Source: an uncultured Pseudomonadota bacterium (GTDB lineage: Bacteria > Pseudomonadota > Alphaproteobacteria > RF32 > CAG-239). Taken from it: 64,000 nt of DNA. The position numbers were made by a program, and so were the translations under genes. The notes under the pieces were generated by a model, which did no database searches, was not told where the DNA came from, and saw only the letters and a list, made by a program, of their open reading frames with translations. The stretch spans positions 1-64,000 of the forward strand of contig CAMRWU010000007.1 of the NCBI GenBank assembly GCA_947054505.1, written 5' to 3'. This document shows, one piece after another, positions 1-64,000 of this stretch (positions are counted from its first letter, which is position 1; each line of letters opens with the position of its first letter).

Positions 1-53
1 ATCGTTCCAATGTTGCAGTGCGGCTTATTCCGCTCAAATTTCTCTTTTGCCAT
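1..53 (-). CDS. tuf: Elongation factor Tu, 5' end only (gene leaves the window)
   Basis: The minus strand from an ATG at 53 reads MAKEKFERNKPHCNIGT, the highly conserved N-terminus of EF-Tu, the GTPase that delivers aminoacyl-tRNA to the ribosome. Only 17 codons lie inside the window. An AGGA Shine-Dalgarno sequence sits just upstream of the ATG. It lies directly behind tRNA-Tyr and tRNA-Gly on the same strand, the classical tRNA-tufB arrangement, so co-transcription from the promoter near 370-396 is likely. Identification is firm despite the truncation because these residues are almost invariant in bacterial EF-Tu. Confidence 0.93.
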   Translation of the reverse strand, partial: MAKEKFERNKPHCNIGT

Positions 54-112
54 TTTTACAAAATCCTAATTGTTTATGTTGTTAAAAACCGATTCTCGAA
101 TGGGGGAAAATA

Positions 113-186
113 TGGAGCGGGTGAGGGGAATCGAACCCCCGTCATAAGCTTGGAAGGCTTCTGCTCTACCATTGAGCTACACCCGC
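113..186 (-). tRNA. tRNA-Gly, anticodon TCC, CCA encoded
   Basis: The reverse complement begins GCGGGTGTAGCTC and ends in CACCCGCTCCA. The acceptor stem GCGGGTG/CACCCGC, the T-loop GTTCGAT and an anticodon loop CTTCCAA (anticodon TCC) are all visible. The terminal CCA is encoded at 113-115. It lies between tRNA-Tyr and tuf, as in many proteobacterial tRNA-tuf operons. Confidence 0.97.
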
Positions 187-226
187 TTATATGTCTCTCA
201 CCGAGAGATTAAACCCTATTCAAAAA

Positions 227-311
227 TGGTGGAGGGGGATGGATTCGAACCATCGTAGACTAAGTCGACGGATTTACAGTCCGTTGCATTTGACCGCTCT
301 GCCACCCCTCC
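227..311 (-). tRNA. tRNA-Tyr, anticodon GTA, CCA encoded
   Basis: The reverse complement starts GGAGGGGTGGCAGAGCGG and ends CCCCTCCACCA. The acceptor stem pairs perfectly, the anticodon loop is CTGTAAA (anticodon GTA), and a long variable arm makes it a class II tRNA of 85 nt with CCA. It is the first gene of the tRNA-tuf transcription unit. Confidence 0.97.
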
Positions 312-369
312 GTTTTATCACGAATAAGGAAATGAGGATTGGTATCCTTATAATGTCACTACCCTGCAA

Positions 370-396
370 ATAATAGTATTTTCTTCGCTTTGTCAA
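370..396 (-). promoter_or_regulatory. Sigma70-like promoter of the tRNA-Tyr/tRNA-Gly/tuf unit
   Basis: On the minus strand a perfect TTGACA (396-391) is followed after 15 nt by TATTAT (375-370), or after 16 nt by ATTATT. It sits about 60 nt upstream of tRNA-Tyr. The spacer is slightly short, but the -35 match and position make this the obvious promoter. Confidence 0.7.
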
Positions 397-469
397 CATC
401 TTTTTTATCTATTTTTTAATTTATTTTTGATATAGCTTCCAATAACGGATTAATAAATAGGAAAAACAA

Positions 470-1354
470 ATGCCTAAAATCGCTTTAACGGAACGAAGAA
501 ATCCTGACACTGTCAACATTGACTTAATGGATTCGTACAACATTGCGAAAACATTAAACAATGAAGACAAAAAAGTTGCTCTGGCGATTGAACAGACTCT
601 TCCAGAAGTCGGCAAAGCGATTGAAACCATTGCCCAAGCTTTTCGCAAAGGCGGACGCCTTGCCTACTTTGGCGCCGGAACCAGCGGACGCATCGGCGTT
701 CTTGACGCCTCGGAATGTTGGCCGACATTCGGAACCGAACACGGCATGGTTTGTGGCTTTATTGCCGGAGGAGAAACAGCGCTTCGCTTACCTGTTGAGG
801 ATTCGGAAGACAGCGCGGAATTAGCACAACAAGATCTAAAAACATTTTCTCCCACCCCAAACGACATTATCGTCGGAATTTCAGCCAGCGGCAACCCTCG
901 TTATGTTTTGACAATCATGGAAGAAGCACAAAAAATCGGTTGCAAAACCATCGGCATCAGCTCTAACCCAGAAGCAAAACTACAAACATTCTCCACTATT
1001 TTCATTAACCCGATTGTTGGAGAAGAAGCAATCACCGGTTCATCCCGTATGAAATCGGGAACGGCTCAAAAAATGATTCTCAACATGTTGTCAACCGGCG
1101 CCATGATTCGCATCGGCAAAACTTACGAAAACTATATGATTGACGTCCGCATGTGTAATGAAAAGCTTTTTGAACGCGGTCGCCGCATCGTCTCAGAAAT
1201 CGCCGATATCACAATGGAACAAGCCGCAGATTATCTGCAAGCCAGCAATAACAACGTCAAAATCGCCTGTGTCATGGCCATCAAGAATTGCAGCGCCGAA
1301 GATGCAAAAAAATATCTTGATGCTCAAGACGGTATCTTAAGAAAGGTCATTTAA
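470..1354 (+). CDS. murQ: N-acetylmuramic acid 6-phosphate etherase
   Basis: MurQ cleaves the D-lactyl ether of MurNAc-6-phosphate to give GlcNAc-6-phosphate and lactate, a cytoplasmic step of peptidoglycan recycling. The 294-residue length is normal. The N-terminus carries the family signature LTERRNPDT; the SIS sugar-phosphate domain has GAGTSGR at residues 68-74 followed by LDASEC, whose Glu82 corresponds to the catalytic Glu83 of E. coli MurQ. An AGGAAA ribosome site precedes the ATG. The stop overlaps the rlmB start by one base (TAATG), so the two are probably translationally coupled. No MurNAc transporter or anhMurNAc kinase is seen beside it. Confidence 0.95.
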   Translation: MPKIALTERRNPDTVNIDLMDSYNIAKTLNNEDKKVALAIEQTLPEVGKAIETIAQAFRKGGRLAYFGAGTSGRIGVLDASECWPTFGTEHGMVCGFIAGGETALRLPVEDSEDSAELAQQDLKTFSPTPNDIIVGISASGNPRYVLTIMEEAQKIGCKTIGISSNPEAKLQTFSTIFINPIVGEEAITGSSRMKSGTAQKMILNMLSTGAMIRIGKTYENYMIDVRMCNEKLFERGRRIVSEIADITMEQAADYLQASNNNVKIACVMAIKNCSAEDAKKYLDAQDGILRKVI

Positions 1355-2103
1355 TGTCTAAAAATTTTCGCTCTTCCCCCACTCCTAACAAATCTCCGTT
1401 GATTCTCTACGGTCGTCACGCTGTTTTGTCAGCTCTGCGCAATCCGGAACGCTCAATCAGCCGCCTACTCTGCACGGCAGAAACCGCACCGGAGGTCAAA
1501 GGATTACTTCCCGAACATAAATTACAAATTGTTGATCGCAAAGAAATCGACAAACTTCTCCCGCGAGAAGCCGTTCATCAGGGATTCGCTCTTTTTTGCA
1601 CGCCGTTACCCAACTATGCTTTGGAAGAAATTATTGACATTGCCGACACCAAAGAAAATTGTCACCTTCTGATTCTCGACCAAGTGACCGATCCGCAAAA
1701 CATCGGTGCCATTATCCGCTCTTGTGCCGCATTCAACACATTAGCTCTCATCTTGCAGGATAAAAACTCCCCTGAAGAAACTGGAGCAATGGCCAAAGCC
1801 TCTGCCGGCACGATTGACATACTTCCGCTATGCCGCGTAACCAACCTATCCCGAGCCATTCAACAGCTGAAAAACGCCGGTTTTTGGATTATCGGCATGG
1901 ATGGTTATGCCAAAACCACCGTCGATAAAATGAACAAATCAGGAAAAACGGCAATCATCATGGGCTCGGAAGGCAAAGGGATGCGCCGTCTGGTTGAAGA
2001 ATCTTGCGATTCGACCATTCGCCTGCCCATGAACGAAAAAGTGGAAAGCCTCAATGTATCAACTGCGGCGGCCATTGTTCTTTATGAGCTGAACAAAAAA
2101 TAA
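1354..2103 (+). CDS. rlmB: 23S rRNA 2'-O-ribose methyltransferase, TrmH/RlmB family
   Basis: This is a SAM-dependent SPOUT methyltransferase of 249 residues; the RlmB branch methylates G2251 of 23S rRNA. The N-terminal substrate-binding domain starts with LYGRHAVLSAL. The C-terminal knot domain shows NIGAIIRSCAAF, then GSEGKGM and finally SLNVSTAAAIVLYEL, the three SpoU motifs in order. It starts one base inside the murQ stop. TrmH-family members on other RNA substrates are similar, but the YGRHAV start and the length favour RlmB. Confidence 0.9.
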   Translation: MSKNFRSSPTPNKSPLILYGRHAVLSALRNPERSISRLLCTAETAPEVKGLLPEHKLQIVDRKEIDKLLPREAVHQGFALFCTPLPNYALEEIIDIADTKENCHLLILDQVTDPQNIGAIIRSCAAFNTLALILQDKNSPEETGAMAKASAGTIDILPLCRVTNLSRAIQQLKNAGFWIIGMDGYAKTTVDKMNKSGKTAIIMGSEGKGMRRLVEESCDSTIRLPMNEKVESLNVSTAAAIVLYELNKK

Positions 2104-2161
2104 AATTCACCTTATTTTTAACTTTTATCGTTACACTACAAATGGATAAAGGGAGAAAAAC

Positions 2162-2881
2162 ATGGCGGCGACTATCGAAATAAAAAATTTGTGCAAATCA
2201 TTCGGCTCCATTCAAGCTGTTCAAAAACTGTCTTTCAACGCCTACCAACGGGAAATCATTGCCCTGTTGGGTCCTAACGGAGCCGGAAAATCAACACTAA
2301 TGAACATGATGTCCGGCTATTTGGCACCAGACAACGGCACAATAAAAATATTAGGCAAAGACATCGCCGAAACCCCGTTGGAAGCCAAAGAAAAAATCGG
2401 CTTTCTGCCGGAAGGCTCTCCTCTGTATCCGGATATGACGGTTGCAAATTTTCTCCATTATATGGCCGAACTCAGAGGTTTGAACAAAGATCAGCAAAAA
2501 CAACGCTTGCCTGAAGTCTCTGCTTTGGCAAAAATAGAAAATATTCAACATCAAAAAATCGAAACCCTGTCCAAAGGATACCTACGTCGTGTCGGTTTTG
2601 CCCAAAGCATCTTATCCGACCCACCGCTCCTGCTCCTTGATGAACCGACAGACGGACTTGACCCCAATCAAAAAGAGCATATCCGCAGCTTAATTACGGA
2701 TATGAGCCGCCAAAAAACAATTATGATTTCGACCCACCTGTTGGAAGAAGCCGAAACCATCGCCACACGCATTATTTTGATGAATCAGGGAAAGATTTTA
2801 GCTGATGGAACATTAGACGGCATTTTAAAACAACAACGCTGCGACACATTGGAACAAGCTTTCAAAAAACTGACAAGGTAA
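2162..2881 (+). CDS. ABC transporter ATPase, GldA/NosF-like
   Basis: A 239-residue cytoplasmic ATPase with Walker A LLGPNGAGKST, a signature region TLSKGYLRRVGFAQ and Walker B LLLLDEPTDGLDP, then the H-loop STHLLEEAE. The pattern matches the ABC-2 ATPases typified by GldA and NosF. A GGGAG ribosome site precedes the ATG. The next gene, six bases downstream, encodes its permease fused to a GldG-type auxiliary part, so this ATPase very probably powers that complex. The substrate is unknown; in Bacteroidetes the homologous GldAFG system is needed for gliding, but similar loci occur in non-gliding bacteria. Confidence 0.88.
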   Translation: MAATIEIKNLCKSFGSIQAVQKLSFNAYQREIIALLGPNGAGKSTLMNMMSGYLAPDNGTIKILGKDIAETPLEAKEKIGFLPEGSPLYPDMTVANFLHYMAELRGLNKDQQKQRLPEVSALAKIENIQHQKIETLSKGYLRRVGFAQSILSDPPLLLLDEPTDGLDPNQKEHIRSLITDMSRQKTIMISTHLLEEAETIATRIILMNQGKILADGTLDGILKQQRCDTLEQAFKKLTR

Positions 2882-2886
2882 CCGCA

Positions 2887-5800
2887 ATGAATAAATTATG
2901 GATTGTAACTAAAAACGAATTTTATCGCTATTTTATCTCTCCGTTGGCTTATGTTTATCTCATCTGCTTCTTGTTGTTAAATGGTTCATTTGCCATTTAC
3001 TTCGGTCATTTTATGGAACGCGGACATGCCGACCTGTTGCCGATGTTTGGCTATCAACCATGGCTTTATTTGCTCTTCCTGCCTGGGATTTCCATGCGCT
3101 TGTGGGCTGAAGAATTCCGAACCAAAACCATTCTTCAAATCATCACCATGCCGGTAACGGTCACATCATTGGTTTGGGGAAAATTTTTTGCGTCTTGGCT
3201 GTTTTGCGCCTTGGCTCTGTTCTTGACCTTTCCGTTTTGGATAACCGTAAACATACTCGGAAATCCTGACAACGCCGTCATTGCCATAAGCTATTTGGGT
3301 AGTTTTATTTTAGCCGGCAGTATGCTATCCATCTCTCAAACAATGTCCGCATTAACCAAAAATCAGGTAATCGCCTTGGTACTCTCCGTCATCGCCAATC
3401 TGATTTTCTTCCTCTGCGGAATTGAGTACATCTTAGGATTTTTCCGTAGCTTTGCACCGCTTTCCATTATTGATATGATCGCCTCGTTCAGCTTTATAAC
3501 CCACTTTGACACCCTCATCCATGGACTGTTGGAAATCAGAGCAATTATCTTTTTCGCCTCGCTAATATTGCTTTTCAACTTTACAACAATTCTCATCATC
3601 AGCTTCAAAACTGCCGGAACAACACAATGGCTCCAATCAGCAAAACGCAACAGCTACATCTGGGCTTTTACTTTCTTGCTGGCTTGTTTCATCGGCATTA
3701 ATTTGGTTGCCAACAACACATTACGACGTTTTCAAATTGATTTTACCGAACAAAGATTATACACCCTGACTGACACCACCCGTAAAGTCCTGCAAAACCT
3801 CTCCGAACCGGTAACCGCCAAACTTTATTATTCACCGATTTTAGGAGAACGCAATCCGGATGTTCGCCTCATGTTTGACAAAGTCCGCTTGTTGCTGGAA
3901 CGCTATGCCGCTCTCTCAAATGGAAACTTCAATTATCGAATTTACAATCCCGAACCGTTCAGCGATACGGAAGACAAAGCATTGGCTGTCGGTTTGCAAC
4001 CACTGCCGATTATCAGCAACAACACCAACGCCTACTTTGGCATAACACTTACCGATGAAGTGGAAACACAAAATGTCATCCCTTATTTTCCGTTACAGCG
4101 ACAAGACTACATTGAGCAGGACATAACCGAAAACCTATACCTCCTGAATCATAAAAAACCAAACTTGGGAATTATCACCTCTCTGCCAATGTTTGATCAC
4201 GTTATTGAAAACGTTGCCACCCAGCAATGGGAAATCATCACGCTTTTGCAAAAATTCTATAATCTGCGCATCATCACACCGGAAAATTTGAACTTTCAAA
4301 ATTTAGACGCGTTGCTCATTGCTCACCCGCGTAATATGACACCGGAAATGGAAAACGCCATTACTCTTTATACACGCAACGGCGGAAAAATTCTTGCCTT
4401 CTTTGATGTCGCCGCCGAAGCGCCCCAAATTTTTTCTCCGGTATCCGAAGAATATAAAGCGTCAGATTTCGGAAAACTTCCCGAACTCTGGGGCATCAAA
4501 TTCCATCAGGAAGCCATCGCCGCCGATTTGGGAAATTCATCCACCATTGACGCCACCACCAACTACAAAAGCAACCCGATGTTCACACAAGATGTCATCC
4601 AATTCTTTATTCAGGGAAAAGGCTTCAATCCTGACTTCAAAGAAACCAAAATGCTCAAAAAAATGATGTTGACCAGCGCCAGTGTCTTCACTCCTTTACG
4701 TGACGCTCCCGTTTATTTCATTCCGTTGCTTGAAGCCGGAGACAACTCTGCCTTACTGTCTTCCGATGTCATCTACAAAAAAATACATCCGGCGGAAATT
4801 CTGCGAAAATTCCAAAAAGACGCCAATCCCAAATATATCGCCGCACGCATCATCAGCAAAGATCGTCAACACCCTTTTGAAGTCATTGCCGTCGGCGATA
4901 GCGATTTGCTGTATGACAATTTCTGGACAACACACCAAACAATTCTGGACAAGAACTATCCTATCCCCCTGTTGGACAATGCCAACTTTGTTATGAACGT
5001 TTTGGACACTTTGTTGAACAAACCGACCCTCATTGAATTACGCGGAAAATCTGACAAACCACGCAACTTTGATAACATCGAACAAATGCGCAAACAAGCA
5101 CAGCAAAGTTTCAAGATTCAGGAAAAAAATATCTTTGACGATATTGAAAAAACCAAGCAGGGATTGCAGGAAATCTGGGGTAAAAAAAACTTTGAAGGCC
5201 GAGAAAACTTTACCGCTGACGAACTCGCCATCATTGCCGGTATCCGAAAAACAATCGAACAAAAACGTCGTGATTTATACACCATCAGAACAAAAGCAAA
5301 CTACGATATTGACCATATTGCCACACTGGTAAAATTTGCCAACATCTATGCTTTTCCGACACTCATTTTAATCGGAATGCTGGTGTATGTTTTCACACAA
5401 AAACGCAAACAAAAATCGCCTCTGAAAACGACATCTTCGTACAACAAAAGGCTTCTATCCTTGGGTGGCACCGCCCTTCTCTGCCTGATTTGCGGAATAT
5501 GGGCCGTCAACAATACCCGTCAACAAGCTATTGCCGATTATGAAAACAAACCTGTATTTCCCAAGTTGCATCAACAAATAAATGACATCACACAAATAGA
5601 ATTACAGACTCATCAAACTAAATTAATTTTCAAACAAAAAGACGGATCTTGGCAACTGGAAAATTGGCCGCACCACCCGGTCTATCAGCAACGTATTCGC
5701 AGTTTCTTAAGCGCATTGCTTGAGGCACACCTCTATGAAAAAAAATCAAACAAAGCCTCTAATTTAAATAAATACGGCCTGACACCAATCGAATTGCAAG

Positions 5801-6387
5801 GTTCACCCACCACTCGAATTGTCCTCAAAGACAAACAAGGAAAAACCGTTCAAGCATTCGAAATCGGAAAATACGATATTGAGCTTGGACGCGGTTCCAA
5901 AGGGGCTTATATCAAATTCGACAATCAATTCCAAGTCTGGCTGGCGGCAATGGACTTAATCGACTTGTCCTTAACTCCTCAAGACTGGACTTACGGCACA
6001 GTGTGGAATCTTCGTTTCGGACGCCTTGCCGCCGTTGACGGCAACACCGACAGTAACTATATTGCTAATGTTGCCAAAGAACTCCTCAATCAACAATTAA
6101 ACAGCGCTGTCACACAACTGCCGACATCAGCTCAAAAACTCAAAACCATAGCTCTGAACGGTGAAGACAATAACAACGTTGATTTAATATTTTACAAAAA
6201 CGGCAATGACTATTATGTTGAATACAAACTTCCGGCAGAACCACGCAATGAAGCTCTGAAAACTTTTATGCAATCTGCCAAGGATGTTTATTATACCATT
6301 TCAGCAGATTCTTGGGAGAAAATAAGCCATGCCGTCACTGACAACGGAACAATCAAACCGGATGAAAAAAAGGGCCGCCGTCCTTAG
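2887..6387 (+). CDS. Fused ABC-2 permease (GldF-like), GldG-like auxiliary domain and DUF4340
   Basis: This 1166-residue membrane protein appears to join three normally separate proteins. Residues about 1-245 are a GldF-like ABC-2 permease with six hydrophobic segments. A further membrane segment near 255-275 leads into a long extracytoplasmic GldG-like part (ABC_transp_aux; RLYTLTDTTRKVL near the start) that ends in a membrane helix around 817-835. A second helix near 855-872 begins a DUF4340-type domain (SNLNKYGLTP, then FEIGKYD) that runs to the C-terminus. I see no stop or frameshift in between. It is co-operonic with the ATPase upstream and overlaps the metal transporter gene by 59 bases. 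Function is unknown; envelope-associated transport or assembly is inferred. Confidence 0.82.
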   Translation: MNKLWIVTKNEFYRYFISPLAYVYLICFLLLNGSFAIYFGHFMERGHADLLPMFGYQPWLYLLFLPGISMRLWAEEFRTKTILQIITMPVTVTSLVWGKFFASWLFCALALFLTFPFWITVNILGNPDNAVIAISYLGSFILAGSMLSISQTMSALTKNQVIALVLSVIANLIFFLCGIEYILGFFRSFAPLSIIDMIASFSFITHFDTLIHGLLEIRAIIFFASLILLFNFTTILIISFKTAGTTQWLQSAKRNSYIWAFTFLLACFIGINLVANNTLRRFQIDFTEQRLYTLTDTTRKVLQNLSEPVTAKLYYSPILGERNPDVRLMFDKVRLLLERYAALSNGNFNYRIYNPEPFSDTEDKALAVGLQPLPIISNNTNAYFGITLTDEVETQNVIPYFPLQRQDYIEQDITENLYLLNHKKPNLGIITSLPMFDHVIENVATQQWEIITLLQKFYNLRIITPENLNFQNLDALLIAHPRNMTPEMENAITLYTRNGGKILAFFDVAAEAPQIFSPVSEEYKASDFGKLPELWGIKFHQEAIAADLGNSSTIDATTNYKSNPMFTQDVIQFFIQGKGFNPDFKETKMLKKMMLTSASVFTPLRDAPVYFIPLLEAGDNSALLSSDVIYKKIHPAEILRKFQKDANPKYIAARIISKDRQHPFEVIAVGDSDLLYDNFWTTHQTILDKNYPIPLLDNANFVMNVLDTLLNKPTLIELRGKSDKPRNFDNIEQMRKQAQQSFKIQEKNIFDDIEKTKQGLQEIWGKKNFEGRENFTADELAIIAGIRKTIEQKRRDLYTIRTKANYDIDHIATLVKFANIYAFPTLILIGMLVYVFTQKRKQKSPLKTTSSYNKRLLSLGGTALLCLICGIWAVNNTRQQAIADYENKPVFPKLHQQINDITQIELQTHQTKLIFKQKDGSWQLENWPHHPVYQQRIRSFLSALLEAHLYEKKSNKASNLNKYGLTPIELQGSPTTRIVLKDKQGKTVQAFEIGKYDIELGRGSKGAYIKFDNQFQVWLAAMDLIDLSLTPQDWTYGTVWNLRFGRLAAVDGNTDSNYIANVAKELLNQQLNSAVTQLPTSAQKLKTIALNGEDNNNVDLIFYKNGNDYYVEYKLPAEPRNEALKTFMQSAKDVYYTISADSWEKISHAVTDNGTIKPDEKKGRRP

Positions 6388-7258
6388 TGTGGCGCTGACC
6401 GTATTCCTCATTGTCATTAAAAGCATCGGTGTTCTGTTAACGGGCTCTCTGTCGATTCTCTCATCAACAATTGACAGTTTGTCAGACTTGTTTGCCTCCT
6501 CCATAACCTATCTGGCCATCCGTTATTCATCTGAACCGGCAGATTGTTCTCACCGCTACGGACACGGAAAAGCTGAAGCACTCAGCGCCCTGATACAAGC
6601 GGCTTTTATTGCCGGCTCAGGTATCTTCATTTTTTATGACGGGATTCACCGCTTATTCTCCCCGCGACCCCTTAATGAAACCGGCATCGGTATTTTCATT
6701 ATGATTGTCAGTTTGATAATGACAATCTTGTTAATCCTATACCAAAAATACGTTGCCGCTCGCACTCATTCCAAAGCCATCAGTGCCGATTCCGCTCATT
6801 ATACTGTCGATGTAATGACCAACCTGTCTATCATCCTGACTTTGATTGTTGTTAACATTTTTGACATCAACTGGTTTGATACCATTATTGCGGTTATCAT
6901 TTCCATCTACCTGCTCATCAACGCATGGAAATTGGCGCAAGATGCTATGGCGACACTGATGGACAAAGAACTCAATCCGGAAATTCGCGAAAACATCCGC
7001 AAAATCGTCATGTCCTGTGCCAATGTCTACGGCTTGCATGATCTGCGCACACGCGACCTCGGCGGTGCCTATTTTTTTGAATTGCATCTGGAATTGGACG
7101 GTTCCCTACCCTTATCAACCACGCACCAATACAGTGACGAAGTCGAAAAACAATTGCAAAAAGCCTATCCCAATGCTCAGATTATTATCCATCAAGATCC
7201 GGCAGGACTAAAGGAAGACCGCCTCGACCACCGCCTCCAAGGACAATGTGAAATATAA
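6329..7258 (+). CDS. Cation diffusion facilitator (CDF) metal efflux protein
   Basis: A 309-residue inner-membrane metal/proton antiporter of the FieF type. Metal-site residues are visible: Asp pair in STIDSLSD (TM2) and His/Asp in SAHYTVD (TM5), the DD-HD pattern typical of Zn/Fe/Cd-transporting FieF-like proteins. HRYGHGKAE lies in the first cytoplasmic loop, and a cytoplasmic C-terminal domain with HxH-like residues follows. The ATG at 6329 has GGAG at the right distance, making a 59-base overlap with the preceding gene; the alternative ATG at 6362 would give a small overlap only. A strong terminator follows. Confidence 0.9.
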   Translation: MPSLTTEQSNRMKKRAAVLSVALTVFLIVIKSIGVLLTGSLSILSSTIDSLSDLFASSITYLAIRYSSEPADCSHRYGHGKAEALSALIQAAFIAGSGIFIFYDGIHRLFSPRPLNETGIGIFIMIVSLIMTILLILYQKYVAARTHSKAISADSAHYTVDVMTNLSIILTLIVVNIFDINWFDTIIAVIISIYLLINAWKLAQDAMATLMDKELNPEIRENIRKIVMSCANVYGLHDLRTRDLGGAYFFELHLELDGSLPLSTTHQYSDEVEKQLQKAYPNAQIIIHQDPAGLKEDRLDHRLQGQCEI

Positions 7259-7261
7259 AAC

Positions 7262-7292
7262 AAGAACCCCCGCACATAATGCGGGGGTTCTT
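7262..7292. terminator. Bidirectional rho-independent terminator
   Basis: A 12-bp perfect stem (7262-7273 with 7281-7292), mostly G-C, with a 7-nt loop and T-rich flanks on both sides. It separates the convergent CDF transporter gene and hppA and can serve both. Confidence 0.92.
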
Positions 7293-7306
7293 TTTATTGA
7301 CGATGC

Positions 7307-9736
7307 TTAGTCAACCTTTTTAGGTTCGATTCGCATGCAGTAGAAAGACCGCCATACGAAGTACAAGCCCAGCAGGAAGAAAGCGATACCAGCACCCATC
7401 GCCACACAGCGAGGAGCGGCAACAGCCATCTCAACAGCCAGCAAACCAAACAAAGTTGTGAACTTGATAATCGGGTTCAAAGCAACTGAAGAAGTGTCTT
7501 TGTACGGATCACCGACAGTATCACCGACAACGGCGGCACTGTGCAAATCAGTTCCTTTTTCGTTCAAGTCAACTTCAACCACTTTCTTGGCATTATCCCA
7601 TGCACCGCCGGCGTTAGCCATATACAGAGCTTGGAACAAACCAAAGACCGCGATAGAAATCAAATAACTTGCAAACAAGTTGGCATCAAAGCATGCAAAC
7701 GCAATTGTGAAAGAGAAAATCACAATAAAGATGTTGAACATACCTTTCTGTGCATACAAAGTGCAGATTTGAACCACTTTCTTGGAATCTTCAACAGAAG
7801 CGGCTTTAGCCGTATCCAATTTGATGTGTTCCTTGATGTAGTTGACCGCACGATACGCACCGGTAGAAACCGCTTGCATAGAAGCTCCAGAGAACCAATA
7901 GATAACGGCACCGCCTAAGATGATACCAAACAGAACTTCCGGTTCCAACAGGTTGAGTTGCAAATTGAGCAACAAAATGATTGAGAAAATCATGGTTGTC
8001 GCACCGATAACGGCTGTACCGATAAGCACCGGTTTAGCTGTTGCCTTAAAGGTATTTCCGGCACTGTCGTTTTCTTCCAAATAGTGCTTACCACCTTCAA
8101 AATTCGGCTTGAAACCATATTCTTTTTCGATTTCTTTACTGATGCCTTTGATGTTTTCAATCTGAGACAATTCGAAAACGGATTGCGCATTGTCGGTCAC
8201 CGGACCATAGCTGTCAACCGCAATGGTAACAGGTCCCATACCGAGCATACCGAAAGCCACCAAACCGAATGCGAAAACTGTCGGATAAACCATATAAGCA
8301 TCCAGACCGGTACGAGCGGTAAAGAAAGCAACAGCCATCAAACCGACCATAACCAACCCCTGCCAAAAAGCAGAGAAGTTACCGGCAACAATACCTGAAA
8401 TAATGTTCAGAGAAGCACCGGCTTCGCGGCTGGCATTGACGATTTCTTCAACATGTTTTGACTTTGAAGAAGTAAAGATTTTGGTAAATTCCGGAATCAA
8501 AGCGGCGGCAATTGTACCACAGCTGATGATGACGGAAAGTTTCCACCACAAATCTTCGCCCATATTACCAATCATAACATAAGAAACACCAAATGTAACC
8601 AGAATAGAGATGATTGAAGTCAACCAAATCAAGCTTGTTAAAGGAGTTTCAAAGTTAAAGGAGGCTCTGTTACCAAAAATAAATTTAGAAACTCTGGAGT
8701 TAATCCAATAAGCAACGATAGATGTCAAAATCATCAACAAACGCATTGCAAAAATCCAAACGATTAAGCGTGCTTGAACATCGATACCGCCATCCATCAG
8801 AGCCAAAGCGCCATCCGGCATATACATCATACCGGCACCGAGAACGATAAAGCTGATGAGAGCCACACCGGTCACACCATAGGTTTCAAAACCATCGGCA
8901 GTCGGGCCGACAGAGTCACCGGCATTGTCACCGGTACAGTCAGCAATAACCCCAGGATTACGAGCATCGTCTTCATCAATCTTGAAAATGATTTTCATCA
9001 AATCTGCACCGATATCGGCAATCTTTGTAAAGATACCGCCGCAAATACGCAAAGCAGAAGCACCGAGCGATTCGCCGATGGCAAAACCGATGAAGCAAGC
9101 GCCGGCGTTGACACGGTCAACAAACAACAGAATGGCAATCATCATAATTAACTCAACGCAAATAAGCAAAACACCGATAGACATACCGGAACGCAGAGGC
9201 AGGCTCATAACCGGAAACGGTTTGCCGCGCAAAGACATAAAGGCTGTTCTGGAGTTTGCATAGGTATTAATTCTCATACCGAACCACGCTACGGCATAAG
9301 AGCCCAAAATACCCAAGACCGACCACATCAAAATAGTCAAAACCTTCGGCAACGGAGTAGCGTTCAGGTAAAAGAAGTAATAGAAAATACAAGCAGCAAT
9401 GAACAGTTCCAAAACCACCAACAATTTGGCCTGCTGTTTCATATAAGTTTTGCAGGTTTCATAAATGGTGTTTGAAACGTTGAGCATTGCCTTATGTGCC
9501 GGCATTCTTTTGATTTTGATAAATTCAACCAAACCAAAGAGCATACCAAAAGCACAAATGCCGATGCCATACATCAGGAGTTGCGATCCGGTAACAGCCC
9601 AACCAAAGATGTTGTAAGCAACATCCAAGGACGGAATGTTCAGATCGATTTCAGAAGCCATGGCATTTCCGGAAAGGACGCCAAGAGTTAGCAAAAATGC
9701 AAACGCAAATCCGCTAATTTTTTTCAAGCTAATCAT
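7307..9736 (-). CDS. hppA: Membrane-bound proton-translocating pyrophosphatase, divergent type
   Basis: Couples pyrophosphate hydrolysis to H+ (or Na+) export across the inner membrane. At 809 residues it is longer than the usual 660-770. It starts with a signal-like segment ending AMAS. Substrate-site motifs are present: DEDDARNPG followed by GDNAGDSVGPTADGFETYG near residues 255-280 and VGDTVGDPYKDTS near 735-747. They differ from the common DNVGDCAGMAADLFESY form. The K+-dependence region, normally GNTTAAxxKG or GNTTKAxxKG, reads GNFSAFWQG, so K+ dependence cannot be assigned by the usual rule. An AAAGGAA ribosome site precedes the ATG. It is a single gene with its own leader. Confidence 0.92.
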   Translation of the reverse strand: MISLKKISGFAFAFLLTLGVLSGNAMASEIDLNIPSLDVAYNIFGWAVTGSQLLMYGIGICAFGMLFGLVEFIKIKRMPAHKAMLNVSNTIYETCKTYMKQQAKLLVVLELFIAACIFYYFFYLNATPLPKVLTILMWSVLGILGSYAVAWFGMRINTYANSRTAFMSLRGKPFPVMSLPLRSGMSIGVLLICVELIMMIAILLFVDRVNAGACFIGFAIGESLGASALRICGGIFTKIADIGADLMKIIFKIDEDDARNPGVIADCTGDNAGDSVGPTADGFETYGVTGVALISFIVLGAGMMYMPDGALALMDGGIDVQARLIVWIFAMRLLMILTSIVAYWINSRVSKFIFGNRASFNFETPLTSLIWLTSIISILVTFGVSYVMIGNMGEDLWWKLSVIISCGTIAAALIPEFTKIFTSSKSKHVEEIVNASREAGASLNIISGIVAGNFSAFWQGLVMVGLMAVAFFTARTGLDAYMVYPTVFAFGLVAFGMLGMGPVTIAVDSYGPVTDNAQSVFELSQIENIKGISKEIEKEYGFKPNFEGGKHYLEENDSAGNTFKATAKPVLIGTAVIGATTMIFSIILLLNLQLNLLEPEVLFGIILGGAVIYWFSGASMQAVSTGAYRAVNYIKEHIKLDTAKAASVEDSKKVVQICTLYAQKGMFNIFIVIFSFTIAFACFDANLFASYLISIAVFGLFQALYMANAGGAWDNAKKVVEVDLNEKGTDLHSAAVVGDTVGDPYKDTSSVALNPIIKFTTLFGLLAVEMAVAAPRCVAMGAGIAFFLLGLYFVWRSFYCMRIEPKKVD

Positions 9737-9776
9737 ATTCTATTCCTTTAAGATTAATCCAATAAAATATAACACT

Positions 9777-9799
9777 ACAACTCCCCGATGGAGAGTTGT
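9777..9799 (-). other. Hairpin in the hppA leader region
   Basis: On the minus strand the two arms ACAACTCTCC and GGGGAGTTGT pair over 10 bp with one G-U pair around a 3-nt loop, about 40 nt upstream of the hppA start. There is no clear T-tract after it, so it may be a leader structure or a weak terminator for upstream transcription. Function is not determined. Confidence 0.45.
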
Positions 9800-9898
9800 A
9801 AACCTTTTTGTTATGCCTGAGAGTTTAGTCAAAGATTCTAAAAAATCGGTTAAGACTCGTAAAAATAGAAAACCTCTTGATTTTAACCTGCACAAATT

Positions 9899-10200
9899 CG
9901 AGGACGTGGGAAGAATGAGACAGATAATAAGATTTAAGAGGGACGAAAGCGGAGTTTACTAAAGCGTAAATGAGCATTTCGGCAACTCGCAAAATCTGTA
10001 TTAGATGTCCATTATACACACTTCCCGCATAAGGTATTAGCCGGCCATCATACGTGCTTCCGGCACACTCTCGAAAAGTGCGGAGAATGTGACGGATAAT
10101 AAGATTTGAGAGGGAAAGTACCGGAGCGTACAAAAACGTACGTGAGGACACTTTCATCTCGAAAAATCTGTATTAGCCGGCCATTATACGTGCTTTCTGA
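9899..10200 (-). repeat. Two diverged 172-nt-spaced direct repeats derived from the smpB 3' end
   Basis: Copy A (9899-10028) and copy B (10072-10200) align base for base at an offset of 172 nt with one early indel. Both end in a version of the smpB tail; a third tail copy lies at 10034-10062. Read on the minus strand the tails encode KARIMAG-stop (true smpB), EARMMAG-stop and EVCIMDI-stop. Each long copy contains a small hairpin at the same place (9955-9970 and 10127-10142) whose two changed base pairs are compensated. A 110-codon open frame runs through here, but it is built from the repeats and has no ribosome site I can recognise, so I do not call it a gene. Confidence 0.75.
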
Positions 10201-10652
10201 ATCTTCCAGTCGCGATCTTTGATGGCTTCCCGCTTGTCATAGTTTTTCTTGCCGCGCCCGAGACCGATGTCGAGCTTGGCTCGACCATTGACATCAAAGA
10301 AGAGACGAATAGCTACAAGGGTTGAGCCTTTACGTGAGAGGGCATTGATAATATCGATGATTTCTTTCTTTTTTAAGAGGAGTTTGCGGTCACGCTTTTC
10401 CGGATGAGAAGAATAGCCTTTGTTGGCATATTCGGCGATAAACATATTGGACATGAAAATTTCGCCGTTTTTCTCGATTCCATAAGCATCATTGATATTG
10501 GCGTGACCAAGACGCAGAGATTTAACCTCTGTACCGGTCAGTTCCAATCCGGCCGTAAATTTTTCCTCAATCAGATAATCAAAATTTGCCCGACGGTTTT
10601 GAGCAACCATACCGGTGGAAATAAAATCACTTTTTTTCTCTTTTTTAGCCAT
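10173..10652 (-). CDS. smpB: SsrA-binding protein SmpB
   Basis: SmpB binds tmRNA and brings it to stalled ribosomes for trans-translation. The 159-residue length is normal. Visible family features are NRRANFDYLIEEKFTAGLEL, the GTEVKSLR motif, HPEKRDRKLLL and the basic tail GRGKKNYDKRE followed by DWKIQKARIMAG. The start ATG lies inside the end of tilS (8-base overlap), so expression is coupled to tilS. The 3' end is duplicated downstream in degenerate form (see repeat). No tmRNA gene was recognised in the window. Confidence 0.96.
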   Translation of the reverse strand: MAKKEKKSDFISTGMVAQNRRANFDYLIEEKFTAGLELTGTEVKSLRLGHANINDAYGIEKNGEIFMSNMFIAEYANKGYSSHPEKRDRKLLLKKKEIIDIINALSRKGSTLVAIRLFFDVNGRAKLDIGLGRGKKNYDKREAIKDRDWKIQKARIMAG

Positions 10653-11727
10653 TATTCTGTTTCATTACCTGATTATAAATCGCCCTTCTGACTTTATAGG
10701 GCAGATTAGATTTAGCATACTGCGGCACAGATTTCAAGCATTTATCCCACTCTGCAGTTGTCATTAAAGTCGCCGAACGATCCTCAGGAACAATCCAAAG
10801 CTTGTTTCGGCTCTCAAAAAGTTCACAATGCCCAAGCGTACAGCCCTTAAAATCGGGCTTCTCCAAACCGCGGCTCAAACGCAGAACTTCCTCAGCTTCC
10901 GGAGCATACATCCGTCCGCCGATTCTCACAATCAATTCCGACAACAAACGATAACGAATTTCCTCATGTTGAGCCAATAAAACAGAACGAGATACAGAAA
11001 CCGCCGCCCCTTGCCACCAACGAACATGATTGGCGATTAAGTCTGCAATTTTATCTTCAAAATAAGCCCGAGTTCGTGCCAACACGGCTGTTGTTTCTGC
11101 CAAACGCTGAACAGAGATACCTGCCCCCTGTTCTAAAAACGCTAAAAACTTACGCATACGCACACGCTGATAGTCTTCGCATTGATTGGATGGATCTTCC
11201 ACCCATTCAATTTGTCGTCCGAGCAAATAGGCTTTCAAATCATCAGGATTATCATTCAATTGCGGTCTGATAATTTCGATATCATTGCGGTTGGTAACCG
11301 GAAGGATACCACTCAAACCATAGAGACCGCTTCCCCGTTGCAAGCGCAGTAAAAAAGTCTCGGCTTGGTCACGACAATGATGCCCGACCGCCAGTGTTGT
11401 CACCCCATGTTGATGACACCAACCACACAACAAATCATACCGAGCTTCACGAGCCGCCGCTTCAACATCGCTCTGTGGCTTTTCTCCTTCCCAAACCAAG
11501 ATATGGTGTTCGATGCCGTGTTTCTTCATAACTCCGGCAACATACGCCGCCTCGGCTCCGGATTCTGAACGCAGTTGATGATCCACGGTTAAAGCAATCA
11601 CTTTAACCTGATGCGCCTTCGCCCAGTCATTCAAACGCAACACCAGCGCCAATGAGTCAGCGCCGCCGGAAACCGCGGCGGCGACAACATCACTTTTCAA
11701 AGAATATGCTTCAAAAAATCTATTCAC
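10645..11727 (-). CDS. tilS: tRNA(Ile)-lysidine synthase
   Basis: TilS converts C34 of the CAU-anticodon tRNA-Ile to lysidine so that it reads AUA. The ATP PP-loop SGGADS is at residues 20-25, followed by TVDHQLRSESGAEA, HHILVWEGEKPQ and GHHCRDQAETFLLRL, all standard for the N-type PP-loop domain. The C-terminal half is less conserved, as usual. At 360 residues it belongs to the shorter TilS forms. It sits between cpoB (7 bases upstream) and smpB, so the cpoB-tilS-smpB genes form one operon. Confidence 0.94.
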   Translation of the reverse strand: MNRFFEAYSLKSDVVAAAVSGGADSLALVLRLNDWAKAHQVKVIALTVDHQLRSESGAEAAYVAGVMKKHGIEHHILVWEGEKPQSDVEAAAREARYDLLCGWCHQHGVTTLAVGHHCRDQAETFLLRLQRGSGLYGLSGILPVTNRNDIEIIRPQLNDNPDDLKAYLLGRQIEWVEDPSNQCEDYQRVRMRKFLAFLEQGAGISVQRLAETTAVLARTRAYFEDKIADLIANHVRWWQGAAVSVSRSVLLAQHEEIRYRLLSELIVRIGGRMYAPEAEEVLRLSRGLEKPDFKGCTLGHCELFESRNKLWIVPEDRSATLMTTAEWDKCLKSVPQYAKSNLPYKVRRAIYNQVMKQNNG

Positions 11728-11734
11728 GGCAAAT

Positions 11735-12592
11735 TTATTTACACTTTAACTTGGAAGCCGCTTTCGCCGCCTTATCTTTAATAGTTTTTTCAGCCTTGGG
11801 AAACTCTTTTGGCAAGCTGGTATAGGCAGCACAAGCTTCGTCCTTTTTATTCAACTGTTCCATGGACATACCAAGCTTCAACAGATTGTCCGCCCCTTTG
11901 GTTCCATTTTTATATTGCTCAAACCCCTTGGCAAAAGCGATGGCCGCCTTGGCATAATCTTTCTTGGCATAATAGGCTTCACCCATCCAATATTGAGCAT
12001 TTCCGGCCAGCTTATGTTTTGGAAACTTAGACAAGACGGTTGTGAATTTAACAATAGCTTCTTCACTTTGTCCGCTGTTCAAAGCATTCAACCCTTCCTG
12101 ATAAATTTCCTCGGCCGATTTAGTTTTAACAGCAGGCAAATCTTCACCTTTTGAAATGGCACCGCCGACAATCGACTTTGGCGCATTTTTAGCAACGGGA
12201 GCATCATACTTGGCGGAAGGAACATTATTGGCAACGCCCAACCCATCAGAAGCAATCGGCTTGCCTTCTAGCATTTTCAGACGAATATCAATATCTTTAT
12301 TAATAACCTCAACACGTTTTTGCAATTCTTTCAACTTAAACTCCAGCTCATCCATATGTCCGACAGCAGCCCGCAAAGTTTCATCAAACTCACCCATTTT
12401 CACAGCCACATCCTGAGCCGATGCCGGCGTAATACCGCCATCTTTGTCACGATAAGACTGGCGTTGCAAAACCTGAATATCCTCACGCAATTTTGCAACT
12501 TCTCGAGATAAGGAACTAACAGACTGAGCCTGAGCCGCCGTTGTCATAAACACACAACCGACACCCAAAAGAAAGACTTGTGAAAACTTCAT
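11735..12592 (-). CDS. cpoB: Cell division coordinator CpoB (YbgF), Tol-Pal associated
   Basis: A 285-residue periplasmic protein. A signal peptide (ends near AAQAQS, residues 20-25) is followed by a short coiled-coil segment (LSREVAKLREDIQVLQRQ), a low-complexity linker and C-terminal TPR repeats from about residue 157 (EEIYQEGLNALNSGQSEEAI). CpoB links outer-membrane constriction by Tol-Pal with septal peptidoglycan synthesis. Its position directly after pal is the conserved one. A terminator after pal suggests it also has its own promoter in 12596-12660. Confidence 0.92.
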   Translation of the reverse strand: MKFSQVFLLGVGCVFMTTAAQAQSVSSLSREVAKLREDIQVLQRQSYRDKDGGITPASAQDVAVKMGEFDETLRAAVGHMDELEFKLKELQKRVEVINKDIDIRLKMLEGKPIASDGLGVANNVPSAKYDAPVAKNAPKSIVGGAISKGEDLPAVKTKSAEEIYQEGLNALNSGQSEEAIVKFTTVLSKFPKHKLAGNAQYWMGEAYYAKKDYAKAAIAFAKGFEQYKNGTKGADNLLKLGMSMEQLNKKDEACAAYTSLPKEFPKAEKTIKDKAAKAASKLKCK

Positions 12593-12661
12593 AATAACCT
12601 CTTCATTCTGAAAACATATAACTGCTTGTACTTTAGATTAAAAAATCCATAATCACAAGCA

Positions 12662-12695
12662 CAAAAAAAACGTATCCCAATCAGGGATACGTTTT
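12662..12695 (-). terminator. Rho-independent terminator after pal
   Basis: Stem 12667-12678 with 12684-12695 (CGTATCCC core) and a 5-nt loop, followed on the minus strand by a run of eight T. It separates pal from cpoB. Confidence 0.88.
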
Positions 12696-12716
12696 TGATT
12701 GTCAAACCGCAAGAGA

Positions 12717-13181
12717 TTAGTTAGCAGCTTTTACAACTGTAACAGCACGACGGTTTTGAGCCCAAGCAGCTTCGTTGTTGCCCAGAACAGCCGGACGTTC
12801 TTTACCGTAAGAGATTACAGAAATTCTGTCAGCGGCAATACCTTGAGAAACCAAGTACTGTTTTACAGCGTTAGCACGGCGTTCACCCAATGCCAAGTTG
12901 TATTCTCTTGTACCTCTTTCATCGCAGTAACCTTGAACAACGACGTTAACATTTTCATGTTTTTTCAGCCATTTAACTTGTGTATTCAAAATTTCGGCAG
13001 AATCAGCAGAAATAGCAGAGCTATCATAAGCGAAGAAAACTCTGTCCTGAGCATTTTCCATGAAGTCACGAGCTTCGATAGATTCGCATTCGCTACCACC
13101 GAACAAACCACCGTCCATACCTAAGCTGGAACAACCAGACAAAGCTACAACAGCTACAAACAAACTTAAAAGTTTTTTCAT
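12717..13181 (-). CDS. pal: Peptidoglycan-associated lipoprotein Pal
   Basis: An outer-membrane lipoprotein of 154 residues that anchors the outer membrane to peptidoglycan in the Tol-Pal complex. It has a lipoprotein signal with lipobox LSGC and a C-terminal OmpA-like domain with VVVQGYCDERGTREYNLALG and RRAVTV. The ATG at 13181 (MKKLL) is preferred to the in-frame ATG at 13196 because GGAGAT stands at the right distance before 13181 and lies inside the longer version. It has its own terminator, so pal is expressed as a strong single unit or at the end of one. No tolB lies in the expected place upstream. Confidence 0.95.
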   Translation of the reverse strand: MKKLLSLFVAVVALSGCSSLGMDGGLFGGSECESIEARDFMENAQDRVFFAYDSSAISADSAEILNTQVKWLKKHENVNVVVQGYCDERGTREYNLALGERRANAVKQYLVSQGIAADRISVISYGKERPAVLGNNEAAWAQNRRAVTVVKAAN

Positions 13182-13420
13182 TTTATTAATCTCCATATGG
13201 GTTAAAAACTTTAATTGTTAAACAACTAATACAGAATTAACTTAACAACAAAAAATAAATTTTCAACAACAAAAAGACTTAAGCATCAAAAAAAAGCGTA
13301 AAATCGAAATTTTCAGAAAAACAACCTTCTTAAAATGTTCAAATTCTTATTATCGCAAATTTATTTTCTAAAAATGACATAATCATCGTTTACATTTATT
13401 AAATAAGACTTTAGTTCAAT

Positions 13421-13456
13421 AAAAAGAGCGCCACCCCAAAGGGCAGCGCTCTTTTT
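13421..13456 (-). terminator. Rho-independent terminator overlapping the stop of the orphan gene
   Basis: An 11-bp stem (13421-13431 with 13446-13456, core GAGCGC) flanked by A and T runs. On the minus strand the hairpin begins within the TAA stop of the gene ending at 13455. Confidence 0.85.
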
Positions 13457-14174
13457 AAACAATTCGGCTAAAGTTACCATCGCCGACCGAACGGAACCAA
13501 TTATACTTGGTTCGATACACCTCATAAACCCCTTTTTGATTGGGGGTTATTTGAACCATCTGTGGGTCAAGACTGATTAAAGCCCCATTGTCGAAAGAAA
13601 CAGCCAACAGCTTTTTTTCACCATCAGGCACGGAAAGTTCGGCAAAGCGATATAGGCTTTCCTTTCCATTGATGACACCAGTGGCAAAAAAAGAAGCAGA
13701 TACCTTAGCACCGAACAGTTGAGCCACTCGCTGAAATGCTGTCTCGCAAGATTTCTCCCACAAGAACGCTTCGTCTCCCAGCAGAAGTTCTGCCTGCCAC
13801 TTGCCGCCTTCGTCACGCGACAACCAGTAAGTGGCAATGAAGAAGATTGCCTGCTGTCGCACCGACAGACGAGTAAGAAACTTCGGAGCCTTGACATCGG
13901 TCAGACTTTCCAGCCCCACACGATAACTCATACCGTCCATCCAGATCACCTTGCCTCCGAAAAGGATACGAATTTCCTCATCAGAATTGAAGCAGAACTG
14001 AACAATGGAGTTCTCAGAAAATTGCTCGGCTTGGCAGAAGAGCTGAAAGTCCTCCGAAGAGATAAAATCAGCAAGACGTTCTGCACGTGTACGAAGTTTT
14101 CTGTACGACTTCTTGTAGCTGTTTGAAGCTTTTTCAATACGGGGATTACGACCCACGATTTCAAAAATACTCAT
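13455..14174 (-). CDS. Hypothetical protein, 239 residues, not recognised
   Basis: A well-formed open frame with its own terminator. The N-terminus is basic and helical (RIEKASNSYKKSYRKLRTRAERL), without signal peptide or membrane segment, so a cytoplasmic location is likely. The middle contains aromatic-rich segments (AIFFIATYWLSRD) and the C-terminus is mixed strand-like. I do not recognise a family. The neighbours are pal and recX on the same strand, each with separate signals, so the context does not suggest a role. The conserved look of the reading frame and the good terminator argue that it is expressed. Confidence 0.65.
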   Translation of the reverse strand: MSIFEIVGRNPRIEKASNSYKKSYRKLRTRAERLADFISSEDFQLFCQAEQFSENSIVQFCFNSDEEIRILFGGKVIWMDGMSYRVGLESLTDVKAPKFLTRLSVRQQAIFFIATYWLSRDEGGKWQAELLLGDEAFLWEKSCETAFQRVAQLFGAKVSASFFATGVINGKESLYRFAELSVPDGEKKLLAVSFDNGALISLDPQMVQITPNQKGVYEVYRTKYNWFRSVGDGNFSRIV

Positions 14175-14251
14175 AATAAATGCAAATTAGAACTTATTTT
14201 AAGTATACAATACCATTTTTAGACAAAATCGTCAACAAAAAAAGAGAGCAT

Positions 14252-14797
14252 TTATTCATCTTCAAAAGACAACACCTTAACAACCGTATCATAATCAAAT
14301 CCGGCACGGGACAGTGTTGCCATATCTTTAGAGCGCCGTTCTTTGCGAATTTCCTCACTGGAACTATAAGGACCGATATGCTTTTTGCGCGCCAATTTAA
14401 GCGCCGCATCAAAAGGATCATAGTCTTGCTGTACCAAAAAATCGGCAACAACGGCTTCATCGATTCCTTTTTCACGAAGTTTCCCTTGAATATATCGAGG
14501 AGATTTTCCAGCCGCAATATAGCTCTTGACCTTAATTTCACAATAGCGAATATCATCCAGATAACCGTAACGCTGAAACTCTTCCAAAAGCTCTTCAACC
14601 CAATCAAAAGCCTCATGCCGATCAAAATCTTTGTTCTGATACGCATAATCATTAATACGTCGCTGTAAAACCTGTCGCAGATTCGCAACCGAACTTTCAA
14701 ACCTTTTTAAATAATAAAGACCTATGTTTTTCAACCTCTGTCGAGTTATTTTACGTAAAACTCTTGTTTTTTTCCGCGGTGCGTCATCTTCCAACAC
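14252..14797 (-). CDS. recX: Regulatory protein RecX
   Basis: RecX binds RecA filaments and limits their activity. The 181-residue protein begins with a basic stretch and has the characteristic helical repeats: LKNIGLYYLKRFESSVANLRQ at the start, RYGYLDDIRYCEIKVKSYIAAGKSP with GKLREKGID in the middle, then ARKKHIGPYSS. Length is within the usual 150-200. It starts 65 bases from, and is divergent to, hslO. recA is not nearby. Identification rests on overall pattern rather than a catalytic motif, but the pattern is clear. Confidence 0.88.
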   Translation of the reverse strand: MLEDDAPRKKTRVLRKITRQRLKNIGLYYLKRFESSVANLRQVLQRRINDYAYQNKDFDRHEAFDWVEELLEEFQRYGYLDDIRYCEIKVKSYIAAGKSPRYIQGKLREKGIDEAVVADFLVQQDYDPFDAALKLARKKHIGPYSSSEEIRKERRSKDMATLSRAGFDYDTVVKVLSFEDE

Positions 14798-14862
14798 TTG
14801 AAAATTCCTTAAAACTGGATTATACCCTTCTACAAACTAACATTTTAAAGGATTTTACAATA

Positions 14863-15792
14863 ATGCCCACTCCAAACAACAAAAATTTTGACACCTGTGT
14901 GTCCTTTTTTATTGATAACGGCGCTTATCAAGGAAGACTGATTCGCTTTAATCCGTTGCTTGACACCATTCTCGGCAAACATTGCTATCCCAAACCCGTA
15001 GCCGCAATCATTGCTGAAAGCAGCGTCTTGGCAGCCATGCTCGCCAGCACCTTAAAATATGAAGGGCTATTCACTCTGCAAACCCAAAGCAACGGTGCCG
15101 TATCAATGGTTGTTGTCGACGTAACATCCGAGGGAAAAATTCGCGCCTGCGCCCGTTTTGATGAAGACCATCTGGCACATAATCAGGAATTGCGCAAAAC
15201 CAGTGGCGAAATTGAAGCCGCTCCGCATCTGATGGGAAAAGGGCATCTTGCTTTCACCGTCGACCAAGGTCCCGACACTGACCTCTATCAGGGAATTGTT
15301 GATTTGCAAGGCAAAAATCTGGCGGAATGCGCTTTACGTTACTTCAAACAATCCGAACAAATAGACACCGACTTAAAGCTCTTCTTACAAGCACCGGAAG
15401 GTGAATCTGAAAGCTGGCTTGCCGCCGGAATTATGTTGCAAAAAATGCCTGTCAAAGGTGGACATTCTGAACTGTCTGAAGAAGAACAGACCGAAGCATG
15501 GAATGAAGCAAAAATCTTTATGGAAAGTCTGACCGCAGATGAAGTTTTCAATGCGGATCTGTCCTCTGCTGATATCTTACACCGCCTCTTCCATGGCAAC
15601 AAACTGGAAATATCCAAACAAAAAGACTATACTTTCGGTTGCCGTTGCAACCGTGAAAAATTGTTACAGACTTTAGCCACATTTTCACAAGACGACATTG
15701 ACGCTATGGTCGAAAACAATAAAATCACCGCAACTTGTCACTTTTGTTCCGAAGAATACGTCTTTAATCGGAATGAATTGCGCAAACAATAA
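14863..15792 (+). CDS. hslO: Redox-regulated chaperone Hsp33
   Basis: Hsp33 is a cytoplasmic holdase activated by oxidation of a zinc-bound cysteine cluster. The ATG at 14863 is chosen because AAAGGA lies ten bases upstream; an earlier in-frame ATG would add 33 non-family residues. The resulting 309-residue protein has the N-terminal chaperone domain (LIRFNPLLDTIL onward) and the C-terminal zinc switch: FGCRCNREK, then about 30 residues later TCHFC. All four cysteines are present, so redox switching should be intact. Divergent from recX. Confidence 0.94.
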   Translation: MPTPNNKNFDTCVSFFIDNGAYQGRLIRFNPLLDTILGKHCYPKPVAAIIAESSVLAAMLASTLKYEGLFTLQTQSNGAVSMVVVDVTSEGKIRACARFDEDHLAHNQELRKTSGEIEAAPHLMGKGHLAFTVDQGPDTDLYQGIVDLQGKNLAECALRYFKQSEQIDTDLKLFLQAPEGESESWLAAGIMLQKMPVKGGHSELSEEEQTEAWNEAKIFMESLTADEVFNADLSSADILHRLFHGNKLEISKQKDYTFGCRCNREKLLQTLATFSQDDIDAMVENNKITATCHFCSEEYVFNRNELRKQ

Positions 15793-15830
15793 TAATTTAA
15801 CCAGATTTTAATTTATCTGTCATAATGTTG

Positions 15831-15854
15831 AAGAAGCTCTTTTATGGGCTTCTT
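15831..15854 (+). terminator. Rho-independent terminator after hslO
   Basis: Stem AAGAAGCTC with GGGCTTCTT (one G-T pair) around a 6-nt loop, followed by a short T-rich stretch, 39 bases after the hslO stop. Confidence 0.65.
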
Positions 15855-15880
15855 TAGTTTATTTAATATGGAAGACAACA

Positions 15881-16498
15881 ATGAATATGATGAAAAAGTT
15901 TTTACCTGTTTTATTCCTTACACTTTTTACAAGCGGATGTGCTTTATTCCAATCTCAGGATGATACGGCTCAACGATATAACGAACCGCGTTATAATACC
16001 GAAGAACCGATACAGTTAAAAGTCAACAAAATCAATATCATCTCCGAATTCACTCCGTCTTTCACTCGTCCGAATGTCGAGCATCTGTTCCCTGTTTCTA
16101 TTGAAAAAACAGCCAAACTCTGGGCTCAGGACAGATTAAAAGCGGCTGATTTTTCAAGTGAAAAAAGCGCCGACGTCATCATCAAAGACGCCAGTGTCAC
16201 AGAAGAACTGGAAGAAAATCCGCAGATTTTCTACAAAGACAGAGTAAAATATCGTGCAACACTGGTTGTCGTTGTTAAAATCATTGATCCGCGCAACCTC
16301 TCTCGCGCCGAAACAGAGGTTCAGGCATGGAGAGAATTAATCATTCCGGCTGACACGGATATCGCAGAAAAAGAAAAATATTGGAACGGCATGGTCACAA
16401 AGCTGTTTGAGGAATTCAACGCCAAAATGACATCCAACATCCACCAATACTTAAACATGTATGTGATTAATAACGAACTGGTACCAACTTATTACTAG
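15881..16498 (+). CDS. Lipoprotein of unknown function, 205 residues
   Basis: A lipoprotein signal with lipobox TSGC (Cys20) follows two or three lysines, so the mature protein is lipid-anchored in the envelope. The mature part has an alternating strand-helix pattern (LKVNKINIISEFTP, then YRATLVVVVKIID) without a family I can name. The start ATG at 15881 has GGAAGA upstream; the ATGs at 15887 and 15890 are also possible. Its TAG stop overlaps the opposite-strand apaG stop in a shared CTAG. Its general shape resembles small alphaproteobacterial envelope lipoproteins, but function is not assignable. Confidence 0.75.
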   Translation: MNMMKKFLPVLFLTLFTSGCALFQSQDDTAQRYNEPRYNTEEPIQLKVNKINIISEFTPSFTRPNVEHLFPVSIEKTAKLWAQDRLKAADFSSEKSADVIIKDASVTEELEENPQIFYKDRVKYRATLVVVVKIIDPRNLSRAETEVQAWRELIIPADTDIAEKEKYWNGMVTKLFEEFNAKMTSNIHQYLNMYVINNELVPTYY

Positions 16499-16920
16499 TT
16501 AAAGACACAAGCCGCACGGGCATGACTGCTGAAATTGAAAGTCGGAATTTTAATTTCGCTCTGATGTCCGTCGGCTAAAATTTTACAACTTCCGTAAAAA
16601 ACAGCACACGGCGACTTCAACGGCGCTTCCGACGTAAACTCAAAAAACTCCCCTGGTTCCAACTCCGGCAACTCACCTTTAAAACCGGCAGATGTATCAC
16701 TGTAAAGATTCCCCTTGTCATCAGTAATGTTCCAATCTTTACCAACCAACTGAATCTTGTGATCAGAATTGTTTTCAATGCACAGATAATACCCCCACAA
16801 ATACTTTGCGGCACTGGGAACGCTATCCAACAAAACAGAACGGGCCGAAACGGTAATCCCATCTGTCTGACTGACTGAACAATCCTCAATATCTGTCATT
16901 TTTTCTGCCTTTAAGTTCAT
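16495..16920 (-). CDS. apaG: ApaG domain protein
   Basis: A 141-residue all-beta, fibronectin-like ApaG protein; the E. coli homologue is linked to Co2+ resistance and the domain occurs in F-box proteins, but the biochemical role is unclear. Visible family pattern: WGYYLCIENNSDHKIQLVGK, WNITDDKGNLY, then LEPGEFFEFTSEAPLKSPCA and MxGSCK-like FYGSC. The true start may be the ATG eight codons in (MTDIED), which better fits the normal length of about 125-135. It is convergent with the lipoprotein gene and shares four bases with it. Confidence 0.87.
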   Translation of the reverse strand: MNLKAEKMTDIEDCSVSQTDGITVSARSVLLDSVPSAAKYLWGYYLCIENNSDHKIQLVGKDWNITDDKGNLYSDTSAGFKGELPELEPGEFFEFTSEAPLKSPCAVFYGSCKILADGHQSEIKIPTFNFSSHARAACVFN

Positions 16921-17006
16921 TAACTCTTTGTGTTAAGAATTAATTAACTTTTTTTGATTCGCAAGACGATAATATCTTATCCCCAAGCATATCAACAGAA
17001 ATAAAA

Positions 17007-17028
17007 AAGGAGGTCCTCAGACCTCCTT
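17007..17028 (-). terminator. Rho-independent terminator after carD
   Basis: A 9-bp stem centred on GGAGGTC/GACCTCC with a CTCA loop; on the minus strand it is followed by a T run. It ends the carD transcript 19 bases after the stop. Confidence 0.88.
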
Positions 17029-17047
17029 AAAATCCCAAACAGATATT

Positions 17048-17554
17048 TTATTTCGCCAACAAATCCAATAACTTTTGCGTTGCGGCATCAGCTGTGATAT
17101 TTTCAAAAACAGCATACTCATTGGCCAAGCGATCAAGAGCCTGCTCATAAATCTGACGTTCGCTGTAAGATTGTTCCGCCAAGTTTTCACTGCGGTACAA
17201 ATCACGAATAACCTCAGCAATAGCGACCGGACTTCCTGAATTAATTTTATTTTCATATTCTTGGGCGCGTCGAGACCACATAACCTTTTTAACCCGAGCT
17301 TTTCCCTTCAATGTTGTCAGGGCTTCCGTCATTGTATCTGCACCGGAAATTCTGCGCAATCCAGTCGTTTCCGCCTTTGCCATCGGAATACGCAATGTCA
17401 TCTTGTCCTTTGCAAAATTAACCACAATCAGTTCAAGCTCCGAACCAGCAACAGTTTGTTTGCTGATATCAGAAACTTTGCCGACCCCATGCGCAGGATA
17501 GACAACATAATCGCCCGAACAAAACGGATTCTTAACTGTAATTTTTTTATTCAT
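17048..17554 (-). CDS. CarD/CdnL-family RNA polymerase-binding regulator
   Basis: A 168-residue transcription regulator that binds the RNA polymerase beta subunit and stabilises open complexes at many promoters, including rRNA promoters. The N-terminal RNAP-interacting domain shows GDYVVYPAHGVGKV at residues 14-27. The helical C-terminal part has VKKVMWSRRAQEYENKI, with the conserved Trp that contacts the promoter, and LYRSENLAEQSYSERQIYEQALDRLANE. It is transcribed alone, with its own terminator. It is typical of alphaproteobacteria. Confidence 0.93.
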   Translation of the reverse strand: MNKKITVKNPFCSGDYVVYPAHGVGKVSDISKQTVAGSELELIVVNFAKDKMTLRIPMAKAETTGLRRISGADTMTEALTTLKGKARVKKVMWSRRAQEYENKINSGSPVAIAEVIRDLYRSENLAEQSYSERQIYEQALDRLANEYAVFENITADAATQKLLDLLAK

Positions 17555-17750
17555 TACCAGATTCCCATAAAATAGGTTTATATAGAAAAATCGAAATATT
17601 TTTCATAACGACAAGCACAACATACCACAAAAAAAGGTTTAAATCTAGTCAAAAAATAAATTTTGTCAAAAAAAGATATTTTTTAACCCAATGTTAAAAA
17701 TCACAATCGTATAATAAGCAATAAAAACCGGATTTTACGGAAGGATAGTC

Positions 17751-19490
17751 ATGCCCAAGGTACTTTTTTTCTTACTGCCTCTCTTTTTAACGTCTCAATC
17801 TGTTCAAGCAGCGGTCGTTCCCGACTACGCCACCAACAACTATCAAAATCACGAACTCAGTCGAGCCGAAAAAAAATGCTTGGAAGAAGGCTACAAAATC
17901 ACTTACGCCAACTGTTCAAACCAAACAGCTCCGGCAGACAGATGTCCGCACCATGACGCCTACTACCGCAGTTGCTCCCAAGAACAATGGTGTCGCAACA
18001 ACAATTACAACTTTTTGGCCGAAGATTGCAAACTCCCTCTCTTTCCGGTTAAAATGTGCGCCAATAAATATCCTCTTTACCGCATCTGTCAAGAAAATCA
18101 GGTCAAAGCCTGCACCGGATTAGGATTCGTATCAAAAGATACTTGCAAATTGTCCGACAAACGTTGCCCCTACAGTCAGGATTACGGTCAATGTTGCGGC
18201 AAATGCGAAGGCTTCGCCTATCCCTTAGATAACATTCCTGAAGGATATGTCGCTGATGGCAAAACCTGTACAACCTGCGACGATATCGTCATGACCAATG
18301 TCAAACCGGCATCTTGCGAAGGCTATAAAGATTGTCCCTTTGGCCCGATGTCATCACAAACCCCTTCTTGCCGCCAAGGCTCCAAAACACTATATAGTGC
18401 CTGCAAAAGCGCCTCAACACTTTGCAAAGAAACCGGATACAATCAAACATCCTGCGCCGAAACGGAGGATACATTGGATTGCCCCCAACACAGCTCTTTC
18501 AAAAAATGCATCACCAACTGTCTCAAACTAGCAAAAAGCATTTCTCCGGATGCTGATGTTCTAGAGAAAAACGAAACCAATCCGATATTAGACTTGACTA
18601 AAACAAAGTTGCGTAGCTTGAGCGGATTGACACATCCCGATTGCCAAAACAAAACTCGTCCGATAATTGAGCTGACGATTAACCGTAACAATATGGAACA
18701 TTATCAAAATGTTCTTGATCGAGACATTGAAAACCTCACACTAAAATTAAACTTTGAAGAACCGTTAACTCTGCCCGCAAACGGAAACTTCAAAAATGTC
18801 AAGATTATTGCTAGCGGCACATTAGCGGAATGCCCCTTGCAGTCAGAAAAAATATCAGTATCGGGAACAGTCAGCTTCAGCGGCATACCGACACTGTGCA
18901 GCAACTTTGACGTTGCCGCCGAATCAAAACTCTTAACCGAAGGCTCAATCCGCGGAAATGTTGACATGGGAAAAGATTCTGCTCTTGGTGTCAAAGGAAG
19001 CATTCTCGGTTATCTGAAGAGCGGTAACAACAGCGAAATATTCATTAAAGGAGATATTCGCTATAACGATCCGTCCAACAACCAACCTGAAGATGCCAGC
19101 ATCCTATTTGGGTGCAACAACAAAGTCAAAATCGGCGGCGGCATCTATGCTGACACATCTTCTGTTGTCGTCAGACCGTGGACAAAGATTGACGTGGCAA
19201 AAATTGAGTTGAAATCAATCAGCAACAACCCCAAACTGCCCAATACTCTGTCCAGCCTGCATTTGCATAAATACACAAAACTGTTCAGCACTTATGGAAG
19301 CGGCGATTCTCAAGTTGTCTTTCCGTTGACTGAAAATGATGCGACAAATGGCTGTGAAGACAAATACTACATCCACTTGGGCTCTTCTGTAGATGAGGCA
19401 GAACAAACGACCGCTTTGGAACCGACAAATCTGCTGGAAGGAAAATGGACCTGTCGCACACTGCCTTACAACCAACAACAGTGCAATTAA
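17751..19490 (+). CDS. Large secreted cysteine-rich protein of unknown function
   Basis: 579 residues. A signal peptide (ending SVQAA, residues 17-21) is followed by about 260 residues rich in cysteine, with irregular repeats of the form KKCLEEGYKITYANC...CPHHDAYYRSC and similar CxxxGY-C-CP-C units. The C-terminal 300 residues have few cysteines and read as successive short strands (ASGTLAECPL, VSGTVSFSG, TEGSIRGNVDMG, VKGSILGYLKSG), suggesting a beta-helix-like stalk or plate. There is no membrane anchor or sortase motif. A TATAAT box lies near 17711. It is similar in style to the 758-residue protein at 46443-48719. No known family recognised; a cell-surface role is inferred. Confidence 0.8.
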   Translation: MPKVLFFLLPLFLTSQSVQAAVVPDYATNNYQNHELSRAEKKCLEEGYKITYANCSNQTAPADRCPHHDAYYRSCSQEQWCRNNNYNFLAEDCKLPLFPVKMCANKYPLYRICQENQVKACTGLGFVSKDTCKLSDKRCPYSQDYGQCCGKCEGFAYPLDNIPEGYVADGKTCTTCDDIVMTNVKPASCEGYKDCPFGPMSSQTPSCRQGSKTLYSACKSASTLCKETGYNQTSCAETEDTLDCPQHSSFKKCITNCLKLAKSISPDADVLEKNETNPILDLTKTKLRSLSGLTHPDCQNKTRPIIELTINRNNMEHYQNVLDRDIENLTLKLNFEEPLTLPANGNFKNVKIIASGTLAECPLQSEKISVSGTVSFSGIPTLCSNFDVAAESKLLTEGSIRGNVDMGKDSALGVKGSILGYLKSGNNSEIFIKGDIRYNDPSNNQPEDASILFGCNNKVKIGGGIYADTSSVVVRPWTKIDVAKIELKSISNNPKLPNTLSSLHLHKYTKLFSTYGSGDSQVVFPLTENDATNGCEDKYYIHLGSSVDEAEQTTALEPTNLLEGKWTCRTLPYNQQQCN

Positions 19491-19969
19491 GGATTAACAT
19501 TGGGCGAATAAATCGTTTCCGGCTCAGCTGAATTACCGATAGCCTTGAAGTCCTTAACCGGATAAGCCTGTACATCATAGACCATTCCGTTGGCTTCCAT
19601 CAAAGTGTTTTGAAAATCCTTTCCCAAAGCCTGAGGTGTCTCATTGCCGTTTTCGGAAACCGGCTGAGCAACGCTGTTTGTCTTTTCAACCGGAGCTGAA
19701 GCGTCTTGTTCATTATCCGTTACCGCTTGAGGTGATGGATTAGAAACCTGTAACGGATCTCCCAACGGATTAGGAGCGCCATCCGGCTGTTCGACAACAA
19801 ACTCCCCCATACTTCCATCTGGTTTCTTTGCCGCACCAAAAACAACCGTCGGTGCCGCATTATTTTGCTCTTCGGCAATAACCGCATCAATACTCTTCGC
19901 TTTGGCACTACCGTTAACCGCACACAATGCCCAAACCAAAATCGCCAAATTTCTAAAACCTTCGCCCAT
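19487..19969 (-). CDS. Small secreted protein, unknown function
   Basis: 160 residues from the ATG at 19969, which has GAGAGGAT directly before it; a more upstream in-frame ATG at 20011 would spoil the signal peptide. Residues 1-24 (LAILVWALCAVNGSAKA) form a signal sequence. The remainder is low in hydrophobic residues and rich in Pro, Asn, Gln and Glu, so probably disordered, with a short ordered end (VYDVQAYPVKDFKAIG). It is convergent with the Cys-rich gene and overlaps its stop (shared TTAA). No family recognised. Confidence 0.6.
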   Translation of the reverse strand: MGEGFRNLAILVWALCAVNGSAKAKSIDAVIAEEQNNAAPTVVFGAAKKPDGSMGEFVVEQPDGAPNPLGDPLQVSNPSPQAVTDNEQDASAPVEKTNSVAQPVSENGNETPQALGKDFQNTLMEANGMVYDVQAYPVKDFKAIGNSAEPETIYSPNVNP

Positions 19970-20108
19970 ATCATCCTCTCCGAAATGTTTATTTTTCTGA
20001 GAGATAATCACCGATAAACAAAAAACAAGAAGCTAAAAATAAATTTTAGTAATGTTTCGTTAAAAAAAATGTGTTATACTTAATCAATAAACACGAAAGG
20101 AGAACATC

Positions 20109-20288
20109 ATGTCGGCAAGTATAGGGGCAATCGGGCAATATCAAATCGCCATGCAACAAATGCAATTGAGCATGATAAAAAACAACATTGATATGCAAAA
20201 GCAAATCATTGATGTTTTGTTAAATCCGGAAAACAGAGCTGTTCCCACATCCGAAAATCTGGGACAAAACATTGATATTTCTATCTAA
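20109..20288 (+). CDS. YjfB-family putative motility protein, 59 residues
   Basis: The sequence from the ATG at 20109 reads MSASIGAIGQYQIAMQQMQ... and ends with LGQNIDISI before TAA. A GGAG ribosome site lies seven bases upstream and a TATACT box further up. The layout (short helical region rich in Met and Gln, then a proline turn and a terminal LGQNIDIxx) matches the YjfB putative-motility family known from Bacillus, where it belongs to the sigma-D motility regulon. The protein overlaps the opposite-strand gene by four bases. Function is unknown; the flagellar genes at 28-34 kb give a plausible setting. Assignment is by recognition of the tail motif. Confidence 0.72.
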   Translation: MSASIGAIGQYQIAMQQMQLSMIKNNIDMQKQIIDVLLNPENRAVPTSENLGQNIDISI

Positions 20289-20602
20289 AAGCTCAACATA
20301 ACCACAAACGAAATCGTTAAAACGGCAGCAACCGCAAATTTTGCCACTCCTAAGATGGATTGAAAAATCATAATCCCCCAATCCAGATTGTCACCGTTGT
20401 CTTTATAAACCTTTTTAAAAGCAAAGACATACGCGGTCGAAAGAATCAAAACCAACAAATAGAGATGAATATCCTTAAACGCAACCTGTATCGCGGCGGC
20501 GTCTTTGGTTGCCATACAAAAAATGCCAAAGGCAATTCCCAAAAGAACCAAAGGATTAAAAATTATTCCCGATGTAAAAAGAGAAATGATACCCTTTATC
20601 AT
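20285..20602 (-). CDS. Small membrane protein, unknown function
   Basis: 105 residues with three hydrophobic segments (about 5-30, 45-65 and 75-103) and a short charged loop KKVYKDNGDNLDWG between the second and third. No signal peptide cleavage site and no recognised family; it has the look of a TrbC/VirB2-like or generic inner-membrane protein but I cannot assign it. The start overlaps the stop of the gene upstream in an ATGA, so the pair is translationally coupled. Its stop overlaps the end of the YjfB-type gene. Confidence 0.6.
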   Translation of the reverse strand: MIKGIISLFTSGIIFNPLVLLGIAFGIFCMATKDAAAIQVAFKDIHLYLLVLILSTAYVFAFKKVYKDNGDNLDWGIMIFQSILGVAKFAVAAVLTISFVVMLSF

Positions 20603-20799
20603 GATTCGCTCGAACGCCCCCAGATACGACGGCTCAAATATCTGGAATCTGTCTCAAACTGAGACGGCCATATACAACGTGTTTTTGTTTTTCCGTCTCG
20701 AGATACCGGCGACGGAACAACCAACATCAGATTACCGCGTTTTTTTACCTGTGTATCTTTTTTACGATACCAGTCAAAATTCATTTGATTCACCTGCAT
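20599..20799 (-). CDS. Small basic protein coupled to the membrane protein
   Basis: 66 residues from the ATG at 20799 (MQVNQMNFDWYRKK). A very strong AGGAGGT ribosome site stands directly before this ATG, which decides the start over an ATG seven codons further upstream. The protein is basic, soluble and without recognised domain (VKKRGNLMLVVPSP in the middle, YLSRRIWGRSSES at the end). ATGA overlap with the next gene indicates coupled translation. The strong ribosome site and coupling support a real gene; function unknown. Confidence 0.55.
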   Translation of the reverse strand: MQVNQMNFDWYRKKDTQVKKRGNLMLVVPSPVSRDGKTKTRCIWPSQFETDSRYLSRRIWGRSSES

Positions 20800-20877
20800 A
20801 TGACCTCCTGACACAACCAAAACAATGTTGTATTTTGAAGTTTATCAATTAATTGTAAACAAAAGTTTAACCTCAAG

Positions 20878-22248
20878 TTACGAACTTTTCTTACGAGAAA
20901 CGTATCCGGCTGCTTCTTCCAACGCCCCCGAGATAACCTCATTCACCTTCTCGGCCAACGCCAAATTATCAGACCAAACCCAAACCTGAATCTTAGGTTC
21001 GGTACCGGACTTTCTCACCAAAACCTTTCCTTCGTTTCCCAGAAGATTCTCACCATCTTTAATCGCATCTTGAAATTCCGGCTTGTCAAAAGCCTTAATC
21101 ATTTTTGCGTTATCACCAAACACACTGTCAACCCGTAACCGAGGCATCGGCTGAAAAAGCGGAAAAATATCGCTCATATTTTTATTTGTATTTACAAGCG
21201 CTTGAACAAACAATAAAGCCGTCACCAAACAATCGCCCGTTTTTGAATAGTCAGAAGCCACCATATGGCCGGACTCTTCTCCGCCAAAAGTTGATCCCGT
21301 CTTTTCCATTTCTTCAATAACATAACGTTCTCCAACCGCCGAACGAACACAGGAAATCCCCTTGGATGCCAAAAACCGATCCAACCCCGGATTTGATACA
21401 ATTGTTGCAACAACAGTATTACTGCCCAATTCACCTGTGGTCTTAAAATACTGTCCTAAAAAGGCCAAAATCTGATCACCGTCGATTTTCCCCCCTTTTT
21501 CATCACAAACGATAATTCGGTCACCATCCCCGTCCGCCGCTATTCCCAAATCAGCAGATTTTTCCCGAACCGTTGCGCACATATTCTCAATATGTTGAGA
21601 TCCGCAATCTTTATTAATGTTCAAACCGTTCGGCTCACAAGACAAAGCAACCACATCGGCACCCAATTTCTGAAAAACGGACGGCATAATTTTTGAAAAA
21701 CACCCATTGGCACAATCAACAACAATCTTTAATCCCTTAAACAAATTCGGCCTCTTCACCGCTCGCAAAACTGTTGTAAGATATTCATCAATCGCCTCCG
21801 GATACAAAACAACTCGCCCTATCCGATCTCTGTCATACTCAAAGTTTCCTTTGACAACAGCTTTCTCCAAACGTGATGTAACTTTATCGGAAAACTTATC
21901 GCCATCTGCGGAAATCAATTTGATACCGTTATCGTGATACGGATTATGCGAAGCCGTTATCATCACCGCCATATCTACCCCCAGCTTGGGTGTCAGAACC
22001 GTTAAAGCCGGTGTCGGCAGAACCCCCATCTGCAACACATCCACCCCTTGCGATGTAAAGCCGGCAATCATTGCCGCTTCCAACATATCGCCGGAAACTC
22101 TGGTATCCTTGGCAATCGCCACACGTTTTTTGGTCAAACAAACTTCCTTTGCCGCCGCCATTGCCAAAGCCATTGCAAAATCAACCGTCATCGGATAAAC
22201 ATTCGCCACACCGCGCACACCGTCCGTACCAAACAAACTATTCTTCAT
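20878..22248 (-). CDS. glmM: Phosphoglucosamine mutase
   Basis: GlmM converts glucosamine-6-phosphate to glucosamine-1-phosphate for UDP-GlcNAc synthesis. The 456-residue protein has FGTDGVRG at residues 6-13, the phosphoserine loop ITASHNPYHDNG with Ser100, the metal loop DGDGDR and the phosphate-binding end RKSGTEPKIQVWV. All catalytic elements are intact. It stands alone; glmM often follows ftsH/folP in other proteobacteria, but not here. Confidence 0.96.
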   Translation of the reverse strand: MKNSLFGTDGVRGVANVYPMTVDFAMALAMAAAKEVCLTKKRVAIAKDTRVSGDMLEAAMIAGFTSQGVDVLQMGVLPTPALTVLTPKLGVDMAVMITASHNPYHDNGIKLISADGDKFSDKVTSRLEKAVVKGNFEYDRDRIGRVVLYPEAIDEYLTTVLRAVKRPNLFKGLKIVVDCANGCFSKIMPSVFQKLGADVVALSCEPNGLNINKDCGSQHIENMCATVREKSADLGIAADGDGDRIIVCDEKGGKIDGDQILAFLGQYFKTTGELGSNTVVATIVSNPGLDRFLASKGISCVRSAVGERYVIEEMEKTGSTFGGEESGHMVASDYSKTGDCLVTALLFVQALVNTNKNMSDIFPLFQPMPRLRVDSVFGDNAKMIKAFDKPEFQDAIKDGENLLGNEGKVLVRKSGTEPKIQVWVWSDNLALAEKVNEVISGALEEAAGYVSRKKSS

Positions 22249-22446
22249 ATTGCCCTCCGCAAATTATTTAATACCTACAGTCTAAACGAGAGCCGTCTGA
22301 AGCTCAAGCTAAAATCCAACATATCCGCCACCGTTTCTCGATTATTTTACATTCATACCTATTCATAAATAAAAAATTAACATAGAATAATTAAATTATG
22401 ACTATATAATAATGATAATTAAGAGTCCGACAACAGAGAGGTTAAT

Positions 22447-23163
22447 ATGAAACGCCTGATAGCTTTGTTTTTAGGTTGCAGTATGCTGACATCGGTTTCC
22501 GCCATTGCTCAGGAAACCGCAAAAACATATTCCGAAGTTCGACCGGAAAACATCCTCCCCGGCATCAGCAAGGCAATCGGCCAATCTGCCCTGCAAAACA
22601 TAACCGGAGCCGAACAAATTTTTTGTTATCAAATAACCAATAAACCAGAAAACTATAACGGCTATACATTAGACGGCATGGCCATTGCCGGATTTTGCGG
22701 TATCATCAATCAAGATTTGAAAAATATGGTTATTACCGAGCTTTTTGCCAATCCGGACAGCGTTCTCTTTGATGAAACCGAAGACTGTATCATTCGCCCC
22801 AAAATTATGTTACGTTTTGTCCGCGGTGTTGATACAACCGACGTCTTACTGTCTTCTCCCTGCCACGCTTTTGCCATCTTCTACGGCGGACGCATTAACG
22901 CCTTTAATGCCAAACCGGCAGCTCCGATAATTGATGCTCTGGTAACGCCGCTGTTAAAAAGCCGAGTAGACTTTGCCTCTCCGGCTCTGTTCAACCAGCT
23001 TTTGCCTGTTGGCATCGCCCAGACGGAAGAACAAAAAGAACTGCTTAATCAGAAAAATGCTCCTATTCGCAACTGGCTGAAAAAACAAGATGAAGAAGAT
23101 TCATCAAAACCCAAAACCGGAGGCTGGAACAAAGTCAACCTCAAACTTCAGGGCAATAAATGA
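22447..23163 (+). CDS. Periplasmic protein of unknown function coupled to pheA
   Basis: 238 residues with a signal peptide (residues 1-22, ending AIAQ). The mature part has four cysteines (QIFCYQIT, GFCGII, EDCIIRP, SPCHAF) that could form two disulfides and a helical lysine-rich C-terminus. No family recognised. The gene ends in an ATGA overlap with pheA, meaning a periplasmic product and a cytoplasmic biosynthetic enzyme share one transcript; this looks like simple linkage rather than a pathway relation. The leader 22249-22446 is AT-rich and holds the promoter. Confidence 0.7.
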   Translation: MKRLIALFLGCSMLTSVSAIAQETAKTYSEVRPENILPGISKAIGQSALQNITGAEQIFCYQITNKPENYNGYTLDGMAIAGFCGIINQDLKNMVITELFANPDSVLFDETEDCIIRPKIMLRFVRGVDTTDVLLSSPCHAFAIFYGGRINAFNAKPAAPIIDALVTPLLKSRVDFASPALFNQLLPVGIAQTEEQKELLNQKNAPIRNWLKKQDEEDSSKPKTGGWNKVNLKLQGNK

Positions 23164-23999
23164 AACTAAAAATCGCCTATCAGGGTGTTGCCGGAGCCTA
23201 CTCACACATAGCCTGTCAAAACTTGTTTCCCGATCAGGAATATTTGCCGTTCACAAGTTTTGATCAAGCTCTGAAAGCCGTGCAAAACAAAAACGTTGAT
23301 TTAGCTGTCATTCCTGTCGAAAACTCGAATGCCGGACGTGTCAGCGATGTTCACTTTTTGCTCCCTCAAACAAAGTTGCACATTGTCGGAGAATATTTTT
23401 TACGCATTGAACATATGCTCCTGGGGCTTCCCGATGCAAAACTGGAAACAATCACATCTGCCTCCTCTCATCCTCAAGCTCTGGCACAATGTTCAAATTT
23501 TTTAAAAGAACATAACATTACGCCGATACAACGCATTGACACCGCCTTGTCCTGTCAGGATATAAAAAAGGAACAAGATGCCGGCAAAGCGGCTATTGCC
23601 TCTCGTTTGGCTGCAGAAATATACAACTTAAAAATCTTACAGCCAAATATTGAAAATGCGTCAAACAACACGACCCGTTTTCTGATAATGTCACAGACAG
23701 AATTACTGCCGGAAGACGACGGTTCGACATACATCACATCATTTATCTTTAAGGCTAAAAATATCCCTGCCGCACTATACAAAGCCTTGGGCGGCTTTGC
23801 AACCAACGACATCAACATCACAAAACTTGAAAGTTACTTGCTTAATGGACGTTTTGTATCGGCTCAATTTTATGTGGAAATAGAATCTCACCCTCAACGA
23901 CAGAGTTTCCAAAACGCTTTCAAAGAATTACAATTTTTCTCTGATGAAATTCATATTTTGGGAACCTATCAGGCTCACCCCTACCGTTACCAAAAATAA
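23160..23999 (+). CDS. pheA: Prephenate dehydratase
   Basis: Converts prephenate to phenylpyruvate in phenylalanine synthesis. 279 residues: the two-part PDT domain starts KIAYQGVAGAYSHIA and carries VIPVENSNAGRV and the catalytic NTTRF; the C-terminal ACT domain contains TNDINITKLES, the ESRP-equivalent region for phenylalanine feedback binding (here ESYLL instead of ESRP). There is no chorismate mutase domain, so it is the monofunctional form usual in alphaproteobacteria. Translationally coupled to the preceding gene through ATGA. Confidence 0.94.
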   Translation: MKLKIAYQGVAGAYSHIACQNLFPDQEYLPFTSFDQALKAVQNKNVDLAVIPVENSNAGRVSDVHFLLPQTKLHIVGEYFLRIEHMLLGLPDAKLETITSASSHPQALAQCSNFLKEHNITPIQRIDTALSCQDIKKEQDAGKAAIASRLAAEIYNLKILQPNIENASNNTTRFLIMSQTELLPEDDGSTYITSFIFKAKNIPAALYKALGGFATNDINITKLESYLLNGRFVSAQFYVEIESHPQRQSFQNAFKELQFFSDEIHILGTYQAHPYRYQK

Positions 24000-24003
24000 A
24001 TGA

Positions 24004-24606
24004 TTAAGCAATTTTTTCGATTGAATCTTCAATCAACTTGTCTTGTTCTTTATCTGTTAACTGCTCAGCCAAAACTCTTTTAACGGCTTGAATAGTCAAC
24101 GTCGCCGCCATGGAAGAAATCTCCTGAACGGCTTTATCCTGAGCGGCGGCAATTCGTTCTTTCGCATCCTTTTCTTTCATGGCCATATCTTTTTCAAGCT
24201 TAGCCATATTTTCTTTTTTCATAAAATTAATTTCTTTTTCGGAACGATTAAGAATATCCTGAGCTTCTTGCTCCGCTTCACGATATTTTTTCTCATATTG
24301 CGCCAAAAGCTTCTGAGCATCCTCTTTCAAAGTTGCCGCTTCACTAATACGATTGGCAATTGTTTCACCGCGTTTCTTCAACAGGGAATACATAATTTTT
24401 CCAATTGGACGAGCCAGCCCGACCACCACCAAAACAAACGACATGGCCACCCAAAATTCGGCACTCTGATAAAAGACCTCACCATGCCTGCTTAATTCAT
24501 GCGCTGTTGTCTCAATAACATCAGCCACACTTCCGGCCGCATTCAAAACTGCGTCCTGCGTTGCATCAATAATTTCCTTACCGGCAACATTTTCTTCAAT
24601 AGCCAT
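24004..24606 (-). CDS. atpF: F0F1 ATP synthase subunit b
   Basis: 200 residues: one membrane helix around residues 48-68 (EFWVAMSFVLVVVGLARPIG) followed by a long charged coiled coil that forms the peripheral stalk with b'. It is preceded by an acidic N-terminal extension of about 45 residues, longer than in most b subunits. It is the last gene of the atpI-atpB-atpE-atpF'-atpF operon, four bases after atpF'. F1 genes are not in the window, as expected for the split organisation in alphaproteobacteria. Confidence 0.93.
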   Translation of the reverse strand: MAIEENVAGKEIIDATQDAVLNAAGSVADVIETTAHELSRHGEVFYQSAEFWVAMSFVLVVVGLARPIGKIMYSLLKKRGETIANRISEAATLKEDAQKLLAQYEKKYREAEQEAQDILNRSEKEINFMKKENMAKLEKDMAMKEKDAKERIAAAQDKAVQEISSMAATLTIQAVKRVLAEQLTDKEQDKLIEDSIEKIA

Positions 24607-24609
24607 AAT

Positions 24610-25092
24610 TTATTCCTTTACAGAAACTTCGATTGCTTTACGAATTTGCGCCTCAGTAACCTTCAGGCCCAATTTTTTAACCACATCCATAGCCAACTCG
24701 GCAGACATCTCTTCAACTTGCTTTAACGCCTTCTGTTTGCCCTGTGCGATTTTCTGCTCGCCTTCCTTAATTTGAGCCGCCAACTCCGCAGACAAATCAG
24801 CTTGTTTGCACTCCATCAGCGTTTTCAAATCCTGCTGTGTTTTCAGCAACGACTGGTTTGCTTCACTGGTAGCTTTTTGCAAAGCTTCCTGATATTTCGC
24901 AAGAGATTTTTCTGCTTTTTCTTTAATTTCCGCCGCCTTTTGCAAATAATCATCAATTTTTTCTTTGCGCAGATTTATCATTTCCGCAATCCGCGGAATA
25001 ATAATCTTGCTCATCAAAAACAGCATGGTAAAGAAACTGATGCTAAGCCAAAAAAGCTGAGACGGAAAAACGCTAAAATCCAACTGTGGCAT
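24610..25092 (-). CDS. atpF2: F0F1 ATP synthase subunit b'
   Basis: 160 residues with an N-terminal membrane helix (FPSQLFWLSISFFTMLFLMSKIIIPRI, the FWL...P pattern characteristic of b') and a long coiled coil. Alphaproteobacteria and phototrophs use b and b' as a heterodimer in the peripheral stalk. It lies between atpE and atpF. Confidence 0.93.
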   Translation of the reverse strand: MPQLDFSVFPSQLFWLSISFFTMLFLMSKIIIPRIAEMINLRKEKIDDYLQKAAEIKEKAEKSLAKYQEALQKATSEANQSLLKTQQDLKTLMECKQADLSAELAAQIKEGEQKIAQGKQKALKQVEEMSAELAMDVVKKLGLKVTEAQIRKAIEVSVKE

Positions 25093-25164
25093 AAAAAAAC
25101 TCCTAGAAATATCAATAACCGAAACGGACGGAGCGAAGCCCCGTCCTTCGATTTAATGAAAGGT

Positions 25165-25386
25165 TTAGTTGCCTGTCAGCATAACCAAAGCAATAACCAA
25201 AGCATACAAAGCAATAGCTTCGACGGCTGCAAATCCGGCCCAACCGTAGATATCAACGTCTTTTTTAACCTGAGGATTGCGGCCAACTGTAGAAATAATA
25301 GTTGTCCAAACTTGTGTAACACCCCAAGCAGCAACAGTCATTGACAAAGCGCACATACCGGCACCAACATAAGCTAATGGTTCCAT
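25165..25386 (-). CDS. atpE: F0F1 ATP synthase subunit c
   Basis: A 73-residue hairpin of two membrane helices joined by a polar loop with GRNPQ. Helix 2 has the ion-binding Glu56 in AAVEAIALYAL, followed by Ala rather than the Ser/Thr of Na+-type rings, so proton use is expected. Aligning on the loop Arg, the glycine-rich helix-1 motif is poorly kept (Met16, Val18, Ala20, Gly22, Thr24), and two tryptophans (21 and 27) lie in this inner helix. Normal length and position in the operon. Confidence 0.94.
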   Translation of the reverse strand: MEPLAYVGAGMCALSMTVAAWGVTQVWTTIISTVGRNPQVKKDVDIYGWAGFAAVEAIALYALVIALVMLTGN

Positions 25387-25474
25387 TTGAGTTCCTTTCT
25401 AAAAAATAAATAAAACTTTCAACACAATAATTATGTCTTAAACCCTAAAAATTTATTAAGCCTGCGGCAGGTTT

Positions 25475-26197
25475 TTAGTGTTCATGCAAAGCGTCACCCA
25501 AATAAATACAGCTCAACACCGTATAAATAAACGCCTGCAATAAAGCGATAAAAATCTCAAAACAAACAATACAGCTGTTAAAGATAACAGGAACCACACC
25601 GGCCACACCCAACGCGACCACAAAACCGGCGATAATCTTTAACATAATATGCCCGACCGTCATGTTGGCAACCAAACGCACTGTCAAACTGAACGGTTTG
25701 GAAAGAAAAGAGATCATCTCGATTGGAACAATCAGCGGTGCCAACGCAAAAGGAATACCCTTCGGCAGGAACGTCCGCAACCAACGAATTTTCTTTTTCT
25801 TAATACCGATGACAATATTAAAACACAACGCAATTAAAGACAAACTGCCAACAGCCGTCAAATGAGAAGTAAACGTAAAGGCATAAGGAAACAATCCCAA
25901 CAAATTACCAAACGCAACAAACAAAAATAAGGTAAAAATAAAAGAAAAATATTTCAGTCCTTCAACGCCGACATTTTCTTTCAACAAACCGGAAATAAAC
26001 TCATATATACTCTCGGGAATAGACTGCGCGACCGAAGGAACAATACTTCGTTTTTGCAAACAAAGTCTCAACAACAAGAAAGAAACCACAACGGCTAAAA
26101 CCATAAAAAGGGAAGAATTTGTAAAAGAGATATCAACACCTCCGACTTCAATAGGGATAATCGGCTTGATAACAAATTGCTCCATAGGGCTTGACAC
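25475..26197 (-). CDS. atpB: F0F1 ATP synthase subunit a
   Basis: 240 residues, five to six membrane helices. The proton-channel arginine is in FSLTVRLVANMTVGH and the C-terminal helix carries EIFIALLQAFIYTVLSCIYL with the conserved Glu/Gln. The N-terminal PIIPIEVGGVDISFTNSSL is typical of alphaproteobacterial subunit a. It is followed by atpE after 88 bases and preceded by atpI. Confidence 0.96.
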   Translation of the reverse strand: MSSPMEQFVIKPIIPIEVGGVDISFTNSSLFMVLAVVVSFLLLRLCLQKRSIVPSVAQSIPESIYEFISGLLKENVGVEGLKYFSFIFTLFLFVAFGNLLGLFPYAFTFTSHLTAVGSLSLIALCFNIVIGIKKKKIRWLRTFLPKGIPFALAPLIVPIEMISFLSKPFSLTVRLVANMTVGHIMLKIIAGFVVALGVAGVVPVIFNSCIVCFEIFIALLQAFIYTVLSCIYLGDALHEH

Positions 26198-26202
26198 GTC
26201 AC

Positions 26203-26508
26203 TTACTCCTTATTTTTTTCTGCCTCGTTCTGAACAAAACGATAAACATTCAAAATACCGGCGGCACCGCCTAAAAACAAAAAAACAACCATCAACCAAG
26301 GTTTGGTATCAAACAACGTATCCAGAAAATATCCGATAGCCGTACCAACCAACACGCCGGACAACAATTCCGAGCCGACCCTAAATCCTGTTTTGGAAGC
26401 ATAAGAAAACTCAGTTTCCTTTTTGTGCTTGCGAAAAACAGCCTCCTTGGCCTTCAGTCCATTAATCCGTTTATCCAACTCTTTAATGTCGTCAGGTATT
26501 TTCGTCAT
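26203..26508 (-). CDS. atpI: ATP synthase assembly protein AtpI
   Basis: 101 residues: a charged helical N-terminus and two membrane helices (GSELLSGVLVGTAIGYFLDTLF and PWLMVVFLFLGGAAGILNVYR), the standard AtpI/AtpZ pattern. AtpI assists c-ring assembly and metal uptake. It is the first gene of the F0 operon, five bases before atpB. A TATTAT box lies about 20 bases upstream on the minus strand, a likely operon promoter element. Confidence 0.9.
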   Translation of the reverse strand: MTKIPDDIKELDKRINGLKAKEAVFRKHKKETEFSYASKTGFRVGSELLSGVLVGTAIGYFLDTLFDTKPWLMVVFLFLGGAAGILNVYRFVQNEAEKNKE

Positions 26509-26568
26509 AATAAACCTTTACTGCACTATAATAACCGAGTTATTAAATAAATCCTAATTTTTGTAATC

Positions 26569-27321
26569 TTACGAGTTTTTTTGCGTCGCGTCTTCTTCAA
26601 CATCGTCAAAAATACCGCCTGTCAGCAAATCTTCCAAATAATCCTCGCTGACCGTACCGGCAATCAGCTCTCTTTTCCCGTCAAAGGAAACAACAAATGA
26701 AGGTGTTCCTTGAATCCCCAATTGTGTCATTCCGTTCTGACGATTCTCCAAAATTTTCTGAGCGGTTTCATCATTATGCAAACATTTCTCCGCTTGCTCT
26801 GCACTAATACCGCTCAACGTCGCATATTGCTTAAGAACTTTTTGCGGATTATGCGCAAAACTCCAATCTCTCTGTTTTTTAAATAACACTTCGGCAAAAG
26901 CAAAATATTGCTCAGGCGCAACGCACTCTGCCAAAAGAGCGGCATCCATAGACGCCTTATCAATCGGAAACGGCACAAAAACAACACGGACTTCACCAGA
27001 TTCTACATATTTCCGAATAATGGACGGCAGAGTTGTCAAATGAAAATCCGCGCAATGAGAACAGCCGAAAGAAGAATATTCATAAATTGTAATCGGCGCA
27101 TTGACTTTTCCCAAAGAATGTTCCTCCGGCAAAACCAAATCAGCAGGAATATCCCGCGGACCGACATTATCCTGCGCATAGGCGCTACGCACCAAAACAA
27201 TCTCGCCGCTACCGTCAATAACAAACCCTTTTGCGGACAAATACATACCGGCCGCAATGAGATAAACCACAATCAACGCAACAATTGAACTGACATTTTT
27301 TATAATATCTTCAAACTTCAT
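26569..27321 (-). CDS. DsbA-like periplasmic thiol-disulfide protein
   Basis: 250 residues from the ATG at 27321 (MKFEDI), chosen over an upstream ATG inside the neighbouring gene. An N-terminal anchor helix (residues 10-30) is followed by a thioredoxin-fold domain with active site C87-S-H-C90 preceded by YSSFGC and a cis-proline segment GTPSFVV. This places it among the DsbA/Com1-like oxidoreductases of alphaproteobacteria that have DUF721 as neighbour. It probably forms or handles disulfides in exported proteins; the Cys-rich secreted proteins in this window are obvious possible clients (inference). It overlaps the DUF721 gene by 11 bases. Confidence 0.9.
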   Translation of the reverse strand: MKFEDIIKNVSSIVALIVVYLIAAGMYLSAKGFVIDGSGEIVLVRSAYAQDNVGPRDIPADLVLPEEHSLGKVNAPITIYEYSSFGCSHCADFHLTTLPSIIRKYVESGEVRVVFVPFPIDKASMDAALLAECVAPEQYFAFAEVLFKKQRDWSFAHNPQKVLKQYATLSGISAEQAEKCLHNDETAQKILENRQNGMTQLGIQGTPSFVVSFDGKRELIAGTVSEDYLEDLLTGGIFDDVEEDATQKNS

Positions 27322-27859
27322 CTTTATTTTTCTCTCTTTTAACTTGCCCCAAAACACGGCAGCCTAACCGATACAAAACATCCTGAAGCTCAGCATTTTG
27401 GACATCTTCACTTAGTTGTTTAATATAATTTTCTTCTTCAGCTGATACAAGACTTTTTTGCACTCGTTCACATCTATCTACGACCGCATCATTAATTTTG
27501 AAATTATTATTTTGCAAAATCTTGGCTCTGACAATAGCCGCATATCCGAAATAAGCGTTAACCTTTTCAACGATAAACTTTTCCCGATGTTGCAACTCCA
27601 ACGCAAAACCACCCGAAGGCACTTCTATTGATAAAACCCCGTTATTTTTCTCCCCTTTGCGAAAATCGATTTTTAAGGGTTGAGAATATTCCGCCAAATC
27701 ATCACCGACAATCTCCCGCCAATGAAAAGCAATATCTGCCCCTACAAATCCTTTCGCCCCCAACAAACGCTTGGCAAACGGCATCAGCGTCCACCCCAAT
27801 GTTGTCAGATCTCCGGTTCCGCGCCGTTTTTCCGGCATATTTCCTTTATTATCGCTCAT
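27311..27859 (-). CDS. DUF721/DciA-like protein
   Basis: 182 residues. The N-terminal 110 residues form the DUF721 domain: GWTLMPFAKRLLGAKGFVGADIAFHWREIVGDDLAEYSQP, with the WxxIVG pattern, and VEVPSG-like GVLSIEVPSGGFALELQH. DUF721 is related to DciA, a loader of the replicative helicase, although the role of the alphaproteobacterial version with the C-terminal extension is not settled. The gene overlaps the dsbA-like gene, a neighbourhood seen in many alphaproteobacteria. Confidence 0.83.
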   Translation of the reverse strand: MSDNKGNMPEKRRGTGDLTTLGWTLMPFAKRLLGAKGFVGADIAFHWREIVGDDLAEYSQPLKIDFRKGEKNNGVLSIEVPSGGFALELQHREKFIVEKVNAYFGYAAIVRAKILQNNNFKINDAVVDRCERVQKSLVSAEEENYIKQLSEDVQNAELQDVLYRLGCRVLGQVKREKNKDEV

Positions 27860-27902
27860 GCCGCCACGTTAACAAACTATATCAACAAGGGCAAGCCTTT
27901 TA

Positions 27903-27930
27903 TTGACTATTAAGCACACTTGCCTATAAT
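27903..27930 (+). promoter_or_regulatory. Sigma70-like promoter of the fliO operon
   Basis: TTGACT (27903-27908), a 16-nt spacer and a perfect TATAAT (27925-27930), 26 bases before the fliO ATG. This implies a housekeeping rather than a sigma54-type flagellar promoter. Confidence 0.75.
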
Positions 27931-27955
27931 TTGCACCAAAGGAAAGGGATTACTT

Positions 27956-28249
27956 ATGGATTGGGCACACATTATACAGGCTTTTTTATCGCTGATTTTC
28001 GTTATCGGCCTATTACTTTTATCCCTGTGGTCATTTAAATGCCTTGAATCAAAAGGCATTAAAAGCCGTTTCATAAAAAAGCTAAAAGCAGATTCCCGCT
28101 TAAATATCATTGAATACAAAAGAATAGACAACAAAAACGCTCTGGTTTTATTTAGTTGCGATTCCCAAGACTTCGCTGTCATACTCGGTGCAACCGAAAA
28201 CACTCTTATTCCGTTAAAACAACAAAAGGCAAACAACGATGAAGCATAA
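27956..28249 (+). CDS. fliO: Flagellar export protein FliO
   Basis: 97 residues from the ATG at 27956, which is preceded by AAAGGAAAGG; an upstream ATG at 27920 would lie across the promoter. One membrane helix (residues 6-26) is followed by a basic segment and the small beta domain of FliO (RLNIIEYKRIDNKNALVLF, AVILGATENTLI). FliO is a scaffold for assembly of the FliP ring of the flagellar export gate. Eleven bases overlap fliP. Confidence 0.87.
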   Translation: MDWAHIIQAFLSLIFVIGLLLLSLWSFKCLESKGIKSRFIKKLKADSRLNIIEYKRIDNKNALVLFSCDSQDFAVILGATENTLIPLKQQKANNDEA

Positions 28250-28979
28250 ACTTTTTATAGCGGCTCTGGCTCTGATTTTTGCCGGATGTTTTCCCGAAAA
28301 CGCCTTGTCACAAAGCCTATCCCTTAACGTTGCCGACACACCAGATGGTTCTGCCGCCGCGCGAATTTTTAGCGTTTTTATGATTATCACGGTTCTATCC
28401 TTAGCACCATCCATTCTGGTTATGACAACCTCATTCATCCGCATCAGCGTTGTCTTCTCCATCACACGCAGTGCCTTGGCCACCAACGCAACTCCTCCCA
28501 ATATGGTTTTGGTCTCGCTGGCTCTGTTTATGACTTTTTTTGTTATGACCCCAACCCTTGAACGCTCGTGGACCGAAGGCATCAAACCAATGATTGACGA
28601 CAAAATAGAAATCATGGATGGTCTGGAAAAAGCCGCCAATCCGCTAAAAGATTTTATGGTCAAAAACACCAGAGAAAAAGACTTGTTGCTGTTTACCGAC
28701 TTGGCTGGAGAAAAACCAGCCACGGAAATCAGCGAAACACCATTTAAAATTGCCGCCCCCGCCTTTATGATAAGCGAATTACGCCGCGCCTTTGAGATCG
28801 GCTTTCTCATCTACGTCCCATTTTTGATTATCGACATGGTTATTGCCTCCGTTCTCATGTCCATGGGTATGATGATGCTTCCGCCGACAGTTCTGGCTCT
28901 GCCGTTTAAGATTATATTCTTTGTTTTAGTCGACGGCTGGTATCTTTTAGCCGGCTCGTTGATAAACAGCTTCAAATAA
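28239..28979 (+). CDS. fliP: Flagellar export gate protein FliP
   Basis: 246 residues with a cleavable signal (GCFPENALSQ near 16-25). Typical FliP motifs follow: MIITVLSLAPSILVMTTSFIRISVVFSITR, then TPPNMVLVSLALFMTFFVMTP, AFMISELRRAFEIGFLIYVPFLIIDMVIASVLMSMGMMMLPP and PFKIIFFVLVDGW. FliP forms the core of the inner-membrane export channel with FliQ and FliR, which are not in the window. Confidence 0.97.
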   Translation: MKHKLFIAALALIFAGCFPENALSQSLSLNVADTPDGSAAARIFSVFMIITVLSLAPSILVMTTSFIRISVVFSITRSALATNATPPNMVLVSLALFMTFFVMTPTLERSWTEGIKPMIDDKIEIMDGLEKAANPLKDFMVKNTREKDLLLFTDLAGEKPATEISETPFKIAAPAFMISELRRAFEIGFLIYVPFLIIDMVIASVLMSMGMMMLPPTVLALPFKIIFFVLVDGWYLLAGSLINSFK

Positions 28980-29077
28980 AACGACTTTCCATTTAATAAC
29001 TGATAAATTTGCGTTTATTTCTAAAAATAATGCTGTAAAATAAGGAAAATAAATCAATTTAGGAAAGCTGGAAAGTT

Positions 29078-29605
29078 ATGGTAAATCCGGATAATGATCT
29101 TGACAGTGATGAAAACGAAAAAGATGCCGAAGCAGTAAACCGCAAAAAAGTCCTGTTGTACTTGGTACCTGTTTTGGTTGTTATCGGCCTCGCCGTCGGC
29201 TTACATTACATCTTCAATAAAGAACACGGAAATAGCATAAACTATAGCGTGGTGTCCAATGCCGCCGATGAAAACGGTAGCGAAGCTGGTGTTACGGTAT
29301 TTTACGACTTACCGGAAATAAACGCACGCTTAAAATCTCAGGGAAAAGGCTCTGTCGCCACAATGAAAATCACCTTGGAACTTTCCAACGTGGACGATGC
29401 CAAACAAGTTGAAACACTCCTTCCCCGCATTAACGATGCAGTACTTTCCCACACTATTGAACTCACCGAAGAAGAAATCTCCGGCGCCAGCGGATTGTAT
29501 TGGTTGAAAGAGGAACTTCTTTATCGAATAAATCTGTTAATCGCCCCCATTCGGGTAAATAACATAAACTTTAAAAATTTTGAAATTCAGGCTGCGGCAA
29601 AATAA
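29078..29605 (+). CDS. fliL: Flagellar basal-body-associated protein FliL
   Basis: 175 residues: acidic cytoplasmic N-terminus, one membrane helix (about 25-45, VLLYLVPVLVVIGLAVGLHYI), then a periplasmic domain with VTVFYDLPEINARL, MKITLELSNVDDAKQVE and a C-terminal LYRINLLIAPIRVNNINFKNFEIQ. FliL surrounds the stator and supports torque. It starts a run with fliM, DUF6468, motE and a TPR gene; 98 bases separate it from fliP. Confidence 0.92.
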   Translation: MVNPDNDLDSDENEKDAEAVNRKKVLLYLVPVLVVIGLAVGLHYIFNKEHGNSINYSVVSNAADENGSEAGVTVFYDLPEINARLKSQGKGSVATMKITLELSNVDDAKQVETLLPRINDAVLSHTIELTEEEISGASGLYWLKEELLYRINLLIAPIRVNNINFKNFEIQAAAK

Positions 29606-29621
29606 GTAGAGGGCTCTTAAA

Positions 29622-30692
29622 GTGGCAGAAGAAAAAACACAAACAACAAATGAAAGCTGGGCTGATTCCATTGAAATCAGAGAGAATGCGGACGCATCCT
29701 TAAGCGATGCGGAAATTGCCGATGCCAAAATCCTGAATCAGGAAGAAATCGACAGCCTGTTGGGATACACCAATGATGATGACGACAGCGAAGAAATAAG
29801 AAATATGAAAACCGGCGTACGTGCCATTCTTAACTCGGCAATGGTGTCTTACGAACGACTGCCTATGCTGGAAATTGTCTTCGATCGCCTGATTCGTTTG
29901 ATGGCAACTTCATTACGTAACTATACGCAAGATAACGTAGAAGTCTCGTTAGATAGCATTGAGTCCATGCGTTTCGGCGAATACATCGATTCGCTCACCC
30001 TCCCGACATTGCTTAACGTCTTTAAGGCGGAAGAATGGGATAATTACGGTTTGATGTCATTGGACAGTTCTCTGATATACTCAATGGTAGATGTCCTGTT
30101 AGGAGGACGCAGAGGAACTGCGGCCATGAGAATTGAAGGTCGCCCTTATACCACCATTGAACTAAACATCGTCAAAGAAATGATACAGTTGATTTTATCA
30201 GATTTATCAACTGCTTTTGATCCGATTACATCTGTAAACTTTATTTTTGACAGACTGGAAACCAACCCCCGTTTTGCCACAATCTCCCGCCTTTCCAATG
30301 CCGTTATCGTGGCTCATCTCCGCGTGGATATGGAAGATCGCGGCGGCAAAATAGATTTAATGATTCCCTATGCCACACTGGAACCAGTACGTGAACTATT
30401 GCTTCAAATGTTCATGGGCGAACGTTTCGGTCGCGACACAATCTGGGAAAATCATCTGATGTCTCAATTATGGGATACGGACGTTGAAATTCAGGCAGTA
30501 TTGAAAGAAACATCTATCAAAATCGGTGAATTGTCATCATGGAAAAAAGGCTCTTTTTTGCCGTTGGATATTACCCCGCAAGAAAAAGTACACATTGTCT
30601 GCGGAGATGTTCCGTTACTGGAAGGATCCATGGGCAGAAAATCAGACCACATTGTAATTAAAGTCGAAGGAAAGGCTGAAAAAAATGGATAG
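29622..30692 (+). CDS. fliM: Flagellar motor switch protein FliM
   Basis: 356 residues with a GTG start (29622) preceded by GAGGG. The N-terminal ILNQEEIDSLLG is the CheY-P-binding motif. The middle domain has GEYIDSLTLPTLLNVFKAEEWDNYGLMSLDSSLIYSMVDVLLGG and RPYTTIELNIVKEMIQLIL; the C-terminal SpoA domain runs from about residue 280. FliM forms the C-ring that sets rotation direction. fliN and fliG are not adjacent. Confidence 0.96.
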   Translation: MAEEKTQTTNESWADSIEIRENADASLSDAEIADAKILNQEEIDSLLGYTNDDDDSEEIRNMKTGVRAILNSAMVSYERLPMLEIVFDRLIRLMATSLRNYTQDNVEVSLDSIESMRFGEYIDSLTLPTLLNVFKAEEWDNYGLMSLDSSLIYSMVDVLLGGRRGTAAMRIEGRPYTTIELNIVKEMIQLILSDLSTAFDPITSVNFIFDRLETNPRFATISRLSNAVIVAHLRVDMEDRGGKIDLMIPYATLEPVRELLLQMFMGERFGRDTIWENHLMSQLWDTDVEIQAVLKETSIKIGELSSWKKGSFLPLDITPQEKVHIVCGDVPLLEGSMGRKSDHIVIKVEGKAEKNG

Positions 30693-31140
30693 TTTGGAAC
30701 TCCTGATTAATCTGGCCATTATCATCCTGCTTGTTCCTATGATTGTTTATGCATATCGCTTAAACAAAAATCTTGAGGTATTGCGGCAAAACCAAAACAG
30801 TCTGTCCAAGCTTGTTGAAGCTTTAAATGATGCAACATTCAAAGCCGAAAACAGCATTCCCAAACTAAAATCTGCTACCGAACATTCTTCCGAAAACCTA
30901 AAAGAAGTCGTTGACAGCGCCAAAGAATTGAAAGATGACTTGCTGTTCATTAATGAACGGGCGGACAGCCTAGCTGACAGATTGGAACAAGTTATCAGCG
31001 ACGGCAGACAAATCAAAACACCGACACAGACAGCAACCACAACCAAAAGCACCGCCAAAGAGGCTCCGTTGTTTGAAAATGCCGATTCTCGTTCGGAAGC
31101 TGAAATCGAATTATTAAAAGCATTGCGCTCAATTAAATAG
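30685..31140 (+). CDS. DUF6468 flagellar-locus protein
   Basis: 151 residues: a single N-terminal membrane helix (LLINLAIIILLVPMIVYAYRL) and a long coiled coil (NLEVLRQNQNSLSKLVEALND, SAKELKDDLLFINERADSLADRLEQV) with a Thr/Lys-rich linker and a conserved-looking tail EAEIELLKALRSIK. This matches the DUF6468 proteins found after fliM in alphaproteobacteria. It overlaps fliM by eight bases. A role at the motor is inferred from location only. Confidence 0.78.
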   Translation: MDSLELLINLAIIILLVPMIVYAYRLNKNLEVLRQNQNSLSKLVEALNDATFKAENSIPKLKSATEHSSENLKEVVDSAKELKDDLLFINERADSLADRLEQVISDGRQIKTPTQTATTTKSTAKEAPLFENADSRSEAEIELLKALRSIK

Positions 31141-31152
31141 CAGAGAAAAAAA

Positions 31153-31800
31153 ATGAATCAAAAAATTAAAATTCGCATTTTGCCCATATTCATTTTTCTG
31201 GCGTTTTTGACCTTGACCGTCAAAATCAACAATATTTTTGACCTTTATAACCACCCCGAGCGTACCAACAAAATCAACCTCACAACCGCTCAGGCTTTGG
31301 CTGACGAGCAAAGTTCATCAAAAACCAATGAACTCGTCAAAGTCTTAAACAGCAGTCCATCACAAAGCTCTTCATCATCAACCAAACAAGAAAATGCTTT
31401 CACACAATCCGAAATTTTAATTTTGCAAGAACTGGCCGAACGTCGCGAGGCTCTGGATAAAAGATCAAATGAAATAGATAAAAGAGCAACCCAACTAAAG
31501 ATTGCCGAAGAAGAAATTGACAAGAAGTTGGAACAATTGAAGGTTTATGAACAAAAACTGGAAAAATTACTGCAAAAATACAATCAAAAAGAACAAGAAA
31601 ACATTGTTGCTCTGATCAAGCTTTATACGTCCATGAAACCCAAAGACGCCGCACGTTTGTTTAATACCCTGGATATGGATATTACCGTGGCTTTGCTGAG
31701 AGGAATGAAACCTTCCAATGCTTCAGCCATCTTATCTCAGATGGATTCTGCAAAAGCGCGAATTGTAACATCTGAACTAATTGGAAATAACATTAAGTAA
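31153..31800 (+). CDS. motE: MotE-like flagellar motor protein
   Basis: 215 residues: an N-terminal membrane helix (PIFIFLAFLTLTVKINNIF), a Ser-rich linker, a coiled coil (LQELAERREALDKRSNEIDKRATQLKIAEEEI) and a C-terminal MgtE-N-like segment IKLYTSMKPKDAARLFNTLDMDITVALLRGMKPSNASAILSQMD. This is the layout of MotE, the periplasmic chaperone for MotC in rhizobia. Twelve bases separate it from the DUF6468 gene. No motB or motC lies here, so the MotE-MotC partnership cannot be shown. Confidence 0.83.
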   Translation: MNQKIKIRILPIFIFLAFLTLTVKINNIFDLYNHPERTNKINLTTAQALADEQSSSKTNELVKVLNSSPSQSSSSSTKQENAFTQSEILILQELAERREALDKRSNEIDKRATQLKIAEEEIDKKLEQLKVYEQKLEKLLQKYNQKEQENIVALIKLYTSMKPKDAARLFNTLDMDITVALLRGMKPSNASAILSQMDSAKARIVTSELIGNNIK

Positions 31801-31802
31801 AG

Positions 31803-34343
31803 ATGAAAAAACTGTTTCGACATATTTGCTTACTTCCAACGCTAACCTTACTTTTAGGGCCAAGCGCAGATGCCGTTGCCGCTCAACCAAACAACAAAGC
31901 CATTGTTGTCAACGACTTAAAAGCTCCTGTTGTCAAAACAGCAAAACAAACATTACGCAAAAGAACCCCGTTGGGTTCACCACAGCTCAAAAAAGCACCG
32001 ACAGAAATAGCCAGCTTAAGTTTTTCGTGGAATTTTCCGGTCAGTGCCGCCGTCTTTAAGAGAGAACAAAAACTTTGGATTGTTTTTGACAGACCGCAGA
32101 ATGTAAACATAAAAGAACTGCGCCGCACAGCAAAAAATTTGGCAACGGACATCTTCCAATTTCCGCACCCTTCGGCAACAATCATCACCATGACTCCAAA
32201 AGATAACGTCGGTGTCAGCATCCGTAAAGAAGGTCTTTTGTGGATTATTGACCTTGCGGCCGACGATGCCTCATCTCCCGTCAAGGATTTGCCCGTTTTC
32301 ACCAGCTACGACAGCCTCCAACGCCCCTATCTGTTTATTCCGGCAGAAAACAACGGTAACATTGTATCCGCAATTGACCCCTACATCGGTGATATCATTC
32401 AAATAGCCCCTCTAAACGATGTTGGCAAAGGAACGGTTCAACCGTATCATTACCCAGAATTTGATATGCTCAACACATACCAAGGTATGGCCTTTATCAT
32501 CAAAGCCGGCGACATCTCTCTCAACCGAGGCAATACCGGCGTTATCTTAAAAGCCGAAGACAGAGGAATTAACCTCAGTTCTGACTTGGATATCAAACGC
32601 CGTCAACAAATGTACGAACGGCAAGACAACAGTGATGTATTTTCCATCAGTGTCTTACCTCAATTGTTGAAAGAAAATTACAACACAGCCTTAGAACAAA
32701 TGCGGCAAGATATCCTCAAAGCTCCGGCAGAAAAGAAAAATGCGGCTCGTCTTGAGCTTGTCAAATTTTACCTGTCTCACGGATTAGGCACAAACGCGCT
32801 TTATATCCTCCACCAGATGCAAAGTGCAAAAATTCCCGAAAGCGAAACCGATAATTTCCATGCACTTTTAGGAGTTGCCAACTTCCTGACCAAACGATAT
32901 GAAGAAGCCATCCAAAACTTTGAGTATGGAACACTTCCGCAATCTGATGCCGCTATTTTTTGGCGGACATTGGCCTCCAGCGCCCAAACCTATCAACCGG
33001 AAAATAACGCTGTTTTACAATCTTTTATTTCTCTCATACAAGACTATCCGCAAGAAATAAAAGACGAGATTGCGGTTGTTGCAGCTAAAAACGCTTTAGC
33101 GGCCGGAGATGATATCGGAGCGCAACACTTTATCGATATCTTAAAATCAGGAACCGACAGACTGCGTGACCGCAATGATCAAATCAGATATTTATCGGCC
33201 AAAAAAGTTGAATTACAAGGCTATCCCCGAACCGCGGTTAAAGAATATCGCGAGTTGGCTAATGTAAAATCTCAAAAATATTCGTCTCTGGCACGCTATG
33301 ATAATGTTATCCTCAGCCAGCAGTTAAATATCATGCCCCTGCCTGAAGCAATTTCAGAATTGGAAAGATTAAAATTTTCTTGGAGCGAGAAAAGATTCAA
33401 GTGGCTGTTGCAAAAACAACTGGCTCTGTTTTATGTAAAAAACAACGATTATTACAACGGCATCCGCACATTGGAAAACACTCTTTCTTTAGCTGAAACA
33501 GAAGAGCAAAAGCAAGAGTTGCTGGATCAAATGCTGGCTTGGTTTGAAGACATTTACCTGAACAATCAGGCGGATACCAAAATGTCGGCCATCAAATCAT
33601 TGGCTCTGTACACAGACTTTGAATGGCTGGCAGAAAAAAGCCCACGCAAGCATAAGATAATCCAAAAACTGGCAGACAGACTGGTTGCCGTTGACTTGTT
33701 ACCCAGAGCGCAAAACCTTTTATCAGAACTGCTTGAAAAAGAAGATCTTAATGATGAAGACCGAGCTAAGGCAGGAGTTCGTCTTGCTGTGATTACCCTG
33801 TTTGAGGAAAAACCGGATGATGCCCTCCAGATTATAAATGACACCGCAACAACCGAGAATATCCCCGAAGAGCTTCAAGCATTCCGACGGGTTGTAAAAG
33901 CCCGAGCCTTGGCAAAAATAGGCAAAACACCTGAAGCATTACAACTACTACAAGATGATTTCAGCAAAAATGCCCTGCTCCTTAAGACCGAAATTTTTTG
34001 GAAAAGCGGACAGTGGAGCGAAGCTTCCGATACGATAAAATACCTGATTGAACGCCCGACCCCGGGAAAACCGCTTAGTCCGGAACAAATGTCTTATGTT
34101 CTTGATTGGGCGACAACCTTAAAAAAAGCCGGCAAAGAAACCGTTTTAGTTCGCCTCCGCAACAAATTTCAGCCATACTTTGTTAATACGAACTATTATA
34201 GCACATTTAACGTCTTAACAGAATTCCTAGAAGCTGATAAAGTTGACATTCGTAAAGTAAATAATATAGTAAATGATGTTCAGGCATTCAGCAATTTTGC
34301 CAAAGCCTACAATGATGTATTAAAGAACTCAGATATTAAATAA
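31803..34343 (+). CDS. Large periplasmic TPR protein of the flagellar operon
   Basis: 846 residues. A signal peptide (ending AVAAQ, residues 23-27) is followed by a beta-rich region of about 250 residues with an AMIN-like look ([33 protein letters not shown]) and then a long series of TPR-like helical repeats from about residue 290 to the end. It starts two bases after motE and overlaps uvrB by one base. Proteins of this kind accompany motE/fliM in several Rhodospirillales; their function is not established. A motor- or envelope-associated scaffold role is inferred. Confidence 0.75.
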
Positions 34344-36322
34344 TGTCATCACCATTCAAAATCGAAAGTCCGTTTGAACCTGCCGGTGATCAGCCGCAAG
34401 CAATCAAAGAACTTTGCAACGGGATTAATAACGGAATAAAAAATCAAGTTCTGCTCGGAGTTACCGGAAGCGGAAAAACATATACTATGGCCAAAATAAT
34501 TGAACAAACAGGGCGACCGGCACTGATTATGGCTCCCAATAAAATTTTGGCCGCCCAACTCTATTCGGAAATGAAAGAATTTTTTCCGCACAACCACGTT
34601 GAATACTTCGTCTCCTACTATGACTATTACCAGCCGGAAGCCTATGTTCCCAAAACAGACACCTATATCGAAAAAGATTCGGCTCAAAACGAACAAATCG
34701 ACCGGATGCGTAACGCCGCCACACGAAACATTTTGGAAAACAGAGATGTAATTATTGTTGCATCCGTTTCCTGTATTTATGGCTTGGGTGATGTGGAATC
34801 TTATTCCGCGATGACGATCCCTCTGAGTGTCGGACAAGAAATCAGCCCCAAAGACTTGTATCGTCGACTGGCCGAACTGCAATATGAACGAAACCAACAA
34901 AATTTTGTTCGTTCAACATTCCGTGTTCAGGGAGATACCGTCGATATTTTTCCGGCTCACTACGAAGACAGAGGATGGCGCCTGTCCTTTTTTGGCGATG
35001 AAATCGAAAAAATTTGCGAATTCGATTCCTTAACGGGAAAACGCACGGCCGATTTAAAACAAATCACGATTTATCCGGCCAATCACTATGTAACTCCACG
35101 TCCGGCAATTTCACAAGCCATCACCAATATCAAAAAAGAATTACACGAACAAATAGAAACATTTAAATCACAAAACAAACTTCTTGAAGCTCAGCGAATT
35201 GAGCAAAGGACACACTTTGATTTAGAAATGTTGGAAGCGACCGGCCATTGTAAAGGAATTGAAAATTATTCACGATACCTGACCGGACGCAAAGCCGGTG
35301 ATCCTCCGCCCACCCTTTTTGAATATCTTCCTCCTGATGCACTGGTTTTCATTGATGAAAGTCACGTTTCCGTTCCTCAAATCGGTGGCATGTTCAGAGG
35401 AGACTTCAACCGCAAGAGCACTTTGGCTGACTTTGGTTTCCGTCTCCCGTCATGCGTTGACAACCGCCCCCTAAAGTTTGAAGAATGGAATCAAATGCGC
35501 GGACAGACAATCTTTGTTTCCGCCACCCCCGGAAACTGGGAACTGGAACAAAGCAAAGGAACTTTTGCCGAACAGGTCATCCGTCCGACCGGTCTGACCG
35601 ACCCGCTGTGTCTGATTCGTCCGGTCGAAAATCAAATCGATGACCTGATGGAAGAATGCCGAAAAACAGCGGCTAAAGGCGAGCGAGTTCTTGTAACAAC
35701 GCTGACCAAAAAAATGGCGGAAGATCTGACGGAATACCTTAACGATAACGGCGTCAAAGTCCGCTATCTCCACTCGGATATCGATACTTTGGAACGTATT
35801 GAAATCATCCGAGATTTGCGCTTGGGCGTATTTGATGTTCTGGTCGGCATCAACCTTTTACGTGAAGGTCTGGACATCCCCGAATGTTCACTGGTTGCAA
35901 TCTTAGACGCAGATAAGGAAGGCTTTTTGCGTTCTGAACGTTCATTAATACAAACCATTGGTCGAGCCGCCCGCAATGCGGAAGGGCGCGTCATTTTATA
36001 TGCCGACAAAATGACCGATTCTATCAATGCCGCATTAATGGAAACCAACCGCCGCCGCAAAAAGCAACTCGATTACAATCTGGCTCATGGCATAACGCCC
36101 AAAACCATTAAGAAGAAAATTTCCGACACGCTCAGTGAAATGACAGCTGGCGACTATGTAGAAAACAAACCGCAAGAAGCTGAACAATTAAAAGATATTG
36201 ATAAAAAACTGCGAGATTACAGAAAACTGATGAAAGAAGCTGCCGCCAATCTTGAGTTTGAAACCGCCATGGTTTATCGGGATAAAATCAAAGAATTGGA
36301 ACAAATTTACTTAAAAAGCTAA
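34343..36322 (+). CDS. uvrB: Excinuclease ABC subunit B
   Basis: The damage-verification helicase of nucleotide excision repair, 659 residues (normal). Visible: Walker [13 protein letters not shown] near residues 38-49, the beta-hairpin region [33 protein letters not shown], motif [42 protein letters not shown], and the C-terminal UvrC-binding UVR motif [20 protein letters not shown]. All key parts are intact. It starts in the TAATG at the end of the TPR gene, so it may be co-transcribed with the flagellar genes. Confidence 0.97.
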
Positions 36323-36331
36323 ATTTTAACC

Positions 36332-37420
36332 TTAAGCACCCAAAGCTTTTTTCTTCGCAATCACCGCCCTCATCCTCATATTAAAAGCGGCTTGTGCTTC
36401 CGTAATTTTCTTCAGCTGATCACCTGTCAATGCCAGATAAAGTTGCTGAATTTTCTGAGCTTGAGCAGATTCTTGCAAATTCATCGGACTGATAATACAC
36501 CTCAACTCATGACCTCCGGCATAACGATTCTGCAATTGAACATAATTCACCCACATATCCGGTGACATTTGCTGATCCTTTTTGATTCCCAAAAGCTGAC
36601 GAATATGCCCGTCCATCATTTCTTGAGACGGCGTATCAAGAGCGCTGGCCATCAACACATGTAAATGTTTGGCATTTTTCATCCGAAAATATTTCATATC
36701 CGCTTTTTCAGGATAACGCCACAAATTTGAATTCATATTATAATGAAAAAGCTGATCATCGCGAAAACCGCTAAAGCTTAAAATATTTTCCCGAACACCC
36801 TTATATTCTTCATTTTCACTGAGCATCGCATCAGAACAATTCACAAAAGCAAACGTATCAAAAAATCTGGGCATCCGTTCCACATTCAGCATCGGATTTG
36901 TCAGGGTCGACTTTGCCGAAGAAAGAATCTTCTCAGAAGTTGCTTCCGCCACACCACGCTGTTGCAAATTGTCATGCAACGCCTGCTCCAAAGATGAAGC
37001 GACCATCCCGCCGAAACAATGACCGAAAAAACCAACTCCGGCCATTTCTGCCGAAGCCTGCAGAGGTTTATGCAACTTACCATTAAAACAAAGACGGGCT
37101 TCAATAATATCATCCGCCAGCTTTGTCACTCCGGAATTAATAATCCCTTTGTTATTATAATCCAAAATATATTGGCGTTCCGTTTCATCATAATAAGCTC
37201 CGAAGAAACGTACCTCATCAGCCTTCACGCCCATATATTCCGCTCTTTTTTTCACACCTTCAATAGAGGCCATAACCTTTTGTTGAACAGCAGACATATC
37301 GTTGTTTTGTCCGGACAAGCTCAAGTTTTTCCCCGGAAAAACAAATAACCACGCTTTGGTTTTGCTTTCCTTACTCAAGTCTACCGGTTGTCCGTTTTCA
37401 TCCATCAGGTTAATTTGCAT
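36332..37420 (-). CDS. Alpha/beta-hydrolase-like protein with a cysteine elbow, unknown function
   Basis: 362 residues, no signal peptide or membrane segment. An early strand (KAWLFVFPGKNLSLSG) resembles the oxyanion-region start of alpha/beta hydrolases, and MAGVGFFGHCFGGMVASSLEQAL at about residues 126-148 is a nucleophile-elbow pattern G-x-C-x-G with Cys in place of Ser. Later segments include FDTFAFVNCSDAML, and a possible catalytic His in NAKHLHVLM. The C-terminal 60 residues are helical. I do not recognise a family. It is transcribed alone between uvrB and pssA. The reading as a hydrolase is inference from the elbow. Confidence 0.6.
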   Translation of the reverse strand: MQINLMDENGQPVDLSKESKTKAWLFVFPGKNLSLSGQNNDMSAVQQKVMASIEGVKKRAEYMGVKADEVRFFGAYYDETERQYILDYNNKGIINSGVTKLADDIIEARLCFNGKLHKPLQASAEMAGVGFFGHCFGGMVASSLEQALHDNLQQRGVAEATSEKILSSAKSTLTNPMLNVERMPRFFDTFAFVNCSDAMLSENEEYKGVRENILSFSGFRDDQLFHYNMNSNLWRYPEKADMKYFRMKNAKHLHVLMASALDTPSQEMMDGHIRQLLGIKKDQQMSPDMWVNYVQLQNRYAGGHELRCIISPMNLQESAQAQKIQQLYLALTGDQLKKITEAQAAFNMRMRAVIAKKKALGA

Positions 37421-37481
37421 TAGTCTTTCCTTCTCTATAATGTAAACAAGTCTAACATTTTTTTAGCATTCTGCCAATAAA

Positions 37482-37510
37482 AAAAGCCCCCGAAAATTTC
37501 GGAGGCTTTT
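37482..37510 (-). terminator. Rho-independent terminator after pssA
   Basis: A stem of about 13 bp with one C-A mismatch (arms AAAAGCC-CCGAAA) and, on the minus strand, a trailing T run. It ends the psd-pssA transcript, 13 bases after the pssA stop. Confidence 0.82.
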
Positions 37511-37523
37511 CTGAACTGCAACA

Positions 37524-38312
37524 TTATTTGTTTCCGCGTTCAAATTGACGTTTTTCTTTTAAGAAAACAATCACGCCCAAAGGAATAGACACGGCATACA
37601 TCAGTGTCATAATCCCCAACGTGAACCACGGCTGAGTGATGATGAAACTTGCAAACAAAGCAACAAACAACATCAACGGCATAAACATATATGTCGGCAC
37701 CTTTAACTTTTTCGTTGAAAATGTCGGCAAGCGGCTAACCATCAAAAAAGAAACCACCACCAACAAAATAGCGCAAAAAGCATGTGAACGCACTAAGGTA
37801 TACTCCGGAAAATCAAAAGAAATCATCACCGGCATCATCACCAATGCCGCCGCCGCAGGAGCCGGAACCCCAACAAAGAAATGCTTCCAATAATCAGGTT
37901 GTGGTTCATCGTCCAACATCGTATTAAAACGCGCCAAACGCATTGCCATGCCTATCGACATCAACAAACAAAAGAACCAACCAAACTTTGGCAAATCATA
38001 CAACGACCACTGATAAAGCAAAATCGCCGGAGCCACACCAAAGCTGACAAAATCAGATAATGAATCCAACTCGGCACCAAACTTGGTCGACCCTTTTAAC
38101 ATTCGCGCAACTCGACCGTCCAATCCATCAAACAAAGCGGCAATAAACACACAAAAAACGGCTTTTACCCAATCTTCCTGAATGGAATAACGGATTGACG
38201 TCACACCGGCACACAAAGCCAACATCGTCACAATATTCGGTGCGATTTTCCGAAACGGAAGGCTTGTCAGTCTTTGACGGGACAACATCAATTTATTATT
38301 GATTTTTTCCAT
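37524..38312 (-). CDS. pssA: CDP-diacylglycerol--serine O-phosphatidyltransferase
   Basis: Makes phosphatidylserine from CDP-diacylglycerol and serine in the inner membrane. 262 residues with about eight hydrophobic segments; the CDP-alcohol phosphotransferase signature is DGLDGRVARMLKGSTKFGAELDSLSD at about residues 64-89 (DGxDGxxAR...GxxxDxxxD). It is the integral-membrane type-II PssA, as usual outside enterics. It overlaps psd by one base (TAATG), giving a two-gene operon for phosphatidylethanolamine. Confidence 0.95.
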   Translation of the reverse strand: MEKINNKLMLSRQRLTSLPFRKIAPNIVTMLALCAGVTSIRYSIQEDWVKAVFCVFIAALFDGLDGRVARMLKGSTKFGAELDSLSDFVSFGVAPAILLYQWSLYDLPKFGWFFCLLMSIGMAMRLARFNTMLDDEPQPDYWKHFFVGVPAPAAAALVMMPVMISFDFPEYTLVRSHAFCAILLVVVSFLMVSRLPTFSTKKLKVPTYMFMPLMLFVALFASFIITQPWFTLGIMTLMYAVSIPLGVIVFLKEKRQFERGNK

Positions 38313-39019
38313 TAGAATGCCTCGCCTTTCATAGCCGGAGCATCACTATCCAAACGGGCGATAACACTCTCGCCGGCAACCATCGTCTGTCCAAGAACGA
38401 CCTGCGGTTCAACACCTTCCGGCAAATAAACATCCAAACGAGAACCGAAACGGATCATGCCAAAACGTTCTCCGGCTTTATATTCCTGCCCCGGCGTTGC
38501 ATCACAAACAATACGACGAGCCACCAAACCGGCAATCTGCACAAAGCAAATATCTTTACCGCTTTTGGTTTTCATTGCCAACAACTGACGTTCGTTATCT
38601 TTGCTGGCCTTATCCAAGGTTGCATTCAAAAACTTACCGGGAACATAAACGGATTGTGTAATTTTTCCGGCCGCGGGCGCTCTGTTGACATGAACATTAA
38701 ACACGCTCATAAAGATGCTGACACGGGTAAACATTTGATCCCCCATATCCAATTCTTCCGGAGCCTTAACCTTGGCAATCATCTGCACGGTTCCGTCCGC
38801 CGGAGAAACAACCACATTTTTAATCTGCGGCACATAACGCTCCGGATCACGGAAGAAATAATAACACCACACGGTCAAGACCAAACCCATCCAACCCAAT
38901 GGCTCCCACATAATTGCCAATAACGCTGTTATTGCAGCAAAAATGCCCACAAACCGCCATCCCTCGTTATGGATATTCGGCAGCAGGTAGTTACGCCATG
39001 AAATTTCAATACTTTTCAT
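38312..39019 (-). CDS. psd: Phosphatidylserine decarboxylase proenzyme
   Basis: Produces phosphatidylethanolamine. The ATG at 39019 (MKSIEISW) is used: GGGAAT stands before it and the 235-residue protein fits the short, archaeal-type PSD family. The first in-frame ATG at 39121 would add 34 residues that do not look like protein. Motifs: [27 protein letters not shown] and the self-cleavage site [12 protein letters not shown], where the Ser of GS becomes the pyruvoyl group. A membrane helix pair lies at residues 20-55. Confidence 0.94.
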
Positions 39020-39234
39020 TTTTTTATTCCCTAAAAAACTCTTGCCAGCCACCTCTGCCGGGACGCTGTCACCTGCCGCAGCAGGCTGACAAAAGTGAGT
39101 TGTTATAACAACTTCACTCAATCATATTTTCACTGCAGAAACAAGCATTAAATGCTTTTAGCGCACAAAACGCATAAATTTTAAAAAGAGTCTTGCAAAT
39201 AAAAAAATTTTTCTATATAAACAATTCAGGTTTT

Positions 39235-39321
39235 GCGCTTGTGGCGGAATTGGTAGACGCTGCAGACTTAAAATCTGTTGCCCGCAAGGGCGTGCCAGTT
39301 CAAGTCTGGCCTAGCGCACCA
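39235..39321 (+). tRNA. tRNA-Leu, anticodon TAA, CCA encoded
   Basis: Starts GCGCTTGTGGCGG and ends CTAGCGCACCA. The anticodon loop CTTAAAA gives TAA; a long variable arm makes it class II. The T-arm GCCAG-TTCAAGT-CTGGC is perfect. The acceptor stem has one T-T mismatch (position 6 with 67), the other six pairs being normal. Confidence 0.95.
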
Positions 39322-39329
39322 CCATAAAA

Positions 39330-39356
39330 AAGCTCCTTTAAGGAGCTTCTTTTTTT
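39330..39356 (+). terminator. Rho-independent terminator after tRNA-Leu(TAA)
   Basis: Stem AAGCTCCT/AGGAGCTT with a 3-nt loop and a run of seven T, nine bases after the tRNA. Confidence 0.9.
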
Positions 39357-39357
39357 A

Positions 39358-39732
39358 TCAATCAAAGGTTCCTGTTGACTGAAGAACATTCCAATCCTCA
39401 ATCTTTCCGGTTTTATCAAAACCGATAAACAGGTTATTTTCACAATACGTATAATTGTCCTGCACCAACGATACAACCCAACCGATAACCGGCACTAACC
39501 AAAGATAGCGCCCATGACCGGTAACATTTTTATATTCATAATACTCCAGTTCGTCTTTGTGAAAAATCAAGTTAGGCGTTCCGAATTTTTCCCGCACTTC
39601 TTTCTTGGTTGCAACATCAGCCATCTGGCGTTGAATTTCCTGCTCAGAAGTACCAAGTTTGCGATTACCGGCAACCGCACTGCAACCGCATAAAAAACAA
39701 ACGATACTAAAAATAAGAAAAATATTCTTCAT
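39358..39732 (-). CDS. Small lipoprotein with a BamE-like domain
   Basis: 124 residues. Lipoprotein signal with lipobox LCGC, followed by a BamE/SmpA-like pattern: VATKKEVREKFGTPNLIFHKDELEYYEYKNV, then LFIGFDKTGKIEDW. In BamE the helix-helix-strand fold is similar, but this protein carries an inserted hydrophobic stretch GRYLWLVPVIGWVVSLV, as in some other OmlA/SmpA-fold lipoproteins. It is therefore called BamE-like by fold only. The next gene upstream (11 bases) is another lipoprotein. Confidence 0.72.
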   Translation of the reverse strand: MKNIFLIFSIVCFLCGCSAVAGNRKLGTSEQEIQRQMADVATKKEVREKFGTPNLIFHKDELEYYEYKNVTGHGRYLWLVPVIGWVVSLVQDNYTYCENNLFIGFDKTGKIEDWNVLQSTGTFD

Positions 39733-39743
39733 CTTGCGTCCCT

Positions 39744-40373
39744 TTATTTAACAGTTGCCAACCGCACGACAAAATCTTTACCAAATTCACTAAACCATTT
39801 TGCCTTTTGTTCTTCCGAGATATCCGCCGACTTGTCCGAAATCTTAAAAGAATTCGCAGGAACGGAACCATCCGGCAAAACCTCATTATTTGCCTTAATC
39901 AAGTCAAAATGCCCGATATACGTAACCTCCCCCGGTCTGACGGTAAACCTGATTTTCTTATCTCCTTCAAAGTGTTCATCCGTCACGACATGCGTTGTTG
40001 TAACCCTTGTCGATCCGTAAGTTTCCGTAGTTGTATAAACATATTGAAGATATAAATTAACAACCTCATAAGTTCCGATAGACAGCATTGCCGAATCATA
40101 TTTTTTCTTACCGAGCAACGTACTTATTGAAAAAACTTCTCCGGACTGAACATTTCGAAAAGCCAGAATATTGGTATAATTTGTACTGAAAAAACCATCA
40201 TCGGAAACATTATCAGCCAGAGAGGATACAATTTCGCCCCGCGCACCTGTTTCAAACAAAGCCGGCTGAAATTGTTTCGTTGCCGTAATCAGGCCGTTTT
40301 CCGTCGGGGTCAGAGGAAAGGCACACGCTGACAATCCCAAACAACATAACAAAAGCGATATTATATTTTTCAT
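39744..40373 (-). CDS. Lipoprotein of unknown function, 209 residues
   Basis: Lipoprotein signal with lipobox LSAC (Cys17). The mature part is strand-rich (FSISTLLGKKKYDSAMLSIGTYEVVNLYLQYV, RFTVRPGEVTYIGHFDL) with a helical end (SEEQKAKWFSEFGKDFVVRL). The phrase RPGEVTYIG resembles the class of lipoproteins in which a beta-sandwich is read off as PGxYxxxG repeats, but no family is assigned. It is co-directional and close to the BamE-like lipoprotein. Confidence 0.7.
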   Translation of the reverse strand: MKNIISLLLCCLGLSACAFPLTPTENGLITATKQFQPALFETGARGEIVSSLADNVSDDGFFSTNYTNILAFRNVQSGEVFSISTLLGKKKYDSAMLSIGTYEVVNLYLQYVYTTTETYGSTRVTTTHVVTDEHFEGDKKIRFTVRPGEVTYIGHFDLIKANNEVLPDGSVPANSFKISDKSADISEEQKAKWFSEFGKDFVVRLATVK

Positions 40374-40462
40374 TATATCTCTCCTTGTTTTTATACGGAT
40401 AAGCTTAAAGCCTTAATTATTTTTTTCAAGCATAAATTTTCACGAAAACAACATTAAAAAGA

Positions 40463-40490
40463 TTGCAAAATAGCCGAAATCTGTTATAAG
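40463..40490 (+). promoter_or_regulatory. Probable promoter of queA
   Basis: TTGCAA (40463-40468), 16-nt spacer, TATAAG (40485-40490), 34 bases before the queA start. Two mismatches to consensus in all. Confidence 0.5.
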
Positions 40491-40523
40491 ACAAAAACAC
40501 CAAAAACGTTGAGGAATCCTACT

Positions 40524-41606
40524 ATGCAAGTTGATATTTTTGACTTTAATTTACCCAAAGAATGCATTGCCGCACAACCGGCCACACCTCGCGATACCTC
40601 TCGTTTGCTTGACCTCTCCGTTGAGGATCAAATTTCTGACCGTCGTTTTTATGACCTTCCGTCCTTATTGAAGGAAGGTGACGTTTTAGTGTTTAACGAC
40701 ACCAAAGTTATCCCCGCCCGCCTTTATGGTGCCCGTGGCGAAGCATTGGTTGAAGTAACCCTCTATCACCCTGTTGACGGCATTCAATGGTGGTCTTTTA
40801 TCAAAAATGCCAAGCGTTTGCATGCCGGTGATACAATCCGTTTTTACACCGCGGAAATCAGTGCCGAAAACTCAGACTTTACGGCAACAGTCATCGAAAA
40901 AAAAGACGAAGACGGCGTCCTCATTTCTTTTGATTGCCCCCCGAATGAACTCGGAAACAAATTGGAAAAATACGGCTTTATGCCCCTGCCGCCATACATC
41001 AAAAGAGAAAAACCTCGAGCCGGATTATGGGACAAGTTTGACGACAAAGAAAATTATCAAACCGTCTACGCCAAACACGACGGGGCTGTCGCGGCGCCTA
41101 CAGCCGGTCTGCACTTCACACCTCAAGTCCTTGCCGCCCTGCAAAAAAAAGGTGTCAAACAAGTGTTTCTGACACTTCATGTCGGAGCCGGCACATTCCT
41201 TCCGGTCAAAACGGATGATACCCAAGATCACAAAATGCACGCAGAATACGGCGTTATCTCTGCTGAAGCGGCGGCTCAAATTAATGACGCCAAAGCCGCC
41301 GGCAAACGAATTATCGCTGTCGGAACAACCTCTCTCCGCCTTTTGGAAACCGCAACTGACGACAATGGTATCCTTCACCCTTATGCGGACGAAACCAGCA
41401 TCTTTATCACCCCTGGGTACAAGTTCAAAATGATTGATATGCTGATTACCAACTTCCACCTGCCCAAATCGACATTATTTATGCTCGTTTGCGCTGTTGC
41501 CGGTCTGGACAGAATGCAAAACGCTTACCATCATGCCATCGAAAACGGCTATCGTTTTTATTCCTATGGTGACAGTTCCATCCTCAAATGCGTAAATAAA
41601 ATTTAA
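40524..41606 (+). CDS. queA: S-adenosylmethionine:tRNA ribosyltransferase-isomerase
   Basis: QueA makes epoxyqueuosine in tRNA from preQ1. 360 residues from the ATG at 40524 with GAGGAA upstream; the in-frame ATG 15 bases earlier is inside the ribosome site. Motifs in order: FDFNLPKECIAAQPATPRDTSRLL, FNDTKVIPARL, VAAPTAGLHFTPQVL, LTLHVGAGTFLPVK, and FITPGYKFKMIDMLITNFHLPKSTLFMLV. All are characteristic. tgt is not adjacent. Confidence 0.96.
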   Translation: MQVDIFDFNLPKECIAAQPATPRDTSRLLDLSVEDQISDRRFYDLPSLLKEGDVLVFNDTKVIPARLYGARGEALVEVTLYHPVDGIQWWSFIKNAKRLHAGDTIRFYTAEISAENSDFTATVIEKKDEDGVLISFDCPPNELGNKLEKYGFMPLPPYIKREKPRAGLWDKFDDKENYQTVYAKHDGAVAAPTAGLHFTPQVLAALQKKGVKQVFLTLHVGAGTFLPVKTDDTQDHKMHAEYGVISAEAAAQINDAKAAGKRIIAVGTTSLRLLETATDDNGILHPYADETSIFITPGYKFKMIDMLITNFHLPKSTLFMLVCAVAGLDRMQNAYHHAIENGYRFYSYGDSSILKCVNKI

Positions 41607-41647
41607 CCTTTAGCTGTTATAATATGCGGAACAAAAAGGACAGTTCC

Positions 41648-42817
41648 GTGAAAAACTTTAAATACAACAGTGAAAAAATAAGTTCCGCAATCAAAAATGG
41701 AAGCGTTCAAGCCGCCATATTCGGTTGTGTTGTTATTATGTTTTGCATCGCTGAACATTTCAGTTCGCAAACAAACATCATTTTTCACAGCCTTTTTTAT
41801 ATGCTCAATCTGGCAATTTTTCTCATCCTTTTCTACTTTAACAAAAGCAAGCCGGCCTTTTATGTCCTCTGCACCACAATCAGCTACCTCGCGGTCAATG
41901 CTCTGAAAAATAATTTAGGAGCGAATTTCACCGCTTCTTCAGCCTATCAAAACATCTGTGTTTTCTTAGCAATAAACTTGCTGTTTTTTGCCTGTCTGCC
42001 CAACATTCGTCTGCGTGCCAAACGCAACTTGGGACTACTCATTTTAATATTCGGACAATACAGCCTCGGCGAGCATCTGAGCAACCAAGAATTATCGCTT
42101 AACATATTCTCATCCCCCAACAGTACCTTAAACGGCCTCGCCCTTATCTTGTTCTGCCTGACATCACTGATTTTATTCATCAAGATGACTGTCCGCGGCA
42201 ACTTATCTGACTACAGTTTCTTTTTTTCAATCTGTTGCATTACTTTGGGACTAAGACATTCAGATTCCGCCACGGGATTATCTCTGTTCTTTTTCACCTC
42301 ATCGCTGTTAATTCTGTATTCGCTGGCTCTCAGTCTTTACTTTGAAACCTATAAAGATACGCTAACCGGTTTTTACAGCCGCAATTCATACCTCATACAA
42401 ACAAAAAAATTTCCACTGAAATACAGCATCGGACTAATCAGCATTGATGACTATGACAAATTGGAACGCAACTTCGGACGCAGAGCCAAAAACAATATTG
42501 TCAAGCTCATCGCACACCAAATCAGCGAGCAAGAAAAAGAAGAACCTATTTTCCGTTACACGGAAGACGAATTCATCATCCTGTTCCGCAATGCTGATAA
42601 AAAAGAAACCTTTCAACGTATGGAAGAAATCCGTCGCTCCATCGCATCAGTGTCTTTTTGCTACCACCCGCGCCGCAAACCGATTAAACTGACCGTATCC
42701 GGAGCTGTCTCCGAAAAAAAACGCAGCGATGCAGATTCGTTTGAAGTTTTGCTCCGCGCAGACAAAACATTGCAAAAAACCAGAACTTTCAGCCACAATA
42801 TTACTTCTCAGGCTTAA
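41648..42817 (+). CDS. Membrane protein with a degenerate GGDEF domain
   Basis: A GTG at 41648 is preferred as start because AAGGA stands before it; the in-frame ATG at 41624 directly follows a TATAAT box (41616-41621), which would leave no leader. About 389 residues: seven or eight membrane segments to residue 230, then ETYKDTLTGFYSRNSYL, the start of a GGDEF domain. The catalytic motif is altered: FRYTEDEFIILF stands where RxGGDEFxxL is expected, so both glycines are lost and diguanylate cyclase activity is unlikely. It could sense c-di-GMP or act as an inactive partner. Overlaps the end of lgt by 17 bases. Confidence 0.72.
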   Translation: MKNFKYNSEKISSAIKNGSVQAAIFGCVVIMFCIAEHFSSQTNIIFHSLFYMLNLAIFLILFYFNKSKPAFYVLCTTISYLAVNALKNNLGANFTASSAYQNICVFLAINLLFFACLPNIRLRAKRNLGLLILIFGQYSLGEHLSNQELSLNIFSSPNSTLNGLALILFCLTSLILFIKMTVRGNLSDYSFFFSICCITLGLRHSDSATGLSLFFFTSSLLILYSLALSLYFETYKDTLTGFYSRNSYLIQTKKFPLKYSIGLISIDDYDKLERNFGRRAKNNIVKLIAHQISEQEKEEPIFRYTEDEFIILFRNADKKETFQRMEEIRRSIASVSFCYHPRRKPIKLTVSGAVSEKKRSDADSFEVLLRADKTLQKTRTFSHNITSQA

Positions 42818-43595
42818 AATTTCGATACAAAACCCAAACACCGGCAATCACCAAAGGAACGGAGAGCATCTGCCCCATCGTAATATGCCCGAAAAAGAAG
42901 CCCAATTTAGCATCCGGCTCACGAAATTGTTCCATTAAAATACGAAACACCCCATATAAAACCACAAACACCGAAGATACGGTTCCTTGTTTGGTTCGCA
43001 CGGCTTTAAACTGCCACAACACATTCAAAACAAGTAGCATCAACGCCCCTTCAAAAAAGGCTTCATACAACTGAGACGGATGCCTTGGCAAATAACCTCC
43101 GCTCGGAAAACGAACCGCCCACGGAACATCGGTAACCCGTCCCCACAATTCATCATTAACAAAATTAGCCAACCGCCCAAACAAAATACCGAGAGGCGCA
43201 TATAAAACAATCAAATCCGTCACCCCTAAAAACGGATATTTAATTTTGCGGGCAAACCACCACGTCGCCACAATAACACCGGCCACACCGCCATGAAAAG
43301 ACATCCCGCCTTTCCAAATTTCGAACAAATGCCAAGGTTCAAGCCACATTTGCCGCCCACCATAAAAAATGGCATACCCCAATCGTCCGCCGACAATAAT
43401 CCCCAAAGTCAGATAAAAAACCAAATCCTCAATATGCTGTTTGCTCAGGCCTAAATTATATTTGGCAATCGTTCTGTTGACCAAATACCACCCGCCGACA
43501 ATCCCAAACAAATAAGCCATGGAATACCAACGAATAGCCACTGGCCCGATTGAAAACATAATAGGTGAAACTTCAGGAAAAGGCAGACCGGTCAT
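42801..43595 (-). CDS. lgt: Prolipoprotein diacylglyceryl transferase
   Basis: First step of lipoprotein maturation: transfers diacylglycerol to the lipobox cysteine. 264 residues, seven membrane helices. Motifs: IRWYSMAYLFGIVGGW, GIIVGGRLGYAIFYGG, MSFHGGVAGVI, GRLANFVNDELWGR (the Lgt signature GRxGNFxNxExxG-like) and RHPSQLYEAFFEG. It would process the many lipoproteins in this window. Convergent with the GGDEF-like gene. Confidence 0.96.
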   Translation of the reverse strand: MTGLPFPEVSPIMFSIGPVAIRWYSMAYLFGIVGGWYLVNRTIAKYNLGLSKQHIEDLVFYLTLGIIVGGRLGYAIFYGGRQMWLEPWHLFEIWKGGMSFHGGVAGVIVATWWFARKIKYPFLGVTDLIVLYAPLGILFGRLANFVNDELWGRVTDVPWAVRFPSGGYLPRHPSQLYEAFFEGALMLLVLNVLWQFKAVRTKQGTVSSVFVVLYGVFRILMEQFREPDAKLGFFFGHITMGQMLSVPLVIAGVWVLYRNFKPEK

Positions 43596-43841
43596 ATAAA
43601 ACTCCTCACTAAAAAAATATTTAACATTATATTAAGCGCTGACAAAATATCCACACCTAAAAAAAACACAAAAAAAACAAAACAAACAACCTTTTGTTTT
43701 TACGCAAAAAACAACCAAAAAAGTTATCAACAGCTGTGAATTAAGTGGAAAAGTGCGACTCGGGACTTGTGTTTCACGACTCGGCATTGCAAGCTACTTT
43801 CATAACGCGTGACGTAGTCGTTTTGTTCTGGAGAATTTAGA
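43596..43841. other. AT-rich intergenic region with origin- and cell-cycle-like motifs
   Basis: 246 bases without a gene between the divergent lgt and YbjN genes. It holds TTAA-N7-TTAA (43621-43635), the CtrA consensus; two near matches to the DnaA box (ATATCCACA at 43647-43655 and TTATCAACA at 43724-43732); and two GACTC sites (GANTC, CcrM type) inside a direct repeat CGACTCGG spaced 21 bases (43756 and 43777). In a genome of this composition single hits are expected by chance; the combination is noted, not proven. Confidence 0.35.
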
Positions 43842-44339
43842 ATGTTACCGGCAGAGAATTATGCCCCCACCTATAACCCCATTGACGTGGTTGAAAATAT
43901 ATTTGCCAGCCAATCGTTTGAACTGGAACGCCGCAACATCAATGAAGTTGTGGTCGAAGTTCAAGGCAAATGGAATAATATGCTTCTGTTTTTTGCTTGG
44001 GAAAGCAATATGCGTTGCATGCACATTTCTTGTCTGATGGATATGGAAACCAAAATCGAAGATCGGAGCAAGATTTTTGAACTTTTAGCCTTGGTCAATG
44101 AGGAATTATGGGTCGGCCACTTCTCTTATTGGACAGAACAAAACATTCCCGTATTCAAGCATTCCGTATTCCTTAATAATGGCGAAGACGTTTTTGAAAA
44201 CAAAATCTCGCAAATCATCGATATCGCTATCAAAGAATGTGAAAGAATGTATCCGATTTTCAAGGTTGTGCTAACCAAAGGAATGAACCCCAAAGAAGCC
44301 TTATACCCAATGTTAATGACAACCGTTGGACAAGCATAA
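43842..44339 (+). CDS. YbjN domain protein
   Basis: 165 residues forming the YbjN/sensory-transduction-regulator fold: NPIDVVENIFASQSFELERRNINEVVVEVQGKWNNMLLFFAWE, then LLALVNEELWVGHFSYW and VFKHSVFLN. Similar to chaperone-like and type III secretion chaperone folds. In alphaproteobacteria one copy is nearly universal; function is unclear. No signal peptide. The gene has GGAGAA before the ATG and a strong terminator after it. Confidence 0.86.
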   Translation: MLPAENYAPTYNPIDVVENIFASQSFELERRNINEVVVEVQGKWNNMLLFFAWESNMRCMHISCLMDMETKIEDRSKIFELLALVNEELWVGHFSYWTEQNIPVFKHSVFLNNGEDVFENKISQIIDIAIKECERMYPIFKVVLTKGMNPKEALYPMLMTTVGQA

Positions 44340-44380
44340 ACTCATTATTACCAGACGATAAAGCTCTCATCCGAGCCACA

Positions 44381-44411
44381 AAAAAAGGTGCCTTAACAGC
44401 ACCTTTTTTTC
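44381..44411 (+). terminator. Rho-independent terminator after the YbjN gene
   Basis: An 11-bp stem (AAAAAAGGTGC with GCACCTTTTTT), 7-nt loop and a T run. The A-rich 5' arm allows use from both sides. Confidence 0.9.
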
Positions 44412-44441
44412 CTTTCACCTAAGAAAGAGATTGAACATTTT

Positions 44442-44618
44442 TTACTTGTGTTGCATCCGCTGAGGACGAACCTTCTTTGCTCGTTTTTGAGCAAGGATGG
44501 GAGCGTATTTCTGACAGAAGCGTTTCTTCTGCTCAAACTCGACGGGCGCCACACGCAACGGAGTAACGAAGCGCAATGACTCCGCTACAAAAGCTAAGTA
44601 ATACAAAAATTTTCTCAT
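44442..44618 (-). CDS. Small basic protein, 58 residues, uncertain
   Basis: From the ATG at 44618 the frame reads MRKFLYYLAFVAESLRFVTP... and ends with KVRPQRMQHK before TAA. It has a hydrophobic start and a strongly basic second half (QKRAKKVRPQR), with pI clearly high. The ribosome site is weak, and a longer overlapping frame exists in another phase. It lies 31 bases after the small membrane protein gene on the same strand. I list it because the frame is clean and the composition protein-like; no family recognised. Confidence 0.35.
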   Translation of the reverse strand: MRKFLYYLAFVAESLRFVTPLRVAPVEFEQKKRFCQKYAPILAQKRAKKVRPQRMQHK

Positions 44619-44648
44619 ACCGATTTGTTTTATAGTGAAACATTCCGT

Positions 44649-44855
44649 TTACTTTCGCACTCTGGCGGTTATCTGTCCGGCAACGATAGGTAGCGCCATC
44701 AAAACCAACCACCAATATTCCTTCGCAAGCAAGATATAGCCGAAACAAAGTAAAAAAGCCCCGACACAAAGACACAATTCAATGAACAGCATCTCCCCCA
44801 TTTTTTCCGGCGACAGATTAACCCAAGCCTCATTGCACTCGGAAACAATCGCCAT
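44649..44855 (-). CDS. Small membrane protein, 68 residues
   Basis: From the ATG at 44855 (MAIVSECNEAW), chosen over an ATG eleven codons upstream because AGGGGGT lies right before it. The N-terminal 22 residues are polar, followed by two membrane helices (MLFIELCLCVGAFLLCFGYIL and YWWLVLMALPIVAGQI) and a basic end ARVRK. No family recognised. It stands next to another small membrane protein gene (44931-45221) on the same strand. Confidence 0.6.
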   Translation of the reverse strand: MAIVSECNEAWVNLSPEKMGEMLFIELCLCVGAFLLCFGYILLAKEYWWLVLMALPIVAGQITARVRK

Positions 44856-44930
44856 AACACCCCCTGCTACAACAAACAGGAGATACAAAGTAAGGATAAT
44901 TTACTCCACAACGATAATATTTAAGGGTTA

Positions 44931-45221
44931 TTACTTCTTTTGAAAATATCGTAGTTTCACTCCGATAACCACCGCGGCAACCGCCACTGCCGACACGATT
45001 TGCCACCATATCAGAAGTGAGCAGATTAAAAAAGAGAGAATGATTGCAGCACAAACAAAGGACCCCAGAGCCTGATTAGCCAGATAATCGCTCACCGCAC
45101 CACTTCCATCCCTCTGTTTTTGGATTTTAGAAGCCTCATCCTGCATCAACTTGCGCAGAACAAAAAACAGAGCGACCACCAAAACCACCAACAGCAGCAG
45201 AAAAAAAAGTTCTAGTTTCAT
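44931..45221 (-). CDS. Small membrane protein, 96 residues
   Basis: Two hydrophobic regions: residues 5-23 (LFFLLLLVVLVVALFFVL) and 52-90 (ALGSFVCAAIILSFLICSLLIWWQIVSAVAVAAVVIG), separated by a charged loop KLMQDEASKIQKQRDGSGAVSD. There is no obvious Shine-Dalgarno sequence before the ATG. No family recognised. The upstream region carries an inverted repeat at 45238-45285. Confidence 0.55.
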   Translation of the reverse strand: MKLELFFLLLLVVLVVALFFVLRKLMQDEASKIQKQRDGSGAVSDYLANQALGSFVCAAIILSFLICSLLIWWQIVSAVAVAAVVIGVKLRYFQKK

Positions 45222-45237
45222 AAGATAATAAAATTAA

Positions 45238-45285
45238 TAAGGTAACGAATAATTAGTCTGTTCTTACAAACTAATAACATTACCT
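45238..45285. repeat. Imperfect inverted repeat upstream of the small membrane protein gene
   Basis: Outer arms AAGGTAA and TTACCTT and inner arms ATTAGT and ACTAAT are separated by short mismatched bulges and a 12-nt loop. It lies between the divergent end of mltG-side sequence and the start at 45221; it could be an operator or a leader hairpin. Confidence 0.5.
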
Positions 45286-45298
45286 TACTTTGTCAAGG

Positions 45299-46246
45299 CT
45301 ATCTTTTTTGTCGATAACTCTGCACGTTATGATTATGTTCCTGCAGTGTCACGGCAAAATTATGCCCCCCCTTGCCATTAGCCACAAAATACAAATAATC
45401 GCTCAATTCCGGATTAACCGCCGCGGTGATAGCATCCTTCCCCGGATTGCAAATCGGAGATGGCGGCAAACCATAATAACGATAGGTATTATATGGACTA
45501 TCAATGGATAAATCATTGCGAGTAAGGGGACGTTCCATCTCCTTTTGTCCCAGTGTCAGAGAATAAATAACCGTTGGATCCGTTTGCAATCGCATCCCTT
45601 TTTTAAGACGATTAATAAAAACAGATGCCACCAATCCGCGTTCAGAAGCAATCGACGTCTCTTTTTCAATAATCGATGCCAATACCATCATTTCATCTGC
45701 GGTTTCAATCGGCAATCCGGCCGCCCGTTGCGCCCAAACCTCATCTTTTGCTTTCATCATCGCTTCTCTGGCTCTCAGGACAATACTATCCTTTGTATCT
45801 CCCAATAAAAAGCTGTATGTCTCCGGCAACATCTCACCTTCTTTCGGCATCACGGAAAGACTTCCCGAAAGAGCAGGTTCATTCCTGATAATCTCCAACA
45901 TTTCAAAAGTGGTTAACCCTTCCGGCAGGGTCAACTTATGATAAAAGATTTCACCGGCGGCAATTTTTTGCAAAACTTTTTGCATCGAAAAACCAGCTTC
46001 AAACTGATACTCTCCGGCTTTTAACTTTTTATCCAAACCTTGAAGACGCGCCGCCAAAACAAAAAGCCACGGCTTATCAATAACACCTTTCTCCTGAAGT
46101 TGGCGAGCCACAGATTGAACTCCCACACCGCGAGAAATAACAACATTGAGTGTTTCATTCAAATTCCCCGGATTCACAACCCAACGATAGAGTTGATAAG
46201 AAAACATTCCGGCAACAAAAATCAACAACAACAAAATTTTTTTCAT
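45299..46246 (-). CDS. mltG: Endolytic murein transglycosylase MltG
   Basis: Cuts nascent glycan strands in the inner-membrane periplasmic face and helps set glycan chain length. 315 residues: N-terminal membrane anchor, LysM-like subdomain (VVISRGVGVQSVARQLQEKGVI, LKAGEYQFEAGFSMQKVLQKIAAGE), then the YceG domain with LTLPEGLTTFEM, MLPETYSFLLG, catalytic Glu in LASIIEKETSIASER and the C-terminal motif YNTYRYYGLPPSPICNPG. In many proteobacteria mltG follows fabF directly; here a 2.3-kb gene lies between. Confidence 0.95.
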   Translation of the reverse strand: MKKILLLLIFVAGMFSYQLYRWVVNPGNLNETLNVVISRGVGVQSVARQLQEKGVIDKPWLFVLAARLQGLDKKLKAGEYQFEAGFSMQKVLQKIAAGEIFYHKLTLPEGLTTFEMLEIIRNEPALSGSLSVMPKEGEMLPETYSFLLGDTKDSIVLRAREAMMKAKDEVWAQRAAGLPIETADEMMVLASIIEKETSIASERGLVASVFINRLKKGMRLQTDPTVIYSLTLGQKEMERPLTRNDLSIDSPYNTYRYYGLPPSPICNPGKDAITAAVNPELSDYLYFVANGKGGHNFAVTLQEHNHNVQSYRQKR

Positions 46247-46381
46247 TGGCGTCCTCTATAAAAATACATTTTCCCCCAAGATAACCGTCCCCGAAAATGA
46301 AGTCAATCGCTTCCGCCTTTTACTGACAAATTAATCCCCTAATTTTATTCTTCCTCTCTCATCAATATAAAAAAACACAAA

Positions 46382-46407
46382 GGGTCACCGAGTATAATCG
46401 ATGACCC
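46382..46407 (-). terminator. Terminator after the 758-residue Cys-rich gene
   Basis: On the minus strand GGGTCATCG pairs with CGGTGACCC (one G-T) over 9 bp, loop of 8 nt, followed by TTTGTGTTTTTTTA. It separates this gene from mltG downstream. Confidence 0.75.
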
Positions 46408-46442
46408 AACATACAGAGATCTATCAAACAGAATATTCTCCT

Positions 46443-48719
46443 TTACTTAGATGCAGAAAGCGGACACCCTGCTTTCCCCAAAGCGTAGCGAACAACAACT
46501 TTATGGGTTCCTTCCGGAGTAATTCGGATAACGACATCTTGAATATCTCCTGGGCAGGACGGTATCGCCCCTACCGCTTTTCCATCAATCGAAGCGGAAC
46601 ACCCCGTATGCATATTATTACCGCCCGAATTACCTCTCGTCACCTGTAAATAAGCTTTAACCGTTGTATAAAGAGTTATCTTTTTATCAAATTTCGCTGT
46701 CATTATGTGTTTTCCATCCGAAAAACTTGCATTAGCCGGACATTCAACCGTAGCAGAAGCAAGATAGCTCCCCTGTAAATCTTGAAGTTCAAAATACAAT
46801 TTGGCACTCTCATGAAAACCTCCATCTAAGCCATAAAACTCCACTTCAAATGTAAACTCAACATCTTCATACTCTTTTCCGCTATCAGAACCACTACTTC
46901 CGGAACCATAAATACATTTATAGCATTTTCTTCCATCATCCAACGTTTTAACAACCGTGTTTTTATCTTGAGTATAATAAGTACCGCATTGCCCCTCCAA
47001 AGCTGAACCGCTTGGACACAAACATACATTGCGCAGACAAACACTTTGCTCCAATTTTGTGTCATCCTTTAACATATCACAAGCAGAATGTAATGCACAT
47101 CCATAATGCATGTCTTTTCTATCGGACATTGACGTCCAAACAGTATTATATCCAAGCCCATTGCGAATAATATTTTCAGTATTTCGAGGAGGCATTTCAT
47201 AACCGTTCACAGAACAATATTTATCAGCGCTTTCGTATGTAATAGAACCTGTTCCGCTGGTATGTGTACTTGTATTCCACGGATGAGGGATTACTAAATA
47301 ATAATTTTTATTATAGTAAAATCCATCTTTTCTCTCACCCTTGCTAAAGAGAACATTATTTTGATCGCTATCCGCATAGCCGCCTAATACACACCCTTGT
47401 TTACATTCTGTAAAACAGGTCAGTGATGTATCTTTGGGTACAACTCTTCGACAAAGCTCTTTCGACGCTACAGATGATTGATATCCATAATCATCACATG
47501 TTAATTTTGCACACTGATAGCAAACTGTTCCGGCCGCGGTTGTTGTTGTATTTGCAATTTTTTGTGATGACGTACAAGCTGTCTTGCTATATCCGCTGGC
47601 GCAGGTATCATTTTGGCACAAATAACAAGTCGATCCAGCATCAGTTTGCGTACTCGCCATTTGTTTCTGTGTAGACGTACAAGCTGTCTTGCTATAATCA
47701 GTAGGACAATTGTCATCTTTAGCAGTGCACTTGCCGCAAACTTCACCACCGGATTTTCCACTGGAAAAATAAGTATATTTTTGCGTGTCGGAACATTTCG
47801 TCACTCCTCTGGTATAGTCAGCAGGGCAAGGAACGGCTTCACAAGTTCCATTAGCGAGTTTCCACCCCTCAGAGGTTTTCGCACCGTCAATTTTATACTT
47901 ACTACTGTCACTCGGACATGATGTACAGTTACATCCTTCCGGACATGTACCTGTTAACGGATAATCCCTACACAAAGCAACACATTTGCCCCCGCTCAAA
48001 CTGTAACCATCATTGCAAGTGCATTTGTATTTTTTTGTGCTTCCTGCAGTACAAGTTTCACAAGTTGCATTCTCTAGTTTAGCCGTCAAGTCATAATCAC
48101 TCGGACAATTACATTGCATATATAAAAAGACATCGCCTGTTGCAGTAATGCTAGCAGGGGGAGTTGTTTGGCAATAGCCCCCCGCAACAACAGCAGGAGA
48201 AGAACATCGTGTTCTGACTGAACCATCAAGCATTGAGTTCATCAAATAAACATTTGAATATTTATATTCTGCCGGACATCGACAGTCTTTATAACAGGTT
48301 AAGCCATCTATCGGGCTAACTTCTGTTCCCTCTTTCAGCAAAGGACAACGAGAGACATAACCAAAATCAGTACAAGAAACACATTTCTTATAACAAGTCA
48401 GCCCGGGGATTGGATGTTGAACACCGGTTCCTACGGAACGGGCAGGACAAGAACTCAGCAATCCATAAGTTGCACATGTCCGCTTATTCTTATCATTACC
48501 ACCGTCATTAACACGGCCGACCAAATTACGTTGATAATCAGGCATAAAATAAGTTCTTGCCATCTGAAAAGATGAGCTATTGTCAAAAACAGATTCCGGA
48601 ACTAAGCTGAATTGTGTGTGTGAATTATCTAAAGGAGGCATATCCAAACCAGAAGCTTTTGCATTAAAGCCGTAAACCAAGGCTGAAACACAAATATACA
48701 TCGCCAATAATTTTTTCAT
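46443..48719 (-). CDS. Large secreted cysteine-rich repeat protein of unknown function
   Basis: 758 residues. A signal peptide (ending AKAS, residues 20-23) leads to a long region with many cysteines in repeats: CATYGLLSSCPARS...GLTCYKKC and CTDFGYVSRCPLLK...GLTCYKDC near 80-145, and CPTDYSKTACTSTQK...CYLC and CASGYSKTACTSSQK...CYQC near 340-400. Around 490-560 a segment with ADKYCSVNGYEMPPRNTENI and VWTSMSD recalls DUF1566/lectin-like modules. A Gly/Ser hinge precedes a C-terminal strand-rich domain of 140 residues. No anchor or known family. It sits alone between fabF and mltG with its own terminator, suggesting a late insertion. A surface or adhesion role is inferred. Confidence 0.8.
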   Translation of the reverse strand: MKKLLAMYICVSALVYGFNAKASGLDMPPLDNSHTQFSLVPESVFDNSSSFQMARTYFMPDYQRNLVGRVNDGGNDKNKRTCATYGLLSSCPARSVGTGVQHPIPGLTCYKKCVSCTDFGYVSRCPLLKEGTEVSPIDGLTCYKDCRCPAEYKYSNVYLMNSMLDGSVRTRCSSPAVVAGGYCQTTPPASITATGDVFLYMQCNCPSDYDLTAKLENATCETCTAGSTKKYKCTCNDGYSLSGGKCVALCRDYPLTGTCPEGCNCTSCPSDSSKYKIDGAKTSEGWKLANGTCEAVPCPADYTRGVTKCSDTQKYTYFSSGKSGGEVCGKCTAKDDNCPTDYSKTACTSTQKQMASTQTDAGSTCYLCQNDTCASGYSKTACTSSQKIANTTTTAAGTVCYQCAKLTCDDYGYQSSVASKELCRRVVPKDTSLTCFTECKQGCVLGGYADSDQNNVLFSKGERKDGFYYNKNYYLVIPHPWNTSTHTSGTGSITYESADKYCSVNGYEMPPRNTENIIRNGLGYNTVWTSMSDRKDMHYGCALHSACDMLKDDTKLEQSVCLRNVCLCPSGSALEGQCGTYYTQDKNTVVKTLDDGRKCYKCIYGSGSSGSDSGKEYEDVEFTFEVEFYGLDGGFHESAKLYFELQDLQGSYLASATVECPANASFSDGKHIMTAKFDKKITLYTTVKAYLQVTRGNSGGNNMHTGCSASIDGKAVGAIPSCPGDIQDVVIRITPEGTHKVVVRYALGKAGCPLSASK

Positions 48720-48823
48720 GCTGCACCTCTATATGCTATAGTTCCGGAACTCCCATAACTATAACATAAAAATTAGCAATAGTCAACTATACATTGCATA
48801 GGGAGGACAAAAATAAAACAATA

Positions 48824-48849
48824 AAAAAGCCCGCTGTTGCGGGCTTTTT
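48824..48849 (-). terminator. Rho-independent terminator after fabF
   Basis: An 11-bp stem AAAAAGCCCGC/GCGGGCTTTTT with a TGTT loop, 19 bases after the fabF stop; T run on the minus strand. Confidence 0.93.
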
Positions 48850-48867
48850 CGTATCAAAAAACAATCG

Positions 48868-50145
48868 TTAATCTTCAAACTTTTTGAAAACAACAGAGGA
48901 GTTCGTACCGCCAAAACCGAACGAGTTCGACATTGCGGCCTTAATCTCACGTTTTTTAGCTTTTAACGGAACCAAATCAAAATCAGCCAATTCATCAGCC
49001 GGATCTTCCAGATTCAATGTCGGCGGACATACCTGATCACGAATAGCCAAGATTGAAAAGACAGCTTCAACAGCACCGGCAGCACCCAACAAATGCCCGA
49101 TTGCCGATTTGGTAGATGACATCGAAACATTTTTAATGCCATTATCACCAAACAAACGTTTAACCGCCATTGCTTCCCCGACATCACCGGCCGGTGTTGA
49201 TGTTCCGTGCGCATTAATATAACCGATATCGCTTAATTCAACACCATGTTCTTTGGCATGATCCGCCGCCATTTTCATTGCACGATAGGCACCATCGCCT
49301 GAGGGCGCTGTAATATGATAAGCATCTCCACTCATACCATAGCCGACAACTTCGGCATAGATTTTCGCGCCACGGGCTTTAGCGTGTTCCAGCTCTTCCA
49401 AAACCAACGCACCACTACCTTCACCCATAACAAAACCACTGCGGTTTTTATCCCATGGACGAGAAGCCTTTTCCGGTTGATCATTAAACTCAGAGGTTAC
49501 AGCCTTCATTCTGGCAAAACCGGACAAACCCAAAACATTGACAGCAGATTCGGCACCGCCGGCAACCATCAAATCAGCATCTCCGCGCGCAATCATTGCC
49601 GCAGCATCACCAATCGCATGAGTTCCGGTTGAACAAGCAGTTACACAAGAATGATTCGGCCCTTTCAAGCCATATTTGATAGACAAATTGCCTGAAATGA
49701 GATTAATCAAAACTGACGGAATAAAGAACGGAGAAATTTTTTTCATTCCGACTTCATTAAAAGAAACCGCATTATCATAAATAGATTGCAAACCACCAAT
49801 TCCGGATCCCATCATCACACCGGCACGATATTTTTCTTCTTCTGAGGCATTTTCGGGATTCCATCCGGCATCTTCCAAAGCATCACCACCGGCGGCCATT
49901 CCGTAAAGAATAAACTTATCGTTCTTTTTTTGATCTTTAGGAGCCATAACCGTATCAGGATTAAATTCGTTTTCGCCATCACCCCAAGGCACTTGCCCGG
50001 CGATTGTCACAGGAATGTCTTTAAGATCAACGCCCTCGATTTGACGCACGCCTGATTTTCCATCCAACAGGCTCTGCCAGTTATATTCAACGCCGCGTCC
50101 CAAAGGAGAAACTACGCCCAATCCGGTAACAACAACTCTTCTCAT
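48868..50145 (-). CDS. fabF: 3-oxoacyl-[acyl-carrier-protein] synthase II
   Basis: Elongating condensing enzyme of type II fatty-acid synthesis. 425 residues starting RRVVVTGLGVVSPLG. The catalytic Cys171 lies in CVTACSTGTHAIG, and the two catalytic histidines in INAHGTSTPAGD and STKSAIGHLLGAAGAVE. NSFGFGGTNSSVVF is the C-terminal glycine motif. Follows acpP by 95 bases, with a hairpin in between. Confidence 0.97.
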   Translation of the reverse strand: MRRVVVTGLGVVSPLGRGVEYNWQSLLDGKSGVRQIEGVDLKDIPVTIAGQVPWGDGENEFNPDTVMAPKDQKKNDKFILYGMAAGGDALEDAGWNPENASEEEKYRAGVMMGSGIGGLQSIYDNAVSFNEVGMKKISPFFIPSVLINLISGNLSIKYGLKGPNHSCVTACSTGTHAIGDAAAMIARGDADLMVAGGAESAVNVLGLSGFARMKAVTSEFNDQPEKASRPWDKNRSGFVMGEGSGALVLEELEHAKARGAKIYAEVVGYGMSGDAYHITAPSGDGAYRAMKMAADHAKEHGVELSDIGYINAHGTSTPAGDVGEAMAVKRLFGDNGIKNVSMSSTKSAIGHLLGAAGAVEAVFSILAIRDQVCPPTLNLEDPADELADFDLVPLKAKKREIKAAMSNSFGFGGTNSSVVFKKFED

Positions 50146-50190
50146 AAAATTTTCCTCATAAAATTGAATAACTCAATTCTTTTATACAAC

Positions 50191-50216
50191 GAAACTCGCT
50201 TAGTCAAGCGAGTTTC
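50191..50216 (-). other. Perfect hairpin between acpP and fabF
   Basis: An 11-bp perfect stem GAAACTCGCTT/AAGCGAGTTTC with a 4-nt loop, 25 bases after the acpP stop on the minus strand. No T run follows, so it is more likely a partial terminator or RNA-stabilising hairpin that lets acpP mRNA exceed fabF mRNA. Confidence 0.6.
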
Positions 50217-50240
50217 ATCATATTCAATAAGCCATTAAAC

Positions 50241-50474
50241 TTAAGCATTCTTAGAAAGATAGTCGATAGCATCTTTAACAGTAAGAATTTTTTCAGCAGC
50301 TTCGTCAGGAATTTCGCAACCGAATTCTTCTTCGAAAGCCATAACCAATTCTACTGTATCCAAGCTATCAGCGCCCAAATCGTCAATGAAGCTGGCGTTA
50401 TCTGTTACTTTTGATTCTTCAACGCCAAGATGCTCTGCAACGATTTTCTTAACGCGGTTAGCTGTATCAGTCAT
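50241..50474 (-). CDS. acpP: Acyl carrier protein
   Basis: 77 residues, acidic, four helices. The phosphopantetheine attachment Ser37 lies in [22 protein letters not shown], the exact ACP pattern. It is the carrier for fatty-acid synthesis. Order acpP-fabF is the conserved one; fabD and fabG are not in the window. Confidence 0.97.
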
Positions 50475-50658
50475 ATGATAAAACCTCTAAAAAATTAAAA
50501 CAAATTAATCGGACCGATATCAGCCCGTGATATTTTGTTAGCACAAGTTGATGCGACTTGACAAGCATTATTTTCAAAAAAAACACCTTTTTAACAATTA
50601 TCTCTTGCCAAAAAGCGCAAAAAACTTATACTTTCTTCAAACAAAAAAGGTGGATAAA

Positions 50659-51579
50659 ATGACTGAAATAATCAATGTTGATAAACTGACCAAAAAATTC
50701 AAAATAAAAAAAGCGTCACACGGGTTTCGCGGAATTTTTCATCCTGAATACAAAAGCGTAACCGCGGTTAACGAAATTTCTTTTAACATAAAAAAAGGCG
50801 AGCGCATCGCGTTTATCGGCCCCAATGGCGCGGGAAAATCCACCACAATCAAAATGCTGTCCTCCATCCTGCATCCCACCTCCGGACACGCTGAAGTCAT
50901 GGGATTAGTCCCTTGGGAAAACCGCCAAAAACTGGCATACCATATCGGTACGGTGTTCGGACAACGCTCACAATTATGGTACAACCTGCCCGTACAAGAC
51001 AGCTTTGCGCTTTTTGGCAAAATGTACGGCATTGAAGAAGTAAAATTCAAACGCCGCCTGTCCCATTTGGTAAAACTTTTTGAAATCCGCGACCTAATGA
51101 CCCAAACCACGCGCAGCCTGTCTCTTGGCCAAAGAATGCGTTGTGAAATTGTTGCTTCGCTGATTCACAATCCTCAAGTTCTGTTCTTGGATGAACCGAC
51201 AATCGGTTTGGACGTCACGGCAAAAGAAATCATCCGCAATCTTGTCAAAAAACAAGCTTTGGAAGAAGAAACAACCCTGTTGCTGACCTCTCACGACACC
51301 GATGATATGGAAAAAGTTTGTGACCGCGTCATCATCATCAATAAAGGTCGGCTGATTTTTGACGATTCTCTTGTCCGACTAAAAGCATCGTACCTCAAGA
51401 AAAAATATGTAGAAATCACAACCGACGCCGGAGAAAAGATTCGCAAAGAAATCAACACCGCCCAAACGTCGGCACAAAAAGCGATTGATGAGCTGGTCAA
51501 ACAATATCACGTTACGGATATGACAATTGAAAATCCGCCTATGGATGAAATCATCAAGGAGATTTACAAACGTGACTAA
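50659..51579 (+). CDS. ABC-2 exporter ATPase (viologen-exporter type)
   Basis: 306 residues from the ATG at 50659, preceded by AGGTGG; further in-frame ATGs upstream lie in AT-rich non-coding sequence. Walker A GPNGAGKSTT, signature region RSLSLGQRMRCEIV, Walker B VLFLDEPTIGLDV, H-loop TSHDTDDME. The N-terminal KKFKIKKASHGFRGIFHPEYKSVTAVNEIS insertion is typical of the COG4586 ATPases whose partners are two ABC-2 permeases, exactly as here. Substrate unknown. Overlaps the next gene by eight bases. Confidence 0.92.
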   Translation: MTEIINVDKLTKKFKIKKASHGFRGIFHPEYKSVTAVNEISFNIKKGERIAFIGPNGAGKSTTIKMLSSILHPTSGHAEVMGLVPWENRQKLAYHIGTVFGQRSQLWYNLPVQDSFALFGKMYGIEEVKFKRRLSHLVKLFEIRDLMTQTTRSLSLGQRMRCEIVASLIHNPQVLFLDEPTIGLDVTAKEIIRNLVKKQALEEETTLLLTSHDTDDMEKVCDRVIIINKGRLIFDDSLVRLKASYLKKKYVEITTDAGEKIRKEINTAQTSAQKAIDELVKQYHVTDMTIENPPMDEIIKEIYKRD

Positions 51580-52363
51580 TTCATTTTTTGCAAAATACGG
51601 AGCGATTTTCCGTATCTCGTTCAAACAGGCGTGGAACAACAAAGCCAATCTGTCGGGACTGCTCTTCTTTTTGTTTATCCTGCTGTTCATCTACAATCGA
51701 CTTTGGGTCGTCATCGGCATACAGGATAACGTATCCGGATACAACGCCATCTACATTTGGTATCTGCTTCTGGCGGAAATGATTATTCTGTCCTCACCCA
51801 GAATGGAACGAATTCTTTTTAACGATATCAGAGAAGGCAACATGGCTTATTACATCAACAAGCCCATTTCTTTTTTTCTGATGCGCTACACCGAAGGATT
51901 GGGAAACATGACCGTATCATTCCTGATAATGGGCGGATTCGGAACATTGGTAACGTTAGGTTTAACAGGACAACCGCCTTTTGCGTGGCATCATTTCCCG
52001 ATAATCATACTGATGTGCTACATCTCCTCCGCCATCAACCTACTGTTTTATACCGGCGTGGGATTATGCAGTCTCTGGCTTGACAGTATCCGCTCACTAG
52101 GTATGGTTGTCGAACGTCTGGCTTTCATTTTCGGCGGAGCAATATTCCCCTTAAGCATTTATCCGCAATGGTTTGTTAACATCGCCAAATGGACACCGTT
52201 TTATTCCATTTACTACCTGACGATAAAATTGGTTTATGACTTTTCATGGTACAATCTGTTTGAAGCGGTGCTCCTAAACACTCTTTGGGTCAGTGCTATT
52301 GTCGGATTCGTTATCTTCACTTACAGAAAACTCATTAAAAAGGTGGACATCTATGGCGGCTGA
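51572..52363 (+). CDS. ABC-2 permease, first subunit
   Basis: 263 residues with a GTG start at 51572 (AAGGAG nine to fourteen bases upstream) overlapping the ATPase stop. Six membrane segments and a short N-terminal cytoplasmic KYGAIFRISFKQAWNNKAN. Belongs by pattern and order to the COG4587-type permease. It forms the channel with the following permease. Overlaps it by 11 bases, so all three are coupled. Confidence 0.88.
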   Translation: MTNSFFAKYGAIFRISFKQAWNNKANLSGLLFFLFILLFIYNRLWVVIGIQDNVSGYNAIYIWYLLLAEMIILSSPRMERILFNDIREGNMAYYINKPISFFLMRYTEGLGNMTVSFLIMGGFGTLVTLGLTGQPPFAWHHFPIIILMCYISSAINLLFYTGVGLCSLWLDSIRSLGMVVERLAFIFGGAIFPLSIYPQWFVNIAKWTPFYSIYYLTIKLVYDFSWYNLFEAVLLNTLWVSAIVGFVIFTYRKLIKKVDIYGG

Positions 52364-53153
52364 TTTTTTGAACAACTTGAAGCTTTTTTTATTTATCCAA
52401 AAAAGCAATATAAAGACAGCGTTTCAAAACAAGACTGATGCCTTTGTCAATGTCTTGATGATGCTGATTAACAACCTCGCATTCTTTTTTATGTGGTGGG
52501 TGATTTTTGAATATAAAGACAACAACATTAACGGCTGGGGCATCGGCGAAATGGCTCTGCTCTATATGTCAATAAACAATGCTTTTGCCGGCTTTGCCCT
52601 TTTTGCACGCGGTGTTCAGACACTTCCCGAGTACATCGACAACGGCACATTGGACAACTACATCACCACCCCGCGCAATCCCTTATTTATGATTGCCACC
52701 TCGGAATCAACCTTTGCCAATTGGGGCGATTATCTAACCGGATTTATCGCATTTTTCATCTCCGGCTATTTAAGCATCACCAGCTTTTTCACCATGTTGG
52801 CAATCAGCTTTCTGGGTTTTATTTTAATGTCGTCTTACCGATTGATTATGTCATCACTGGCCTTTTTCATCAAAGACAGCCAGCGCTTGGGAGACAACAT
52901 TTTTATGGCCTTTATCACCTTTTCCAGCCAACCGGCTTCCATCTTCACAACCGGCTGGTACAAAGTCCTGTTTTTAACCATCATTCCCGCCGGCTTTATT
53001 TCTTTCTATCCTGTTGAACTCATCAAAAACTTCAATTGGAGTGATTTGGCGGTATTGAGCGGTGGAACATTCATATTCTTTTTCATCGCCACACGCTTTT
53101 TCTACTTTGGCTTGCGTCACTATGCCTCAGGCAACAAATTCGGTGTAAGATAA
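52353..53153 (+). CDS. ABC-2 permease, second subunit
   Basis: 266 residues from the ATG at 52353, with AGGTGG six bases before; earlier in-frame ATGs lie within the previous gene. Six membrane segments; the middle has RGVQTLPEYIDNGTLDNYITTPRNPLF, the characteristic stretch of COG3694 permeases. Third gene of the exporter operon. Confidence 0.88.
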   Translation: MAADFLNNLKLFLFIQKSNIKTAFQNKTDAFVNVLMMLINNLAFFFMWWVIFEYKDNNINGWGIGEMALLYMSINNAFAGFALFARGVQTLPEYIDNGTLDNYITTPRNPLFMIATSESTFANWGDYLTGFIAFFISGYLSITSFFTMLAISFLGFILMSSYRLIMSSLAFFIKDSQRLGDNIFMAFITFSSQPASIFTTGWYKVLFLTIIPAGFISFYPVELIKNFNWSDLAVLSGGTFIFFFIATRFFYFGLRHYASGNKFGVR

Positions 53154-53224
53154 GGAAAATATATTGACATCCCAGAATGTTGCTTTTAGGCTGAAATCAG
53201 ATAAAACTTATGGAGGGCTTTCTT

Positions 53225-53503
53225 ATGAAAAAATTAATTTACATTGTTTTGGTTGTCATCGTTCTACTGGCAATCAGCTATTTTGTGAAGCAGGAAACAC
53301 CTGTTGCGGAAGAAATTCCTTCTGCACCTGAAGCGGCTCTCGTTGAAGATGAAGTCGCTGTTGATGCCGAAGCAATCAGCAACATGACTATCGAAACCGA
53401 AAACACCGAAGTTACCAGTGACGGGGAAGTCGTTGATGAAGAAATCGAAGAAGACAACCCATCTGAAACATCGGATGATGATGAAACCATCGTAACAGAA
53501 TAG
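53225..53503 (+). CDS. Short membrane-anchored acidic protein
   Basis: 92 residues from the ATG at 53225 with GGAGGG eight bases upstream. An N-terminal membrane helix (KLIYIVLVVIVLLAISYFV) is followed by about 70 residues rich in Glu, Asp, Val and Thr with almost no basic residues (EVVDEEIEEDNPSETSDDDETIVTE at the end, net charge strongly negative), so probably disordered outside or inside the membrane. No family recognised. It follows the ABC exporter genes by 71 bases and has its own terminator. Confidence 0.65.
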   Translation: MKKLIYIVLVVIVLLAISYFVKQETPVAEEIPSAPEAALVEDEVAVDAEAISNMTIETENTEVTSDGEVVDEEIEEDNPSETSDDDETIVTE

Positions 53504-53520
53504 CAACAATAAAAAACAAA

Positions 53521-53551
53521 AAAGGTTGCTTTAATCAGCAACCTTTTTTGT
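53521..53551 (+). terminator. Rho-independent terminator after the acidic protein
   Basis: A 10-bp stem AAAGGTTGCT/AGCAACCTTT with a 6-nt loop followed by a T run, 17 bases after the stop. Confidence 0.9.
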
Positions 53552-53609
53552 TGCAATTTCAAAAAAAAAATCTATCTATAAACAAGAAAAAACATGAAAG
53601 GAATAAAAC

Positions 53610-54551
53610 ATGAAAGTAGGAATTATCGGAGCCGGCGGTGTCGGCAGTGCGACAGCCTTTGCATTGATTATGCGTGGTGTCGCCAGAAAAGTTGTCTTAA
53701 TTGATGCCAATGAAAAACGCGCTTGCGCAGAAGCGATGGACATCGCTCACGCCACACCTTTTGCCTATGCCAACAAAGTCAAAGCAGGAACCTACGCCGA
53801 CCTCAATGGAGCCGAAGTGGTTATTATAACCGCGGGCGCCAACCAAAAACCCGGAGAAACCCGTCTGGATTTATTAGGTCGCAACGTCAAAATTTTTGAA
53901 AGCATCATTCCGCAAGTGGTCGCGGCCGCTCCGGAAACAACATTGTTAATTGCTGCCAATCCGGCTGATATCATGACCGAAGTCGCTCTAAAACTCTCCG
54001 GTTTTCCGAAAGAACGCGTCATTGGTAGCGGAACGGTTTTAGATACCTCCCGCTTCAGAACATTATTGGGATATCACCTCGGCGTATCACCCAAATCCAT
54101 TCACGCCAATGTTTTGGGAGAACACGGCGACAGTGAAGTTCTGACATGGTCAAACGGCGACGCCGGAACTGTTCCATTGGAAACTCTGGCACAAATGGTC
54201 GGACGTCCGCTCACACCGGAGATTAAAGAACAAATCGACGACGGTGTCCGCAATGCTGCCTACAAAATCATCGAAGGGAAAGGCTCAACATTCTATGGCA
54301 TCGCCGGTGCACTGTGCCGAATTTGTCAGGCCATCACCACTAACGAATATGCCATTCTTACCGTTTCTTCTCACCACAATGATGTAGAGGGCATCAAAGA
54401 CATCTGCCTGTCTCTGCCGACGGTTATCGGCAAACGTGGCATCCACAATGTCATTTCCCCCAAATTGAACGACGACGAAAAAGCAAAATTGAAAAAAAGC
54501 GCCGAAACAATAAAAGACTACTCTGAGAAAGCGCTTCAGCTTATCGGATAA
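53610..54551 (+). CDS. ldh: L-lactate dehydrogenase
   Basis: NAD-dependent interconversion of pyruvate and L-lactate; 313 residues. The Rossmann start is IIGAGGVGSATAF. The substrate-specificity loop reads TAGANQKPGETRLDL, where Gln (the Gln102 position of LDH) rather than the Arg of malate dehydrogenase is present. Further: GSGTVLDTSRFR (catalytic Asp/Arg), NVLGEHGDSEV (catalytic His) and GKGSTFYGIAGALCRICQAI. The Gln makes lactate dehydrogenase the better call. It is a single gene with its own terminator, pointing to fermentative lactate formation. Confidence 0.9.
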   Translation: MKVGIIGAGGVGSATAFALIMRGVARKVVLIDANEKRACAEAMDIAHATPFAYANKVKAGTYADLNGAEVVIITAGANQKPGETRLDLLGRNVKIFESIIPQVVAAAPETTLLIAANPADIMTEVALKLSGFPKERVIGSGTVLDTSRFRTLLGYHLGVSPKSIHANVLGEHGDSEVLTWSNGDAGTVPLETLAQMVGRPLTPEIKEQIDDGVRNAAYKIIEGKGSTFYGIAGALCRICQAITTNEYAILTVSSHHNDVEGIKDICLSLPTVIGKRGIHNVISPKLNDDEKAKLKKSAETIKDYSEKALQLIG

Positions 54552-54588
54552 AGCCAAAAAAAGCTTAAAAACTCGTCAAGACATTTGC

Positions 54589-54634
54589 AATTCCTCTTCC
54601 TTGCGCGTATAGTGATTGGGAAGAGGAATTTTTT
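54589..54634 (+). terminator. Hairpin terminator between ldh and mtaB
   Basis: A 12-bp perfect stem AATTCCTCTTCC/GGAAGAGGAATT with an 18-nt loop, directly followed by a T run. It lies 37 bases after ldh and just before the mtaB ribosome site. Confidence 0.75.
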
Positions 54635-54646
54635 ATGGAATAAATC

Positions 54647-55699
54647 ATGGCCCAAGTCATTACACTCGGTTGTCGCATTAACACTTACGAGTCAGAAATA
54701 CTAAAAGAAAAATTTAAAAACCGTGACGATTTAATCATTGTCAACACCTGTGCCGTAACCGGTGAAGCAGAACGCCAATGCCGTCAGACGATTCGCAAGT
54801 TGCGCCGTGAAAATCCGAACGCCAAAATCATTGTTACCGGTTGCGCCGCTCAAATTGCTCCCCAAAAATTTGCCGCAATGGATGAGGTTGACCTCATTCT
54901 CGGTAATCGCGAAAAAACCGAAATTGAAAAATACATCCAAGGCGACATCACAGAAAAAACCATCGTCGGCGACATTCTTTCATACGACAGTTATGACAAC
55001 TACCTGATAACCGGTTTCGACGGACGACACAAAGCCTTTGTTCAGATTCAACAGGGATGTGACCATCGGTGTACTTATTGTATCATTCCCTATGCCCGTG
55101 GCAACAACCGCTCCGTTCCGGTACAAGATATCCTTAACCAGATTCGCGAATTATTACGACAAGGATTTCAAGAAATATGCCTGACCGGTGTCGACATCTG
55201 TTCTTACAACATCGCAACAACAAACTTTAGCCAACTAAACCAAACGATTCTAAGTCAAATTCCCGAGCTGACATCTCTGCAATACGGCTCTTTGGATCCG
55301 GCGGCTCTTGACGATGATTTTATTAACCTTGTCAAACACTATCCAAACATTCATCCGCATTTTCACCTCTCCATCCAATCTGGTGACAATATGGTTTTGA
55401 AAAGAATGAAACGCCGCCACACCCGCGAAGATGTTATTGCCCTTTGCAACAAAATTCGGACCGTTCGTCCTGAAGCAACTTTTGGAGCTGATTTTATTTG
55501 CGGTTTTCCGACCGAAACAGATGAACAATTCCAAAACACCGTAAAATTGATACATGAAGCCGGCATTAACAAACTTCATGTTTTTCCCTACTCGGAACGA
55601 AGCGGCACACCGGCAGCCTTGATGCCGCAGGTTCCGGTAGAAGTTCGCAAAGAACGGGCTCGCTTATTGCGTCAGAAAGGAGAATGTATTGATGAGTAA
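54647..55699 (+). CDS. mtaB: tRNA t6A37 methylthiotransferase, MtaB type
   Basis: A radical-SAM enzyme adding a methylthio group to t6A37 of tRNA. Family features: the N-terminal cluster cysteines in ITLGCRINTYESE, VNTCAVT and VTGCAA, the radical SAM motif GCDHRCTYCIIP (CxxxCxxC) and the FCxDFICGFPTETDEQF-like FGADFICGFPTETDEQF. At 350 residues it is about 50-70 shorter than usual: it ends just after [16 protein letters not shown], so the C-terminal TRAM-type RNA-binding domain is missing. First gene of the mtaB-ftsY-xseA run; the end overlaps ftsY by eight bases. Confidence 0.9.
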   Translation: MAQVITLGCRINTYESEILKEKFKNRDDLIIVNTCAVTGEAERQCRQTIRKLRRENPNAKIIVTGCAAQIAPQKFAAMDEVDLILGNREKTEIEKYIQGDITEKTIVGDILSYDSYDNYLITGFDGRHKAFVQIQQGCDHRCTYCIIPYARGNNRSVPVQDILNQIRELLRQGFQEICLTGVDICSYNIATTNFSQLNQTILSQIPELTSLQYGSLDPAALDDDFINLVKHYPNIHPHFHLSIQSGDNMVLKRMKRRHTREDVIALCNKIRTVRPEATFGADFICGFPTETDEQFQNTVKLIHEAGINKLHVFPYSERSGTPAALMPQVPVEVRKERARLLRQKGECIDE

Positions 55700-56600
55700 T
55701 TGGCTAAAAAAACTGGGATTAGGATTAAAAAAATCCTCTAACCGCCTAAACAACGGCATCAGCGACATCTTCACCAAACGCAAACTAAATGATGACACCA
55801 TAGAAGAGCTGGAAGAACTTCTCATTTGTGCAGATATGGGAATTGCGGCTTCAACCAAACTATCGACACAGCTGGCCAAACGCCGCTTTGACAAAGACAT
55901 CGACAACGTCGATATCCGCACCGCACTGGCCAAAGACATTGAAGACATTCTCACACCTTGCGAAAAAAAATTGACAACCGACACTCATCATCCGGAAATC
56001 ATTCTGATGGTTGGCGTTAACGGTGCAGGAAAAACCACAACCATCGGCAAATTATCCAAACGCTTTGCCCACAAAAAAGTCAGCTTTATCGCCGGTGATA
56101 CATTCCGTGCCGCGGCGGTCGAACAACTCTCCGTTTGGGGCGAAAGAAACAACGTCCGCGTTTATAAAGGCCCCGATGGCTGTGATGCCGCAGGCCTCTG
56201 CTATGACGGCATTCAAGAAGCTATCAAACAAAATGATGACATCGTTTTCATAGACACGGCCGGACGTCTGCAAAACAAAAGCGGCTTAATGGATGAACTG
56301 AAAAAAATTGTCAAGGTTATCAAAAAAGTTATTCCGGATGCTCCGCACCACACACTATTATGCTTGGATGCCACCACCGGACAAAACGCCCTAAACCAAG
56401 TCAAAACATTTAAAGAAATGGTCAATGTTGATGGCTTGATTATCAACAAACTTGACGGCACTGCCAAAGGCGGTATTTTGGTAGCCATAGCACAAGAACA
56501 CCCAACCTCCATTTATTTTATCGGAGTTGGGGAAGGCATTGATGATATTAACGAATTCTCAGCTTCTGACTTTTCGAAAAACTTACTGGATTTGCAATAA
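55692..56600 (+). CDS. ftsY: Signal recognition particle receptor FtsY
   Basis: SRP receptor GTPase for co-translational membrane targeting. 302 residues from the ATG at 55692, with GGAGAA upstream. NG domain only: the N part starts [15 protein letters not shown]; the G domain has [55 protein letters not shown] and LDGTAKGG. It lacks the acidic A domain, as is common outside enterics. Shares one base with xseA. Confidence 0.96.
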
Positions 56601-57973
56601 TGGAAGACTTGCTTAATCTTATGGAAAACCAGCATAGCGCACCGCAGATCCCCGAATTTACGGTCAGCGAGATTTCCTTTGAAGTCAAAAGACTGGTCGA
56701 AACCGCCTTTGGCAAAATCAAGGTCAAAGGAGAAATTTTTGGCGGCAAACGAGCCGATTCCGGACACTGGTATCTATCACTGAAAGATGAAAATGCAGTG
56801 ATTTCTGCCGTCGTATGGAAAGGCGTTGCCTCTCGTCTTCCGTTCAAACCGGAAGATGGGCTGGAAGTTATTGCCACCGGAAAAATCACTACCTTCGCCG
56901 GCAAATCATCCTATCAGCTGGTTATTGAACAAATGGAAATCGCCGGCGCCGGTGCGTTATTAAAACTGCTGGAAGAACGAAAAAAACAATTTGCCGCCGA
57001 AGGATTATTTGACAGTGCCCATAAACAAAAAATTCCGTTTCTGCCGCAAACAATCGGTGTCGTCACTTCTGCCAGCGGTGCCGTTATCCGCGACATTATA
57101 CACCGCGTCCGTGATCGTTTTCCGTCACATATTTTAGTCTGGCCTACTCCGGTACAAGGTGACGGTGCTGCCGAAAAAATCGCAGCGGCGATTAAAAGCT
57201 TCAACGCACTCTCCCCCATGGATGAAATCAAACGTCCGGATGTTTTGATTGTGGCTCGTGGCGGCGGAAGTCTGGAAGACTTGTGGCCGTTTAATGAAGA
57301 AGTCGTCATTCGAGCCGTTTATGCTTCGCAAATTCCGATTATTTCAGCCGTCGGTCATGAAACAGATACCATGCTGATTGACTATGTTTCAGACCTGCGT
57401 GCCCCCACACCAACAGGTGCGGCCGAATTTGCCGTTCCCGTCAAAAATGACCTCTGCGCCCAGCTTAACACCCTCACCGGCCGGTTGCTAAATGCCGAAA
57501 CCAGATATTTCGAAGAGCGCCGTATCAAACTTGAAGGACTGTCCCGCGGCATCCCCAATTTGGAACAACTGTTGCAAGAAGCAACTCAAAAATTTGATGA
57601 CAGAATTGAGCGCCTGAACATCGCTTTCAAAACCTTATTGCAAAACAAACACAACCAAATAGAACGCACCGGACTAAAACCATACTATGTTAAAAACATT
57701 ATTGAAAAGGGAAGTGAAATTCTCAACCAACTTTCTCTGCGGTTACAATCCGTTTCTGTAGATTCGGTGTTAAAACGTGGTTTTGCTTGGGTGAAAGACG
57801 ATAAAAACAAAACAATTTACAACATTCAACAAGCCAAACAAGCATCTTCATTTGAAATAACCTTCCATGATGGAACATTGCAAACAGGAAAGCAAACAGC
57901 TTCTGCCAAAAAAACATCAAAACATTCTGAAAGATCAACCAATGCCCAACAAACTGATTTATTCGATTTTTAG
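56600..57973 (+). CDS. xseA: Exodeoxyribonuclease VII large subunit
   Basis: Processive single-strand exonuclease; 457 residues. N-terminal OB fold ([42 protein letters not shown]), then the catalytic region [75 protein letters not shown], and a coiled-coil C-terminus. Starts in the ftsY stop (TAATG). xseB is not nearby. Confidence 0.97.
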
Positions 57974-58784
57974 CTTTCTCTCTGTTGCCGGACTATCTTC
58001 CGCCGCTTCGGCCATCCAACTCTGCGGTCAGCCGGCACAAGGTGAAATTCTACAGGGACGGGCCGACAACATTTCCCGAATTGTCATGGACGGAAAAGAC
58101 ATCCGCCTATCACCGCAAGGAAATTTTCTGATTGTTTTCGGACGAGATGAAACATCTCCCAAACAATTTGCCGCGGCCACATCTTCCGGAGAAGTCATCC
58201 CCTTATCCGTCGATGTCAACAAAACGGCATGGGATGTTCAAAGCCTGAAAGGTGTTCCGCCCCGCAAAGTCACCCCTTCCGATTCGGACTTGCGAGACAT
58301 TGAACGGGAACAAAAACTTGTTCGTGCCGGACAAGCGGAAAACACGGCAACCCCCTATTGGCAAAAAGGATTTATACAGCCTGTTGAAGGTCGCATCAGC
58401 GGAAACTTCGGCGGACAAAGAATTATGAACGGCATCAAAAAAAATCCGCACAGCGGGATGGATATCGCCGTTCCGGAAGGAATCCCCGTTAAAGCATCTT
58501 CCGACGGAATAGTAACTTTAGCCGCCAATGATTTATTTTATTCTGGCAATGTGATTATTGTCGATCACGGATACGGATTGCACACTGTTTATGCTCACCT
58601 TAAAGAAATCAGCGTCAAACAAGGAGATTCTGTAAAAAAAGGAGACATTATCGCCTTGTCGGGCAAAACCGGACGAGTAACCGGCCCCCACCTACACTGG
58701 GGAGCTTCATACAACGGAATCAAGTTTAACCCCAAGTCATTATTAAGTTTAGGAAAAAGTAACGATTTATGCTTTAATTTATAA
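57942..58784 (+). CDS. M23-family peptidoglycan hydrolase (LytM domain)
   Basis: 280 residues from the ATG at 57942, overlapping the end of xseA by 32 bases. A signal peptide (SSAASA, residues 19-25) is followed by a mixed N-terminal domain, and a LytM metalloprotease domain near residues 165-265. Zinc ligands are visible: NPHSGMDIA (HxxxD), then HLHWG (HxH). Because the catalytic residues are intact, endopeptidase activity is likely, unlike degenerate EnvC/NlpD activators. Weak ribosome site; coupling to xseA may drive translation. Confidence 0.88.
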
Positions 58785-58831
58785 AAGAATGAAGTAATAT
58801 TCGTATAACATTAACCAATACGAGGCAACCT

Positions 58832-59257
58832 ATGCAGGACAACGTTCATAAACAAATTATCTGGGATTCCATCGTTTGCTTAATTGTCGACGATGACAAG
58901 TTTTCCAGAACCTTTGCAAAGACCGCTCTCTATCAAATCGGTATAAAAAACGCTAAAGAAGCCGGTAATACCGAAGAAGCGATTGAACTTTTAAACAGCT
59001 TCAAGTTTGATATCATCCTGCTCGATCAGCAAATGCCCACTCAAAAAGGCCTCGAATTTGTCAACAGTCTAAAAAGTGGACAAATTGAAGGCGGCAAAAA
59101 CGTTCCGATAATTATGATTACCGTTGACACAATGGAAAAAACAGTTTTGGATGCGAAACAATTGGGAATACAGGAATATCTGGTTAAACCAATATCTCCT
59201 TTGGCTCTCAAAAAAAGAATTTGCACGGCTTTAGGCCTAAAGCAAGAACGGATTTAA
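58832..59257 (+). CDS. CheY-like single-domain response regulator
   Basis: 141 residues: one receiver domain. The acidic pocket is at Asp20-Asp22 (IVDDDK), the phosphoacceptor is Asp65 (IILLDQQMP), and Thr97 and Lys119 (LVKPIS) complete the switch, so it is phosphorylatable. There is no output domain. It might link a histidine kinase to the FliM switch or to another pathway. It lies between a peptidoglycan hydrolase and uppP, which does not identify a partner. Confidence 0.87.
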   Translation: MQDNVHKQIIWDSIVCLIVDDDKFSRTFAKTALYQIGIKNAKEAGNTEEAIELLNSFKFDIILLDQQMPTQKGLEFVNSLKSGQIEGGKNVPIIMITVDTMEKTVLDAKQLGIQEYLVKPISPLALKKRICTALGLKQERI

Positions 59258-59267
59258 GAGAAAAACA

Positions 59268-60095
59268 ATGTTAACAAACTTTCATTTAATTTTGCTGTCT
59301 GTTTTACAGGGCATTACCGAATTCCTTCCGGTCAGTTCATCCGGACATCTGATTTTATTCTCCAAATTCACCTCTTTTCCTGATCAGGGATTGGCATTGG
59401 ATGTTGCCGTTCATGTCGGTTCCATTTTAGCCGTCATGATTTACTTTTCCGAAGACCTTTGGAAAATGTTCAAAGGCCTGCTGAAAACATATTTCCTTCC
59501 CAGCTTCAAAAACGTTGATGCAAAAACATTTTGGCTGATTGTTATCGGCACACTGCCGATTATTATCGTCGGCTTATTTCTCAAAGAAAACGGCATGGAA
59601 TGGCTCCGTAGCACAAAAATCATCGGCTGGACCATTCTCGGATACGGCTTATTGCTGTTTGTCGCTGACAGATTTGGTATGACCATTCGCAAAATTGAAC
59701 ACCTGAGTATTTTGGATGCGCTTATGATCGGTTGTGCCCAATGCTTGGCACTTGTTCCTGGAACCAGCCGCTCGGGTGTAACGGTTACCATGGCTCGCTT
59801 TTTAAGTATGGAACGTCGAGAAGCCGCAAAGTTCTCAATGTTTCTATCTATCCCTGCCATCATCGGTGCCGCCTCTCTTGTTACTTTAGAAATGTATCAA
59901 CAAGACAATCTTCAAACCATGATTGAAGCAATTGACGGAATAACCTATTCCTTTATCGCCTCCATTTTGGCAATTTATGTGGTGATGTGGTGGTTGAAAA
60001 AATCGACATTTTTACCCTTTGTAATATATAGAATAATTCTAGGAACATTCCTGCTTTTAGATTCTTACGGATATTTAAATAAGGTTCTTGACTAA
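59268..60095 (+). CDS. uppP: Undecaprenyl-diphosphatase UppP (BacA)
   Basis: Recycles undecaprenyl diphosphate to the carrier lipid for peptidoglycan and polysaccharide synthesis. 275 residues, about eight membrane helices. Signatures: LQGITEFLPVSSSGHLILF, with the catalytic Glu and Ser, and ALVPGTSRSGVTVTMARFLSMERREAAKFSMFLSIP near residue 160. It is followed by tRNA-Leu(CAG) 30 bases on. Confidence 0.96.
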   Translation: MLTNFHLILLSVLQGITEFLPVSSSGHLILFSKFTSFPDQGLALDVAVHVGSILAVMIYFSEDLWKMFKGLLKTYFLPSFKNVDAKTFWLIVIGTLPIIIVGLFLKENGMEWLRSTKIIGWTILGYGLLLFVADRFGMTIRKIEHLSILDALMIGCAQCLALVPGTSRSGVTVTMARFLSMERREAAKFSMFLSIPAIIGAASLVTLEMYQQDNLQTMIEAIDGITYSFIASILAIYVVMWWLKKSTFLPFVIYRIILGTFLLLDSYGYLNKVLD

Positions 60096-60125
60096 TAGAA
60101 AAAAGCGAGATATACAAAAGCCAAT

Positions 60126-60212
60126 GCCCTGATGGCGGAACTGGTAGACGCGTAAGTTTCAGGTACTTATGGCCGAATGGCCGTGGAAGTTCGAGTCTTC
60201 TTCAGGGCACCA
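60126..60212 (+). tRNA. tRNA-Leu, anticodon CAG, CCA encoded
   Basis: Begins GCCCTGATGGCGG and ends TCAGGGCACCA, giving a perfect 7-bp acceptor stem. The anticodon loop TTCAGGT gives CAG, and a long variable arm marks a class II tRNA. CCA is encoded. Confidence 0.96.
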
Positions 60213-60219
60213 ATAAAAG

Positions 60220-60241
60220 ACCTCCCTTGCGGAGGTTTTTT
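60220..60241 (+). terminator. Rho-independent terminator after tRNA-Leu(CAG)
   Basis: Stem ACCTCC/GGAGGT with a 5-nt loop (CTTGC) and a T run, eight bases after the tRNA. Confidence 0.85.
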
Positions 60242-60333
60242 GTTGGTGTATTTAAACCACTCGAACTTCCAAAGGGAAGTTTGACTACAAGCAACAGGCG
60301 GACAAACGGACGCCGATGGCAAAGCCAGTTGTG

Positions 60334-61251
60334 CTACTCGGCCGAACAGGCAACAGCCATCGGTAAATCCGCATAGTTTCTCGCCATAATATTCTTCAGA
60401 TAATCTGTAAAGGCGCGAATTCTGGGAAGATCTTGCGTATTTTGATGCGCCAACAAATGAATATCAATCGAAAATTCGAAATCAACATTTTCCAAACGAA
60501 CCAAATTATCACCGCAACTGCCCAAAGAACAAATACCGATTCCCCAACCGCCGATCAAAGCGTTTCGCAAAGCAACAACGGAATCTGTCGAAAAACTGAT
60601 TCGTTGAATATTTTTCAACAAATTAACAACTTCGGGTATCTTTTTAAATTGACCGTTTTGAACACAAAAACGATGGTTTTGATATAAATCTTCCAAACTT
60701 TTTGGATGACCGTTTTCATCCAAATATTGAGGAGAAGCAAAAAGTCCAAATTTAACATTCTGCGAAGCCAACAAGACCACATCCTTATTTTGCGGAAGCT
60801 CCGTATCAAAAGCAACATCAACCTCCAACAAATCAATCTTATTCGTTGCCGACTGCATTTTTAATTCCAGATTTATCTCTGGATACATCTGAGTAAATTC
60901 ACGAAAAGCATTGGATGTGATATAATTACTGATAAAACCGTTAGTACAAAGTCTGACAGTCCCTTTGCACTGACTGCTGTCTTGCGTATACGTATTAAAC
61001 AGGTGCAAATTTTGAGCAATTTCTGCGGCAAGTTTCAAAATATTTTTAGCCTCAGGATTAATAAAAGTTCCGCGCCCATTACTAAAAATTAGCTTGGTTT
61101 TGGCAGATGTTTCCAAATCTGCGATATACTTGTTCACAGTATCAACAGAAACACCAAATTCATTAGAAACAGCAGTTTTATTACCTGTTTTAGCCAAAGC
61201 ATATAAAAACATCAAGCCTTGGAGGTTATTTAAATCTTTTTTATTAATCAT
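60334..61251 (-). CDS. LysR-family transcriptional regulator
   Basis: 305 residues. An N-terminal winged helix-turn-helix (LNNLQGLMFLYALAKTGNKTAVSNEFGVSVDTVNKYIADLET, residues 6-48) is followed by a periplasmic-binding-like effector domain (GTVRLCTNGFISNYI and, later, WGIGICSLG). The HTH is somewhat unusual for LysR but the fold order is right. It is divergent from the small Cys-rich metal-binding gene across 183 bases; regulation of that gene is possible but the CsoR gene beside it is a more direct candidate. Effector unknown. Confidence 0.83.
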   Translation of the reverse strand: MINKKDLNNLQGLMFLYALAKTGNKTAVSNEFGVSVDTVNKYIADLETSAKTKLIFSNGRGTFINPEAKNILKLAAEIAQNLHLFNTYTQDSSQCKGTVRLCTNGFISNYITSNAFREFTQMYPEINLELKMQSATNKIDLLEVDVAFDTELPQNKDVVLLASQNVKFGLFASPQYLDENGHPKSLEDLYQNHRFCVQNGQFKKIPEVVNLLKNIQRISFSTDSVVALRNALIGGWGIGICSLGSCGDNLVRLENVDFEFSIDIHLLAHQNTQDLPRIRAFTDYLKNIMARNYADLPMAVACSAE

Positions 61252-61370
61252 AAAGATAGTCCGTTAGTCCAATAAAAATATAAGAAACATCTAATTCAGT
61301 GTGAATATTTCATCTTTTTATATGCCTGTCAATAAATTTCATAACAAATAGATGTAATCATTCTTTTCTA

Positions 61371-61399
61371 TTGACGTTCATACCAATACGGGGTATGTG
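61371..61399 (+). promoter_or_regulatory. Promoter with an inverted repeat, candidate CsoR operator
   Basis: TTGACG (61371-61376) is followed after 17 bases by TATGTG (61394-61399). Between and over the -10 box lies the inverted repeat CATACC-N7-GGTATG (61379-61397), containing GGGGTATG, the kind of G/C-rich palindrome with TA flanks used by CsoR repressors. Binding here would block RNA polymerase. Confidence 0.55.
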
Positions 61400-61434
61400 T
61401 ATATTATCACAGAAACACCAAAAGGAGAATAAAA

Positions 61435-61587
61435 ATGGGAAAATGTAATAATCCAAATTGCAAATGTGAAAACTGCCAATGTGGCGACAACTGCCAATGC
61501 ACAGCCGAAAACAAATGCTGTGATGAATGCCACTGCGGCGAGACCGACAAAAAAGAAACCTCTTGCGGCTGTTCTCACAACAAGTAG
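61435..61587 (+). CDS. Metallothionein-like small cysteine-rich protein
   Basis: 50 residues: 13 cysteines, mostly in CxC, CxxC and CC pairs (NCKCENCQCGDNCQC, NKCCDECHCG, SCGCSHNK), plus two histidines. No signal peptide, so cytoplasmic. AAAGGAG lies upstream. The cysteine density is that of a metal-sequestering metallothionein-like protein binding Cu(I), Zn or Cd, but the spacing is not one I can place in a named family. It is followed after eight bases by a CsoR-type repressor, which suggests Cu(I). Confidence 0.8.
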   Translation: MGKCNNPNCKCENCQCGDNCQCTAENKCCDECHCGETDKKETSCGCSHNK

Positions 61588-61595
61588 GAATAATG

Positions 61596-61871
61596 ATGGA
61601 AAGAAACACTCCGTGCCATATGGACAATATGCCAAGGCTTAACCGCATATCCGGACAAATTGAAGGCATTAAACATATGATTGAAGAAGGGCGTTATTGT
61701 CCTGAAATCATCAATCAATTGCGAGCCGTTCGCTCTGCCGTAAAAGCGGTTGAATCCAACATCCTGCAAAAACACCTCCAACACTGTGTTGCGCAGTCTT
61801 TTTCCTCCCAAGAAGAAAAAGATAAAAAAATTGAAGAACTCAAAATGTTATTTGACCGCTTTGATGACTAA
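61596..61871 (+). CDS. csoR: CsoR/FrmR-family metal-sensing repressor, CsoR-like
   Basis: 91 residues from the ATG at 61596 (AGGA six bases upstream; a second ATG three bases earlier is too close to it). The all-helical DUF156 domain begins MPRLNRISGQIEGIKHMIEEG. The Cu(I) ligands of CsoR are all present: Tyr34-Cys35 (RYCPEI), His60 and Cys64 (KHLQHCV), the Cys-His-Cys set that separates copper-type CsoR from nickel- or formaldehyde-type members. It probably represses the gene before it and itself through the palindrome at 61379-61397. A strong terminator follows. Confidence 0.88.
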   Translation: MERNTPCHMDNMPRLNRISGQIEGIKHMIEEGRYCPEIINQLRAVRSAVKAVESNILQKHLQHCVAQSFSSQEEKDKKIEELKMLFDRFDD

Positions 61872-61905
61872 AAAAATCTCGAACAGAAACCTGTTCGAGA
61901 TTTTT
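61872..61905 (+). terminator. Rho-independent terminator after csoR
   Basis: A 15-bp perfect stem (61872-61886 with 61891-61905) with an AAAC loop and T run, directly after the stop. It may also end the small gene on the other strand. Confidence 0.93.
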
Positions 61906-61915
61906 ACATAATGAC

Positions 61916-62095
61916 TTATTTCTTGCGCAGGAACTTTTTCTCCAGAAAAAACGCCAGCCAAACAAGAGATACTCCGACCACAAAAGCCAAAGTCTTCAGC
62001 ATCACCCTATCAACCATTGAAAAGACTAAAACATCTTTTGCTCCGATAAGAATAAGAATGACGCCACACAAAAAAATACATTTAATTCTTTTCAT
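61916..62095 (-). CDS. Small membrane protein, 59 residues
   Basis: From the ATG at 62095 the frame reads MKRIKCIFLCGVILILIGAK, a first membrane helix, then a second (LKTLAFVVGVSLVWLAFFL) and a basic end EKKFLRKK. The positive-inside pattern is consistent with both ends in the cytoplasm. No clear ribosome site. Its stop lies 11 bases from the csoR terminator, which would serve it on this strand too. No family recognised. Confidence 0.5.
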   Translation of the reverse strand: MKRIKCIFLCGVILILIGAKDVLVFSMVDRVMLKTLAFVVGVSLVWLAFFLEKKFLRKK

Positions 62096-62182
62096 GGTCT
62101 AAAGGTTAAATAATTAAATAACTAATTTCTTTTGCCGAAAATATAAAATGCTCTCAGACAAATAGCAAGAAGTTTATCTGAA

Positions 62183-62650
62183 TCACACAACCACATCGGC
62201 AACAATAAACGGAACAATCTTTTGAAGATCACTTAAACGCACATCTACCTGATAACCGATTTTTCCGCCGCTAAAAATAATCGTCGGAAATTGTTCCGCC
62301 GTTTGATGAACGACGGTCGTGAAAAGTTTCTTCATTCCAATCGGAGAACAACCACCGTGGACATACCCCGTCAACGGTAAAAGTTCTTTCGATTTTAACA
62401 TATCAATCGCCTTTTCACCCACAGATACGGCAGCTTTTTTCAAATCCAACTCGTCAGCAACCGGAAGCATAAAAACATAATAACGTTTCGACTTGCTAAC
62501 CGTAACCAATGTTTTAAAAACCTGATTGGGATTCTGCCCCAAAAGCTCAGCCACTTCCACACCGCAGGTTGTCGGCTTGTCTGCATACGAATAAGCCTTA
62601 TACTCAACCTTATGCTTATCCAAAATCCTCATCACATTCGTCTTTTCCAT
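62183..62650 (-). CDS. ybaK: YbaK/EbsC-type aminoacyl-tRNA deacylase
   Basis: Hydrolyses mischarged Cys-tRNA(Pro). 155 residues from the ATG at 62650, with GGAA upstream and the expected family length; an in-frame ATG 12 codons earlier lies in the end of comEC. Family pattern: KTNVMRILDKHKVEYKAYSY, QVFKTLVTV, VFMLPVADELDLKKAAVSVGEK, GYVHGGCSPIGMKK and the C-terminal GGKIGYQVDVRLSDL. The conserved Lys (FKTL) and the Gly-Pro-like loop are present. Starts five bases after the comEC stop. Confidence 0.93.
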   Translation of the reverse strand: MEKTNVMRILDKHKVEYKAYSYADKPTTCGVEVAELLGQNPNQVFKTLVTVSKSKRYYVFMLPVADELDLKKAAVSVGEKAIDMLKSKELLPLTGYVHGGCSPIGMKKLFTTVVHQTAEQFPTIIFSGGKIGYQVDVRLSDLQKIVPFIVADVVV

Positions 62651-62654
62651 TTTC

Positions 62655-64000
62655 TTAATTCCACAAACGTTGTCCGACATAATCACGAACGGTCTTCATC
62701 TCATACCCTTCTTTAGTCAGATAAATCGCTAAACCACCACTATCCGTCAACGAAATATCCGTATAATTAACCTCAATTCCGCCCCTCTTATCAAAAACAA
62801 CAATATCGCGATAAACACATTTTTTATCATCACAGTGCAAAGCCAACCACTCAGGATAATCACGCTCACCCCGATAAATTTCTTTCAAATTTTCTTTCTG
62901 AACATCCGTTAACTCATGTGATGCGGTTTTACTCAACCAAACCTCTGTCGTAAAACGATTTCCTCTTGACGGCAACACCACCAAATTTCCAGAATTATCC
63001 TTAACGGCCACCATCGAACCATCCCAATTGACCAAAACATCGGGAGCCTTAACCAACAATAAACCGGCAAAACCAAACGCAATCGCGCCCCATCCCCAAT
63101 GTCGGAACGATGTTTGCCAAATAACCAACCACAATCCGCCAAACACAATCAGCGTCAATCCCCATACCGGCATTGACAACACAGGATATCCGGCCTGCGG
63201 AAAATGGCTGACCCAAGCCGTAACATCATTAACCCAAGCAATTCCCATTCCAACGATTTGCAGACTCCAAACATCCAATCCCAGAGGCATCAAAAGCAAT
63301 GACAACAACGTAAACGGCATAATCAGCAAACCAATAATCGGACCTGCCAACAAATTAGCCACTGTTGTATACAGAGCCACTCTGTTGAAATGATATATTG
63401 CAAAAGGCAAGGTCGCAAAACTGGCAACCAAATCAGAAACTAAAATCCCCACGACATAAACAACAACAATTTTCACCACCCCCAACCTCTTACCGCCTAT
63501 AAAATTCCGCAACGCTCCGGCATATCTTTCATAAAAAGCGACCAAAGCCACCACTGCGGCAAAAGACATCTGAAAACTGGCACCGACCAACGCCTCCGGA
63601 CTGACTAATAAAATAATAAAAGCCGCCCATGCAATCGTCTGCATAGAAATAGCTCTTCGATCAAACAAAATACCGAGCAAAACAATAAAGGTCATAATAA
63701 AAGCACGTTGTGCAGGAACCGCCGCACCGGAAATTAATAAATAAACAGCACTGATAATCATTGCAGAAACAGCTGCAATCTTCTTACCGTCATAGCGCAA
63801 AGCTACCGAAGAAAACATTGCTGTCAACAAACGGATAAAAAAGAACATTAAACCGGCAATCATACTCATATGCAATCCGGATATCGACAAGAAATGAGCC
63901 AATCCGGAATCTCTGTAATTTTGAATAAGAGAAGATTTTATCCCACCCTGCTCACCGGCAATAATCGCCGCCGCAACCGAAGCCTCATCAGCCGGCAAAA
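62655..64000 (-). CDS. comEC: ComEC/Rec2 family protein, C-terminal part (5' end outside the window)
   Basis: At least 448 residues are in the window; the frame continues past base 64000, so the ATG at 63998 is internal. The Competence domain is plain: SGLAHFLSISGLHMSMIAGL, AVPAQRAFIMTFIVLLGILFDRRA, and about ten membrane segments. The C-terminal 120 residues lack the metallo-beta-lactamase domain of many ComEC proteins and instead form a short soluble domain (WDGSMVAVKDNSGNLVVLPS onward). ComEC takes up single-stranded DNA across the inner membrane. The N-terminal DUF4131/OB region would lie beyond the window. Confidence 0.92.
   Translation of the reverse strand, partial: LPADEASVAAAIIAGEQGGIKSSLIQNYRDSGLAHFLSISGLHMSMIAGLMFFFIRLLTAMFSSVALRYDGKKIAAVSAMIISAVYLLISGAAVPAQRAFIMTFIVLLGILFDRRAISMQTIAWAAFIILLVSPEALVGASFQMSFAAVVALVAFYERYAGALRNFIGGKRLGVVKIVVVYVVGILVSDLVASFATLPFAIYHFNRVALYTTVANLLAGPIIGLLIMPFTLLSLLLMPLGLDVWSLQIVGMGIAWVNDVTAWVSHFPQAGYPVLSMPVWGLTLIVFGGLWLVIWQTSFRHWGWGAIAFGFAGLLLVKAPDVLVNWDGSMVAVKDNSGNLVVLPSRGNRFTTEVWLSKTASHELTDVQKENLKEIYRGERDYPEWLALHCDDKKCVYRDIVVFDKRGGIEVNYTDISLTDSGGLAIYLTKEGYEMKTVRDYVGQRLWN

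Follow-up and report, generated by a model that had tools for sequence, protein, structure and literature searches.

The variant-specific surface proteins of Giardia are eukaryotic, membrane-anchored proteins of the cell exterior, Cys-rich and built from repeats; the bacterial proteins described here are alike in their Cys-rich repeat build and differ in sequence, the comparison being one of analogy only. Closer systems are found in bacteria: in relapsing-fever Borrelia (vmp) and in Anaplasma (msp2) an expression site is fed from archived copies or pseudogenes, and the Mycoplasma gallisepticum family consists of many full-length genes, each with a promoter, that lie in tandem and are controlled through a trinucleotide repeat, as set out in the portions of PMC4534519 drawn on here.

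The family that we describe came to light in a window of 64,000 nucleotides of DNA from an uncultured alphaproteobacterium. Taking the vmp and msp2 systems as those portions of PMC4534519 present them, it is alike in being a multigene and putatively outer-protein family with a conserved 5' seat of recombination and mosaic bodies, and unlike them in that most copies with a readable 5' end own a promoter and are dispersed singly. Conversion tracts between copies, a trait of both systems, are present here (the C3_56/C6_60 tract and the leader identity described below), assembly error being a possible source; in place of one expression site backed by silent copies that lack promoters, we find 11/12 genes inside contigs with the family's upstream region. 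The likeness to the M. gallisepticum family lies in the many full-length, promoter-bearing genes (PMC4534519), the difference, within the same portions of that source, in the dispersal of the copies and in the lack of any homopolymer tract within the frames of four broken copies. Phase variation by homopolymer slippage was discarded as a candidate: a scan of the first 2,000 bases of these four copies for runs of A/T >= 8 or G/C >= 7 returned a single T8, in C13_37, located past the ORF.

A cysteine-rich gene and its family

The first-pass annotation had placed a 2.3-kb Cys-rich gene with its own terminator between fabF and mltG, and this holds: the flanking genes are identified by Pfam (fabF, PF00109/PF02801; mltG, YceG, PF02618), the ORF starts with a signal peptide, and a hairpin-like structure lies just beyond its 3' end (Table 1). 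The terminator scan of the region gave 3 terminator-like sites against a shuffle mean of 1.6, which is weak taken alone. The encoded 758-aa protein has 55 Cys, 54 of them (an even number) beyond residue 22, and carries the repeats that had been quoted for it: GLTCYKKC at residue 106, GLTCYKDC at 139 and YSKTACTS at 342 and 377. With a signal peptide and no strong hydrophobic stretch downstream of it, the protein would be exported and would probably carry disulfides, and we infer a surface location, a ligand and expression for the family proteins in general. The DsbA family has two matches in this genome, one of them in the window at 26623-27090 (-) (PF01323, 39.1 bits); a search of the genome with PF02600 found no DsbB.

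Table 1. Features of the fabF-mltG interval, of the 758-aa protein and of the family leaders
Feature	Position or sequence	Strand	Basis or remark
Gene of Cys-rich, putatively exported protein, 758 aa	46443..48719	-	ORF list and sequence reading
Signal peptide	residues 1-22		by eye
N-terminal domain	residues ~50-116
Cys-rich repeats	residues ~116-443
Middle segment	residues ~440-602
C-terminal domain, suggested to be beta-rich	residues ~612-758
N-terminal domain, family signature 'SxQxAxTYxLPDYQ ... RVNDGG ... C.TYG ... GLTCYxxC'	48372..48575	-	alignment and profile
C-terminal, putatively beta-rich domain	46446..46886	-	low-confidence model; sequence homology to C14_end and C15_0
mltG upstream region, left edge of inserted stretch	46247..46342	-	comparison with sister genome
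Terminator-like hairpin 3' of the gene	46382..46407	-	terminator scan
Leader stretch (gene positions -4 to +132)	48588..48723	-	no difference among five dispersed paralogues
Putative ribosome-binding site AGAGGTG	48724..48730	-	sequence reading
Perfect 12-bp palindrome AGTTCCGGAACT just past -10	48740..48751	-	putative operator
-10 hexamer TATAGT	48758..48763	-
-35 hexamer TTGACT	48781..48786	-
GTCC box, 18 bases before -35	48805..48808	-	conserved across genus; putative activator site
fabF terminator, right edge of inserted stretch	48823..48850	-	comparison with sister genome
Leader type 1	MKKLLAMYICV		the window gene
Leader type 2	MKHHLSLLCF
Further leaders	MKRYYLLVAS; MFTFLRRALC		C6_60; C18 start

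The separate C-terminal part noted at first pass is real, in that the C-terminal half of the protein is homologous to two paralogues, both cut at the 5' end by a contig edge (C14_end, 30.6%, E 5e-11; C15_0, 27%, E 4e-5). Structure prediction gave a pLDDT of 38.6 for residues 405-758 and, for residues 612-758, a low-confidence model (mean pLDDT 60.1) that suggests a beta-rich domain. Foldseek found nothing in the PDB at E <= 0.001 for the latter model, the best match being a streptococcal pilin at a non-significant E of 3.7e-3, and a fold assignment was dropped.

Two further elements of the first-pass description fell away. The DUF1566/lectin-like segment was detected neither by Pfam in the proteins scanned nor by a PF07603 (Lcl_C) search of the whole genome at E 1, a search of modest sensitivity, given that a control found matches in 2/14 genomes with none above the cut-off; and the resemblance to a protein encoded at 17751-19490 amounts to no detectable homology in a single BLASTP comparison (E 0.026), so that kinship between the two was rejected. 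That second protein (+ strand, 579 aa) contains Cys, has a signal-peptide-like start and matches nothing in Pfam or NCBIfam above cut-off.

The family proteins that were scanned against Pfam and NCBIfam gave no match above curated cut-offs and no accepted anchor or binding domain. By eye, Cys spacing and a 'YWTS'-like stretch recall Lcl_C/DUF1566, EGF-like and PKD domains, none of which reached its cut-off: the nearest Pfam miss is PKD in the sister genome's C93 gene (20.8 against 23.5 bits), and cEGF (PF12662) on the window protein scored 16.8 bits (E 0.0064; cut-off 26.6). A literature search, in which subscription journals were thinly covered, found no publication on this protein family. 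This is a family of Cys-rich, putatively exported proteins new to the libraries searched, for which the modular, Cys-rich build and fast turnover of the genes would be consistent with a role in binding or adhesion.

The genome to which the window belongs (G000) comprises 1.49 Mb in 18 contigs; the 758-aa protein has 41 matches in it at E 1, and a type-2 paralogue used as query has 37 at E 0.1. Our tally is 12 genes inside contigs, 7 copies cut at the 3' side and 7 at the 5' side by contig ends, hence 19 to 26 copies—a range, because 3'-cut and 5'-cut halves may belong together—plus three remnants (C1_117, C5_61, C6_28). Of the 36 contig ends, 14 fall within family genes, two of these (the starts of C3 and C4, promoter matches C3:29 and C4:48) being assigned by promoter likeness alone; the assembly is interrupted at these repeats, which makes the gene count a lower bound. 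Among the 12 genes inside contigs, four are broken (C2_66, C3_56, C13_37, C10_31); in C10_31 (L026 2665-4971) one stop codon splits the frame, which then runs on in-frame for 183 aa.

A profile of the N-terminal domain (alignment A2; 13 rows including the window, with 3 erroneous residues in 2 rows) recovers the window gene at E 2.2e-30 over 48372-48575, as it must by construction, the window being a row of the model. At E 1e-4 it matches at least 37/152 genomes of the taxonomic family: at least 26/35 of the same genus and, weakly, at least 11/117 outside it (best E 1.6e-7). Matches per genome reach at least 22 in G000 and in G024, 20 in G012 and 17 in G032, some genes matching twice. Across a class-wide sample, with up to 15 candidates scored per genome, the profile matches at least 2/385 genomes, both of the same genus and one of them G000 itself. 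On these comparisons the family appears large, mostly genus-specific and dispersed. The first-pass view of an expanding, lineage-specific family is therefore borne out by a count of at least 19 copies and 3 remnants in 1.49 Mb, by the absence of Pfam/NCBIfam matches and by the range of the family; its further suggestion of spread by insertion likewise stood, on the strength of empty sites in the sister genome, whilst the kinship and the DUF1566 segment did not.

The fabF-mltG slot and other sites in a sister genome

mltG was found in 36/38 genomes, G000 included; 30 mltG loci were compared, one being the window's own, which leaves 29 relatives. The fabF-mltG interval measures 2,621 bp in the window and no more than about 310 bp in 24/29 relatives' loci, so the gene is not at the same place in all of them; the remaining five (L061, L067, L068, L069, L073) are uninformative on insertion because fabF is absent from the stretch compared.

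The closest relative, sister genome G034 (mltG 90% identical), has an interval of 309 bp. Similarity to it covers the start of mltG and the region upstream (87%, 209/239), ends at 46342 and starts again at ~48805-48818 on the fabF side. In the sister's 309 bp TTTTTGTCC adjoins the fabF terminator, as in the window, and 47 bp are 87% identical to the type-2 5' region (E 2e-11, with 11 short sequences compared); this is a scar with a type-2 promoter remnant and not a clean empty site. Because of the remnant we rejected a simple insertion that postdates divergence from the sister. The slot was in all likelihood occupied by the time the two species parted, on the sister's side by a type-2 copy, and in the window it holds a type-1 copy; the alternative is that insertion at fabF-mltG took place twice independently. 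As to the fabF terminator itself, the stretch with its hairpin (48823-48850) repeats at C6:28235, C5:35948, C3:65746, C6:2397 and C6:2798 with 83-92% identity, and the sister carries a different hairpin at this site.

To look beyond this slot, 37 flank pieces of 23 further sites were queried against G034 (one more site was dropped for length), making 24 sites with the window, 14 of which could be assigned a state. Four are empty in G034 with no recognisable remnant (C14_9, C10_31, C1_160 and C1_117, the last reduced to a remnant of ~80 bp in G000 itself), two are scars (the window and C3_56) and eight are wholly or partly occupied (C6_60, C1_230, C4_4, C6_28, C18_0, C3_47, C5_61, C13_0), several of these being represented by no more than one end of the gene, 5' or 3', at the edge of a contig. 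The reverse case also occurs: on C68 of G034 a type-1 gene lies near another gene, and beside the counterpart of that neighbour on C5 of G000 the adjoining 140 bp contain no family gene.

Five shared filled sites allow bodies to be compared, all pairs except C6_60/C74 having one flank only on the sister's contig, and the C15_0 and C3_end pairs having been found from the G034 side, outside the flank query. The body is kept at C3_end/C59 (73% over 1,813 columns) and at C1_230/C63, and has no detectable match at C4_4/C83 and C15_0/C46; at C6_60/C74 the first 212 bp alone match as DNA (87%), with 41% protein identity over 428 aa. Bodies at C4_4, C15_0 and C6_60 would thus have been either swapped or strongly diverged from those of the sister.

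Promoters, leaders and probable conversion tracts

Upstream of the 758-aa gene lies a sigma70-like promoter, TTGACT-17-TATAGT (48786-48758). The promoter scan of the region, which gave 10 promoter-like sites where shuffled sequence had a mean of 7.5, is weak taken alone; support for the promoter comes from its conservation across the family. In the loci studied, 73 N-terminal-domain matches yielded 41 distinct upstream stretches (not 41 independent cases, some being shortened and many paralogous), and GTCC stands exactly 18 bases before TTGA in 20/41, one of which (L151) appears to be a chance match; every other spacing between 12 and 24 bases is found in 0-2 stretches. Searching the loci for GTCC-N18-TTGAC returned 35 sites, 21 of them family-like and from 12 species by a crude test for downstream motifs. 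Among the other 14, L021:7910, L122 and L125 point off contig ends where family genes are present or likely, L046 lies in front of a family gene, and ten appear to be chance matches. By this count, the layout recurs in about 12 species.

Over the whole of G000 the stricter TYGTCC-N18-TTGAC has 12 matches, C1:254856 among them, against 1 for the reversed pattern; 11 lie at family 5' ends. Four of the 11 run off contig ends, those on C11 and C13 being 95-96% identical to the type-1 5' region; the window's GTCC-N18-TTGAC match is at C7:48782-48810. The strict pattern fits 6/12 genes inside contigs and the rest depart from it; C2_66 and C13_37, with an altered -35, still have an upstream region of the family's type; the promoter region of C6_60 differs from that of the rest of the family. 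Past the -10, the palindrome is perfect in type 1, type 2 has a palindrome-like stretch at the start site, and AGTTCCGGA of the palindrome is kept in the three G024 promoters seen. Since GTCC box and palindrome are common to most copies, one regulator probably switches the set together.

Immediately downstream, five type-1 copies at five places show 0 differences in their first 130 coding bases, whilst differing from one another at 3-25/94 bases upstream of the leader and at 48-70 of 132-141 bases between +205 and +345. The invariant run spans 136 columns, a length reached in 0/10,000 column shuffles (longest run 38 columns; 61 when restricted to -94..+204). Its 27 synonymous sites have 0 differences among the five copies, and again 0 against the sister's C30 copy, as compared with synonymous differences between the two species at 0.57 of sites in mltG and 0.51 in part of fabF. 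Over these 129 bases the C68 copy of the sister carries 7 synonymous changes and 15 of other kinds; the leader DNA is therefore able to vary. Compared with the sister's copy at L097 ~7454-7582, the window leader has four changes in 129 bases, all of them changing the amino acid. Such near-identity across species may mean that leaders have been exchanged between them or that the DNA as such is under constraint.

Breaks in similarity occur elsewhere. C4_4 is identical to the other type-1 copies to about codon 43 and then differs at 13-15/74 bases. Type-2 leaders form three pairs, each with 0/75 differences, plus C11_10; C10_31 and C3_47 differ from C1_160 at 10/75 leader bases, yet at 1/80 upstream. 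Type-2 promoters group otherwise than their leaders, and we read the type-1 and type-2 copies as mosaics. At the RVNDGG junction the type-1 gene C1_230 matches type-2 genes over 45 and 53 bp with 94-96% identity.

The clearest tract links C3_56 (type 2) with C6_60, a gene with another leader and promoter: they are identical at 297/300 positions over five 60-base windows, falling to 48, 31 and then 14-16 of 60 before the tract and to 34 and then 10-20 of 60 after it. The whole ungapped match extends over 414 bp at 95%; because the next DNA match past the tract (86 bp) reaches only 69% and has other spacing, the tract edge is not a mere indel. This sharp-edged tract is best read as segmental gene conversion, with assembly error at repeats as the caveat.

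Proposed renewal of the family

At a probability of roughly 60%, we favour the reading that the window gene belongs to a dispersed family under common regulation, whose modular, disulfide-rich products are exported through Sec and serve in binding, and that the repertoire is renewed through insertion, deletion and conversion. Located at the cell surface or released from it, the products would act as adhesins or bind glycans or the host; most copies with a readable 5' end would be driven by their own sigma70-like promoter, with the common GTCC box and palindrome probably answering to one regulator. Renewal could proceed by ectopic insertion of promoter-gene-terminator units between housekeeping genes, by deletion that leaves promoter scars, and by homologous segmental gene conversion seated in the conserved N-terminal domain and in leaders that are nearly identical; conversion there would homogenise leaders and exchange bodies. 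The family, its common promoter layout, the identity of leaders, the mosaic tracts and the empty, scarred or swapped sites are all read from the sequences; from these we infer common regulation and recombination of the RecA type. Counting against this reading are the absence of a PF02600 match and of any accepted anchor or binding domain, the fit of the strict promoter pattern to no more than 6/12 genes inside contigs, the low-confidence C-terminal model and the two shared sites at which bodies were kept. Gene conversion within the family is well supported, and a dedicated exchange system might exist; it is unusual to see near-invariant leaders combined with exchanged bodies and with separate promoters of like kind. 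More tentatively, and at odds well short of even, the two dozen or so separately promoted and jointly regulated loci might be interchangeable slots, with the near-invariant leader DNA as a recombination seat for swapping bodies—possibly between species too, as the leaders have 0 synonymous changes and fabF and mltG differ at half of such sites.

Much of this could also arise in an ordinary birth-and-death family, in which copies come from recent duplication and decay and the leader is kept by selection on signal peptide and translation start, with no special exchange. Four broken genes out of 12, the occurrence of remnants and scars and the vertical evolution of bodies at two shared sites all agree with this, and turnover could be neutral given those four broken copies. 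It fits less well with 0 synonymous changes at 27 sites in five copies whose promoters differ by up to 25/94 bases, with the variation seen in the sister's C68 copy, or with a C3_56/C6_60 tract common to genes with different leaders; on balance we think this account rather unlikely.

Assembly error at repeats is the main caveat to the favoured reading and is to be excluded first: both genomes are fragmented and 14/36 contig ends of G000 lie in family genes (two by promoter likeness only), so misjoins at the leader are possible, and in the sister, too, a number of contigs stop at a leader or its start codon. That short-read assembly has collapsed or misjoined repeats, and so created identical leaders and chimeric genes throughout, is nevertheless improbable in our view, as the leader recurs in the sister with its four amino-acid-changing differences in 129 bases, the promoters adjoining identical leaders differ copy by copy, and the promoter layout recurs in about 12 species. 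It would be more surprising still were the units cargo of a non-autonomous mobile element ending in the TTTTTGTCC motif. Units at different sites do start at this motif, which is left behind in scars; it keeps, however, a constant distance of 18 bases to the -35 across many species, and for that reason reads as a promoter box, and inspection of a few junctions by eye revealed neither a 3' end in common nor inverted repeats or target duplications.

If the favoured reading is right, small-genome uncultured alphaproteobacteria would hold at least 19 copies in 1.5 Mb as a shuffling repertoire of exterior proteins, under a scheme best known, as in the portions of PMC4534519 drawn on here, from pathogens that feed an expression site. 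The repeats of the family break metagenome assemblies, and may mislead them. The family would also offer a testable case of concerted evolution limited to a leader, and its genus-wide promoter signature could lead to the regulator. Taken as a whole, it has the look of a scheme by which an uncultured alphaproteobacterium diversifies its exterior.
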